From: Deuterostichococcus epilithicus
Taxonomy: Eukaryota > Chlorophyta > Trebouxiophyceae > Prasiolales > Stichococcaceae
Direction: 5' to 3'
DNA length: 64,000 nt
NCBI GenBank assembly: GCA_033439295.1
Contig: JAVTLE010000013.1
Span: forward strand, 1,488,001 to 1,552,000
Of this stretch, positions 1 through 64,000 are shown piece after piece (within the stretch, counting starts at the first letter, position 1; each line of letters opens with the position of its first letter). A program made the position numbers and the translations under genes. The notes under the pieces are model-generated. The model saw nothing but the letters and a program-made list of their open reading frames with translations. It ran no database searches and had not been told where the DNA came from.

Positions 1-211
1 TGCAGCCAGGGGCATACTGCAAATACGAGCGATGAGCTTGAAAGCAGTATGTCCTTGCAGCAGATATGTAATCACCAATTGCAGCCTTCCACAGTCTGCA
101 GATAGGCATGTCAAGGCGACAAGGGACAATCCTTCCACCTGCTCCTTGCCCCGCATTGGTCTGGCACCGTGCAGCAACCCCTTCAGCACGAAAGCTTGTC
201 ACCTGCGACAG
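1..211 (+). other. Presumed eIF5B intron at window edge
   Basis: No supported coding sequence. The stretch runs up to a CAG acceptor at 209-211 that precedes the first eIF5B exon in the window, so it is most simply the end of an intron whose donor lies outside the window. Confidence 0.5.
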
Positions 212-3200
212 GAGCTCAGCGCGGCGGCCAAGAAGAAGGCCAAGCGCAAGGCAAAGGAGAAGGCGGCCAAGGGCGGCGGCGGCGGCGACGCCGCGGCGAC
301 GGCGGCAGCAGCGGCGCCCGCCGACAAGCCGGCCAAGGGCAAGAAGGTGTCGGCGGCGGTGCGCGCCATGCAGGAGGCGCAGGAGGCTCGGCTGCGGGCT
401 GAGGAGGCCGCGCAGAAGGCCGAGGAGGAGCGCAGGCGCCAGGTAGGCGGTGCTCCACAACGATCTAATGTTGGGCAAAATTGAGCACGCGCGGGGGAGG
501 CGCTGCAGCATGCCACGCCAGGCTGCCAGACAGGCGGGCTGCACGACTGAAACGCGTGGATAATCTTCCAGCATTGGCATGTGTGAAAACACGCGCTGCC
601 AAACACATGCAAGCAGACGCACTGCAGCAGAGAGCGATGCACAAGTCAACAGGCATGGACGCATCGGTGGAATGTATTGACGACCTTTGCACAGGGCGTT
701 TCGAAGACGAGGTGATGCGCCGTGCACAGGGCGTTTCGAAGACGACGTTATGCGCTGTGCTGTCGAGGACCTACAGGTAGCATTCGACGATGATCCCTAA
801 AGCTAGACCCGAGCCCCAAAACCCGCCGGCGCGCAGGAGGAGGATGAGGAGCGGCGGGCGGCGGAGGAGGCGGAGGCAAAGGAGAAGGCGGACGCCGAGA
901 GGCGCGAGGCGCGAGCGGCGCACCGTGCGCAGCTCAAGCGCGAGGGCAAGCTGCTCACGGGCAAGGCCAAGAAGGAGGCGGAGCGCCTGGCCGCGATGCG
1001 GGAGCAGATGCTCGCCAACTCCAGCCTGGCGGTGCCGGGTGGGTGGGCCGGCTGCGCTGGCTGCTGCTTGTGCGGTGGCGGGGTGTGCTTGCACACGCAG
1101 GGTCTGGCGGCAGCCCGGTGGAACCACCAGGATGCGGACGGTGCAGCAGGCCTGCATGGGCTGCCTGAGTTCGTGCAATCGGCCGGAAGAAGGGACGCCC
1201 TCTCCAGCCTGCAGGAGCGGGGTTGGATCGTGGGTTCCTGTCGGCTACACGAGCTTGCACGTCGTCAAACCATGCCCAAGATTGACTCTGTGGTATACAG
1301 GCGATGAAGGCCAGCCGGTCAAAAAGAAGGTGGTGTACGCCTCCAAGAAGAAGGGGCCGCGGAAGCAGCCGTCGGGCGACGCCGGCGCCGCCGCTGAGGC
1401 GGAGGCGGCGAAGCAGGCCGAGGCCGAGGCCGTTGCGCTTGCCGCGCAGCAGGCCAAGGTCCGCAATTCAAGGAACCGACGACCGAGAACTCGAGGGCTT
1501 CGATCCTGCGTTTTGTCTCGTGCCACTATGGATGCACCGTCACGTGCACCATGTGACCTACTCATCACATGCTTTGTTTTGCTTTACGGCTCCTGCCCGC
1601 CGCGGGTGCACAATACGGCAAGAACCATGTCATCCCGCGAGCATGCCAGTTCCCGTTGCGCCACACAGGAGGAGGAGGAGCGGCGGCTCAAGGCGGAGCA
1701 GGGGGCGGCGGAGGCGGCCGCCAAGGAGGCAGCAGCAGCAGCGGCGGCGGCTGCGGCCGCCCCGGCAGAGTCTTCAGACGGGGAGGACTGGGACGCCATG
1801 GACCTGGACGCCATCGAGTTGCCTGCGCAGCGGGAGGCACGGCTCAAGGTTGGGGGAATCCGTCGTTGAACTCATCACTGGTCGCATGGCACGCCGGCCC
1901 CGATGGCTTGATGGTGGCATTTGGGGCTGACAGCCTGAACTCCCCAAGCAGGTGCTGTGTGACAGGCGTGATCAGTCCAGAGCTCCTTGACCAAGCCGAA
2001 GCGCGCGCACTTCACGGCTGCGAGCACCATTCGTGTTGATGGCCGCCCGCTTGCACTGTCGCCCCGCAGGCGGAGCAGGAGGCCGCAGCAGCCGCAGCGG
2101 CACAAGCCGCCGCTAGGGAGGCGGCCGAGGCCGAGGCCGCAGCAGCAGCCGCCGCAAAGGCAGCCGAGCCGGCGCCCATGGAGCGGGACGAGCAGACCGA
2201 GCAAGGCAGCGACGAGGAGGAGGAGGATGAAGACGAGGATGAAGATGAGGACGAGGAGGGGTCCGGCTCGGAGGAGGAGTCGTCAGAGGAGGACAGCGGC
2301 AGGTGTGGCACTTGGAGAGAGCTTCACCGATGCTTCGTCCATCGTGCACTGATCGATGCTGCCAGAGATGTAGATACTGCTCATGTGTACCCAGCCATGT
2401 GCCGGGCCTGCAGCAGCTTGCGCCTGTCGTCCGGGGCTGACAGGGGGCGCGATCTTCAGTCGCACCGCGGCAGCCAGCTCGACCTGCGCAGCATCACAGC
2501 CAGCTGCCTGCGGTCCCAGCACAGGCGCCCCCGCGCACCGCCGCCAGCGGCAGTGCTCCGACCTGATTTGCATCCTCCTGCGACACTCCCAAAAACTTCG
2601 TGTGACCCCCTGAACCCTGAACCCCAAAATCGGACCCTGCAGCGAGACGGAGTACTCGTCGTCGTACGAGAGCGAGACGGACAGCGAGGAGGCACGGGAG
2701 GCGCGGGTAGCGGCGTCCCGGGCTGCGCGAGACAAGCGCATCGCCGCGGCACGCGCCGCCGGCTCCATGGACGACCTCCGCTCCCCCATCTGCTGCATCC
2801 TGGGCCATGTCGACACGGGTGCGGCGGGGCATGTGCTGCAGCTGCCATCGAGCACGCCGAGCACCAAGGAGGTCTGCATGCGTCCTGAGGGATGTCAGGG
2901 TGCCACCCGTCGACCTGTCGTGCGGTGCCGGCGCGACGGCGCTGCGCAGTCGTGCGGGCCGACTGCGAGCTCTCCAGCGACATGCCGCCGCGCGGCCCAG
3001 GTGGCCTGCGGGCGCCGCTGCAGGCGCGTGCTCGCGGCCCTGGCTCGGGACCAGCGACTCCGGACTTGCAAACCTCGCGCGCGTCCTGTGCGCAGGGAAG
3101 ACGAAGATCCTGGACAACGTGCGGCGGACGAACGTGCAGGACGGAGAGGCGGGCGGCATCACGCAGCAGATCGGCGCGACCTACGTCCCGGGCGCCAACA

Positions 3201-6200
3201 TCCGCACCCGCACCGAGTCCCTGCGCAGGGGCCGCGACTTCGACCTGCGCGTGCCCGGCCTGCTCATCATCGACACCCCGGGTGCGCCGCCGGAGGCCCC
3301 GTCGCGGAGCCCGGTCGAGCCCGGCCGCGTGTGAGCCCGATGCCGGGCTCTGATGCGCAGCCTGCCGCGTGCTGCTGCCCCTCCGTGTCGTTGCCGCCGT
3401 CTCCTCGCAGCGGCATTTTGCATGTTCCCTTGAAAACCTCCCGGCGAAGAGCCTCGGGGCTCCACCTCCTCGTTCACTGTTCGGCTGCCCAGGTCGACGC
3501 GGCCTCTTTTCAACCAACCCTAAAGCCTCAAATACCTGTGCCGCCGGGCACGAGTCGGTCACCGACCTGCGCTCCCGCGGCAGCAGCCTGTGAGCTCACG
3601 CAGTCTCCTGCAAACCCCGAGACTCAAGCCTCGAACAAAACCCTGCGCAGGGCACGAGTCGTTCACCAACCTGCGCTCCCGCGGCAGCAGCCTGTGCGAC
3701 ATCGCCATCCTGGTTGTGGACCTCATGCACGGCCTGGAGCCGCAGACCATCGAGTCCATCAACCTGCTCAAGCAGCGCAAAACGCCCTTCATCATTGCCC
3801 TCAACAAGGTGGGGGCAGCAGCGCTGTGCCCACAGTTGGCGGCTGCAGCATTGCATCTGGTGGCTGCGCAAGCTATTTCGAGCCACCATCACCACCCCCC
3901 CGCGCTGCGCATTCCGCAGCTGACGCCAGCTGGGCATGGTCTCGCAAGGCTGCAGCAGCTCCACAAGCATGCAGTCAGTCAATTTGAGCAGCACCTCAAG
4001 TATGCTGACCCCGGGGCAGGTGGACCGGCTGTTCGACTGGAACGCGGTGAAGGACGCGCCCATCCGCGACAGCATGGACCAGCAGAAGCAGCATGTGCTG
4101 GTGGAGTTCGAGCAGCGCCTCAACCAGTCGGTGCTCAACCTCAACGAGCAGGTGCGGCAGGGTGTCTCCCTTGAGGGTCTAGTGTCAACTCTGGGTAGCG
4201 CCTCTTTCCTCATGCCGAGCCCGGAGGGTTCATATGCCTGCGCACACATTGAATATTCTCACTGCAGGTTTTCTTCGTTGCAGAAGGCATGAAACAGCCT
4301 TCACGAAACGTGCCGCGCAAGTGCTGTGAGCTCATGTGCTGGTTCTGCCTGGTACGGCAGGGGCTGAATGTGGCGTTGTACTGGAAGAACCCAGACCCTC
4401 GGAAGTATGTCAACATTGTGCCCACGTCCGCCATCACCGGCGAAGGTGCACGCCGCCAATGCTGCTGAGCTCTGCCTGCCGCCCTGCATTTGCGCTGCAT
4501 ATATGCCCTGCCAGCTTGATTGTTGGCGTGCTTCCACAGCTCAGGCATGGTCACTGCTGTTGCCTGCAACATGGTGATGAGGCTTCGTATCTTGGCACGA
4601 ATGCAGGCATCCCGGACATGCTGCAGCTGCTGGTGAAGCTGACGCAGAGCATGATGGCGGAGCGCCTCATGTTCATCAACGAGCTGCAGGCCACTGTGCT
4701 GGAGGTGCCGCTGCTGCCCGGCCACCCTGCCATGCCGCCTGAGCTGGGATACTGCTGTGACCTGACCTTCCAGCCGCTGAACCTATCCGCCTCCCTGCTG
4801 ATTGCTGCGGACGAGTGGTCTCGAATGAGAAGCGACACAGGATGTACCAGCGCTGATGCAGCCCGCATCTCGACATGCAGGTCAAGGTGATCGAGGGGCT
4901 GGGCACGACGATGGATGTGGTGCTGGTGAATGGGCTGCTGAAGGAGGGCGCCCAGATTGTGGTGTGCGGCCTGGGTGCGCCCATCGTCACCACCATTCGC
5001 TCCCTGCTCACGCCCCACCCCATGAAGGTGAGCTGCGCGTGCAAGGTGCACCGCGCCCAGAGAGGCGTCGCAGAAGAGCAGGCGGGCACTGGATGCCTGG
5101 ACTGGCTCGCCTTCCGCAACTGACTCATGCGCCGGGAGTCTGCTGCACAGCGTGTCGCCTTCCTGTTCTCGTCGTGGCCCTCGACATCTGTTCCCACGTG
5201 CATACAGCCGCAGCAGCTCCCCGCACAGTGCTTGTCCCCGGGTCTGCGCCTGCTTCCTCGTGCTGCTGCAGTGTCACGCAGCCACCATACCCATACACCC
5301 TGAATCCCTAAACCCTGACCCCCTGCTGCAGGAGCTGCGCGTCAAGGGCTCCTACATCCACCACAAGGAGGTGAAGGCGGCGCAGGGCATCAAAATTGCG
5401 GCTAACGGCCTGGAGTCCGCGGTCGCCGGCACGCAGCTGCTGGTGGTGCGCCCCGAGGACGACCTGGGGGCGCTGCGGGAGGAGGTCATGTCCGACATGG
5501 CCGACATCTTCTCCTCCGTCGACAAGGGCGGTGCGCGGCTCTCAATCACATCCCGCCCTCCGTTGTCCCAGGCGGCCGGCGACCAGCCCAATGTGCCAGT
5601 GTCTGTGGACATGCGCGGGACCTGTGCATGGCTCTCCCACGAACACACAGCATAGTGGCGGTCCTGAGGGGCTGTGAGACGCCCGCCTTCCAGCCGCGGG
5701 TGCAGCGGGCGGTTCAGCACCGCGCAGCAGCCCTCTGGGGGTGGCTTGGAGGTTGCTGCAGACTACAGAGGTGTCGCCCAAGTGTGTGAGCAGACCCTGC
5801 TCAGCGCAGCCTGGATGAAGCCAGCAACAGCCAGCAGTAGCCAGGAGCCGCCTTGCAGCCGCCCGACGAGTTTTGCCTGGCCCTGCCCCCGCAGGCGAGG
5901 GCGTCTGCGTGCAGGCCTCCACTCTGGGATCGCTGGAGGCGCTGCTGACTTTCCTCAAGTCGGACGCGGTGCAGATCCCGGTATCCGGCATCAACATCGG
6001 TCCCATTCACAAGAAGGACGTCATGCGCGCCTCCGTCATGCTGGAGAAGGTGTCGAAATTGACCAAGATGCTTACATGCATACCAAAGGCACATCGTCGT
6101 GCACAGAGACTTGCTGCCTCCTTGCAGACACCTGACCTCCCTGTCTGCTGCTGCGCGACACATACTGCATGCCTAGGTTACATGACTTGCGTTTGTCGGG

Positions 6201-8436
6201 CGGCGCGGCATCGCTTCATTGTGGCGACACCAGACTTGCTCAGTTCGTGAGTTGCGAGCACGTTCAGCGACACCCTCGTTCTAACACGTTCCCCGCGCGC
6301 GTCACCCCGCAGGGCGCCAAGAAGTTTGCGGTCATCCTGGCTTTCGATGTTCCGGTGAACCGGGAGGCGCGGGAGCTGGCCGAGTCCATGGGCGTCCGCA
6401 TCTTCACAGCGGACATCATCTACCACCTCTTCGACCAGTTCACTGCCTACCTCAAGCAGGTGGGTGTGGCTTAGGGTTAGTACCTCGAGCGGGATTCTAA
6501 GGGATGATTGACAGCAATATTCTGAGGGATGAATGACAACAAGGAGTAGTGTGCCGAGTTTTGGGGGCGCATTGAGCACCGCTGGGCATCTTACCTGCCC
6601 CTTCACTTTGATAGGGCAGGTAAGAAGGGCCGAAAGGGATCCAGTGGGCCCTCGATTTCAATGTGCCAACACTCCAGCTGCTGGGCAAGTGTGCTCCCCT
6701 CAAATGCCCGCTGCTGCAGAAGATGCCTGGAGCAGGCGAGCATCCAGAAAAAGGCTGCCATCGACAACCTCGTGTCATTCTGTGCTCTCCACTGACGAGA
6801 CATGACGCCGTGGGCCCGGCACCGAGGCCACCCGCCCGCCTGATTTCAACGTTCGAGAATTCCAAAATGGAAAAGCCCTACAAACGAACAGGTGAAGGAG
6901 GAGGAGCAGGAGGCGGCGCGCTTTGAGGCCGTCTTCCCCTGCATCCTGCGCATCCTGCCCACCTGCATCTTCAACAAGAAGGACCCCATCGTGCTGGGCG
7001 TCGACGTCGTGGACGGCATCGCCAAGGCGCGCACTCCGTAGCATATATGTATATATGCTAATGCATATATGCAAATACCATGCCATCCGTGAATATGATG
7101 ATGCTGATGAACATGCTTGCAGCCTGTGCCTTCGTGATGTGCAACTGCCCCCCTTTCGGCAGCGCACGAGTTGGCTTATAATGCGTGCAATGCCTGTTGG
7201 CCTGGTCTGCATGTGCAGTTTTTGTGGCATCTCTCTGCGGCATGCGTCGGCTGCCCCCAGCAGGCAATTTCTGCTGTGAGCAGCCCACGCTCAGGAGGCT
7301 GACCTTTTGTCCACTTCTCAAATTAAGTCTCGTGATGTGGCCGCCGTGCAGGTGGGGACGCCGATCTGTGTGCCCACCCAGAACGGCATCGAGCTTGGCC
7401 GCATCGCCTCCCTGGAGCTCAACCACAAGGTGCGAACAGGGGTATATGAGCGTCTCAGAGTTCACATGGTACAGTGTTCCAGAAGCGTGCAGATGAAACA
7501 GCCCGGTGCTGCTCAGCGTCCGGCTCGACGCCTTGTGCCTCAAGACGGAGAATGCCCTGGTCCTCCTGGTGTGGAGCGGCCAAATTTGTGGTGGAGGTGA
7601 CGGGGGATTCAAGCGCCACTAAGTCGTGAGGTTATGTCCCCTGCTCCATAATGCAGGCGGTCAATGTCGCGAAGAAGGGCGACAGCGTGGCGATGAAGCT
7701 GGAGCCTGGCAACGCTGCGGAGGCCTCCCGCCTCTATGGCCGCCACTTCGACTTCCATGTACGCTCCTCTTTGTGGATTCCTGAATGTTATCTTTCGTGT
7801 CTGAGTTTGGCTGACGGTCAACCCTGAAGAAGGCCTGTTCTCGAACTGGAGTGCCCGAAGCACTCCAATTGCAAAATCGTCTTGGCACGCTCGGCAGTGA
7901 GCATGGGCTAATGGTCGACATAGTCAGCGGTCTTCCGGCCCTGTGCCTGGTTGCCGCACCTGTCGTCATGTCGACGATTGAATGCTGCTGCTGCTGTTGC
8001 AGGACGAGCTGGTCAGCAAGATCTCGAGGAAGTCCATCGACCTGCTGAAGGTGCGACAAGTGTTCCCGTGCACATGCGGTCGACACAAGGGCGCGCACAG
8101 GCTGCCCCTTGCCTTTCGTTTCTGGAAACTGAAGAGGCCCCTTCCAGGAATGAATTTTGCCGATTCCGATCCTGACTTGGATCTGCCGCCCTAGGAAAAC
8201 TTTCGGGACGACCTGTCGAGGGACGACTGGAAGCTGGTCGTCAGGGTGCGTCGCCTTCTGTCACCTGCAACTCATCCTGCGCATATGGCTGTCATGGGCG
8301 AGCATGAGCCCGTCTTTGCTTGCAGCGGCGCACGGCTCACTGATCTTCGCGATGCACCTTGGCACATGCAATGCCTTCTGCTGACGCCCTGTCTGTCCCT
8401 TGTATGCAGCTCAAGTCCATGTTCCAGATCCAGTAG
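212..8436 (+). CDS. EIF5B: Translation initiation factor eIF5B (5' partial)
   Basis: eIF5B is the ribosome-dependent GTPase that joins the 60S to the 40S subunit. Exons: 212-442, 837-1038, 1301-1458, 1669-1848, 2070-2302, 2643-2818, 3096-3281, 3651-3808, 4020-4151, 4361-4445, 4607-4704, 4881-5027, 5332-5530, 5895-6049, 6313-6459, 6892-7026, 7352-7429, 7657-7758, 8003-8050, 8195-8245, 8410-8436. All phases match and give about 975 residues; animal eIF5B is about 1200, so the start is upstream of the window. The N-terminal half is Lys/Glu/Ala-rich with an acidic Asp/Glu run. The GTPase motifs GHVDTGKT, DTPGHES and NKVD are each split by an intron. Domain II ([14 protein letters not shown]), domain III ([16 protein letters not shown]) and domain IV follow, ending in LKSMFQIQ. 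Intron 7027-7351 needs a GC donor, because reading on meets a stop at 7039. Confidence 0.97.
688..757. repeat. 35-bp tandem repeat, two copies
   Basis: Two copies of a 35-base unit beginning TGCACAGGGCGTTTCGAAGA (688 and 723), differing at a few positions, in the intron between eIF5B exons 442 and 837. Confidence 0.9.
2608..2625. repeat. Telomere-like CCCTGAA motifs
   Basis: CCCTGAACCCTGAACCCC is a variant of the CCCTAAA telomere unit. It lies just upstream of the CAG acceptor at 2642. A longer related run at 5298-5322 (CCCTGAA, TCCCTAAA, CCCTGA) precedes the acceptor at 5331, and TTAGGGTTAG at 6471-6480 follows the donor at 6460. Confidence 0.6.
3547..3698 (+). repeat. Junction-spanning duplication before eIF5B exon 3651
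   Basis: Bases 3547-3594 repeat the first 48 bases of the exon that starts at 3651, offset 104 bases, with only a few mismatches. The copy reads [14 protein letters not shown] then stop, against [14 protein letters not shown] in the real exon. Its acceptor is CCG instead of CAG, so it should be silent. Similarity continues upstream into the intron, so the duplicated unit spans the splice junction. Confidence 0.9.
6494..6543. repeat. 25-bp imperfect tandem repeat
   Basis: Two units beginning ATTCT at 6494 and 6519, each containing GGGATGA followed by TGACA, in the eIF5B intron 6460-6891. Confidence 0.8.
7041..7073. repeat. AT-rich inverted repeats in GC-donor intron
   Basis: GCATATAT and ATATATGC (7041-7058) can pair as an 8-bp stem around a GT. 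They are followed by the perfect palindrome TGCATATATGCA (7062-7073). This is an AT island in otherwise GC-rich DNA, 15 bases after the GC donor at 7027. Confidence 0.7.
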
Positions 8437-9087
8437 TCGAGGGACCGCTGACGGCCGCCAAGGCCATTCGGCGGCCATGCATGGTTTGGCGGCACATGCC
8501 CTGCTTGACAGCGGGGCGGCGGCATCACTTTTGAAGGTGCTGCGACAGATGCGAAGGTCGGATTCGAGGATGAGCACATGCGTGTGCGTTCCTGCCCTTT
8601 GATGTGGGAACATCGATTGCAACAGACAGCGGCGCATTGCCGCGGTGCGCTTTGTCAAAGTCGTGCAAGGGGTCACAGGGAACGAGTTGAAAAACTTAGT
8701 CTTGCAGCATTGCAGTCGAGCCAATGCAATTCAACTCGACTTCCACACGGCCTGCTGCAAGCTCGTGCAAGGGAGATGTTTGCAACGCCATAAGCCCGAC
8801 ATGAAGTATGATCACCACCGTCACCAGATCAGCCGAGCGTTGGTACACTGCGCTGCCGCACTTGATATGCGCACATGCGTGATATGACATTTGCCTCGCA
8901 TTCGTCGTGCACGATCTGATCTGTCGCGGTGCGTTTGAACTTCACTTATGCAAAGCTCCCAGCTTCCGTCAACTTTGTGACGAGCCTGAGGAACCAGCAG
9001 CTGCTTGTTACGTCATTGCCATTAGACCGAGAAGCATTTGTGGTGATCGCGTGATCCCTCCTCGCCTTGCACCGGTGCATCACCAGC
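8437..9087. other. Intergenic, no gene seen
   Basis: Holds the eIF5B 3' untranslated region and the 5' region of the DUF4258 gene. No conserved coding frame and no TGTAA polyadenylation signal near the stop. Confidence 0.6.
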
Positions 9088-10011
9088 ATGGCGCGCGGCG
9101 GCAACAGGTTTTGCAAGGGCAAGATGAGGTCCGGGGACAGCCGGCGCGCCCAGCAGGCGAAGCGACCAAAGGCAAAAGGCGGATCGAAGGGCGGCTTCGC
9201 TGGGTTCCTGGGTGGGTGGGGTTTCTGCCTGAAAGCGCCTTTGTATCTTGAGCAACACACAAGCAGAGCGCCAATAGCCTTGATGTGCGGTTTCCCTCCA
9301 CTGCCGAGCGCGCATGTGCCGTGCATTCGCAGGGGCGGTGGGTGCTGTGGCAGCCGTATGCGTTGGCGTCCTGGTGCAGCAGTCGCGGCGGCAGAAGCAG
9401 AAGTTCGCCAGCGATGCGCTGTTGCTGGGCAGGATGCGGCGGCTGCCGCTCATCATCACCGAGCACGCTGACTGTCGCATGGACTGCCGGTGAGTTGCAG
9501 CTGTTTTCCACTGCATAAAACGGCTACCCTCTGCATGTACAATGCCTGTCCAGCTTTTCTGGCTGCTGTATGCCCCGAGTGGCTGCTGAGTCACTGTCAC
9601 AACCAACAGACACATCTCGAGAGGGGAAGTGGACGAGGTGCTGACGACGGGCAAGATCAACGGCCGAAAGTCCGAGCCAGCCCTAAGACCCTGCCCAAAG
9701 TATGTCGTCGACGGCCAGGTTGGACCTGATGGCAAGCACATCGAGGTGCGAATTTGCGACGCCACCCGCAACATTGACCTCGTAGCTTGTATGCCATGTG
9801 CCTCCGTTCACCAAGTGCCATCGTTGCTGCAATGTAAGAATGACGCACAAAGGGTCTCTGCGTCTGCACCTGTATGCTCTGCTGCGGCAGTTCGCCGTGA
9901 CGCAGATGTGTAGCTCTGTGTGTGCAGTGCGTGGTGAGCGCCTGCCCTGCGGCGAGCCACCTGGTGACGGTCATCGACCTCGACACGGACTGGTCTTGCT
10001 ACTGCCCGTGA
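9088..10011 (+). CDS. DUF4258 domain protein
   Basis: Exons 9088-9211, 9333-9489, 9610-9745 and 9928-10011, all in phase, give 166 residues. The start is the ATG of MARGGNRFCKG. The N-terminus is strongly basic (RRAQQAKRPKAKGG), followed by a hydrophobic stretch around residues 42-57 (GAVGAVAAVCVGVLVQ), which suggests a membrane anchor or targeting segment. The C-terminal part, with EHADCRMDCRHISRGEVDEV and a following Gly-Lys-Ile turn, matches the DUF4258 pattern (His, Arg-Met, Arg-x-Ile-Ser, Glu-Val, then a Gly-containing strand), a small domain mainly seen in bacteria. Function is unknown. The tail is Cys-rich and ends DWSCYCP. The domain call rests on pattern recognition alone. Confidence 0.72.
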
Positions 10012-10834
10012 GAGCAGAGGAGATCCTGAGACATGCTCGGCAGGTCTGCAATGGCTCTGGGTTCGACAAGACGGAGAGGTGCGCTAGGTGTGGGCCCTAA
10101 AGGAAGCAGACGCTGCGACTTGTGAAGGTGGACTTTCTTGTGCATCCCTCAGTTGAGAATCGATGTGCTGCAGATCCTTGCGAGCTGCGGCAGGGGGCGT
10201 GCAGCAGCAGATGGGTGCAAGAACGGCAATATATAAGGACATACAAGTTGCCGTCGCAACTGCTTCTGCAGGCCTGCTACTGGTGTCTAATGCGTGTATG
10301 ATAATTACCGAACATCCTCAGCTCCAAGTGGCATTTGACCCTCACGTAGGTCTAGTCCCTGTCCGATTAGCAGTTTCCTCCGAGTCGCATCTGACAGGCT
10401 AGCGCACATGAAATGAGTCGGTTTCCACCGATTCCAATGTCAGCATCACGATGCTGATGCTCGAGGTTTTCCATTAGATCTTATCCCATCTCAATCACGT
10501 ACTGCTCTTTGCAACTGAAGTTGAACTGCGAAGTCGTGTTTCCGCCTGCCTAAAGACGGCATGAGCTGTGAATGTTGATTTCACGGTGCGTGAAATGCCA
10601 TGCACTGATCGCCAATGCGAGCCAGAAACATCTGTCCAGGCAGTGTGACGCATGGCGCAGCAAAGTCTATGGTTATATCGCTTGCCGCATGCATAAAAAA
10701 GCTCCAGAGTAAAGAGCCTGAGGCCATGATCTTGCACGTGCAGAATTTCTAGCTTGTGTCCGTCCATCATCAGCAGGATAATAGGACACCGTTAATCACA
10801 ACAACACGGGCAGGCAATTTGTTGTTTGTTCAAG
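10012..10834. other. Convergent intergenic region
   Basis: Lies between the 3' ends of the DUF4258 gene (+) and the secreted-protein gene (-). AT-richer than the genes. I see no coding frame, RNA gene or repeat. Confidence 0.6.
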
Positions 10835-13101
10835 TCATGGCACCACTTGCAAATCGATGACGACGCTGCGGTGTCGCAGCGCGGCAACTTTCAAAGTCGT
10901 CACAATTGCGGTTCCGGGCACCTTGATATCGACAACTACGACCTTCTCAATGGCGGGGTCGTTGACAGAGTAGCCGTTGATTAGTTTTTCGGTGCCAATC
11001 CCAACATACATTTCTCTTCCACCCGGTGCGAGCAGCGTCACCTTGGAGGTGACATGATAATCCTCAGAATCAGGATCATTGTAGTCACCTTCCGAAAACT
11101 CGTAGTCAAAGGTAAAGGCATCGCCCCCTTTGGGGTGGAGACGAGTCGATATTTCGGGCTTTCTGGTCGAGAACCTTGACAAGGCACTCTGCACAGAACA
11201 ACATGTAGGTCAACTTCAATCAAGCAATCAGGTCTCCACGCATGCATTGCGTGAAGCGAGTCCGTCACCCTCAAAATTGTGAGGCCATGATTATAGTTCG
11301 TTGTCACAACAGACCTTTGATGACAACTCCATCGTGCTTCAGCGTGGACATTGTTTAGCAATGTGATATTGGTGCACACGGAATGCACGTTGTCGCAGCG
11401 GCATTAGGCAGCGCACCTCGCCGCCAGACCCCTCACTAGAAAATAAGCAGATGGCATAAACGCGTTGGATGTAAGTCGTATCCAACGCAGGGGCGACGCA
11501 GTAGTTATCGTAGCTTACGATGATATGGCCTTGGCGTATCATTTTGCCCTTCCCCGTGTCCAGCTGGAACACGCCATACTGCATGTTCAAGAAAGCAGTT
11601 GAAACTGGCTAAGAGCTTGTAAAAGATAGATGTGCGAGTAGTGGGGATTGAGCAATGTGAAAACCTTTCTGTCAAGCGCGATGGATGCATGAACGAGGCC
11701 GCCAACAGGCGAATGAACCACAACCGCACGACTTTGAGCGTCTGCCAAACAACACATGAGACGGCCGCCATCCCATTGATGGAACTGTATGCTGGCGCAC
11801 CTTATTTCCAGTAGTAGGATCATTCGGCTCGAAGCTCTGGATTGCGTACAGCTTTTGGGGTTTGCCTCGAAAAGCTAGAGCTGTGACCTCGTACTTCGGT
11901 TTTCTCTTCGGGAAACACTGCGCTTGCCAGTGTCAGCTCAAACGGAGTCAGCTTGCGCCATATTTGCTGCATGCTTGCCCTGCTGCAGTCTGGTGGGTCA
12001 TACGCAAGGGGCTCGACATGAAAGGCAATGCGGCGGCGATGTTTACAACGACTGACTTAAGAACACGGTGACGCCGCTACCCTGTCCCTTGTCGGTGATG
12101 ATGATAGATAGATGCGCGAAAGCAGGATGCAAATGCTGCAACGCCCCGAGAATTCAGTGATAATGCGTGTCTGCATGATCAGGATCGGAATAGGGCATGC
12201 ACACCTTCGGCGACTGCTCCGCGGAGGCGTATCGCGTCTTGGTGATGTTGGAGAGGCTCAAGCTGTTGCCGTCGAGAACGGTCTTGAGCACAAAGTTGCT
12301 GGTGCCGCAAGCATTTGATTTGCATAGAACATCGAAGTATATGGAGCGCATGTTCCTGCCGTAGGCATTACTGATCGCCAGTTGGTCTCGGATTGCGCAT
12401 TCCTTGTCGTTGCTGGAGAGCGTTCCGATTGGAGGCATGCGCAGTGTTGTGCCCTGCAAGGCAAGGTCGTGAGTTCTGCATGATCGCAGCTTGCGTGGAA
12501 TGACAACGATGGCAACAAGGTGTGCAACGGCTAGAGACAACATGGACTGCCTTTGACTTGACTGAATGACCAAATTCATCAGGTTGCATCAGATCACCTT
12601 TTTCAGAATGCCGCCAGCGCTGGTGCCAGTGGCCAGCGTCACAAGCATCAGCAGGTGTGTAGCATTTGATGCGCCGCCCTGGCTGCTGATCGACAGATAT
12701 GCAGCGACTGTGGCGTCTGCGCTCACAGCCCCGCTCTTCACGGTGCCCAAGTCCTTGAGAGTCCCAAGCTGAATGGCTCTGATGAGCTTGTTCCTGTTGG
12801 ACCGCACCTGAAGCGCAGCCGAGCGGCGCACGTCACGGCACTCAGTTGCACAGGCTGTGGCGCATTGGGTATAAGAGAAGACCGATGTGACCTGAGGGTT
12901 TCTCACAGGCTGTGCGTGCGGCTCACCACTCACCTCCAGGCGGTAGGATACTGAGGAATTCGCAGTATTAGTAGTAGGCGCGCTGAGCATGAGCAGGTTG
13001 CCACGCTGCACCATCAGGCTGTCACTCCCGGCCATGGCCACAGCCACCAGTAAGAGGAGTCCAAGACCCCAGCAGGGTTGGAGACTGCTTGCTGGACGCA
13101 T
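10835..13101 (-). CDS. Unrecognised secreted protein, 461 residues
   Basis: I do not recognise the family. Five exons in transcription order: 13101-12598, 12453-12205, 11917-11801, 11578-11417 and 11188-10835. Every intron is phase 0. The protein begins MRPASSLQPCWGLGLLLLVA, a clear signal peptide likely cleaved near residue 25. Asn-x-Ser/Thr sequons (NSS, NAT) and scattered cysteines (CATACATEC, CKSNAC) suggest a secreted or vacuolar glycoprotein with disulphides. The C-terminal 117 residues look like a beta-rich domain (alternating Val/Ile strands such as EKVVVVDIKVPG), with an acidic loop EGDYNDPDSEDY. Exon 3 was found only by phase and codon content, so its boundaries are less certain. 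Confidence 0.62.
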
Positions 13102-13709
13102 GCTTGTTGGCAGCCTGCAGTCAGTCGTGCAGCCGGAGTCCGAAGGATCTGCTCGATGCAGCGCGGCGCACGAGCCACGATGCCGGCGGCGAAAAATCGC
13201 TCGAAAGTTTCATACTTCAAGGTTCTGCGGCACCGAGACGTCGAGCGCTACAGTCGTTGCAGTTGCATACTCGCGTCTGCACTGCACTAGAACACTGGTG
13301 GTCGAAGGAGGTCACTCCTGACTCACTGCCAGCAGCACAGCGGCAGTACACCAACGGATGCGTTCGGATCATTCGAAAGAAAAGGACATTTGCACAAAGC
13401 GTCGAGTTGAATGTCACCTGGTACATTCACCATTGTACCGGTGTGTCCTGGTTCAACGTGATGTCATGCTGTACTGGTGTCCGGGACAAGTACTCATCAT
13501 TCTTACCTAGATCCTGCACTCAGGCGGCACACTCGCACCGGACAATGCAGCTGCACATGGCAATCAAACCATCACCACCTGCGCTACACTCTGCATCCCA
13601 AAACCACCTAAACCTGCCTGCTGGCGCACCTGTCAAATGCCCCTTCGTCTGCCTGTCGACTCCCAGACTATCCATCACACATGCACGGTCAGAGCCGCGG
13701 CGCCGGATA
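13102..13709. other. Intergenic, RAD50 3' side
   Basis: Separates two genes transcribed in the same (-) direction. It holds the RAD50 3' untranslated region and the 5' region of the secreted-protein gene. No other gene seen. Confidence 0.55.
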
Positions 13710-16700
13710 TCAGCCGGCAATGTCCTCCTGCGCGATGTGCGTGTGCTGGTTCTCGTCCTTGGTGATGCGCCACATGTAGTCTGCGTGCTCGCGAGTGCCA
13801 ATCATGGACGCAAACCTGCAAGTCGCAATGGTGGCAGCGTGGTGATGCTCCAACATTACGACCCGAGATGAGACAGTCTGCCCTGCGCTTCCGCTGCGAG
13901 TGCACTGCCATGTCTTTGCAGCCCGGCGCAGACAAAAGCGGTCCCAGATTGTGGCTCACAAGCCGGTGGCGAGGGAGGTGGCAGTCAGCCGAACAGAGCT
14001 GGCACTCGGAGGAAAAGGCAGTGAAGGGCATCGCACTGCTCGTCGTGGGTGATGCAGTCAAAGCAGCACAGGCGTGGGTGATGCATGGGTAGGCATGGGT
14101 GATGCAGAAAAGGCAGTAAAGGCAGCGCACTGCTCGTCGTGGGTGATGACGACAAGCTGGAAATTCTGTTGCGCGCGGCGCACGTCGATGATGTTGCGCA
14201 GCGCAGACGCCAGGCTGGCGGCGTTGGCGGAATCCAGGTTGGTGGTCGGCTCGTCCAGCGCCAGAATGCCGCAGTTGAGGCAGAAGGTCTCCGCCAGCGC
14301 CAGGCGAATGATCAGGCACGCCAGTACCTGTGCGGGCGTGGCATGCAGGGTGTTTCGAGGTTTCCATGTGCGATTGGCCTGCCATCGGCAGAAACGCAAC
14401 AGCTCCACAGTGCCAACGGCAGGCGCGGTCCTCTGACCCGTTGCGCTGGCAGGCAGACGGGTGTGGCAGCGGCAGCTCCAGCCGCGACGTCAGATTACAA
14501 TTGCGAATCCAACCCGCTCGGCACTGCTGCCACATCTTCATCGAATGACAAGGGTTGCGAGGCGTCGTATCAGGTCCTGTCGGCAGCACCTTCTGGCCGG
14601 CGGAGCAGCGGCCGCGCATGTCGAGCTCGGCGCCGCCAGAGAACATGACCACCCTGTAGTTGTATGACCGCGCGCCCGCGCCCTCGCTGTCCGCCTTCAC
14701 CTGTGGAAGGAAAGTCGGGATGCACACCGCCGTCAGGCAGAAGGCACAGTCCGTGCCAAAAATTCGTGCAGCAAGGGTCATGCTGTACAGCATCGTGTGT
14801 CGGGGTGAGCCGTTTTGAGTTCTGCGTTCAAGGCACCCCATCAGGTCAGGGCGTGAATTGCTGTCAAGCTGGGGCCGCGGGGCCGCCCGGGAGGCGCCTG
14901 CCTGGATGAAGTCGATATCCTGGTTGCGGTAGGTCTTCTGCCACAGCTCCTTGATGGTCTTGTTGATGTCCGTCATCTTGTTGGTGTGGAACGCCAGCAG
15001 CGCCTTCTCCAGCGCCTGGGGGCGGGCGACGGCGGGATTGACGGACGATGTATGCGATGCACGTGTGAAACGCTGAATGCCGGATGAGGCGAAGACATGG
15101 TAACACATCGCACTTGGCGACAGCGCGTGGCCACGGCGAGTCGACCAGCTCAAAAGCGAGCCAGCTCAAGGGCCCTTGCCGCTCTAGGCCGCACGGAGGC
15201 GGCTCCCGCACCGCTCCAGCAACAAGTCCAGGTCACCGCCGCAGCGCGCCGCAGGGCCTGGCGCACGCCCTGCCGCCCCACTTCGGTCCCCTCCTGCGGC
15301 CTGAGCATGCACTGCGGACTGCGGACTGGCTCACAGGCAACGCGCCCACCTTGTGGTACTTTTCCAGGTCGGAGGTGGCCATCGTGGTGGTCGTCAGCTG
15401 GATGAGCTGCGTGCGGTACTTGGCGTCTATGTCCCTGTACTGCGGCGCCGCCAGGTCCCTGCGCAGGCGTGGGCGGGTGTACGCATTGAGCCTGACGCAT
15501 CAGTTGACGTCACTCTGTTCGGCTGTCGGATGGAGGGCCTGCATGTTTGAGATCGTGACAAGGTCAAAGCAACAGAACAGCACATGGTGACATGATGCCC
15601 GCATGTCTTGAAGCCGGTCAAATGGCCAAGCGAGCAGGCGCAGCATCCAATCCGGGGGAGTTCCGTGATTGCGGGCAGACGCGGGCGATCGGGGCCGCAA
15701 CAGCTGCAAAGGCCGCACTGGTGGCGCGCTCTGCGCGCCCTCGTTCACAGTGCCGAGGCTGTGCTATTCTATCAGGCCTGAATCGTGTAAACCCGTACAC
15801 ATGCGCACCGGGTGGCGCGCTGCACGCCCTCCCTGACGGTGCCGAGGCTGCCGCGCATGAGGTCGCGCTGCGTGCGCGTGTCCACCATCGCCTGCCGGTG
15901 CTCCCCAAACTTGGCGCGCAGCGCCGGCACATCGCCGAGCTGGAACACAGTATGTAAGCGGATCAGCACTTGGGCCCAGGGTTTTTCACCGCCCTGAAGC
16001 CCAGTGGGGCTGTACAGGTGCATCGGCGATCGACACGGCTGCCGCATGGGCGACGGGGTAGCAAATGTCGAAAGGCTCCCGGCGACGCCCTGAGCCGCAG
16101 GCTGCGAGGAGGCAACCAGCAGGAGGCATGCGCCCATGTTGCTCGTGCACAGGGCGGCGCCCGCCGGGGGCCAGCGTGCCCCCTCACATCGAGGCCGGCA
16201 CACCGGCAGCAGGAGACCGCAAACTTTGAATGCGCGGACGTGCCTCTTCGGCCTGGGTGTGCAGCGCGTCCATTGCAATGCCGACGTCTTCCTCCTCGGT
16301 CTTGCTCCTCCGCAGCGCCATCAGGTCGTGCACCTGTCACATCCAGCCACCGGGAAGCGCATCAGCAGTGTGGCGGATGCAAAGTAGTCGTGCACCTCTG
16401 TGTCAGCCAGCCGCCCACCGGCAACGGACTCAGCACACGGCGAAGGCGTCACATAAACATCCGCTGAGCCACGTGCTGGCGCCAGGAGCGGCAGGCGGGC
16501 AGGGTTCGAGGCCAAGCGGGGCAGGACATGCACAGGGCTGGGCAGGCCAGGGTTTACAGGGACGCGCCGCCGCTCGCGTCTCCGCCACGTTGCTGATCTT
16601 GTCCTGCAGCTCTGCGATAACCCGCTCCTTGTCCTGCGCACGCAGGGCAGCGCACGGTCATGTACGCAGCTTTAGACGCACTGGAAGCCGTGTGCCGCTA

Positions 16701-19700
16701 TGGCAGATGTGGACGCCTATGCGAGCATCGCAGCCCGCAGATGGCCATGCCGGTGAGACTCCTGCCATACGTGCACAGATATTTGTACCGCCTGTGCACC
16801 TACCTCCCTCTATGCATGACATGCGGCTCTGCGGCCTGTTCCATGGCGATCGCCTGCTGCCCGGAAAGGAGGGTGAGATGCACAACGCCCAGCGCTGAGC
16901 ATGTGGTAGATGCGTGCATCAGGAGCGCATGACTGCATGTTGCAGCGGCCTCAGATGCAGGCAGCTAGGTTCGGGGGCCTGGGCCAGGGTTCATCTCCTA
17001 CCTGGAGAGCGGCGGCGGCCGCACGCTGCAGCTCGTGCGTCTGCGCCAGCTCCTCGGTGACCTGCGCCAGCTGCGTTGCGACGCCCTGCTGCGTGTACGC
17101 CTCCGCCTGATCCTGTAGGCGGGTTGCTGGGACATGTCAGATGGCATGGTCACTTGCATTCGTGCGGTGCCCGGAGGTACATCGCCCTGCTGCGTGTGAG
17201 CCTCCACCTGATCCTGCGGCAGGCAGTCATGCCAGTTACATTATGAGTATTCACAAGCTGTCACTATCTTGCACTTCTTGTTGCTTCCATCGTACAGTGA
17301 CCCGTCTGAGCGATGGAAAATTCAGACCTGGGCCGCCCGGCAAGCAAAGCACAGTATGAGAAGGGCTGCCAGGCGGCAGGAACAGCCTGCCACCGCAGCA
17401 TCACACACTGCAGCATCTGTGCTGTTTGATTGTCAGCCGGCACGTGCCCGCAGACTGCTGAGCAGCGCCCCCTTCTGGCGCAGCGCCTGCTGCTGCTCGT
17501 CGACGCGCGCCTCGCGAGCTGCTGCCTCTGTCCGCTTCTCCTCCCGCTCCCTGCGCAAACATGGGGCGAGCGACACATCGAGGGGTGCGAAGGAGGATCC
17601 ATATAGAAGGTGTCACGCCAGGCGGAGCTGAGCTGCGCCATGTGAGAGCCCCGGCTTGAAAGGCACGTTGCAAGGAGGTGGCAGACATCAACGGTCATTC
17701 TGCACCCGTTGCTCAAGGGAATGTGCAAGGCAGCGGTTGTACGCACTGCAGATAGCACTTGTGGGTCTCCTGCAGCTGGGGCTTGCAATCCAGCAGGCGC
17801 TGTATGTCTGCAGAAGCGGCCTTGGACGCCGCCTCGAGCTGCGCAGGGCCAGGGCACTCGCTCAGAGAAGAGCCGGTCTCTGGCAGTGGTGCTGCGAGAC
17901 GGGGCTGCACCCTGGTGCAAGGGGAAAGACTGGCTGCGGCCTGAACAATGCCGGCATGTGCTACAGCCCCGCCACTGATCGCGATGACCTCTCACCCATG
18001 TGGCCAACCAGCCGCGCCACCTTAAAAGCCTGCATGCCGGGCGGGAGGGGCAGGACGCAGATCAGGCTCCGGTGAAGTCGATTGGTCCCACACCTCCTCG
18101 ATCTGGGCGATCAGGCTGGTCTTCCGCTCGGCCAGCTTCTGCAGCGTGCCCAGCTCCTCCCGCAGGTTGTGCCACAGCTTTGTCGCCTCCGTCACCTCGT
18201 CCCTGCGAGGCAGCACAATCCCGCGGTATTGACGATGCTGATTGATGCTGGACGGCCGAGGGGATGGGTGGAACAAGCTGCTCAGGTTGGCAGCACAAGC
18301 CTGCACTCTGATGAGAGCCACAGTGCTGGCAGGCGAGGCACCGCAGGGAGTACCAGCAGGGGCGGGGAGGGCCCAGGCGCGACTGCCCACCTGGCACGGC
18401 CGACATGCGCGATCAGCTGATCGCGCGCGGTCTGCGCGGCGGCGCGCTTTGCCTCCTGCAGCTCCAGGTCCTTGTCGACGTCGACCACGGAGCGCCTTGC
18501 GCCCACCGCCACCTGGAGGGAATGACACCCTGTGTTAAAGTTCCGACACCCCGTTACACAAAATCCTGCTGACCTTCTCCCGATAGTCCAATCCCAGACC
18601 ACCGTCATGATTCCGCCTGCAGGGCAGGGGCGTCCGCTGTTCTCATATCGCGATGTGTCCTCGGTGACTCTCTCGTGTGAGTCACATCGGCCCAGGCTTG
18701 GGGCTGCAGGCCCCGAGCCAGACGGGACACCATGGACATATGGGCCCTGCAAGCCAGCAAATCAGGCCTGGGTGGAGGCGCCTGCCCACCGCTGCTGCGC
18801 CCACACACGCACAGGGCTCATGTGAAGCCCCCCCCGGCCGCCAGGGAAGACCTGGCGTGAAAATCAACGCATGCCCGGCTCCAGCACATGCGACCTTCAT
18901 GTGTCGAGCCAACACTGCACAGGCGGCTGCGACGCTTGTCGGCTGCGTGCCGCATGCAGGCACTGCACAGGTCGGGCACCTGCTGCCGGGTCTCGGCGCC
19001 GATGTCCTGCTGTAACGCATTCACCTCGCGGTCCAGCGCCGCAGCAGGCCAGGCCACGTCATGTAGCGCTGCCTGCGCCTCCTGCGAGATGGGCAGAGAA
19101 CGAAGGCCTGTGACTCTGCAAAAGAAGCAGCAGGCAACACAGTAGGATTTCGGCAGCAGGTAGGGACCCCATCCCTCAGCACCCTGCTCGGCCATTGATC
19201 CAGAGGCCCAAGGTCACAATGCACTCTGCTGGGTCAGCATCCCATCACCCGGGCAGGCCAGAAGCAGGAACAGAGGTGCAGCAGGAATACAACACACCTG
19301 CAGAGCGCGCTCAGCCTCGCCGACTGCAGCCTGAGCCTCATCGGCGCGCTGTGTGGCCTCCTCGGACCTGGCTTGCGCATCCTGCGACACAGCGACGCGA
19401 ATTTGCTGCAGCGCGGGCACACCACGCGGCAGTGAGGTGCCAGCTGCAAGACGAGCATGCAAGCATGCAAGCATGCAAGCGAAGGGTTGAGTGCATGGCA
19501 TGCAAGCTGCCGCTGCAACGGAGCTGTCCATCAGCTGTAAGGGATGACTGTCCAGACACCTCGGCCTTGGCGCGCGCCGCCGGGAGGAGCTCCTGGCCCA
19601 GCTGCTGCAGGCGCACATGCAGTGGCTCCAGCTGCCGCAGCGCCGTCAGGTGGCCGCGGATCGCCGCCTCCTGCCGCTTCAGCTCTCTCAGCGTTGCCGG

Positions 19701-22700
19701 CAGCGCGGCGATGGCGTCGTCCTGCACGGCACCAGTCTCGGCCTTAGTAAGCTACGACATTAGGCTTGTGGCATACACGGCAGGTGCTGCTCTGCCCGCC
19801 GAGTTGGGGCACACTGTGGGGCGTGACACTGAAGACTGCAGGATCTGGCGACCACAGCTTGGTTGTCAAGGGAACATCCGAGCCGCACAGCTTGCAGATG
19901 TGGAACGTGCGGCTTGGGGCCAGCAGGCGCAAGCAATTCCGAGGGCGCGGTGCCAAAGATTGATGGCACATGCTTTGGTTGGGGCAGGTCATGGCGAGGG
20001 CGAGTGAGACGAGCACCTGTTTCTTGATGAAGAGCCTGATGTCCTCCTCTGCAGTTGGACCTTCGAACTTGCGGTCGCAGGTGTAGCACTCCTTGCGCTC
20101 CAGCGCATACTCTTTGAAGTGCGCAGTCATCTTGCCAAGCGCCTCCACCTTCTGCGTCTGCTGCGACACCGTATCCAGGTCCGCCTGCTTGAGGTCCAGC
20201 CGCGTTGACAGCTCCGCGTCCTGTGTGTGCTGCGTCTCCTGTTGCGTCTGCGGAGGCGCACCATGACAAGGTCGGCTTCACCGCTCCTGGGCTCCCCTGA
20301 TGTGTGTATGCTCTGGCGGTACATGCTGACTGCTGCCCGGTTCGTAGAGAGCGGCACGGCTGTCACGGGTGGCTGTGCGTGCTGCGGGCTGATGCAGGCG
20401 AATCTCTGGGCTTTCGTGAAGTCAGAACAGATTTGAAAGCTTGGTCCATCCATCACCAAGTCAGCTTCTGATGAATGCGCAACTCCGACCAACCCCACCC
20501 TATGATTGCCGCGCAGTGGGCTCACCCGCGTGCTGATGGCGCTCTGGAGAGCCCTGGTGCAGGTGGAACTCCTCCCGGCTGTCTGGATCTGCACCGACGC
20601 TGCACAGCCTGGAGCTCACCTGCGTGCTGACGGCGCTCTGGAGGCCCCGGGTCAGGTGCGCCCTGCAGCGCTCCTGCTCCTGCTCGAGCGCGTCCAGGGC
20701 CTGCTGCGCCGACTGCGAATCCGACCTGTTTGTGACGCAAGTGCTGGTCATCCTGCTATGCGTGACTGCTGCAGAGGACGCGCAATCCGGTGACAGAAAC
20801 TGCATCTGCAGCAAGAAGGTGCGCGCCGCGATGGAGTTGGAGCCGCGGGCCTGGCTTGCACCAGCCTGATACGAGCGGCAGACTCAGCTCTGAGCAGCAC
20901 AGACCCTGCCGGGAGCTGCGCAAGCAGCGATGTGGCCGGTCAAATGTCGCGTTGCAGAACAAAAACGCATCTGGAGTCTGATTCTGAGAGCACATGCCGG
21001 CCCGGACCTTCTGCTGGCGGCGGCCTTGGAAGACTCGTGCGCCTCGTGCCGGGCCGTGCCCAGCGCAGCCTTGCGGGCCTCCACCACCTGGTCGACGTGC
21101 GCCCGCAGTTCCACCGCCGCCGGCGGCTCTGCAGACGAATATCGGGGAGTTTGTGTGAGAGGAGTCAGCAGAGTGGCCAGGACGCAGCAGCGGCTCTCCT
21201 CCCTTAGTCAGAGTCCGGTGGCTGGGGGTTGCCTCAGCCTGCAGAGGCGGGATCACAGGGCAGCAGTCCAGCAGGACCTGCGGAGCTTGTCCGGCAGGCC
21301 GCGCTGTGCATGCTGCGACCTGCGCCAACCACTGGAGGCAGGCTGCCCTGACAGGGTGCAAGGCTTGCGGATGGCGCACAGCAGCAAATGCGCGGTTGCT
21401 GGGAGCGCCGGCCTCAGCCTGGTCGCGCGAAGAGACGCACCGTCGCCGTGGGCGCCAAGCACGGCGGCGAGGCGGGTGCGGGCGCCGCGCAGCAGGTCCT
21501 GCAGCTCCTCCTGCTTGGACTCCAGCTCCTGGCGCTTGAGCTTGACCCGCGTCGCCGCCTCGCTCGCCGATGACAGCCGGTTGCGCTCCTGCAGGCGGGA
21601 CGGCAACACGTCGCTGGGATCGGAGCTGCACAGCTGCGTGGCAGTTCTGCGAGGGACGCGAACAGCAGGCGCCATCGCTGTTCCTGCATGGTGCTTGTTG
21701 CTTGTCCAGAGTAGGCCAGAGCGCAGATTCCAAGATGTCCAGGTGAGGGCGCATTGTCACACAGCCAGATGGTCAGCGAACATGCAATCTGCTGCTGAAG
21801 TGACCATTTGCAGTTTTCAGGCATGTCGATGACCCACAAGCAGCATCGCCTGCACGTCAGAGTTGCAAGAGCGGCAGAAAGCGCACCTCCCGCAGGCGGC
21901 TAATAGCGGCGGACACGGCCTCCAGCTCGCCGCGCAGCCGCGCCTGCTCCGCGTCCGGGTTCGCCTCCTGCAGCGCCGCCTCCGCACGCTGCACCGCCGC
22001 GGCGGCCTCCCGCTCCTCCACCTCCTTCTCCCGCAGCTGCGTGCCGCCGACCCTGATGGCCCGCTTCTGCGGGGCGAGATCAACAAGTTGCTTGTGAGCG
22101 CTCGGCAGCAGCCTGGCATGCCCCCATCATTTCGGCCCCTTGTGCAAGGGCGTGGACATGAATTGAGTCGTGAGCGCCCGGCAGCAGCCCTCCCTGAGCG
22201 GCGTGTCGCTCGCTTCTGCAGGGCCGCAACGACAATCGTTTCGTGAGTGCTTGCAGCAGCAGAGAGGGTGACGGCAGTGGCGTGCACATTGAAAGTCGGG
22301 CAACTCCTCGTCAAGCAGACACACCAACATCACGCCGGAGTGTACAAGGTCTTTTGGGGCGGTGTGGCACAGGAAGCAGGGACGGCAGGTGCAGTGGTAT
22401 CTCTATAGGTGTGCAGCCCTCTGCAAGCATCACGGCATGTTCGGTGACACTGCTGTGGGTCCCGCACGGTGCGTACCGCATGCAGGAGTGCCGTGTGCCG
22501 CTGCTCATTGGTTTCCATCTGCTGCTGCTTCAGACGGATGCCCTCGTCAACGCCCACCAGCTCACCCGTCGCCCGGTCCAGCAGCTTACTCATCTGCGGC
22601 AGCAGCGGGGGCGCAGCAGTCGCTTCTCGCATCGAATGCTACCCGCAAACGTCACTGCTCCAACCCAGTCGTGGGAGTTGTCGGAGAGGCCTTCCAGACC

Positions 22701-25700
22701 CTGCAAAGCTGGCAGCCACCAGGCAACGACAGCAGGAAGCCGCGTAGCAGGGGTTCAGGCGGCAGGGAACCATGTCGAAACGTATGAACGGGCCTGCTCC
22801 TCAGTGCGGCGGCTGGCGCGCTTGGCCTCCACCATCTGCGCCTGCAGCTCCTGCACGCGGGCCTGGAACGCCGTGTGGAAGGCAGCCACTGCCTCGTCAC
22901 TGAGCGCCCCTTGCCCGCCTGCGCACAGCAGGCAGACGCCAGCCCTGCGTAGTCAGCATCATTACCAGGTGCCTGAGGCAATAGGCGTCCCGCATGTCAA
23001 AACCCGCCTGACAGACCATGGTGATGTCAGGAGCGGCCAGACCCTGGCGGCCGCCAGCCTCCCAGGAGAGGCACCTGTGACGGGGATGCCGAGGTCGGCG
23101 CTGGCCTTGCGGATGGCGCGGTCGCGCTCCTCGACCAGGCGCTGGTGCTGCTCCGTCTGCGCCTGCAGACGATCGCGCCGCTGCGCGTTCTGCACAGCGC
23201 GCAGGAGACAAGAATGCGTGAGACGCAAGGTTGTTGCCACGTCCAATCTGGATTGCTGGCATGACGACGGCTGTGTGAAAGCCGAGCAATGCATCGCACC
23301 AACAAGCAACAACAAATGAACATGCCCTGTTCGCTGCTCCAGCCTCGTCAGCAAAGCCTCTGGGATCCAAACCACGGATGGTGGACGATGTCAAAGCGCG
23401 CACCTGGCCCTGCTGTGAGGCCAGCGCCTGCACTTCAGCACGCCTGCTGTCCGCCACCCGCTGCTCCCGCCGCAGCCCGGCCTCATCCTCGCGCGCCTGC
23501 GGCGGGCAGATGGAAAGTATATGGAGAGCAGCTCGAAGCTGTAAGGAGTTCGCCAACAGTTCATTGATCGAGTTGCATATGCACTCGTGCCGCACCATGG
23601 GATCCAGCTTGGCCGCCTTTGCTTGCAGCTCCTCCAGTCCCATCTCCAGGTCATCGGCGCCCCACCGCGCCTGTGCCAGCAGCCCGCAGTTCAGTCCTTC
23701 AACAATTCTGGGTCATCGTGCAGCGGTCGTACTCGCTGGAGTGAGCCTTGACTGCCACAAATGCCAATCATGGGTGTGCACCTGCACCTGCCTGGTCCGC
23801 GTTCCAGATCAGCATGCACAGCAATGCACCCTCACACTTGCATCGAAACCCTCTGCTGCAAGTAGCCATGCAAACCGTCGACGCCACTGCAAGTGCAGAT
23901 GCACCAAAGACAGCGTTGACGCACCGTGAAGCGTGCGAAGGCCTCGCCGTTCTGCTTGGCCAGCGTCTGCTGCTTGACCTTCAGCGTGTCCAGCGTGGCG
24001 AGGATGCTGCCGTGCTCGGTGAGCTTTGCATTCGCCTCATCCACGATCGCGTTGTGCTCCTGTCGACGTGGCAGAAGTGGGCCCGAGTGTTGGAAGTCGC
24101 TGTATCAGTCTGTCAAAGTCCTAGCATGGCGCAGCACAGGCACCCAGCATGCTGACCAACCTGACTAGCAGCAGCCACAGCGTCCACTCGAGTGTGCAAC
24201 AGGCAGCAGGCACTGACATAGGGGGGAGCCACCCTTGCAGGGCGGCGCACCTGGATCTTGGCATTGCACTCCTCGATCTGCGCCTCCAGCTCGCGCGCCT
24301 TGGTATTGCCGCCCTCGATATCCGTCCGCAGCCTGGTGGCCGTGTCCTGCGCAGCCGGACGTTCCTCGATAGAGCACGTTATATCAGTCGATGAGGGCGC
24401 TACCTCAACACTGGCGTGTCTTTGAGGCACGTACCCACAGCAACGCACAATTGGAGGACGCCGAAGCCCTGTAAAACCTCGTGAAAGGCTAGGTGATGAA
24501 CCGGACGACATGCAGCGGCACCAGGACATGCGGCGTCGAGAGGCAGGGCACCTTGTGCGTCTTGAGGTGGTCCAGCTGCAGCTTAAATTGCTTGATCTCG
24601 GCCGACTTCTCTGTGCGCAGCTTCCGCAGCGCCTCCAGCGCCTGTGTCCATATGAAGTCAGGTCGTCAGGCGGGTGGACACTGCGAGACGTGCTACATCG
24701 TCGCAGGCACCTCTGCAACACGCAGTCTTCGAGAGGGACCCTGCCCGTCATTCTGCGCAGAGGGTGCAAAGTAAGCGGGACACAGGCCGCATGGGCGGCC
24801 ATGTAAAGCGGAGAAGCATACCTTGGTATACTTGGTGGCGGCAAAGATGTCGTCGAATCTCTTCTTGAGCACTTGCCCCTCCGCCAGCGGCCAGTTGGAG
24901 TCCTCCTGGTGTACGAAGATGACATTCTCCAGCACCGCCTGCAGACAGCAAAGTATATCACTCCCGGAGATCGGGCTCTATGAAGTGGGGCCGAGGAGTG
25001 CAGGACACAGTTCGGCATTGGCATTTCCCTGTAGCAGCAACCTGCTGCCAACGTGAATTCGACGGATATCTGTCCAGGTCAAAGCCATGCGGCCATTGAG
25101 CATAGGCTCGGGAGTGTCGCAGCCCGCGCCTTTGACACGCCCATAAGCTGGGGCACGAGGCGATCGATGTCAATGCAGCGGTAGGAGATGGCTTGCTTCT
25201 CCCCGGTCTCCCTGTCGAACATCTGCACCACCTGGTCCAGCGTCTTGTACTGCACGAAGTGAACCTAACAGTGAGGATCATCCCTTCACTGTAGTTTGTG
25301 TCCTCCTTCCCAGTCTCCCTGTCAAACGTCTGCAGCACCTGGTCCAGCGCTTTCGAACGGCACCAATCCGAAGCAGGTGATTCAGCATTGAGTCCTTGTA
25401 ATTCAGCATTGAGTCCTTGTTTGTGTCCCTGATTTCATGTTGAACGTCTGCAGCACCTGGTCCAGCGCCCTGAACTGTGCCAACAAGGGTAAAGAACTTC
25501 GAGTGCTCGCACTGCTGCAAAGCACAAATACAAGCTTGGTGAAAGCTCGGCAGGAGCTGAAAGCCAGGCCCGTGTCCTGGAAGCACGTCAGATAGAACTG
25601 CTGGCAGGAGGGGCCGCCGTTTGAGCGACCTGACAAAGCACCAACCTGCAGCGTCGTCTTCTTCTGAGTCAGCTGAAAGGAGCGCATGATGACGACCGGG

Positions 25701-26316
25701 GCGTTCTGCGCCGTGCGAATGCGCAGCTTGATCTGTGCCTTCACCTCCGTTTCCCCCGCGACCTGTGGTGCAGGACACAGACTGTCAGTAGCGGACGCCT
25801 TGAAGGCTAGGCGATGGGTTTCGTCTGCCCACGTTGCACAGGCTTGCAGATTCACATTCATACTGATGCACATGCATCAGGTTGGCATGCAGGTGCAATG
25901 TCAGGTAGGCTCGCCTTTGGGTCGTTGATGAAGCTCTGCCCATTCCGGCAGTTGGGCGGCAGCTCGCCGGTGCAGGCTTGCTTGAGGCACTCGATGATAG
26001 TCTGCATCGAACGGAAGACCTTGAGTGTGAGCATTGCAACACTGCCTTGCTCCCATGTGCAACATACTGCTCGCATTGGCGCTGGACGGTGAGCTCTGCA
26101 TTCAGACGCGGTGATGAACATGTCACAGCGTTGGTTTCGCATGTCGAGCGGTGACAGTCACAGGCATTGATTTGCCACATGCTGCCAGCGCACTGTTTTG
26201 CCGGCGCCATTCTGGCCGACGATGAGAGTCAGCGGGCGGTAAAATTCGATGACATGCTGGTTGTCTGGGCTGAAGCTGCGCACGCCCTTCACTAGCAGCT
26301 TGTCGATGCTGCACAT
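13710..26316 (-). CDS. RAD50: DNA double-strand-break repair ATPase RAD50
   Basis: ATPase of the MRE11-RAD50-NBS1 complex, which tethers and processes broken DNA in the nucleus. At least 34 exons: 26316-26194, 26001-25915, 25762-25646, 25249-25130, 24938-24822, 24641-24552, 24346-24251, 24059-23925, 23670-23596, 23496-23404, 23189-23075, 22918-22782, 22593-22468, 22066-21887, 21633-21441, 21128-21008, 20725-20620, 20247-20017, 19721-19560, 19381-19298, 19081-18980, 18512-18391, 18202-18094, 17838-17747, 17550-17448, 17112-17002, 16633-16589, 16333-16244, 15939-15809, 15458-15350, 15015-14902, 14700-14590, 14327-14131, 13815-13710. About 1350 residues, close to the family's 1310. Walker [10 protein letters not shown], long coiled coils, zinc hook CYTC (20017-20247), signature RGRCSAGQK, Walker [13 protein letters not shown] and H-loop VITHDE are all present. 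Donors at 25914, 25129, 17447, 16243 and 14901 are GC. Ends at 22468, 17747 and 16589 are ambiguous, and a 12-codon exon near 16830-16860 is possible. Confidence 0.97.
14032..14153 (-). repeat. Duplicated 3' edge of RAD50 exon 14327-14131
   Basis: The junction encoding ITHDEQ and its donor (plus-strand CGCACTGCTCGTCGTGGGTG at 14126) recurs at 14032, offset 94 bases, inside the downstream intron. Further short GGGTGATGCA echoes lie between them. The copy keeps a GT after the repeated segment. Confidence 0.88.
15720..15852 (-). repeat. Duplicated 3' edge of RAD50 exon 15939-15809
   Basis: Plus-strand GGTGGCGCGC through GTGCCGAGGCTG occurs at 15811 (real exon, coding [14 protein letters not shown]) and at 15720 (copy, [14 protein letters not shown]), offset 91 bases. 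The copy lies downstream in the intron and keeps a GT at the equivalent place. Confidence 0.88.
17077..17222 (-). repeat. Duplicated 5' edge of RAD50 exon 17112-17002
   Basis: The real exon starts [11 protein letters not shown] after an acceptor at 17113. An upstream copy near 17183-17215 reads [11 protein letters not shown] and keeps its own CAG acceptor, offset 101 bases. It could act as an alternative or extra mini-exon. Confidence 0.88.
19454..19480. repeat. Octamer AGCATGCA tandem repeat
   Basis: Three to four tandem units of AGCATGCA in a RAD50 intron. Each unit contains the palindrome GCATGC. Confidence 0.9.
20521..20660 (-). repeat. Duplicated 3' edge of RAD50 exon 20725-20620
   Basis: The real exon ends [11 protein letters not shown] before the donor at 20619. 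A copy 94 bases downstream reads [11 protein letters not shown] before a GTGAGC donor at 20525. With the CAG acceptor at 20589-20591, segment 20588-20526 is exactly 63 bases, phase 0 and stop-free, so it could be a 21-codon cassette exon. Confidence 0.9.
25200..25475 (-). repeat. Three tandem versions of RAD50 exon 25249-25130 edge
   Basis: Plus-strand CACCTGGTCCAGCG occurs in the real exon (25228) and in two upstream intronic copies (about 25335 and 25453), spaced 107 and 118 bases. The real exon codes [13 protein letters not shown], copy [14 protein letters not shown] and copy [11 protein letters not shown] separate 21-bp tandem repeat (ATTCAGCATTGAGTCCTTGT) sits at 25380-25420 between copies B and C. 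Confidence 0.9.
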
Positions 26317-26936
26317 GCTTGCTACAGGTCCGCGGCACGTGTCTCGGCAGCGCCGCACATCAAGCACTTCGGAGGTGCATCAGGGGCTGCACCACCACAC
26401 CAGCGATGCGCCTTGGCACAATGTTGAGTCAATCAGTTGCTACGGCCAACCGTGCACGCTCTCTGCGCGTCTCAAGATCCTGCCAACAGTACTTGGTGAC
26501 GTTTAAACCTGCTGACAGAGCGATTGCGAAGTCATCCAGCTCGCGTGCAGTAGCTCAGCAAATTTGCATAAGACTGTCAGCCTTTGATTTCAGAATGTTG
26601 CAGGTGCAGAATGGCATTCGGTGTGTGCAAGCATGCAAACGCAGCATGCGTGCTGCGTCCACGGGCTTTGACGTAATTGCAAGTAAGCCACAAAGCTGGA
26701 CAAAGCCCATCTTAGCACTGCAGCGTAAACGTAGTCACGGTGAACAAAACTCCTGCATTGTTGTGTCCGCTCGCTGGCACGCCGTCTCCGCACGCTGCAA
26801 CGTCAACCCACCCTTGAGATCGATTCCAATCCGTGAGCAGGTCTCTGCACTGTCATTGGTGTTGGGGCGTAGCAGCACACACGACGTGCATGGTATCATC
26901 ACACGCGACCATGGCATGACATGACCCTCTGCAGCG
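26317..26936. other. Divergent RAD50/TRAPPC1 promoter region
   Basis: Shared 5' region of RAD50 (-) and TRAPPC1 (+). No gene, repeat or motif that I can name. Confidence 0.55.
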
Positions 26937-27895
26937 ATGGTGGTGCATAACATCTACATCTTCAATCGCGACGGCACTTGCCTCTACTACCATGAATGGC
27001 TGCGACCAAAGCCCGTCCGAGACGGAGCCGGCAGCGTCGTCGACGATCAGAAGATGATGTTCGGCCTGTTCTTCTCCCTGAAGACCTTTGCCGCAGCCTT
27101 GGACCCCAGGTGACGCACCGATGTCTGCATGAAATGCCACTGCGGATCATCCCCTCACCCTCTCTGGGCACAAGCTTGCGATCACTCTGGAGTTTGGCCT
27201 GATGAAATTCTGAATATGCTGCATGTGCAGGTCAAAGACGGAAGCGCAACTAGGGGCGCCGCTGCGCATTGGTGAGAACTGCAGCTTTTACAGCTTCCGC
27301 GCCAACAACTACAAATTGCACTTCTTTGAGACGCTCAGGTACGAAACATGAGCTTTCTTGACCATACAGCACAGCGATGAACTGTGCCAAGGGCTGTGTG
27401 TGACTGCACATGAAGGGCGGCGGTGCGGCATGGCATTGCTCCTGCCCTCTGACTGCCCAGCGCCTGAAGTCACACCAAAAAGCAGACTGCAACCACCGCA
27501 GCGGCCTGAAGATCGTGCTGAATACGGACGAGAACGTGGGCGACCTGCGTGAGCACATGCACTACGTGTACAGCTCCATCTTCGTGGAATATGTGACGAA
27601 GAACCCGCTATACCAGCCGGGTCAGCCGTTCAAGTACGCGGCGGCCTCTGCAATCTTTTGGAACTTGTATAGTACGATTGTTCAGCCTCAGGACTCGTCT
27701 CGTCGCAGTATCTGTCCTCCGCAGATCACCCGACAAATGTTCTGACATGACTGCATTAGCAGTGTTGCTGCCCCCATCCCTGCGGCAGCAAGCTTGCTTC
27801 CATGCAGGTGTCCACACTGCTCCTCTCATCTTCTGCGCAGCTTCGAGTACTTCACTGGCGCCCTGAACAAGTATATAAGACTGGTGGGGCTCTGA
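26937..27895 (+). CDS. TRAPPC1: TRAPP subunit 1 (Bet5/TRAPPC1)
   Basis: Core subunit of the TRAPP complex, the Rab/Ypt1 exchange factor that tethers ER-derived vesicles at the Golgi. Exons 26937-27109, 27231-27338, 27502-27633 and 27841-27895 splice in phase to about 155 residues (human protein 145). The start ATG gives VHNIYIFNRDGTCLYYHEW, the typical longin-like opening of Bet5. The middle (FRANNYKLHFFETLSGLKIV), then NTDENVGDLREHMHYVYSSI and EYVTKNPLY follow family order. The last exon codes FEYFTGALNKYIRLVGL. All donors are GT. It is divergent from RAD50 and convergent with FtsHi. Confidence 0.93.
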
Positions 27896-28259
27896 GCGAG
27901 GAGCCTGGACCATGATGGAAACAGGGCATTGGAGCGCCTGAAAACAAATGCTTTCTCTCGAAAGGCGGGCAAACTACCTAGACCTCGTGTGCGGCTCAAA
28001 AGCATGCATTCTGTCTGTGTGGTGGAAATCCAGCGATAGTTGGACGCAACCCCAGGCTGCAAGCCGTAGAACATTCAGGAAAGGGGACAAATATTTCCTC
28101 GCAACGATGAAGCACGCCCCCAACGAAGCAAGCGGGTAGTAATGAGGACAAATGAATCCAATCTAAAATTACAAGCCAAGCCCATCGTTCCATCAGCCAA
28201 ACATCACATGGTCCAAGTGGTGAGCAGGCAAGCCGCCTGCGACACTTGCCTTCCTACAG
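27896..28259. other. Convergent 3' region, TRAPPC1/FtsHi
   Basis: Untranslated and intergenic sequence. The only site recognised is a minus-strand TGTAA at 28169-28173. Confidence 0.6.
28169..28173 (-). terminator. TGTAA polyadenylation signal, FtsHi
   Basis: Chlorophyte-type signal on the minus strand, about 87 bases downstream of the FtsHi stop codon. Confidence 0.5.
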
Positions 28260-31200
28260 CTAGCCATGAATGTCAATGACGGACGGCGCAGGCGCCCACT
28301 GCTCCAGCAGAATGCCCTCATAGTCGGGCTCGTCCAGCGGTGGCGGCGGGAAGGAGGCCCCGTTGCTGGAGGCAGCATACGCCTCTGCTGCCGCCTCCCG
28401 CTCCTGCAGCCGCTGCAGCTGCTCCCGCACCTGGGCAGGCAGCATCATATCAGCAGACTGTGTCTTTCACTTGTTGTCATATTCGGAGCAGGTGATGGAC
28501 AGCAGACTGGACTCGCAGTGCATCTGCATCAAACAGCACAGAAGGGACCGGAGAGCTCTCACCAGATCTGCTCGCGACCTGCCGCCAGTGAGCTGCGCCA
28601 CCTCCAGACGCCCCACGATGACCTCCGCCGCCTGCCGCAGGTCGTCATATGCGGTGGCCACCTGCGCCCCCGGCTGCTGGAAGGTGGCCTGCCCGCTGCT
28701 GCCGCAGCCTTCCGACCGGAAGGTGGCCTCTCCCGCCGAGATCACCTGCTCAGGGGGTCGCAGCCACTGGTCAATGCCTGGCGCATGGTCTGGTGATGCG
28801 GCAGGCATGCGCATCAGATGGGCCAGTGAACGGCATCATAAGCAATAGCAACCTCTGCTGCATGTGCGAAAGCGAGCAGGGTGGGGATGACAGAGGACAT
28901 AGACCCAACACTCATGACCGCCCGACGACAACTTTACATGCTCAATTTTTGATGATGCAGCGTTCCTCACCTGGGGCGGCTGCTGCTGCTGTGCGAGGAG
29001 CTCCTCGGTGGCCGGGTCCAGCTCTGTTGGCGGCTTTGCTGCCAGGAGCTCCCTGATGCGCTCGCCGCTGACCTGCTCATCGCTGCAGTCCCAAAAGCAA
29101 GCCAATCCGTCAGGCGGCAGTCACGCGGTTGACACTTGGACACGTTTCGTCAGGGATGATTGGACCTGTTATGTCATGGAAGACTGGGCCCATTGTGTCC
29201 ACTAACAATCGCTCAATGCCATGCGACCAAAGTCCTTTTTGTGAGGTGTTCAAATGATGCGCAGCCCGGGTGTCTGCAATGACCGTTCAGGCGACACCAC
29301 CAGGCCGGAGATCGGCGCGCAGCAGCGCACGTGTTGGTGAGCAGCTCCTGTGCGAGCGTCTCGATGACGTCACGGCGGGAGCTGATCACAGCCTTCGCAC
29401 GGGCATAGGTGACCTGCAGCAGCTGCACCACCAGCGGCTCGAAGGTCGGCTCCAGCCCCTGCGGCGCGTGGAAACATAGGGTTGTCAGGGGACCTTGGGG
29501 AACATGGAGTCCAGCAGCTCCCCAGCAGGACCTGTCAGGAGCCACAAAACGGCCTGCGCGGTGCCAGGCCTTGGTTGAGGGGTCCCCGCACGCGTGCCAG
29601 CCGGGCCGTGCGCATGCGCGGTGCCAGCTGCCGGCGGGCCGCCCGGCGGGGGCTCTGGCGGCTTTGCACAGTCGGCACGCAAGCGGCATGCGTCGCAGTT
29701 CACGGTCCTGGTGCCAGCACATGAGCTCCCATCAGCCGCAGCCAGCCCCGATCGTGCACCCACCTTCGTGGTGGGGTCCTTCAGGCCGCCCATGCGCATG
29801 CTGTACGACATCGGGGTGCGCCTGAAGGCCGGGTGCAGCGTTGAGCCGCGCACCAGCCACTGCGCCAGCTCCCCTGCGCGCGCCACCTGCGGCGGCAGGC
29901 GTGCGAGCCACTGAGACAGGTTCGTGGGCTGGCGTGACGCGGCAAGCGCCGCAGCCTGACTTGCAGGCCTACAACTGGTCATGACATGCTCTCTTGAGAG
30001 CAGCGGCTGCATCTTGTCTGGACTGTGCAAAGGCACAGTCCAAAACGTCAGGTACAGCTGACTGCCCCTTGTCAGAGTTTCCCTGCCGAAGGCCACAGTG
30101 CCAAAGAGGCCACACTGGGATAACGCAGGGCGATGGCAGCAGGATGCGAAGTTAGAACCAGGTCCACGTATTGCCCTGCAGACAACTGCAGACGACTGAA
30201 GGCGCCAACTCTACTGCATTTAAAAGCCTCGTCGAAAACCTGTCAGCCTCGCACCTCGCTGGCGGTGGACAGCGTCATGCCATCGCGGCCGTAGAGGACC
30301 TCCTCCGCAGCACGCGCGGCGCACAGCGGCACCAGCAGCCGCGCCAGGTAGTCGAAGCTGCCCAGCGGGCGGCCTTCACCGTCGCGCGCCGCGTAGAACA
30401 GCTCGTGCTGCTCGTTGCCATGGGCGCCCGCCTCCTGCGGCAAGAGGGTGGGTGTGCTTGAGAGGTGCTCGAGGGCAGGCTGCCAGGTGCGAGATGCCAG
30501 GGCGCTGATGGACGCACATCGGGAGCTCGGCGGCGCATGCGTGATTGGTGGCCCAATCCAGCAACATTTCGTGACGGTGCACAGCGGGCGGACCAAGCAA
30601 GCACAGGGGCTGATGCAGCTTGCCAGCAGCGACGCCCCTCACAACTGCCCCGAGTGTGGTCTGAGCGGGTGCCGCGGGCGCCGCACCATAGGCGTGAAGA
30701 GTGTGCGGCCGAGCACGCCGCCGCGCGGCAGGATGGTGACGTGCTCGATGGGCGGGATGCCGGGCGTCAGCGAGAGCGCCACGGCGCGCGCCGCCGAGAG
30801 CGCCGCCATCCGCCGCTTGGGCTCCGAGTCCGGCAGCGGCGCCTGCCGCAGCCCCAGCCGCACCTTCTCCATGGCCTCCAGGATGACCGGCATGTCGATC
30901 TGCTTCTGGCTGCGCCGCACCTGAGCGGAAACCAAGGGGAATAACTTTGCTTTCACTATACTCTGACACCCCCTGGCGGAAAGGGCACACAGTGTGCTGG
31001 GCTCCCGACCCTGCTGCGGCGCAGCTTCCGCATGCTGCAGGTGCTGCTGCCGCGTGCCGCACTTGGACCAGTGAAATGCTGCTGTGCCGTGTGCCGCTTC
31101 AGGCCCTTCGCTACAGCCTCGGGGCCGGCGGCATGGGAGGGTCGGGCCCGGGGGTGGGCAGCGATTCCGTCGTCCTGCACGACAGCTTTCCTCCAGGGGC

Positions 31201-34200
31201 ACGCACCGCGAGGATGGCGCTCTCGTTGAGCAGGTTGGCCAGCTCGGCGCCGGAGTAGCCGATGGTCAGCTCCGCCACCTTGTGCAGCAGCGCGTCCTCC
31301 TCGTGCTCCCCGTCGCCCGACCTGTCCAGCGGCTTGTTCCGTGCGTGCACCTGCGCACGGCAACCCGCCTCGTGAGGCAAACGTCCATGCACTGTCGACT
31401 AATGTAACCAAGCCTTCCATCAGTGACATGCCTTCCCTTTGCAGCCTTTTGTTGGAGGAGGGTGCAGACACACAGGCGCTCTCAGTGTATCACGAGAGGG
31501 GGCGACGACCCAGGGGCATGCGACGGCACCTGCAGGATGCGGAAGCGGTTGATGGCGGAGGGGTTGCCCATGTAGATGCGGCGGTCGAAGCGGCCCGGCC
31601 GCATCAGCGCATCGTCCAGCAGCGCCGCCCTGTTGGTCGCGCCGACCACCAGCACCTGTCCAGCAACCGGTCTGACCATTGAGGTTCACAGTGAGCAAGC
31701 GCCCTGCACTCCGCCTCTCCAGCTGTGCCCATGCCGAGCCTCTCGAGGCGTGGACGCCACCACACGGGTGACGGCTGAGATTCTTTGAGGAAAGTTCGCG
31801 TCGCACCTGAGCCAACATTCAGGAGAGACAAACTATGGCACCTGATCATCACGCTTGAAGCCGTCCATCTCGGTGAGCAGCTGCAGCAGGCCCTGCTCCC
31901 GTTCCATGCTGCCCGAGTCCCCGCTGCTGCCGCGCGCCTTACCAATTGCATCGATCTCGTCTGCGGCATCGGCGCAAAGTGTGTGAGTTCAACAGCTGCA
32001 TGTGCATACGACTTGCTGATTTGGCGAGCGAACAGAACCTGCAACACACTCTGAGCAGCACATCCACTTCGACCAGTGACGGACGGATGTGCATGCACAC
32101 AAGAGCGCCCTCACGAGTGTTGTGCTCCTTCTGCTTGCTGGACTGCTGCGCAGGGTTCCACTTTCGGACATGTCCACACACTGCAGTCCGCCTCACCAAT
32201 GAACACGATGGATGGCGCGACCTTCCGCGCGGCGGCGAAGAGCGACCGGATGCGTGCAGAGGCGACGCCCTGGAACATCTCCACAAATTCCGCGCCGTTT
32301 GCAGAGAAGAAGGGCACACCCGCCTCGCCCGCCATCGCCTTTGCCAGGTACGTCTTGCCTGTCCCCGGCGGCCCCTCCAACAGGATCCCCTGCGGCGCAA
32401 CAACACCCGCTCAGGGAGTGTTGGCTGTCAGAGACAGGTGGGATGGTGCCCCTGTCTCGCAGCTCACATGGAAGCAGCGTTACAACGCCCGTATGGCTCC
32501 TGCCAGCCGGCGAAGGTGGCACCGCCCCACTGGAGCGCGGCGTAGACAGCCAGTCTGAGGTGCAGACCGCTGGAACCTGGCGGACAGACCGCAGCACGGT
32601 GATGCACGAGCACGGCGGCGCACCCGGTAGGGGCGGGCGCCCATGGCGCGGAAGGACGGAGCGCCCATGAGCATGTCCATGGCCACCTGGATGTCGCCCT
32701 TCACCTTGTCGATGCCCGCCACGTCCGCATACTTGACACCTGTCGCGCAGCGCATGGCATTGCTTGGAACAGCACGGCGCGCGGTCGGCCCAGGGGCAAC
32801 ACACGCCCTCGAGGGCCGTCGTGCAGGTGCTGCATGCTGTGCAGCGTGCCGTGGTGGTCATCCGCCGCAGAGCGCCGCTGTGCTCGGACGGAGCCGCCCT
32901 GGGCAGGCTGGCGCCACAGTGAACTGAGCGCGGCACGACGAGCCACCCACGGGCAGGACATTGCCACACAGTTGCGAGGCGTGGGGACGGCCACTTTGCC
33001 TCGCGCAGCTGCGTGTGACTCACATAGCTGCGAGTGCGTAGCACAGCTCCGCGAACCGCGGGAACCCGAGGCTCGAGTCAGTTCCTCGCTGTCTCACCCA
33101 GCGACGCCAGCGACGCTGAACCACTTCAGTCGGGCGTCTCGGGATTTGGCATGGCAAGTGCGTCACGAGTGAACGAGTGAACCGAACGAGTGGACTTCTC
33201 TCTCACCGAGCTTCTTGGAGTCAAGGCCCACATTGAACTCTTTCGCGCGGTGTGCGCCCAGCTCGTCCGCCATCTCCTGCATCGCGTCCTTTTTCTTCTT
33301 CCCCAGCTTGGAGGCCAGCCAGGTGCCGACGCCGACCACACCGCGAAGCGCCAGCAGCGCGAAGATGGGCAGGAACTGCCGCGCGTACTGGTTCAGCCAC
33401 ATGGACCTGCGCGGATGCAGGCGGCGGGGCGTGATGGACGTGACTGATGGCCAGACGCAGGCACCAAAGTGCCGCGCGTGCTGCTTCAGTCACATAGATG
33501 TGCGTCGACGCAGCGCTGACGTGGCAGGTGATGCGGCTTGAAGGAGTGATGCACTTCTGATGCGGTGCTTGGTAGTCTAAGACATGCCAAACAGCAGACA
33601 TTAGTCGCACTCTCCCATTCTTGTCAATGCAACAGGACAGCGGAGGGCGCATGCTGCTGGTTCGGTGTGATGCCATGTCAGGAGCTACGCAGCCTGCCGG
33701 TGCCCATCCTCACTGCATCTTGTGCACAGCACCGGTCCCACGGCCGCGCCGGTGCCCGGAGGGCTGCGGGCAGCCGCACAGGCTGTGCCTGCCCATGCAT
33801 CCCCACAGCACCTGTCCGACCGCGTCTGTGCACAGAGTTTGTGTTCGTGAAGGGGTGTAGGCGCGCACTGGTTGCTGGGGTCCACGACAGTCAGCTCGCA
33901 GTAGACCTGCCCCTCTCTCAGCAGCCGCTCGTAGGGGCACCTATTGTCCTCGTCCCTGAACGGCTGCGCCATCTTAACCTGCAGCGGCAGTCCGGGACGG
34001 CTAATGCCCAAGCTGCCAGTGGTCCGGGGCAACCAGGCGAGTGCTCAGCCAGTGCCAACGGCTTCATATGCATCCACTCCACTCCATGCAGTTGATATGT
34101 GGCCTCGACCTCAGCGGGACTCTGGAGCACACGCTGATTCAGCTGGTGTCGCTGGCCAGACAGCTGGGTGTTTGCTCCGGCTGTGGGCAACTGTGTTTTG

Positions 34201-35659
34201 ATTGCTGTCCAGGGGCGGACGGAGAGGGGGGGGGGCNCCAGGCTCATGAAATAGCCATCATCCCAGATGTCGCCGGGCAGCTCGCAATAGAAGCGGTGCT
34301 TTTCCATCTGCCACTCCGGAAACTCCTCTCCATACAAGATCCTGAGGCAGCGCGGCGCCATGCCATGAGCCAACAATCGTGGTTTGGCATACAGATGCAC
34401 GAAGTGAGGCATCTCACAGCGGCGCCATCATAGCAGGGTGCTATGCAGGGCAATAGCAGTAGAGCCGGTCAGAACGAAGGCGAGCGACTCACGTGGGGTC
34501 CACTCGGTCGTACTTGTACGTCTCCCAGTCTGTGGCAAAACCCTGCACGGGCACCTGCGCACCGACGACATGCAGTAGTGTGCATCAGACCTGATGCATC
34601 CCCGAAGCAAGGTGGTTCGACAGTCAGCTGGATTTGGTGCCTCCCATACTACTGCAGATCCTCGCTGAGGAACACCCAGTGGGCCAACATCTCGCTTACC
34701 TCCACGATGGCGACCTTGCCGTCCGCCAGCATCGTGATGCGCTTGACGCGCCGGTCCGCCAGCAGCTGCAGCAGCCGCGCGAATGAAATCTGCTGGCTGC
34801 CCGTCGGCGGAAGGATGTCGTCGTAGAAGATGCGGTCGTTCAGCTTGTGCCACACCCGCTTCACGTCCGGGACGCCAAACCCTGCCGCCAGCAACGGCAT
34901 GCCGCCCGCCCCGAGCGCGTCCAGCTGAACCGGGCACAGGTTTGCTGAGTGCTCGTCACACATCGCCAAAGCAATCTGCGGCACTGCTTCCCGATTCGGC
35001 AAGGCCCAGCCGCCAGCACATTTAATGCTGTTTGCGCACGCTCACCTCTGCATCTGTTGGCCACTCTGGCTCCGCCTCATCCGGGTCCCTGCACATATTG
35101 ACCACCAATGAGTCCACCGAGTGAGTCCATGCACTTGCTCGCCGGCTGATGAAACCAGTCAGTACAGCTCCACCACGGCCAAGGAACGGCCGCTTGCCTG
35201 CCGGATGTCGACGCCTCTGGCGGCTCCTCATCCTCCGCCAGGAGCGGCCGCTCAGCGTCCGGCTGCAGGCAGATGCAGACGTCAGGAGGCGTGGTCGGAC
35301 GCGGAAGCCAGCTCGTGATCGCAGCATTCAGGCTGAGAATTTGACGCATCTGCCTGCATGCTGCAGGAATCTCTGCAATCGGCTACTGAGCCAGCATCCG
35401 GCCCTGAGCGGCGGCGCACCTGCTGGCGGTGTTGCGGCTGCTGATGCCGCTGCGCAGCACGAACCGGTCTGCAGAGGCTGGTATGCCTGCATCTGAGGCG
35501 TTTACGAGCCACGGCAATGGCTGGCTGGAGGGATGTGTGCGCTGCAGTCGCGGGGCAACCGAGCCTAGTTGGCTGCCTGCCACCCAGAAGCGGCACTGCT
35601 TGGCCCAAATGGCCACAGGGAGGTGTTGGCAGCATGCACAGCCGCATGAGGCCTGACAT
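28260..35659 (-). CDS. FTSHI: FtsHi, inactive FtsH-like AAA+ protein of the plastid
   Basis: Twenty exons: 35659-35420, 35262-35198, 35088-35046, 34924-34700, 34554-34493, 34341-34239, 33978-33869, 33406-33207, 32739-32624, 32389-32197, 31960-31842, 31655-31530, 31350-31207, 30920-30687, 30434-30255, 29886-29764, 29458-29331, 29082-28971, 28766-28563, 28430-28260. About 965 residues. An 80-residue Arg/Ala/Thr-rich first exon resembles a plastid transit peptide. One membrane span ([20 protein letters not shown]) precedes the AAA domain, with Walker A GPPGTGKT, Walker B IVFIDEID and [23 protein letters not shown] intact. Where active FtsH has HEAGH this protein has SAARA ([10 protein letters not shown]), so the zinc protease site is gone, as in plant FtsHi proteins, which work in a plastid import-motor or assembly complex. 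The intron after 35198 has a GCAAGC donor. The FtsHi subtype is not assigned. Confidence 0.9.
33378..33510 (-). repeat. Duplicated 5' edge of FtsHi exon 33406-33207
   Basis: Plus-strand GCCGCGCGTACTGGTTCAGC at 33378 recurs as GCCGCGCGTGCTGCTTCAGT at 33471, offset 93 bases, on the upstream (intronic) side of the exon. The repeated unit spans the acceptor; in the copy the AG is lost (CAG to CAC). Confidence 0.85.
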
Positions 35660-36098
35660 ATGCGGTCCCGAAAGCTCACATCGCTGTTTGCATGTCACCG
35701 GAAAGTCGATCCCAAATTGATCGCCCCAGAGCAAGGTGCTGATGACAGCTCGATTGAGATGGATGTTCGACGTTCCTACTGCACATTCGGAAGTGGAAGT
35801 TCGCAGATGAGCTGGCGAGGCCAGCGGCGGTGAGGATAGCTAAACCCGGAAGAAGCTGGGTCGCGCTGTGCCAACTCTGGACACGCGTGCAACTTGCTCG
35901 TCATACATGCCAACTCTTATGAGAGCTCATCAATGGTTGCAGCCACCGGTCAGCAGTTTGAGCTTCCAAAATTGGCATCCCGCTGAGTGTCGGAAACCGG
36001 TTGGCGCTGGTCTTAGTTGCTGTTAGGCAGGGTTGTGTCGATCTCTGAGTCCACACTGAACTGTTGAGTCCACACTGAACTGTTGCCTACTCCTAGTC
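35660..36098. other. Divergent FtsHi/TraB promoter region
   Basis: Shared 5' region of FtsHi (-) and the TraB gene (+). Contains a 19-bp direct repeat close to the TraB start and nothing else I can name. Confidence 0.55.
36047..36084. repeat. 19-bp perfect direct repeat
   Basis: GAGTCCACACTGAACTGTT occurs twice head to tail, ending 15 bases before the TraB start codon. A role in transcription or in the 5' leader is possible but untested. Confidence 0.85.
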
Positions 36099-38253
36099 AT
36101 GCTCCGAATTGGTCTACCAATGCAGTTTGGCCAGGCGCTGCACATGCGCGCGCCGGCGCTGCGGTTGTGCAGGGGCGTAAACCAGCCAGCCGCAGCCAGA
36201 TGTGTCCACACAGTCTCCCTGCTGGACTTCAGTGCGGCGGGCCCGGCCATCCGGCCGTCCGCCTCCCGCCGGCAGGCCTGGCAAGTGGCCGCGGTGGTCG
36301 GCCCAACTGCCAGACAAATTCACTTGGCAGCCGCGGGCATAGGTCCTGCCGCCAGACAGTTCAGCACAGCGCCCTTTCCGTCACAATTCAGCAGCGTGGG
36401 CAGCCCGGAGACGACCACGTACCTGCGCAATATTCAAAATGGAGCGGAAATCTTTGTTGTGGGTGAGAGGCACTGAATCAGCAAGCGCACATAGCAAATT
36501 GCATGAGCCCGACAGGGACAAAGAGGATGGAACTTGAGCACGATGCCCTTTCGGACATGTGTAGTCGTGACTTGTGTAGGAACGGCGCACGTGTCAAAAG
36601 CCTCGGCAGATGAAGTGCGGCAATTGATCCGTCTGGTACAGGTGAGGTTGGTCCTTAAAGTCCTCGACCTGCTGTGGTGGCCATCGCTGCTGACATTCAT
36701 CCGCACCTCGTCTGCCCCTGAAGCGTCTCAAACCGCCATTTGCTGTGCTGCAGCCTGAGACAGTGCTGGTGGAACTGGATGAGGGACGGGCGGCGCGCCT
36801 GCAGAATGGCCAGAGCGCCTCGCTGTTCGAATTCCTCAGAGTGAGCCTCGCACGCCTGTGCAGTCGGTCCAACAGTCGTTCCAGCATGCTGCAGTCGTCG
36901 GTCACACAGGTGTTGCAACACAGTCGCACTCGGAATGCAAAGCTCCGGGAAAGCTGACTCTTTGGACCTGCCGCGTGCAGACACACCTGTTGGGCATCGT
37001 TGTTCCGGGGAAACGCTGGGGTGCAAGCGTCATTAAGTTTGGCGTCGGGGGCATGTACCAGGTCATGCGCATGGTGGGCCTGGAGCCAGGTGCGTCGGCT
37101 GGGGGGGATTCACATGCACAACGGCGAGCGTTGAATCGCTATCGAGGCCCGAAGCAGAAATCCGGCATACGCCAGAACTTCTGAAGAATTTCTGCAGCCT
37201 GCAAGCCGCACCAGTGCAACATGCTCTTCAGGCGGTGAGTTCAAGGCAGCGATGGAGGAGGCACGCGCGGTGCGTGCCCGCATCGTCTTTGGCGACCGGC
37301 CGGTGGACGTCACCAGCGAGCGCATCGCGGCCAACATGGGCTTCCAGGTGGGAGGCTGCATTCCGCAGGCTGATTCGTGCTTGAGAGTCACCCTGTGAAC
37401 CCCTGAGAGAAGCCAGCACAAGCTACGCCCAGATCGATCACGACGTGCTCAGGCATGCAGGTGGATGCGTCGGGGCTGATGTATGCCCGGGCACTGCGCT
37501 GATATGTTTGAACCTGGTCAAGCAGCACAGTCAGTGTGAGCTCACGCCACGGGGTCCTGTCGTTGCGCTGCAGGACGTCGTCCGCTTGTTCGTTGCGTCG
37601 CCGCCCTCATCTGAGGATGACGAGCCGCCTGAGAAAGGCGGCAGCGGCTCTACTGCAGCCGGCGGCCCGCAGCAGGGGCGGCCGGGCATGGAGGGCCGCG
37701 TCGAGGCCCTGAAGACGCGCAAGGCGGCGACAGCCATGCGGCAGCGCATGCGGCAGATCAACCCGAAGCTGGCGGCAGTCCTGGTGGACGAGCGGGATGA
37801 GGTGCGCGCGGTGTCCAGCCTCGGCAGAAATCACTCACGCCTGTCATGTCTCGTTTGCTTTGGTGCCTGGTGGTCGGCAGCCTTGCCAGATACCAGTGCG
37901 CACGGTACACGTCAGGCCTGCCTACCGTTCAGCTCATGTGGCTTTCCTCTCGTGTGCTGTGCAGTACATGGTGCAGCAGCTACGGCGACTGACCGGCAAG
38001 GTGAAACTCTCCTTCTGGCTTTGCAGCGGGAAATGTTGCCATGGTGTCTGCCAGATGATCCACGAGCGAGCGCTGGGTGCACGGCAGAAACCTTGCCGTC
38101 TGCATGTGTGCCCGTCCTTTACTGTGCGGTGTGAGAGCATGACGAGGCGACCTATGAATAACCGCTGTGGTGCACATGCAGGTGGTCGCCGTCGTTGGCC
38201 TCGCTCACCTGGATGGCATTGAAGAGAAGTGGCAGCAGTCAAACGCTGACTGA
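36099..38253 (+). CDS. TraB family protein, probably mitochondrial
   Basis: Eight exons: 36099-36462, 36580-36641, 36754-36840, 36981-37089, 37232-37347, 37574-37801, 37965-38000, 38182-38253, all in phase, about 357 residues. The first 110 residues are rich in Arg, Ser and Ala with few acidic residues and include RQFSTAPFPSQFSS, typical of a mitochondrial presequence. The TraB domain follows: EIFVVGTAHVSKASADEVRQ, then PETVLVELDEGRAARL, the GDRPVDVTSERIAANM segment, ERDEYMVQQLRR and the closing VVAVVGLAHLDGIEEKW. The two G-x-A-H motifs are the family's conserved sites. In animals and plants relatives sit on the mitochondrial outer membrane; the biochemical activity is unsettled. A low-complexity Ser/Gly/Glu insert lies in exon 37574-37801. 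Confidence 0.9.
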
Positions 38254-38782
38254 TCTGCATGAGCAGCGTGCGAAGTTGTGAAGTAGGGTCTGAGATTGAG
38301 TGAGATCTGACAGCGTGGTATCGCCTGGTGACATGAGCATCATGGGCAAGGAGATGGATCTCAAACATTCGCTACCAATATAAGCATCGCGCGCGCTCTG
38401 TTTGTGGCAGAATGTCCGCCAGCGCAAGATCGCTCAGCACAAATGGCGAAGAGCATCACTTCCGGCGATGAAGGCCTTCCTCACAGAGAAACAGGGAACC
38501 ATAAAGAGACAGAGAACTACATCCACATGGTGGGGTGCGACCCCAAGAGCTGACCGTGCCTCCATCTTCCAGCACGCCCACCCAAAGCACCGCACTGTGT
38601 CGTCTTCCTCTGTCCCCAAGCCCACGTTTGCCGGTAGCAGCAGCTGCTGAAACCGCGCCAGCTTTGCGCGGCGTCAGCGCAGGACTGCGCCGCAAGCTTG
38701 GCCGTCCGCCTGGCGCCCGGTGCCGGGCACGATGTTGTAAACGGCGCGGCCACCCGTTGGCTCGGCACCAAACGCCGCAGGC
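38254..38782. other. Convergent 3' region, TraB/MTRR
   Basis: No coding frame with family support. A plus-strand TGTAA near 38736 is too far from the TraB stop to assign. Confidence 0.55.
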
Positions 38783-41700
38783 TCACGACCAGATGTCGCG
38801 CACGTAGCGCTGCTGCGTCGCCATCTGGGCCAGCGTGTTGGCCGCCTCGCTAGCGGACAGCCCGCCGTGCTCTGCTAGGATGTCCAGCAGTGCCGCCTGC
38901 AGGAGAATGGGAGCACAGTGCTCCTTGGTTTGGGGCACAATCGGCACATTCTGCGATTTACGATAGACCAGCATTGCCGGATCATTCATGACATTGGAGC
39001 GCACCCTCAAGGTGCCCTTCTCAGTGGATCGCTTGTCATGGGTGCCGGCAGATGCATTGATGGACCAGCCTGAGCAGTGTGCTGAGCCACCAAGGGTCGT
39101 TGCAGGCTTGCCTGCACATCGCGCGCCATGGCTGCGCCGTCGCCGCACACGAACAGGGAGCCGCCCTGCTGCAGCAGCAGCGGCGCCAGCGCTGCGCCCT
39201 GCTGCCGCATGAGGTGCTGCACATACACCTTCTCTGCCTGCGGGTTTTGGGTAACAACAAAGTTAACAGGCGGAACACTTTGAAAGTCAACTCAGCGACA
39301 GGATTGGATCCGAGCAAGGTTCCTGTGGCATCCGGCCGAACCTCCAGTAGCCCCGGATGTGCAATGGCTGCGCGTGAAGGCGAGTGTGGCCGGTATGCTG
39401 ACATTCGTTGCCATCAGAACAAGCAATGGAGCTGGACCTCCGAAGCAGGTTGGGGGTGGAAATGTGCAGGACTGCACACCTGGGCCCGTGAGTAGGCGAC
39501 GTGCAGCTTTGACAGCGTGCCGTCGGTGGCAAAGGTCTCAAATTCTTCACGATACAGGAAGTCCTCGTCCTGGCGGCGGCAGCCGAAGAACAGCCATGCC
39601 TCGCCGGGCGAGCCATGGAACTCCCGCAGCTGCTGCCGCCGGTGCTGCAGGAAGCCCCTGCAGAGGCGCAGTGCCGCTCTTTTAGGTCGCAGTGCTTTGG
39701 AAGCTCAAATCGGTGGCCGCATGCACATGGCCCCCCAGCGCTGCCCAGTGCTGTAGCCACACCAGGCAGGCGAGACCACCTCGGCAGCTGCGTTCCATCC
39801 TCCGGCCATACCATGCAGGTTGCAAAACAACCACAGCTCTCTGATGCTGGGTGACGATGAGGATCGCCAAAGCATGCCCTTGCCTCCCTACCTGAAGGGC
39901 GCAACACCAGTGCCGGGCCCGACAAAGATGACCGGCTTGCTGAGGTCCTGCGGCGGGCGGAAGGCGCCGCCGCCACGCAGGAAGACCTGCGGAGGGAGGT
40001 GTGGCCCATGTTTGTGCAGCTCGACCGTCAGTGCAAGAGGAAACGAATCCCGAAGAAACGGCGCTCCAGGAGCTGGCTGCAGGATGCAGGCAAACAGGGA
40101 GCCCAGTCACAAGGGGGGTTGGCACCGCAGCCAGACAGGGTTTCTGAAGCGGGCATGCGCCGGAGTTGTGAGACAATGTGCAAACTCATCGCTCGCATTA
40201 ATGATGTGCCACAAGGACACACATTCGGCGAAGGCGCACCGGCAGGCGTTGGACATCTGCAGAGGCCTTGTGCAGCGCGGGGTCGGGAGGCGTGCCGGGG
40301 GTCGCCAGCGGCGCGGCCAGGCGGTCCAGCCAGGTGGTAGCCACGCCGCGCTTGAGCCCATGGGGGGTCTCCATCCTGACGACTGAAAACGCCACGTCCA
40401 CCTGGAGACACCATGGAGCAAATGGGAAGGCGAAGCACACCAGACGTTGTCCTGTGTCCTCCCGCAGAACCGAATGCCACAGGGGGCGGCTGCAGTGCGC
40501 CGTGGTTACGCAGCAGAGCCATGTTGCCAGCGTTGACGATGAGGCCGGTTGCCGAAAGTCCTGTAGGGTTAGCCGCAGGCACCATTGTCGCGACCACCTC
40601 GACACCCAGTCGTCGACAAACAACTGGCAGGACTTCCTCCAGAGGGCCGAGCTAAGTTCGGACAGAAGTCGCTCAACATGAGGAGGTCATTCAAACCCAC
40701 GACAATCCCCAAAACCTAACCCCAGGCACCTGGTCAGGCGCCGCAAGCGGCGAGGAGGCAATGGAGTACAGCCGTGGCGCCAGCGCCGGCAGCGCGTCCA
40801 GAAGAGCGTCCAGTGGCGGGTCGCAGCTGGGAAACTGCCGCAGCAGGTCGAGCAACGACGCTTGGCCATCGCGGACCTCGGCGTTGTAGGCGTCGCGGCC
40901 GCCGCGGGAGGACAGGTGCAGGAGTTTGCGCTTCTCGCCGGGCGCTGAGCAGTGCTCGCCCAGCAGCCGCAGCAGCAACTTGCGCGGCGTGCCTGTCAGG
41001 TCGCATCCCCGCTGCACCAACGCAGCAGACACGGTGACGCGGTCACAGCTCCAAAATTTGCCGCCAGCATTGGGTGGCTGTTGTCTTATACATGCTTCAC
41101 GTGCGGCTCTGTGCGGGGCGGGAGACTGAAGCGATCAGCCGACAGCTGCGACGCTGACAGCCAGGTCGTGACGGTGCCTGACATCCCAACCAGACAGAGG
41201 GTGCGTGTGCAGGCTCGCTGAGGCCAGGGCGCACCAGCAGCGCGGTGCGCAGGGTGCAGGGCCAGCCCAGGTGCTCGAGCAGGTGGCTGCCCGAGGCGCC
41301 GTCGCCGCCCTCTGCCCCCGCCGCGGGCTCCACGCTGAACGCGCGGCCGCCGCCGGCTCCCAGACGTTCCAGCAGCGCATCCACCAGCGACTCGTCGTTC
41401 TGGCGCAACCAAACACACAAGAATGTGAGGTTCCATCCATAGCAAGCAGCTGCAGCGATGTCTGGAGGGGTGGGGAGGTGCTTCGGCTGCGGCGGCTCCC
41501 AGCAGCAACACCAGCAGCCCAGGTCGCCGCTGGCCCGTACGAGGCGAGATCTCAGCACAGAGCTGCTCTGCAGGCCGCGCTGATGCGATGGTGCCTTGCA
41601 TGCAGTTGCAGATCCACAGCGCCCTGCCACTCGCTGCGGTGAGGACAGGACCTCCTGTGACAGAACGGTACGGTCAGCCCACCTGCACGACAATGCCGAT

Positions 41701-43840
41701 GGAGTCGCCCGGGTTGTAGCGCATGCCGCTGTCGGCGATGTCGACGCCAATGTGCAGCACCTGCGCCGTGCACGTCCAAGCTCACAAAACACCACCTCCA
41801 GCGACAGACATCCGGCATCGGCCGCATAGGTCGTGCACAGCCGCTGGCTCTGCGCTGCCAGCCCACATGCTCGGGCATGGTTCTCCTTCAGGCAGGGCGG
41901 TGCTCCAATTGCTTGAAGCACCGGATTGCATCAGGAGCAGAGAGCAGGAGGCAGGAGTCGCGCGTAAGCCGCGCACCCGGCGGTCGCTGTTGGGCGACGT
42001 CATGACGGCCGCCTGGCGCAGCGCCGCCCAGAAGGGTGCCTCCTTGGAGTAAAGCCCCGCGGCGTCGCGGTAGCCCAGCTCCGCCTCCGTGGGGTGCGCC
42101 CGCTCCGCAGAGGCCACCTGCCCAGGGACACGCATGCAGGCTGAGAGACGCGGGCGCACGCCCGAGAGTCGCTTATTAGGCAAACCCCATGCCGCCGGAA
42201 TGATGGGCGTCGTGAGACACCAACTCCAGCTGTAAGAGCCGTGCCGGCAGAGGATACTGCTCGTTTCGAGAGTGTCGAGACAGCGGAGCAACGTTCTTGA
42301 AGACTGCACCATCAGGGCGACAGCTTGGCACCTGCGCAGCGGCGCCGGCGTCCTGCTCCCACACGAGGCGCACGCGACATGCCGGCAGTGGCGGCACGCC
42401 CTCCAGCGCCGCCTCGCCCGCCAATTCCTCCGGTGGCGCAGCCGCGCTGCCGCCCTGAGCAGCGCCCGCGGCGTCCGGCTTGGCGGCGCCGTTCTGTAGC
42501 ACTGGCTTGGCCTGCCAACGAAGGCAAACGATGCCGTGACGAGCAGCACTACATCAACACGCCCTCATGAGCAAACTTCTCGCTGGCTGGTGTACCTCCT
42601 ACATAACAGAGGAGGGAGCATGAATTCGACACTCGTAAGCGCACCTGCGAGTCGCCGCCGCCAGGCAGGCGCGATGCCATCTGCTGCTGTAGCTCCGACC
42701 ACAGGCCATCAGTCCACGCGTCTATGGAGTCCTCCAGACCGTCCACCTCATCGCAGTCCAGCGCCTGCAACAATGCACACCCATGTTGACAGATGCAGCG
42801 CCAGAGTGTCCGATCTTTGTTCGAGAACCCAAAGCTGCGGCATGAGCAGAAAGCAGCCCAATGGTTCGAGCTCTGGACGGCATGTCTCAGAGGTCAGAGG
42901 AGGGTGTGTCGGAGACGGAACAGGTCCAATGCTCCACCGACAACAACGGCATGCGTCGCTGCCAATAGCTGATCGTCTCAGAAACAAGAACAAGCGAAAC
43001 TTTGAAATGCTATGCGCTCACCTTGTAGAAGGGCGTGGCGCCCAGCTCGGCAAAGCGGTTGCGGAAGGTGCGCGGCACCTTGCAGAACTGGGTGTAGTTG
43101 GAGTCGCCCAGCCCCAGCACCGTGATGCTGATGCCAGCAAGCTGCCCCTTTTCCTGCGCCCGGCGCCTGCATTGGCAGCATCGAGAAAGCATGAGCGCGA
43201 CGGGCCCACAGCGGTCGAGGTGCGCATCTCTACCTCCGCCAGAGCAGGAGGCAAGCCTACGAGCGGTTCCTCGGCCAGTGGGGTGCTTGAGGCGCGCCAC
43301 GCGTGCAGGAACCTCCGAAAACAATGCTGGACGCACTTCATGGTGACGTAGAACTTGGCGGCATTGTCCGGCGCGTCGCCGTCGCCAGTGGAGGAGGCGA
43401 CCAGCACGATGACCGGAGTCTTCTCAGGCGACAGGCCCTCCCACCCCAGCTCGTTGCACGACATCACCTGCGGGCCGCGCAGGAGTGGTGTTTTATTTCA
43501 AGACCTCATGCTGCGTGGCGGCGCGGCCAGCTGGAAGGCCAGGCCGCTCAGCACATGACACCTTGGCAGATGGGGGGTTTATCCCCGATGCAACTTCGTC
43601 TTGGCCGGTACCATCCTGCGCACAGCAGCCCGGAGTCGTGTAGCACTGGTTGGACGCACGCGCACCCGTGACTTTACGTTGTGCTCCGCGGAGGCGGCCT
43701 GGATGGAGCGCGCCACCTCCTGTGCGGTGCCCGTCTGCGATGCGTACAGGACTGTGACCTCCGGCTGCACCGCCTTCTGTGCCTTCTGCGCCTGCGCCCG
43801 CTGCGCCCTGCACGCGGCAGGCAGCTGCTGCTTCAACACT
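38783..43840 (-). CDS. MTRR: Methionine synthase reductase-like diflavin reductase
   Basis: MTRR passes electrons from NADPH through FAD and FMN to reactivate B12-dependent methionine synthase. Fourteen exons: about 43840-43678, 43467-43337, 43166-43022, 42764-42645, 42511-42332, 42117-41977, 41760-41683, 41399-41235, 41011-40730, 40401-40267, 39986-39892, 39657-39480, 39237-39112, 38896-38783. About 685 residues (human MTRR 698). FMN domain: [35 protein letters not shown] and [12 protein letters not shown] hinge follows, then FAD motifs RLYSIASSP and [14 protein letters not shown] motifs [14 protein letters not shown] and [14 protein letters not shown], and the ending RYVRDIWS. GLGDSxYTxFC, the LWSEL element and the CTLRT step fit MTRR better than P450 reductase or Tah18. 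The donor at 39111 is GCAAGC; the end at 40267 may instead be 40252. Ns at 43841-43846 hide the start. Confidence 0.87.
40707..40723. repeat. Telomere-like CCCTAA-related motif in MTRR intron
   Basis: CCCCAAAACCTAACCCC lies just inside the intron after exon 41011-40730, with its G-rich form on the MTRR coding strand. Similar motifs occur in eIF5B introns. Confidence 0.45.
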
Positions 43841-43846
43841 NCGNNN
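43841..43846. other. Ambiguous bases at MTRR 5' end
   Basis: N at 43841 and NNN at 43844-43846 beside a G run. The gap breaks the frame between a possible upstream ATG and the first FMN-domain exon, so the MTRR N-terminus cannot be read here. Other single Ns are at 34237 (the T of an FtsHi splice donor), 53854 and 53881 (TAF7 last exon). Confidence 0.95.
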
Positions 43847-43992
43847 GGGGGGATGTAAACGTAAGAACCGCTGTGCAGTCGTCCATGTTCGATGTAAAAT
43901 TGGCAAGTTTTTTGGTGTTACCATCACGCCCAGAAGTCTACCGAGGTGGCTATGCTGTCTGCTAGGTGAGCAGAGAACGGCCCCAAGCTCAC

Positions 43993-44850
43993 TCACTTGA
44001 GGCGCGCCAGAATCGCTGCGCCGCCGGCAGCCGGCCGGCCGGCAGATGCAGGCGCTGCCGCAGCCGGTACAGCCTGCGGCACCGCCTGCTGCTGCTGCAA
44101 CGCCGGCGGCGGGGCCGGATTGCCGTTTGATGTGGACCAGGTAGAGCCCGACTGCGACGTGATGGTCTGCGTGCGGGGCGCCTCGCCATTCACGACGACG
44201 GTGTGGCTGCTCGTGCTGGTGTGGCTGCTCGTGCCCGACCTCGTGTTGGTCGTGAGCGGCTTCCGTGCTTCTGGCGCCGGCGCTGCCACCTGCTGATGGT
44301 GCTGCTGCTGCAGCGGCGGCGCTGTCGGCTGGCTGCTCTGCGCAACACCCTGTGCATCTGCTCCGGCTGAAAACGCCGCTTGGGCCGAGGCTCCGTCCGA
44401 CGTAGCTGGCTGCCTGAGCTCGTCCGCGACTGCACCGTCCTGCTCCGCCACGAGCCCAGCAGGCGCAGCTGAGCCGCCGGCGCTGTCGCTGGCAGCGTCA
44501 ACCTGCACCCGCGGCCCGCTGCTGCCGGTGTTTGACTGCGCATCGCTTGCAGGCTGGGGGGCAGCCCGCGCGCCTGCGGCAGCTGTGTGGCTCTGGCTGC
44601 TGGGCATTTCATGCGGCAAATCTCTGCTGGAGGACTTGCGTGGCAGCTCCTGCAGCTGCACTGTAGAGGCGGCCGGTGTGTCCTTCTTCAGGACCGCTGC
44701 CGCGAGGCCGCCCACTGCAACGATGCCCGCCAACACCAAGAACGCCGAGGGAAAGGCCAGGAGGCCGAGCAGCACGGAAATGACTCCGACGATGAGCATC
44801 AGAGCACCATTTGAAGAGAGCTCCCCAGCGGCCGGCTGGGAGTCTGCCAT
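43993..44850 (-). CDS. Unrecognised membrane protein with Ala/Ser/Gln-rich tail
   Basis: I do not recognise the family. A single-exon frame of 285 residues from the ATG of MADSQPAAGEL; an upstream in-frame ATG at 45066 would add 72 residues, but that stretch has the composition of a leader. Residues about 15-60 form two closely spaced membrane spans (ALMLIVGVISVLLGLL and FLVLAGIVAVGGLAAAVL). The rest is low complexity, Ala, Ser, Pro and Gln rich, with an internal repeat TSSHT-STSSHT and a more ordered patch VVVNGEAPRTQTITSQSGS. It lies about 150 bases upstream of MTRR on the same strand and is divergent from MMAB across about 370 bases. Confidence 0.6.
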   Translation of the reverse strand: MADSQPAAGELSSNGALMLIVGVISVLLGLLAFPSAFLVLAGIVAVGGLAAAVLKKDTPAASTVQLQELPRKSSSRDLPHEMPSSQSHTAAAGARAAPQPASDAQSNTGSSGPRVQVDAASDSAGGSAAPAGLVAEQDGAVADELRQPATSDGASAQAAFSAGADAQGVAQSSQPTAPPLQQQHHQQVAAPAPEARKPLTTNTRSGTSSHTSTSSHTVVVNGEAPRTQTITSQSGSTWSTSNGNPAPPPALQQQQAVPQAVPAAAAPASAGRPAAGGAAILARLK

Positions 44851-45220
44851 CTCGTCGGAGGGACGTGGCCAATCACAGCGTTCGCACGCTTGATACACTT
44901 TCTGTGAGACGGTCGCAGATGGGTGCGCTAGTCTGAGATGTATAACATGCTTCAATGCTGGATCTGTAACAGCATTGTGCCAGAAATTTGCTGTTTGCGC
45001 TCGTCCATCACGAGCCGCTCGTACAGCTTCATGCACATTTTTGACCACTGCTGACAACCGCGACATACCATTACAAACTATCTAACAGCTTTCGCTACAG
45101 GGAAAGAGCATCAGCAGCCTTGGGAACATCGACGCGACGTCCTAGCCATGTGAGTGCGCATGCCGTGTGACTGCTGCACTCGTTGAAGGTTCATGCATCC
45201 GTGATCCATATGCAGGAGCT

Positions 45221-46057
45221 ATGACCCTAGGGTATGTGTGCTTGCATCACAGGAGGATCTATACCAAAACGGGCGATAGTGGCACCTCCAGTCTGTACAG
45301 CGGCGCGCGCCGCACGAAGGACGACGCTGTTTTTCATGCTCTTGGCGATGTGGACGAGCTGAACTCAGCGGTGGGTGTCGCACGAGAGTTTGTGGCGGAG
45401 CTCGACCCGAAGATCGCCCAGCAGGTGGGCGGGATCTGTGATGGGGATCTGTGATGTGCACGGCAGTTTGGCCGGCGACCCATTCGGATCTAGACGTCAG
45501 GGAAGACATGAATGTGGTTTTTTCAGAAGCTGCTGAACTGGCGAATATTTGCATTGCGAAGCTGGAGGTGGTGCAGTCGCGGCTGCTGGACGTTGGGTCG
45601 GCGGTGGCGACGCCCGCAGAGGCGACGGGCGCCGGGAGTGAGGCAAAGAAGCTGCGGGTGCAATTTGACACGGATGCAACAGCCACCCTGGAATCGCGGA
45701 TCGACGAGATGGACGAGGAGCTGCCGCAGCTGACGATGTTCATTCTACCGTCCGGTACGAACGGCTTCATGTTGCTCCTTGCTGGCCATGACAGCAGCAT
45801 TATGCAAGGCATGCGGGCCACGTCGCTTACAGCAAAAGCACGACATGTGGCTGATCCTTGTCTGTGGAATTGATGCAGGTGGCCAGGCATCTTCATTCCT
45901 GCACATGGCCAGATCCATCTGCAGGAGAGCGGAGCGGGCCATCGTGCCGCTGGTGCAGCAGGGTTCTGTCAGTGCTGATGTCGGTGTCTACATGAACCGC
46001 CTCAGTGACTACCTCTTCACCGCCGCGCGTCTTGCGGTCAGTAGTCCACAGCAGTGA
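45221..46057 (+). CDS. MMAB: ATP:cob(I)alamin adenosyltransferase (PduO type)
   Basis: Makes adenosylcobalamin from ATP and cob(I)alamin, the cofactor of methylmalonyl-CoA mutase; usually mitochondrial. Exons 45221-45424, 45562-45754 and 45879-46057 give 192 residues, the normal size of the core enzyme. Family motifs in order: [17 protein letters not shown] near the N-terminus, [30 protein letters not shown] (joined across the last intron) and the nucleotide-site helix [15 protein letters not shown], then [14 protein letters not shown]. The start is uncertain. ATG 45221 gives [11 protein letters not shown] before the conserved core. Alternatively a donor at 45151 spliced to the acceptor at 45252 would join AT to G and start the protein at MRIYTKTGD. 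No clear transit peptide is seen either way. The acceptor at 45561 is AAG. Confidence 0.93.
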
Positions 46058-47237
46058 CGGCTGATGCCCACGGTCGCCCATCGTGAGCTTCCTCTTGTGC
46101 TTGTGTAATGAGTGTCAAGCTCTGATGTTTGCCGCAATGCTGTGTAGGCGAAGAGGGCAGGGGCAGAAGAGGTCTACTACAAGAAAGCGTGAGGCAGGGT
46201 GGTGCAGTGTACTGGATGGGCGCCCAATTCTTTCTGGACCGTTTTCACTGAAGTAAAAGTCACAGCAGCTGCACTGCAGATTCAGGTTGAAGATGCCCTC
46301 TCAGTGAAGTATGTTGCTAGGGAGGGGCTGCTTGATGTGCATTAACACAGTAGGGGTGGTCGCACACACCTAGCTGTATGTTTACTGCAGAGCTTGTTTG
46401 CAAGCGGCGCTGCAGGTGTTTCAAGCAGCCATGCAGGGGTTATTCAAGCCCATGTACCTTGGAACAGCACTTAGTGTGATCGCCTTAGAGCTCCAGGGCT
46501 GCGTGCGACGTTGCACATGCAGCAGCGTCAATGGTAGCGCTGTGCCAATGGACACAAGTAAAATTCTTAAATCGCAAATGGGGCTTGAAAACTACCGTGC
46601 TACCTGCGTGCTGCTTTCCGGCCTCCGCTCTGGCCAGCCTGCAACTGTTTCAGCAATATTGCACCCTCTTTGCCTGGAGGTATGCCTTGACAGTCGGTCA
46701 GACATACTTTTCAGGGGGCCTTTAGGTGCATAGCACACTGCCTTGTCCAACACGTTTCAAGATAGCCCTCGCCTGTTGACACTGGCCCCTACAGCCACTG
46801 TCTAGCGCAACTGGGGCACTTCCTGTCAGCCTAATCCTCGAGTCAGGTGCCTTTTCTGTCGTGTGCATGCTGCTTGGCCGACCCCGCCTGAGTGCATTCC
46901 ACCCGCTCGCACATTGGTTCTCGTTTCCTTTGTTGCGGGGACAGTAGTAAATGGCGCTTGTTAGGGTTCCCGCCGCATCAACCGCCGATGAACGCCTGGC
47001 CTCATCGTGGCTACTTCCCGAGCTCCAGCTCCAGCTGGTTCGCCACCATGTTTCGCCGAGCCTTGCCCACAGTGCTAGTCTCAAAGTTCCGATCGATCGC
47101 ATCCACTGCATCGTCGGGGATTTAAGCACACAAGGAGCCGACCAGTGCCCTGCGAAGCAACTGCAAGTATTTCAGCATCGCTTCTGAACCCCACTCCACA
47201 CGCTCGGCGCACTCTCCGATGTGAACTTTAGCACTTC
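46058..47237. other. Long intergenic stretch, no gene seen
   Basis: About 1.2 kb. Holds the MMAB 3' end with its TGTAA and the ZnT9 5' region. Short open frames exist (for example 46951-47187) but show no family match, splice context or codon bias. Confidence 0.6.
46104..46108 (+). terminator. TGTAA polyadenylation signal, MMAB
   Basis: Chlorophyte-type TGTAA 47 bases after the MMAB stop codon. Confidence 0.6.
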
Positions 47238-50200
47238 ATGCTGCACGCGCTGCTCAAATGTGCCAGCAGGACCATGTGGCAGGCGCACCGGTGTCCACTT
47301 GCAAATTCAGCACGTGCATCGGCCGTTGATCTCGTCAGATTCAGAAGCCCCAGCTGTCCTGCTGGCCTGCGGGACTGCGACGCTGCTCGTGGCGTAGCAA
47401 CCTCTGCTTCGATGGCAGGCCTGCAGCCATTTTGCGCTCCGAACCAAGGACATGGCGCGTCCAGCCCTCACAGCCTGCACCCCGCCGCCGCAGCCAGCGC
47501 ACAACAGCGACATTTCGCTCGGCTTGCATCTCGAGCACACTCACCGGACGGCCTGCAGCGCGTCATCTTTGCTGGGCGGCAGTTGACACCGGCCAACAGC
47601 CTCGCGCACAGACAGCGGTTCGGCGGCGACGGCGCCGGCGCCGGCGGCAGCGGCTTCCGGTGGCAGCCTCCCGGCCAGCTGTCGGCGGCTCAAAATTTCA
47701 GCATCTGGAACGGCTCGCACGACCAGAAACAGGAAGAGGGCTTCCAGAGGTGAGCTGTTTGAAGTGCTGTGGTTTCGGGGCAGGTCCATGGCGAGCAGGT
47801 CACCTGCATGACGGACAGACTCACGCTGAAATGTCTGCAACGATCTGCTCTGCAGGTCGCCGGACTTGCTGGATGCTGCTCCAATCTTCGCAAGCGCAGA
47901 TGACAAGTCGTCGCCCCAATCCCTCGAGGACGCATTCAAGGAGAAGACCTCGTACCGCCGGGAGCTGCACACCGTCAACGTTGGTGAGCATGTGCTGCAG
48001 ATCAGAAGAGTTCCATGCCTGCACGCCCAGCTTCGTGGCTTGACACTTGCACACTTCATCAACCACTGCTGAGCGGCATGGCATCATGCTTTGCAGCCAT
48101 TGGGACGAACTTCGCCATCTTTCTGGCAAAGCTAGGAGTTTTTTCCTTCACCGGCAGCAAGTGAGTATCTGACTGGCAGGCTTGACACACACAGTCGAGC
48201 ACCCCTGACATGCATCAACGATGCGTGAGCAACCCCCAGGCTGCTAAGCATGTGGTTTTGTGCCTGCAGCGCACTCTTTGCAGAGGCAATTCACTCGCTG
48301 GCAGACGTGGCAAATCAGGTACAAGGTTCGACGATCGTTCATGCCATGTCCAGCAGACACACCACGAGTGGCCCACATCGATCCCTGACGATCCACCCAC
48401 GGCCGTGCAGGCGCTGCTGTGGGTGGGCATTACGCGCGCCAAGCGCAAGCCCACCAAGCTGCACCCGTACGGCTACATGCGCGATAAGTTTGTCTTCAGC
48501 CTCATCTCCGCCGTCGGCATCTTCTGCCTGGGCGCCGGCGTGTCGGTGTGGCACGGCTGCGCGGGGCTGCTGGCTGCGCAGCCCGTGGAGCACATCGCCT
48601 GGAGTGCCGCAGGTGGGTCCGAGCAAGGCTCTGCGGCTTGGGCTGACTGCTCCCTTGGGCGCCTGTTGCACGGTTGACATTCGGGCGAGGCAGGAGGCGC
48701 TGCACCCACACGGAGCGCTAGGCCTAGCGCCGCGCATTCGTCTGGCGTCCACCTCCCTGGTCGTAGCAACGTCGAAGACAGTTGGGCGTTCGTCTCAATG
48801 TCATCCAGCCGAACCTCGGGCTCAGCGCTGCCCGCCGACGCGCAGTACTGGGGCTGTCGCAGGTGCTGGCGAGCACGTCGCCGGTGGCGGCGGTGCTCCA
48901 AAACCTGTAGCGTCTGCCAAAGCTTGTGGCTGAGCGCAGCTGCTTCCGCTGCGCAGTGCTGGGGCTGTCGCTGGTGCTGGAGAGCGCGTCGCTGGTGGTG
49001 GCAGTGAGGGCGGTGCGAGCTGGGGCCGAGCAGGCAGGACTACCCTTCAGGGAGTATGTGCGGCGCGGCATCGACCCCACCTCCGTCGCCGTCATGATGG
49101 AGGACAGCGGCGCAGTCGCCGGCCTCGCCATCGCAGGTGCGTCCCTCGGATGCTTTGTCCGGCTGGAGCACACTTAAATTTTGCAGTGCTCCCATGACGA
49201 AGCACCACGGCGCTGCCGCCAGTCTTGCTGTCTTGCGTCCCTCGGTTGGCCGTCGACAGATACCAGACGGAATCTGGGCGGTCGCCAAATCCGCAGCGCC
49301 GTCGACGGCCTCCCCGTCGCGTGTCTTCGAATCTTTCTTTGGCATCACAGAGAGAGAGAGCAAATAGTTGTGCAGCTTCTAACCCTGCTGCTCCTCACGC
49401 CAGGCCAACCTTGATTATACGTGGCTGCCCGCTGGTTGCTTGCCAGGATCCTACAACATGTACCTGTGCTGGGGACCTGCGCACTTTGCCGCGGCAAATC
49501 TGCACTCCAGTGCTTGCGAGGTTTCAGCGGTTTCAGATGCAGCTGTGGGCCAACCGGCAGTTGCAAGGAGGGGTGTCTCGCGCAACTGAAGCCGGTCTGT
49601 GCCGCAGGGCTGTGTACAACGCTGGTACATTTCACGGGGCAGGTCATGTGGGACAGCATCGGCTCCATCTGCGTTGGCTGCATGATGGGCGTCACCGCCT
49701 GGTTCCTCATTTCCCGCAACCGCCAGATGCTCATCGGTGGGTGTCCTTGTCTGCTGTACTCATCAATACCGGCGTGCTTTCTTGTGCGCGGCGCATTTGA
49801 AGCTCGGGTTGAGGTCTGTGGCTCAGCAGCGCATGTTTTGCACGCAAGCAGCCCTGGTATGCGCTCTGCGCCGGAGAGCAGATGGTTACAGACCCATTGC
49901 TCGCATCTGTGCAGGCCGGTCGATGGACCAGACAGATATGCAGACGATCATCAAGCACCTCGAGGCCGACCCAGTCGTAGAGGTGCGCTGGCCTGTGCTC
50001 GATGTGTGCTCACGCAGGCACTTTCCCACTGAATGTGCTGGAACCCGCTCCCAATGATTGCACTGGGCCTCTGATGCAATCCCACCTGTGCCTTCAGCAG
50101 CCTCTTGACAACTAATCCAGCTCAGCTTGCTAATGTCAAGGCCGTCTATGACGCCAAGAGCGAGGAGATCGGGCCGGGCATCTTCAGATTCAAGGCTGAG

Positions 50201-50990
50201 ATTGGTGCGCCACCTCTCTCAAAGTCCTGCAGTGCGCCTTCGGTGTACAACCGCCTGCCAGCGATCACGTACAGAAGCTTGAACTTGAGGAATGCAGGGC
50301 AGACTCTCCCTCATCTCCTCGAAATGGGTTTTCATGATAACTGGCTGTTCATCGTAGCAGAATGCTGCACATGCTGTCGCTGCGTCTCGATTCGCCATGG
50401 TGCACAAGGAATCATCTGGGTCCTTCCGCAGACTTTTCGGGGGAGGAGGTGGTGCAGCGGCACATGAACGGGTCAGGGCGCAGCAACCTGCTGCGCCGCA
50501 TCCAGACGGCTGCAAGGAACGACATGGAGCTGGACCATGCCCTCAAAGCCTACGGTGCGCTTCTGGCCATGAATGCCATGAGCTGCAGATTTGCATAGCA
50601 TAAGGCCGGGGGCCGCACACCTGCACCATGACGTCACACGGGCGCAAGTCCCGGCAGTTGCCCGGGCACCCGCCTGCGACGTCACGTGTGTCCTTGTGAC
50701 ACGAGAGCACGAGGTGTAGACCGGCTGCCCCATGGCCCTCAAGGTCGCACTTGAGGTGAGGCAGGCTCCTTGCTGATGCGGCAGCGGCCAACGGCGATAC
50801 CGCTGCGGAATGTGTGCGACTGGGTACTCTGCGACGCCCCGCAGGCGAGGACATTATCAGCGCGGTGGGCGCAGAGGTGGATCGCATCGAGACGGAGATC
50901 CAGGCCATCAATCCCGGCATCCGCTATGTCGACCTGGAAACCGACCGCGGCCAGGTGGGCAGTCGCCCGAGGGAAAGCCTGCACATGTGA
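47238..50990 (+). CDS. SLC30A9: Zinc transporter ZnT9-like (CDF family)
   Basis: Cation diffusion facilitator; animal ZnT9 exports zinc from mitochondria. Exons: 47238-47749, 47856-47983, 48097-48160, 48270-48318, 48411-48612, 48957-49136, 49608-49736, 49915-49982, 50126-50204, 50432-50554, 50845-50990, about 559 residues (human 568). The first 90 residues (MLHALLKCASRTMWQAHRC onward) look like a mitochondrial presequence. The TM2 metal motif HSLADVANQ is intact, followed by HPYGYMRDKFVFSLISAVGI. The second membrane site reads MMEDSGAVAG, matching the unusual ZnT9 form. The C-terminus carries ZnT9-specific segments: SIGSICVGCMMGVTAWFLI, FRFKAEIDFSG and IISAVGAEVDRIETEI, then RYVDLE. Reading on from the last exon meets a stop at 50988; splicing to 51004 would need a 49-base intron and is less likely. 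Confidence 0.93.
48841..49010 (+). repeat. Duplicated 5' edge of ZnT9 exon 48957-49136
   Basis: CGCAG-TACTGGGGCTGTCGC at 48841 repeats the real junction CGCAG-TGCTGGGGCTGTCGC at 48952, offset 111 bases, and similarity continues for about 55 bases. The copy keeps a CAG acceptor but reaches a stop (TAG) near 48909, so using it would truncate the protein. Confidence 0.9.
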
Positions 50991-51766
50991 ATCTTTCCCG
51001 CAGGTAGTTGTGGTGTCAGATGCACAGCCCTGCATTCGGCCAGGAGCAGGGCGGGACCTCAGGGCAGCCAGCGTTCATGCCGAGCACATGCTGACGCTGA
51101 AGCGCTCCATCCAACGGCTGGGCATCTGTGCCGGAAACACACTCTGAGTAGCGGGGGACTTTCTGCAGGCTTCCACGTGGCCGCGGTCCCGGCGGGCGGT
51201 GACGCCGCCAGAGGTCGCTCCAGCGTGGTAGGCGCCCCAGCGGGCTGCAGCCTGAGGGGCTTCAATTAGCGGACGCACGCCTGCGGTTGCCGCCATGCTA
51301 CCGGCGGCAGGCCTGAGGCGCTAAGACAGGAGGCCCAGCGTGGCAGCATTGCTGCCGGCATGGATGTTGCGGTGCGGCACGCACTGGAAGACTACTGACA
51401 GCCAGTAGCATGCATTCGAGGTGCAAGTTTGAGCGTGCTCGAGCCGCCCCACCAACAGCAGTGCGGCTTGCACCAGCACGAGTACTCGTACACTAGGTAG
51501 CACCATTTTGCTCTGCGTTTAGATCACTCAATTGGATTGAAATTCAGAGGCAATGACTTTCCTTGGTTGTGGGATGCACAAAGCCATGCGATTGTAATGC
51601 GATTGTAAGTGACTGTGATCATCCGTGTTCATCTGCATACTGCCACAAGCAGACCGCATCATGCAGACCGCATTGGACATGACAATGTCCTGCAACATGC
51701 CATTCGACAGGTCCGCTTGATTGCATAAAAGCTTGTCAAGTGCCTGAGCTTGGTTTCGCGCTGTGC
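50991..51766. other. Intergenic ZnT9/RrmJ
   Basis: No gene seen. Two TGTAA motifs lie in a short direct repeat (GCGATTGTAA twice, 51588-51608), too far from the ZnT9 stop to assign firmly. Confidence 0.55.
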
Positions 51767-53270
51767 ATGAGCCGGCGCGTGGGGCCAGCAGACAGGTTCT
51801 TCCGACTTGCAAAAGTGAGATCGAATTCCTGCGCGGTGATCTGATGATTTCTGCCCAGTGCAAGCACGTGTGGCATCCTGCGCTTGTGTCTGTTGTGCTC
51901 AGGCGCAAGGCTACGTGGCAAGGAGCGCGTTCAAGCTGCAGGAGCTGCAACGGAAGCACCATGTGATACCAAAAGGCATGCGCGCCTGCTGGCAGAACAT
52001 ATTCCCACATGCCACAATCCATCCGTGACACCGAGTCCTGCAAAACGTGGGAAAACCTAATTGTCTGGCATCAGCGCGCATCAGCGCTTTGAGACCGGAG
52101 GCCCAAGGGCAGCGCCGCTGAAATTGCGCCATGGCTTGAAATGCGCAGGCGGCTCGGTGCTGGACCTGGGGTGCGCCCCCGGCTCCTGGCTGCAGGTGGC
52201 CTGCCAGGCGCTGGGGCCGCGGCCCGCTGGCGGCCTGGTGGTGGGCGTGGACCTGCAGGCGGTGGCGCTGCCGGACCGGCACACCGATGCGGCGCGCGTG
52301 CGTCTGCTGCGGGCGGATGTGAGGGCCCTGGACGCCGCGGCGCTGCGCGCCCTGCTGCCGCCGTGCGTAATCTCGAGACGTGTTTCGAAAGGAAGCACCC
52401 GAGAACGGAGAATAGTGACAGTAGGCCAGCTTTGGTAGATGGTTCTGCTGTGCCATTGGTGCACATCCGGAAGCTGCGCCTATGGCGTCTACGGCGGAAG
52501 AAGTCTGCGGCGGCACTTGGCACGCTCCCTTGACAGCGGCTTGCTGCTGGTGCCGAAGCACAGCCATCCGGCGACTGCATCGCCGCCAACCGCAGCGGGC
52601 CACTGCTGCCTGCTGCAGACGCCTTCGCGCGCATACACGGCGGCCACCTCACCTGCTTGTTGCACCTTTGATGCAGAATACCTCTTGGCCTGCAGGGCAG
52701 CGGCGGGCTTCGATGCGGTGCTGTCCGACATGGCGCCCTCCACGACTGGCATGGCATCTGCGGACGTGCTGCAGTCGCTGGACCTGGCGCAGTGCGCAGC
52801 AGACCTAGCTCTGGGCGGCGAGGCGCCGCTGCTGGCGCCGCGTGGCAGCCTGGTGGTCAAGGTGTTGGAGGTGTGTTCGCTACCTGCACAACATGGTGTG
52901 CGAGAAAATTGGCGTTGCATAGTCCAGTGGTGCGGCGAGTGCTGCAGTGACGGCGAACCCAGTGCGGCTCTGCCACCAAGCAATGTTGCCGCTGGTCGTG
53001 CCTCTTTATAAGGCACCGGCCTGGACCCTGGCGCCCATGTGCTGTCTGTCGGCTTGTGCCTGCTGCTGAAACACGTCTGCGCGGCTGTAGTTCGGCCCGA
53101 GGTCTTATACCTCGTTCTTGAAGGTCTCCGTCTTTCGGGTGCAGGGACAGGGCATGACTGAGTTCGTGAAGGACCTGCGTCCGCATTTCCAGCGGGTCCT
53201 GCATGCCCGGCCGCAAGCGACAAGAGCCGAGTCCAGGGAGGTTTATATTGTTGCGCTGGGCCGCCAGTGA
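51767..53270 (+). CDS. MRM2: RrmJ/MRM2-type rRNA 2'-O-methyltransferase
   Basis: Methylates a uridine 2'-O in the peptidyl-transferase A-loop of organellar (or bacterial) 23S-type rRNA, using S-adenosylmethionine. Exons 51767-51814, 51903-51975, 52149-52362, 52696-52870 and 53145-53270 give about 211 residues; E. coli RrmJ has 209. The order is DRFFRLAKAQGYVARSAFKL, then VIPKGGSVLDLGCAPGSW (SAM site), GFDAVLSDMAPSTTG, GSLVVKVLE, and SREVYIVALGR at the end. The K-D-K-E catalytic set is complete (Lys of SAFKL, Asp of LSDMA, Lys of VVKVL, Glu of SREVY). The donor at 51976 is GC (AAAG|GCATGC), required to join PK to GGSVLD in frame. No long presequence, so the compartment (mitochondrion or plastid) is not settled. 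Confidence 0.93.
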
Positions 53271-53690
53271 AGTTTGAGTCAACCGTGAACGGACAGTGTT
53301 TACGACACGGGGCTCGTTGAGATGTCGTCGAAGCTCGAAGTCGTGTTGGCTCTCAAGTTGCTGAGTCCATTGATTAACAGTCGGTACCTGGAGCCGCAGG
53401 CATGAAATGGTGAACACCGACACCTCTCCGGCTGCACTGCACTGGAGGTGCATGGATTCAATCAAAACGCTGGGCGTCTGCAGAAGAGCAGAGGGCGTGG
53501 CCTCCATCAGCAGCACCCTCGCCAGCAGGACCAGCATGGCATGCACACAGTGTGCACGGCGTGAGTGTGGAACGAGTAGCCCTTTATCGAAAACCCTCAG
53601 TCCGCTCGTGAATCGACACGACATCAGCCCGAACTACTCGCAGAATGCACGCTCCTTGTTCCCACCAGTAGCACCCATGCACACGTGCTG
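53271..53690. other. Convergent 3' region, RrmJ/TAF7
   Basis: No coding support; untranslated regions of two convergent genes. Confidence 0.55.
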
Positions 53691-55065
53691 TCAGATCTCC
53701 TCAGCGGCAATAGGGTCTGCTGGCGGGCCAGCAGGCGCCGCCGCCGTAGCGGCCGGCTGCCCGCCTCCGCCGACAGTGCCGCCAGCTGCTGCAGACGCTG
53801 CAGCTGCTGCCTCCTTGGCGGCCTTGGCCTTCTTGCCGCGCGGCCCCGCGGGCNGCTTGCGGCCGCCGGCGCCGCGCGGANCCCGCGGCACCGGCTTGGC
53901 CAGCGGCCGCGCCGGCTGCCAGCTGCCGCGCCCCGCCTCGTCCACGATGTACTCCTCCTCCACGTCGACAAATTCCACGCCGTCCGGCGCACCGCCCTGC
54001 GAGTGAATTTCCAGCGTTCAGAGTTCAGGCGTCCAGAAGTGTTGAGCGCCCACGACCCTGACACGGCGGTGCAGCAGCAGCAACTTCCCGGAGGACGACC
54101 ATGAGGCCAGCCCAACCAGCACTTGCTGCCTGTGCATTCTCTGGTAAACGAGCAAATATGCCAAGCCGACGCACCCCGAGGATGGCCAGGAGGTCCTGCT
54201 CTGTCTTGGCGACGAGCGCTGGGTCGACGTTTGGGCGCGGCCGGAAGTGGCGGGCGCGAGCATCGCGCATCGCCGGCGTCACCCCATGCCGCGCCTCGGG
54301 GCCCGGCGGCGCTGCCGCGCCCTTGTCTGTCACCAGCAGCATCTGCGTGGCACTGTCGTCCTTCACAGCCTTGACACCCGAACAAGTAGATGATCCTCGT
54401 CAAGCGTGTTGAAGCGCAGCGCGCCTTGGAAAAAACTGCCGCGGTGCATGTCCGTGTCACCGGCAGCACCTTGCTGGGGCTGAGGCGCTGCCCAGAAGGC
54501 AATGGTGCACAAGTGCACGCCGGAAGGTTTAAACGTGCAGCCCACCTGGCCGATGTCGTTGGACTTGACGAGGTGGACGTCATCGTACGTCTTGTATGTC
54601 TCCACGATTGTCGGCAGGTCCAGCAGGTGCACAGCAAACTCGTCGCCGCCGACCTTGAATGTGCCCGGCTGGTCCTCCGCTGCACGCAGCAGAACCGCCG
54701 CGAGGTCTGGACCCCGCAAAGACTTGCAGACCATTGGAGCTCACGTCACGAAACGATTCCGTCCGAGGGCAGTTGCTTGGAGCACCGCTGCAGCTGCCGG
54801 CCAGCCATGGGGCCTCTTATGCACCACGCGGAGGCTGGCCTTATCAGCGTAGGGTGGTGGGACCATGCATGCCACCAACATTTCGCACAGCGACAGCTTC
54901 TCAGGGCACGCATGCGATACTGAAGCGCCCACCTAAGAATTTGAGGTCCATTTCGGCATCCTTGGGGCGGGCAGCGGCGTCCTCGCGCAGCATGCGCTGA
55001 AGGCGCGCCGCCAGGCCCCGGTCCTGCACCCGCAGCAGGTACTGCTCCTCCCGATCGTCCGCCAT
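53691..55065 (-). CDS. TAF7: TFIID subunit TAF7
   Basis: Subunit of the general transcription factor TFIID, partner of TAF1. Exons 55065-54933, 54679-54546, 54369-54175 and 53996-53691 give about 255 residues. MADDREEQYLLRVQ matches the TAF7 opening (EEQ-x-[IL]LRV). The TAFII55 domain continues with GTFKVGGDEFAVHLLDLP, TIVETYKTYDD and LVKSNDIGQ. Exon 3 contains ARHGVTPAMRDARARHF followed by PALVAKTEQDLLAIL, the plant-type TAF7 signature. The tail is acidic (EFVDVEEEYIVDE) then basic and Ala/Pro rich, with two unresolved bases at 53854 and 53881. The acceptor of exon 3 is AAG rather than CAG. Confidence 0.92.
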
Positions 55066-55701
55066 GTTCCCGCCGCCAGGCGCGCCTGCAGTGCGGCATG
55101 TTTGGCAAGACTGGGGCCGAGGGACTTACATGATGCACCGTCCACCAGAGCACGGCCCAGAGGGCTCTGCACCGAGACGCCGAGACGTGCCTTCCCTGTG
55201 CGTCGGCAGGTGCTGGCAATAAGGCACATTCCACGTTGGCGGTCATGCATCGAATGGGTGTGTCGCTGTTGAGAGGCAAGAGGCACCTCGCGCCGCCCGG
55301 CGCCGCCGCTCAGGTCATGTGCGCTGAGTGTGGCGCACGCAGCATGTGCTCCCACAGCGTCGAAATTCCCGCGCTGACTCGCAAACCAGTGCTTACTTCC
55401 TGACTGACAATATGTTCGACACTGCTGCACTGCTGCCGTAATTGTTCAGTGAATTTCCAAGCCAAAAGATGCTGGCGCTGAGACTGGGGATGGCAGTAGC
55501 GAGGCCTGATACAACGCAGCTGTCCTGGACCAGTGGGAAGTGTTTACTAGGTGGACAATGCTTAGCGTAGATTGCAACAGTGCTTCTGACGAGAGTCTCT
55601 GCGGTCTTGCAACTCGTACAGGTAGTCGTGACTAATTTGTGGGGCGTGACTGCCGCACCCAATGCACATTCGCCTTCGCTCCGCTTTACTGTCTTGCCAC
55701 C
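55066..55701. other. Divergent TAF7/carrier promoter region
   Basis: Shared 5' region; no gene or named motif. Confidence 0.5.
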
Positions 55702-57903
55702 ATGGGGAAGGAGGAGAGGCAGCGTGCTTTCTTGGATGCTGCCTCCGGCGCGATGGCGGGCTGCGTGGCGCGGTTTGCAGTGGGGCCGCTGGATGTGTTG
55801 AAAATTCGATTCCAGGTGCAGCTGGAGCCGTTGCAACGAAGGGGAGCGGCGTCACTGCCGGGTCAGCTTGCGCCGAAATACACCAGTCTCACGCAGGCGC
55901 TGCGCACCATTGTGCGAGAAGAGGGCATACAGGTGCGTCTGGTGCGCTGTCAGACGCCTGCGGCGGTCACGCCATGGCGGCTCACTGCTGAACCCAAGCG
56001 ACTGTCTACTTGCTCAGACCCGTTAGGGGAACGACAGCTCCCCTCATCCTGCGCCTACCTCATGCGTGCAGGCCTGCAATCCGAGCGGTTAGTTGGTGAC
56101 GGTTGCCTTGAATTCATGTCGAGCCTTGCCTTCCGAGGCAGATAACTTATCGTTGTGCAGGGCCTGTGGCGGGGCACTCTGCCGGGGCAGCTGCTGTATG
56201 TGCCGTACGCCGCGGTGCAGTTCGTCACGCTGCAGCAGTTCAACCTGGCGGCGAGGCGCTGGAACCTACAGGAGACGCGGGCGGCGCCGCTGGTATCCTA
56301 CGCCTCAGGCGCATTCGCCGGCATCGCCGCCACCTGCGTGTCGTACCCCTTCGACCTGCTGCGCACCACGCTCGCTGCGCAGGGGGAGCCGAAGGTGAGG
56401 CGGTACCGTCCACTTGGTGCCCGAGCGCAGCAGGAATTCGCCTCCGCAGCAGTTCCGGGATGCATCCAGGTCCGCAGGCTGATATCGCTTTCGCAGCCGT
56501 CGTCCAGGCGGACTGCTTCAGTATCTGGCACTACTGCATGGATGCCGCAGAATGGTGCACGAGCTTGTCATTCAGTTGCTTCTTCCTGCCAACTCTCAAG
56601 GCCGCAGGCACATGACGCTACCCATGCCGCTGCGCCTGGCATGCGCTCGCTGCCGTCAGGGATCATGCGCGTCATACATATACGGGCCTCATACTCCAAC
56701 AGCAGGCCATGACGCAGCGCCTACCTGGCCCGATGCAGGTGTACAGCGGGCTGACAGCGGCGGCGCGGGGCATTGTCACGCAGCATGGCCCCCGGGGGCT
56801 GTACCGCGGACTGGGCATCACCATGGTGGAGATCGTGCCCTACTCCGCGCTGCAGTTCGGCCTGTACGACAGCCTTAACAGCGCCTACAACAAGTTCAGG
56901 GTGAGGGTTTGCATGAGGTTCCGAGCCCCCCCTCTCTGCCTGTTCATGCGTCTCGTGCGTGGACGTTTGCCATACCTGCTGACCGGCGCATCAGACATGG
57001 GCTTTGCGCCTGCGCTGCGGCTCTGCAATCCTGTCGACCAAATGGTCGCGTGCGCTCGCTTTGAATGCTTGCTACCTACGAATCCATGTTCGACAGCAGT
57101 GGTAACGTGCTGGTCGCCGCACCGCCACATAGCCACGTCGTGACCGCTGCTGTGGGGTGCAGAGGAGACAGCAGACGCCCGGCGGCGGGCGAGCCAGCGA
57201 GAACGAGAAGGCAGGCAGCCTCCAGCACTTCCTGTGCGGCCTGGCGGCCGGCATGCTCGCAAAGCTGGGCACACACCCGCTGGACGTGGCAAAGAAGCGC
57301 TTTCAGGTGGGACAGGCGTTGGCATGGCGTAGACGTGTTGGGAGCTGAAGTTGGGAGTGACATGTGGCGGCCTACAAGCGAGCTGTCAACAGACCTGTGC
57401 GTGTTCTGTGCTGGATCGGCTGCACCAGCACAACAGCACAGCCTGTGTGATTGGAGCTTCTCAGAGCAGCCCCTGAGACACCAGATTGGTTCGTTTTTGG
57501 ACCCCAGCGTCCAGGCAAAGGCCTGCGGCATGATGCCGCGCTGCGGGATGCGTGTGAGAGCAGCTCGTGTCAAGCTTACTCTAGACATCGCTTGAGGTCC
57601 CTCCGGCTCGTGAACCTCAGCGCCATTGCCTGGGTGCCGCGACAGGTGGTGGGCCTCCAGCGGTCGCAACACTACGGCGCAAACGTCACAGCGAAGATGG
57701 TGTCCTCGTTGCCCGCCTGCCTGCACCAGATCTGGGCTGCAGAGGGCATGCGGGGCCTGTACAAGGGCAGCCTGCCCAGCATCCTCAAGGCCGCACCCGC
57801 CGCCGCCGTCACCTTTGCCACCTACGAGCTGTGCATTAAGACGCTGCTCAAGTCGGAGGAGGCTGCGGCGGAAGCCGCACCCACCGGCGGCGCGGCAAGA
57901 TGA
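55702..57903 (+). CDS. SLC25A19: Mitochondrial carrier, thiamine pyrophosphate type
   Basis: Inner-membrane carrier with three repeats, each with the P-x-[DE]-x-x-[KR] signature: [18 protein letters not shown] and PLDVAKKRF. Exons 55702-55932, 56161-56394, 56739-56900, 57163-57306 and 57646-57903, all phase 0, give 342 residues. The first repeat, [20 protein letters not shown] followed by VQLEP, and the extended KRFQ-VVGLQ in the third repeat resemble the SLC25A19/Tpc1 group that imports thiamine pyrophosphate. Substrate assignment is by resemblance only; other nucleotide-type carriers are close. [15 protein letters not shown] and GLYKGSLPS are the usual repeat-end motifs. No presequence, as is normal for the family. 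Confidence 0.88.
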
Positions 57904-58796
57904 AGCTGCCTGGCATGAGGAAGCTGCCTGGCGGCCGGGGGCCGTCACGCTTCTGGCTCTCGGCTCTCAGGGGGAGCTGACAGCAAGGGCGCTGCTGGGT
58001 GCACGCGCGGCTGGCTGTATGCATGGCAGCCGCAGAGCCGATTGTGACGAGCGAGCAGATTGCACTGCCTGCCGTACGGCATGGCGGCGGTAGAGGCAGG
58101 TTTCACTTCTGCGCCACAGGTAGAGTGTCAGCGAGTGAGCAAGGTGCGTGAGAGATCAAACGACGGGAGTGGAGTGATGCTTGTGAGTAGGAAGGTAGAG
58201 AATGTTTGCACTGATTTTGTTCGAGACCGCAGGATACAATGGCACAATGACAGGAAGAGACATGCTTGGCATCTGAAACCCTAAACCCTAAATGACAGCA
58301 ATGTGAACAAGGCTGCATGCTCGTGAGCATGCCAGCAGTATGTACATGATCTGCACAGGTCACATGCATGCATATCAAGCACTGCTTGATATGCAGTTCC
58401 CAGTCGTGGTCTGGCAATGGCAACGACACACCGTTTGAGGTCAATATTTGCGAGTCTTGTTCATAGCTACATTTTAGATTTTAGGATCATTCGGCGCCCA
58501 ACATGAGCGCCTCCACATATCATGCCATCTCGTTCGCAGCAGCCATGCTATTCCCCAGGATGGTGCTGCGAATTTTGGCGATCAAATGCATGCGGGCATC
58601 TTGACAGCGTGCCTGTGGGCTGTGCCGCATGTCGGCGCCATCTCCCTGCAGCGGATCATGCCGCCGCCCAAGGTTCTCGCACGCCGCCGCCAGCACGCAG
58701 CCGTCAGCACGGCGCAGTCAGCCTGGCTGCGCACTTCAACTCGTCAAAAGAGCGCGAGTCGTCCTGTTCCCTCCCCTTGCCTGCAGCGTGCGGTGG
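57904..58796. other. Convergent intergenic region with telomere-like motif
   Basis: About 0.9 kb between the carrier (+) and the bZIP gene (-). No gene seen. Contains the telomere-like run at 58276-58292. Confidence 0.55.
58276..58292. repeat. Interstitial telomere-like AAACCCTAAACCCTAAA
   Basis: Two and a half units of the plant/chlorophyte telomere repeat CCCTAAA in intergenic DNA. Confidence 0.8.
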
Positions 58797-60333
58797 CTAC
58801 TGCAGGCCATCTGTGCACATGGCGGCCACATGATCGCATGTGGACTCTTCCAGCTCGGCATTCAGCCAGCCGTGCAGCCGCTCCGAGCCACACTTGCCGA
58901 GCTCGTGGAATCTCCCTGGCGCGCCAAAGCCCGCATCGTCGTCATCCAGGCCATCCATGTGTGCCTCCGACATGCCCAGCGGCTCGAAGAAGCCCCCCGC
59001 CACGGCGTGCCCCAGTGCCGGCGGGGAGCCTGGTGCCGCGAAGCCTGGCGGCGGGTCAGGCGGCGGAAAGCTTGCAGCGGCGCCACCCCCCAGGCTCAGA
59101 TAGCGCTCGAACAGGTGAAAGCCGTCCAGCGGCAGGCCGGCAGCGATCGCCTCCGCGTGCGACATCTCCAGCTTGGCGAGCAGAGCGTCAATGTACCCAA
59201 ACAACTCCTTCTGCGCGCAGCGGCAGCTGGCCGATGGTGAGAATTGCATCACGGCTGGCTGATGGTATGCGACAATGCAACACGCATGCAGTTGCGTCCT
59301 GCTGTGCCGAGAGCCAGAGCTTAATGCATGGGGCGCAGGTTGCCACTCGCTGCTATTGCGAAGAGCAGCCAGCTTGCAGTACGACTTGTGCGGAGCCATT
59401 GCCACAAGAGAGCGACAGTTTCCAAACTCAAAGCATCTCGGAAAGAAGGAGTTCCGGTGGCAGAGACGCACGTGCACAGCAGACATGTCCTCCTCCTTCT
59501 GCTTCAGTTCACGATGCGCCACGTTGATCTTCGCCTGCAGCCGCATTTTCTTCTCCGCCAGCGCGGCGTTCTCGTTCTGCAACCGACTCATCTCCTCCGC
59601 CTTGCCCTTCCTCGACTTCCTGGCCGCCAGCCTGTTCTTGAAGCGCCTGTGCACGATGAATGGCAGACCGTCGTCTTCTGCGGATCCCACACCTCCCGCG
59701 CCTGCCGAGTCCTACGAGGAGGTGCTGGCTGCAGAACTGGTCATCCAGCAGGGCTGCTGCTTCGGCAGCACTGCAGATAGGGCAAGGTGGCGGCACAATT
59801 CCACCTGACGCGGCCCATGCGTCAGGTCCAGCAATGCCTGCGCGCTCACTTCATTTGCATGATCCTGACGTCCTCTTCTTTGATGGCAGCGATTAGAGCC
59901 TCCTCCTCCTTCTCTGTCAGCTGCCGGCCGCCTGCTGGAGACATGTCGTCTGACGCGCGCATCGAGCCGCCGCCGCTGCTAGACCGGTGCTCGTGAGGCT
60001 GTCGAAGACAAGATATTGCTCATGATATTGAAGTTTCTTTCAATCCCACTGTGTATAACAGGCACGCGAGCCCCCTGAACCTCTGACTCAGCCTGCAGCA
60101 AGGGTTGCGCACACAGACAAACAGCATTGGGGTGGGCTCGCAGCTTGCCACCTGGTCGTCCAGGGCGGTCCAGGATGCAAACTCCTCCTCAAAAAGCTCG
60201 TCGTGCGCATCCTTTGACGAGCGTCGCACGAGCTGCGCTGCTCGCTGTTTGGCGGCTCGCTCCGGCCCGGTTCGTCGTCGCTGCTGCTGCAGTGCACGGC
60301 TCGATGCCTTCGCTTCAACACGGGCGTCAGATG
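58797..60333 (-). CDS. bZIP transcription factor (5' end uncertain)
   Basis: Exons in transcription order: about 60333-60152, 59998-59850, 59646-59472, 59210-58797. The bZIP lies in exon 59646-59472: basic region RFKNRLAARKSRKGKAEEM with the invariant N-x7-R spacing (N..R of NRLAARKSR), then a leucine-zipper-like heptad run (LQNENAALAEKKMRLQ). Splicing joins QMK to RFKNR in frame, which supports the acceptor at 59647. The first exons code acidic and Gln/Arg-rich segments (DELFEEEFASWTALDDQ, LTEKEEEALIAAIKEEDV). The C-terminal 138 residues contain KELFGYIDALLAKLEMSHAE and then a Pro/Gly-rich region ending acidic. No ATG is visible in frame before an upstream stop near 60345, so a first exon further upstream is missing. 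Target genes are unknown. Confidence 0.83.
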
Positions 60334-61821
60334 CTGGAAGATCTAAGTCTCAGTGCAGTAGCATCCAACTCTTCATCTACTGCACCGCAGAGCCGGCCGC
60401 GTTCGCAATGGTGATGCCGGCACGATCGAATCAGCACAAGGGATCAGGAGCGGAGGCGCCCAGGGCCCCCATCGCGCCGCCTGCCCGCGATACGATACCA
60501 TCGGATCTTCAAGAACTGAAGTAGATCCGCTTGCGTGCGATCAGGCTGCCGCAGTGACCTCGCAACCGCGTCGCTTAGGTCGGTCGATCGTGTGTGCATG
60601 TCAAGCTTTTGGCAATTTACGCTGCTCAACGGAGGCTCGGTCTCGAGAGTGGCTTTCAAGATACAAACTCAGGTCTTGAAGGGTCCGCGCACCGTCTGCA
60701 TGGCGTCGTGTCCGCACCCTTCCCAGAGACGACGATGCTACGCTTCAATTTCGGCACGCGCGGGCAGATACAGCAGGGCAAGGGTGACCTTTTCACGCCA
60801 TTCAGGTGGTCTGATGGACCTTATCGACGCGCTGTGTGCCCGTTACTGCCCTGCGACGCCGCTTCCAGCATCATGACGCGGCCTCCCACGGCGAGCAGCG
60901 GGGCTGCAGAATGAGTTTCGCAGCCGGGGAGATGATGAAAGATCGATGTTGCACTCCTCACCTTGCTCTCCTTGCTGGTCGTAAAGCCCGACGGTCGACG
61001 GCCAAACGCTCGATGATCCGTTCACGAGGCCTCCGGCCCGTAAGAGTGCATCTTTCACGATTTTCAATCAAGCACTACCATCCGATCAGACCAGGTGCGC
61101 GCGATGAAGTCATTATTTGTGTGTTGTATGCTTGCGATCCTGAAAGGGTCACTCTTCCGGCGAGAGGCACGCCGGCCGAGCTCAAGCTTCTGTGTTGGCA
61201 ACAGATAAATATGTAGCATCAAATTCCAGCTCAATAATTGATTTTTGCTCTGAAGAAGCATTTGACCGTAGTCAGCTGAGAGCACTACCACATACGTCCG
61301 CCGCGATTTTGGGCGCTTTAAATGGCGAGCCACACTCCTGATGGCTGTATGTGATGCATATAGCTATATATCATGCAATTCAATATGTGCAGGTAGCTCA
61401 CGGACATTCGAGCGTGGGATCGGCAAGATGGCGACCGCGGTCGCCAACCCGTCAGGCTTGCGGTTCTGCACATACAGCTGCTTTCATTCTTGGAGATCAT
61501 ATCAAAGTGCACCTGATTAACGACATGACATTCTGCCCATCGCCGGGCGCAAGCCGTCTACTTAGCTGCGCATGGCGCTCCTGGAGACGGCGGGCGGCCG
61601 GGGGTCCCTCCTGGATATCAGAGCATGCATGATGATGCCACACCTGGCATAAGCATGTACGGTACTCGTTAGGCACAGCACAGACGCGCAGCCGAGCGTA
61701 CAGGCTCCTACTTCCAGCTGCACATGATGCAGACGTGCACTCACGCAAGCACACGAGTGCACCTAACTGCGCGGCGGCAGTGTCCAGCAAATCACTCGCA
61801 TTTGCTGGTGCGCCTGCGCAG
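60334..61821. other. Divergent region, bZIP and coiled-coil gene 5' sides
   Basis: About 1.5 kb. It should contain the missing first exons or leaders of both flanking genes, but no coding frame could be supported. Confidence 0.5.
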
Positions 61822-63916
61822 CCATTCAGCCGACACGGACGCAGACTATTGCGGAGCTGGAGAACCTCCTGGGCGAGCTGCGCCAGATTGAGGAGGAGGA
61901 GAGCCAGCTCCTGGAGTTGGCGCAGGACCGCCAGGCCCAGGCGCGATCAGCACGATCATACTCTCCGTCGTGCTCTATCAGCAGATTCGTTTCAGATCAG
62001 CAGCGCGCATCACCTGGTCAAAGTGGCACACGGTCGACCGCACTACATCTTTGATGCGAAGACGACTCGCAGCACGTCACCTCGCGCTGTCCATGACCTT
62101 GCATGACTTTGCTCTCTTTGATTTTTGTGCAGGCCGCCGTGTTCAACGAGCTGGCACGCATCGAGACCCAGCAGCGCAACATCATGGAGCAGCTGAACTT
62201 CGTCAAGAAGCAACGGTGCGCTCGTCATTACACTGACTGCATGATGCACTCACTCCAATAAGCGTTTGACTAAGCACGAGGGCCTGCGTTTGCATGGCAA
62301 CACCAGCAGCAAGGCACCATGTTGGCGCTGCAATCTACATCCAGAACTGCTGCCAGCCAACCGCAGCCGTCCCAGCAGGCTTTCCACCTGAACATGCAAC
62401 TGGCGGCTTGTGCAAATGTGCAACCGCGGAAACCAAAACTGTGTGTGTGCACCTGGCGAAGGGTGGTCGACAAGGCTCGCCAGATCTCGGAGGACCAGCG
62501 CAAGCTCGTGCAGCTGATGCAGGACGCCGCCAATGCCGAGCTTGCCGTCTCAGGGCCAGGCTCCCCAAATGGTGTGCTGCTCCTTGTCGATGCGACCTCT
62601 CTGCTCTGAGGACCACATAATGATGTGAATGGCGATGTCCCAAGCAGCGCAGCCCTTCACACCTGCTGCCTGGCATTCCACGAAAATGGCTGGACGACAG
62701 CCACCTGGCAGCCAGCAGTGTGGTGCTGTGGCGCCCGCGGCATGTGCAGTGGTCCCCCACAGCTGCTGATTGGTGCAGAACCAAGCGTCCCCCTTGCCCG
62801 TGCCGTAGGCCGCCCGCTGCAGTCGCAATACTCGCTGCGGTCCTCCGGCACCCCCAACTCGCTGCAGTCGGGCTACTTTGCGCGATCTGCCTCTGCCCAG
62901 AACATCGTTGGCGCCGCCAACGGCTCACCGCGTAACAGGTGCGCACCCATCACACTGGCACCAGACGTTCAGGCTGCGTCACGACTATGAACGTGGGCGG
63001 TTTCTTGTTGACGTGTCGGTACACTGTGGACATATGAAATCGCATCACCGAAGTGTTCATCAGGCGTCAAGTTCTGGGTGCAGCGGCCGCTCCAAGAGCC
63101 CACAGTGTGGCCAGAATGTGTACACTGCACCGGAGCAGTCCCGCCTGGCGCCCGTGCGCACGGGTGTCGCTGCAAGGTGTGCCCTCCGTATCCGTGCTGC
63201 TGCTGGGGGTCGCTGCTCGCACCTGGCCAGCTTGAGCGTCCTGAGGACGCTGCACCTGGCATGCAGCGCAAGGGCTGGCTGGACTTCCAGGCATGTGAGG
63301 CTGTGCGTCGGAGTCCAGCAGCCATCATGCTAACATGAACAGGAGAAGCTCAATTTGCACAGGCCCATGGCGCCTACAGTGGACAGCGACATGGAACTCA
63401 GCAAGAAGCACGCCCGCGAGGAGACTACTGAGGAGGCGCCGAAGGCCGACGATGATAATGAGAGCGACTTTGGGTGCGTTGGTGGCCTGCACAAAGTGTT
63501 GTGACCCTGGAATGACAGTTTTTGCCCGCAAGCATCGGGACGATTAGTGTTGCATGCTGGTACGCCTCTTCAATGTAGCGCGTGAAGGAGTCCCTGCTGG
63601 GTAAGAGCTTGCCAATGAGTTAAAGTTTCAGTGCGGCTGTGTGCCCTCGCAGGCGCGAGGCGAAAAGGCCCAAGCGCGGCAAGGGCGCGTCCATCATTGT
63701 GTCTGGCGGCCTGCCCGGCTTCAAGATCGCGAAAGGTGCGCTAGCGAGACTGCTGAGGACACACCTGTGTGTGGCCACTTTGCAAGCAAGGGCATTAAAA
63801 GTGTTACCTCAACCGTGGTATGCTTTTAAACTACTGGAACTTACGGTGCTGGGCTCGCTGACATGAGTGTCTGTTGCTGTGCAGACCTTTACACTAAGGA
63901 CTTTGCGAGCAAGTGA
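61822..63916 (+). CDS. Unrecognised coiled-coil protein (5' end uncertain)
   Basis: I do not recognise the family. Seven exons join in phase: 61822-61940, 62133-62215, 62462-62571, 62809-62938, 63363-63473, 63653-63735 and 63885-63916. The first three code a charged coiled coil (TIAELENLLGELRQIEEEE, FNELARIETQQRNIMEQL, DKARQISEDQRKLVQLMQ). A Ser/Asn/Gly-rich linker follows (SLRSSGTPNSLQSGYFARSA), then an acidic patch (EEAPKADDDNESD) and a basic nuclear-localisation-like stretch (REAKRPKRGKG). The C-terminus SIIVSGGLPGFKIAKDLYTK ends FASK and looks like a short conserved motif. The intron after 61940 has a GCGCGA donor. One acceptor is TAG and another AAG. No start codon was found, so at least one upstream exon is missing. 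Confidence 0.6.
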
Positions 63917-64000
63917 CGACTCAGATCAGGCATGCCATCAGTATGGTGAATGAAGGTGAATGCCGGCAACTGCAAAGCGGCAAGCCGCACACAACAATGT

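Follow-up and report, generated by a model that had tools for sequence, protein, structure and literature searches.

What does it mean that two genes, predicted here to encode methionine synthase reductase (MTRR) and cob(I)alamin adenosyltransferase (MMAB), lie next to each other in the genome of Deuterostichococcus epilithicus (46.8 Mb in 21 contigs)? The locus was analysed within a window of 64,000 nucleotides (G000:C11:1488001-1552000), and positions below are those of the window unless another contig or handle is named. The GC content of the window is 0.51-0.68 in 2-kb steps, and introns, gene content and GC fit a green alga. N bases are present at 34237, 43841, 43844-43846, 53854 and 53881.

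Identity and structure of the MTRR gene

The minus-strand gene with its stop at 38783 matches the Pfam families FAD_binding_1 (PF00667, 163.8 bits), Flavodoxin_1 (PF00258, 87.5 bits) and NAD_binding_1 (PF00175, 58.3 bits), all above the cut-off. When PDB sequences are compared with the FAD/NADPH module, the MTRR chain 2QTL scores 278.6 bits and P450 reductases at most 262.9 bits, suggesting a modest lead of MTRR, in lists with no NDOR1 FAD module among the matches given. With the whole reductase, P450 reductases come first at 306 bits and 2QTL scores 277.6 (best 60 of 125 PDB matches); the P450 reductase chains align over two stretches that take in the FMN part, 2QTL (539 residues) over one.

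As the margin on the module is modest, the genome's own paralogues were used as a contrast. Three other diflavin loci have been found, and two of them, with exon pieces joined, prefer P450 reductase over MTRR, with scores of 420 vs 156 (contig C3) and 249 vs 170 (C19, presumably an NDOR1/ATR3-like locus); the third, on C10, is weak, matched in HMM and tblastn searches only, and stands outside the score comparison. The module comparison, together with the P450 reductase-like locus of the same genome, led to the rejection of P450 reductase for the gene at 38783, which is predicted to encode MTRR rather than this or another diflavin reductase. Its partner METH is also present, with cobalamin-binding and activation domains matched on C13.

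In common with PDB entries 2QTL and 2QTZ, which we take to be human MTRR, the predicted protein has the FAD and NADPH domains and the C-terminal DIWS, and, as in the MTRR family, the FMN domain precedes the FAD/NADPH module. It differs from these entries by about 300-370 additional residues ahead of the FMN domain, which include a hydrophobic stretch and a linker of low complexity; we know of no animal MTRR with such an N-terminal hydrophobic segment and long low-complexity linker. NADPH-cytochrome P450 reductase shares the diflavin layout and perhaps also a membrane anchor at the N terminus, but it matches the FAD/NADPH module less well, and the C3 locus is a far better P450 reductase match.

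The hand-built model of the gene comprises 15 exons on the minus strand, from 45066 to 38783, and encodes 1042 aa, or 970 aa from 44850. Thirteen of the 14 introns are GT-AG and one is GC-AG, with lengths of 133-328 bases and all phases consistent. Exon 1 (43997..44850, probable start ATG 44850) encodes the hydrophobic segment and the long A/Q/S-rich linker; intron 1 (43808..43996, 189 bases) contains the N bases 43841 and 43844-43846. The FMN, FAD and NADPH domains are encoded by exons 2-15 (38783..43807), located at 43807-43666, 43467-43337, 43166-43022, 42764-42645 and 42511-42332 (exons 2-6), 42117-41977, 41760-41683, 41399-41235, 41011-40730 and 40401-40240 (exons 7-11), and 39986-39892, 39657-39480, 39237-39112 and 38896-38783 (exons 12-15).

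The assignment of exon 1 decides whether a further gene separates MTRR from MMAB. The preliminary description had placed one unknown gene between the two, corresponding to the open reading frame 45081-43993, and this frame terminates within a GTGAGT donor. The junctions of intron 1 (caa followed by GTGAGTGA at the donor, and CCTGCCGCGTGCAG followed by gg at the acceptor, phase 2) form the top-scoring phase-compatible donor/acceptor pair in the stretch, and the acceptor TGCAG ending at 43808 puts exon 1 in phase with the flavodoxin exon, which has no ATG across 54 in-frame codons back to the stop at 43920. Given the phase-consistent join and the lack of an ATG in the flavodoxin exon, an independent middle gene was judged less likely; with good though incomplete confidence, we assign frame 43997-44850 and the flavodoxin exon to a single MTRR gene, so that the supposed unknown gene is most likely MTRR exon 1. 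The poly-A signal TGTAA is uninformative here, being absent from the 800 bases after MTRR too.

Exon 1 would be a separate gene if MTRR started at ATG 43924 or 43886, masked by an N run of wrong length. The N bases 43841-43846 do fall within 43996-43808, and these two ATGs are at frame offsets 1 and 2 to MTRR, so a one-base length error could connect one or the other; moreover, the donor of intron 1 taken alone scores 4.1, below the gene's other donors (6.1-13.4 for 14 training donors). Such a start, which would give MTRR a short, perhaps organelle-directed N terminus and is compatible with any of the explanations of the gene pair considered below, nevertheless appears unlikely, as the exon 1 frame stops exactly inside the GTGAGT donor and the acceptor phase fits, both as splicing predicts, and the intron length of 189 bases is within the range of the gene.

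As to the start of the spliced gene, an upstream in-frame ATG at 45066 is also available. GC content at codon positions 1/2/3 is 0.71/0.61/0.75 in 44850-43997 and 0.65/0.49/0.42 in 45066-44851, compared to a third-position value of 0.87 in the remaining MTRR exons. The low third-position value of 45066-44851, which looks non-coding, makes 44850 the probable start. Of the extent first given for MTRR, 38783-43840, the 3' end is thus exact, but the 5' end adjoins the N bases 43841-43846, which probably misled the earlier placement of the start.

The hydrophobic segment (44689..44805, minus strand; residues 88-126 of the 1042-aa model) reaches 2.51 in Kyte-Doolittle windows of 19 residues and is a possible membrane anchor or hairpin; MTRR with exon 1 would probably be membrane-anchored. 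The exon 1 portion, including the A/Q/S-rich linker, has no match in Pfam or NCBIfam.

The adenosyltransferase and the B12 enzymes of the genome

MMAB, a PduO-type cob(I)alamin adenosyltransferase gene, occupies 45221..46057 on the plus strand, with exons 45221-45424, 45562-45754 and 45879-46057 and a product of 191 aa. The product matches PF01923 (Cob_adeno_trans) with 191.6 bits (cut-off 24) over profile positions 1-170 of 171, and a search of the genome with this profile yields no other locus. In the PDB, three MMAB-type sequences align with 168.6-172.3 bits, the next one, PduO-like, with 112.4. Both genes thus have the identities first proposed for them, as judged by Pfam domains and PDB sequence comparison. 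The first intron, 45425-45561, uses the non-ideal acceptor GCGAAG and restores homology; a variant with the donor at 45438 and the acceptor ending at 45500 was ruled out, since it breaks the frame. The stop at 46057 agrees with the preliminary description, and the start is at 45221, as proposed there, or at an alternative ATG split by an intron (45148-45149 and 45253).

The protein shares with human MMAB/CblB/ATR, which we take PDB 2IDX to be, the full-length PduO-type domain and the stretches CRRAER and NRLSDYLFT, the former aligned with 2IDX. The active-site residues of human ATR include Arg-190 and Glu-193, according to the available part of PMC8633584, and in our own mapping these would correspond to CRRAER. 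Unlike the human protein, MMAB has no evident mitochondrial presequence under either start model, as seen by inspection of the sequence with its predicted 5' end, which would fit a cytosolic location. Another difference from the human system is that no MCM or MMAA partner has been detected in the genome.

For methylmalonyl-CoA mutase (MCM), exon-by-exon HMM searches with PF01642 and TIGR00641 gave no candidates in the genome; each search was positive in 8 of 14 control genomes, all of them prokaryotic, so that sensitivity for intron-split genes lies outside this control. METH, METE (C5, both domains matched) and ribonucleotide reductase (RNR) were recovered here by the same type of search. The sole MeaB/MMAA match in the genome, on C12 (23.6 bits, cut-off 23.1), was rejected as an SRP54 gene (122.8 bits), and no MMAA was detected. 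The B12-binding domain PF02310 was found in two stretches, both in METH, with no second protein carrying it at E up to 10. A genome search for class II RNR (RTPR-type, TIGR02505) returned nothing; the large subunit of RNR is represented by a single PF02867 locus with ten exon matches, seven of which were used in a comparison where it fits eukaryotic large subunits, presumably class I, with up to 437 bits. The searches for adenosylcobalamin enzymes covered MCM, PF02310 proteins and class II RNR.

With MCM, MMAA and class II RNR undetected and B12 binding confined to METH, MMAB looks orphaned, and a gene content of METH, METE and an orphan MMAB suggests facultative use of B12 by the alga. The proposal that it uses both methylcobalamin and adenosylcobalamin therefore holds in part: the search for METH that had been advised was successful and makes methylcobalamin use plausible, while that for the mutase, with two models, was not, and adenosylcobalamin use is left unsupported by the results for MCM, MMAA and class II RNR.

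A comparable pattern is known in land plants. The available part of PMC11439496 describes hornworts that keep CblB without MCM and CblA, alongside METH and MTRR, and treats the reason why hornworts and liverworts lacking MCM keep CblB as an open puzzle (section 9); the same source names a few green algae with MCM (Tetraselmis, Chlorella). The present case shows the same combination, CblB without MCM and CblA, but in a presumed green alga, and with the gene head to head with MTRR.

What the head-to-head pair may do

If exon 1 belongs to MTRR, the two genes are head-to-head neighbours 0.3-0.4 kb apart, and they are probably direct neighbours, judging from the gene models; the linkage claimed earlier is thus confirmed and probably tighter than claimed. 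The likely start codons are 370 bases apart (297 bases to the split start), and the stretch between the genes (44851..45220), a putative shared promoter, has GC content of 0.44-0.58 in all eight windows of 50 bases counted from 44850.

The position of MMAB beside MTRR is a hint at a role in the METH branch, possibly that of holding cobalamin. MTRR would pass electrons from NADPH via FAD to FMN and reactivate cob(II)alamin on METH, and MMAB would bind cob(II)alamin and ATP, with adenosylation following reduction. Both genes would be transcribed jointly from the short intergenic stretch, if it is indeed a shared promoter; MTRR could act as the reductant of MMAB within the methionine-synthase branch, and MMAB might hold or store cob(II)alamin or adenosylcobalamin and return the cofactor when METH needs it. 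A paper of 2004 reportedly treated human adenosyltransferase and MTRR together. Human ATR is both an enzyme and an escort, and without MCM it can cleave the Co-C bond of adenosylcobalamin and then binds cob(II)alamin more tightly (PMC8633584, available part). A promoter common to both genes, MTRR as the electron donor of MMAB and MMAB working on the METH side, taken together, make up the reading that we tentatively favour, as a credible possibility rather than a probable one.

Somewhat doubtful, yet to be taken seriously, is the possibility that the adjacency is a coincidence, with both genes serving B12 metabolism under separate regulation and MMAB being a relic or having a minor activity. 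Head-to-head gene pairs are common in genomes generally, and the MTRR-MMAB pair was singled out from many possible pairs. A given pair would be adjacent by chance in about 2 of 10,000 cases (assuming, not counting, some 10,000 genes), which speaks against coincidence, but since the pair was so chosen, this figure is no test. The hornworts, where CblB persists without MCM, fit coincidence as well, gene order being unmentioned in the available parts of PMC11439496. Against it stand the biochemical partnership of MTRR and MMAB and, for a relic in particular, the full-length domain (191.6 bits), which shows no visible decay.

That MMAB supplies adenosylcobalamin to an enzyme unrecognised, or missed by the searches or the assembly, would suit its complete domain, the adenosylcobalamin-dependent metabolism of a new kind raised as possible for hornworts and the occurrence of MCM in Chlorella and Tetraselmis and of RNR-II in Chlamydomonadales (PMC11439496, available parts of sections 9 and 8), but is rather improbable, as neither an MCM-type mutase nor a class II RNR was found and no second PF02310 domain appears at E up to 10.

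Returning to the METH-side reading, an orphan CblB beside MTRR in an alga provides a concrete hypothesis for hornworts and liverworts, namely that their orphan CblB serves the methionine-synthase branch. A broader version, according to which green algae that retain METH and lack MCM have re-used the adenosyltransferase as a cytosolic cobalamin holder or store, whose cargo is reduced by a membrane-anchored MTRR expressed alongside it, is speculative and unlikely.

CblD-like genes and flanking regions

Two CblD-like loci have been identified in the genome, with 34.2 and 29.8 bits, and 31.8 and 26.9 bits on rescanning (cut-off 27). CblC (MMACHC) is represented by one sub-threshold stretch (C3:741681-741755, plus strand; 23.6 and 20.3 bits, cut-off 27).

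The first CblD-like locus consists of three consecutive minus-strand exons on C9 (622280-622152, 622029-621918 and 621737-621550; G000:C9:622280-621550, equal to L030 2781-2051, minus strand). The stretch aligns with CblD chains of the PDB (E 1.4e-9) and retains one of their two neighbouring cysteines; a further exon, 622659-622503, placed in front is in phase and falls outside the alignment. One open exon holds both the end of the CblD-like stretch and the beginning of an ABC nucleotide-binding domain; nucleotide-binding exons continue to about L030:1060, and exons matching ABC_membrane_2 are located upstream, likewise on the minus strand (about L030:4955-3960, and further upstream in L045). 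This arrangement suggests an ABCD-type gene in which a CblD/MMADHC-like domain separates the transmembrane from the nucleotide-binding part, that is, a candidate transporter-CblD fusion, the most unexpected feature that we met. The ABC composite matches "ABC transporter D family member 1", presumably a plant protein, with 171 bits, better than ABCD4 (134 bits) and ABCD1 (125 bits), so the label CblJ/ABCD4 is not settled.

The second CblD/MMADHC-like gene (G000:C11:986656-986748, plus strand; L031 about 2157-2249) is located on the same contig as MTRR and MMAB, about 0.5 Mb away. A GCC motif is found in the following open reading frame, and no ABC domain was seen around the gene in the plus frames scanned.

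If the holder or store reading of MMAB and the transporter-CblD fusion are both true, they would amount to a physically coupled, membrane-side handling of B12, unlike the human route. Among the literature matches listed, nothing was on point for an algal MTRR-adenosyltransferase pair, a transmembrane MTRR or an ABCD4/MMADHC fusion; MMAB, MMADHC and others are tabulated across early fungi in PMC8085122, the available part of which is silent on gene order and on fusions.

Flanks of the locus (33850-38750 and 46100-51000) were scanned in six frames with Pfam at E up to 0.001, a scan that short exons may escape. The sole match is Cation_efflux (PF01545), marking a transporter gene downstream of MMAB, part of which lies at 48405-48611 on the plus strand.
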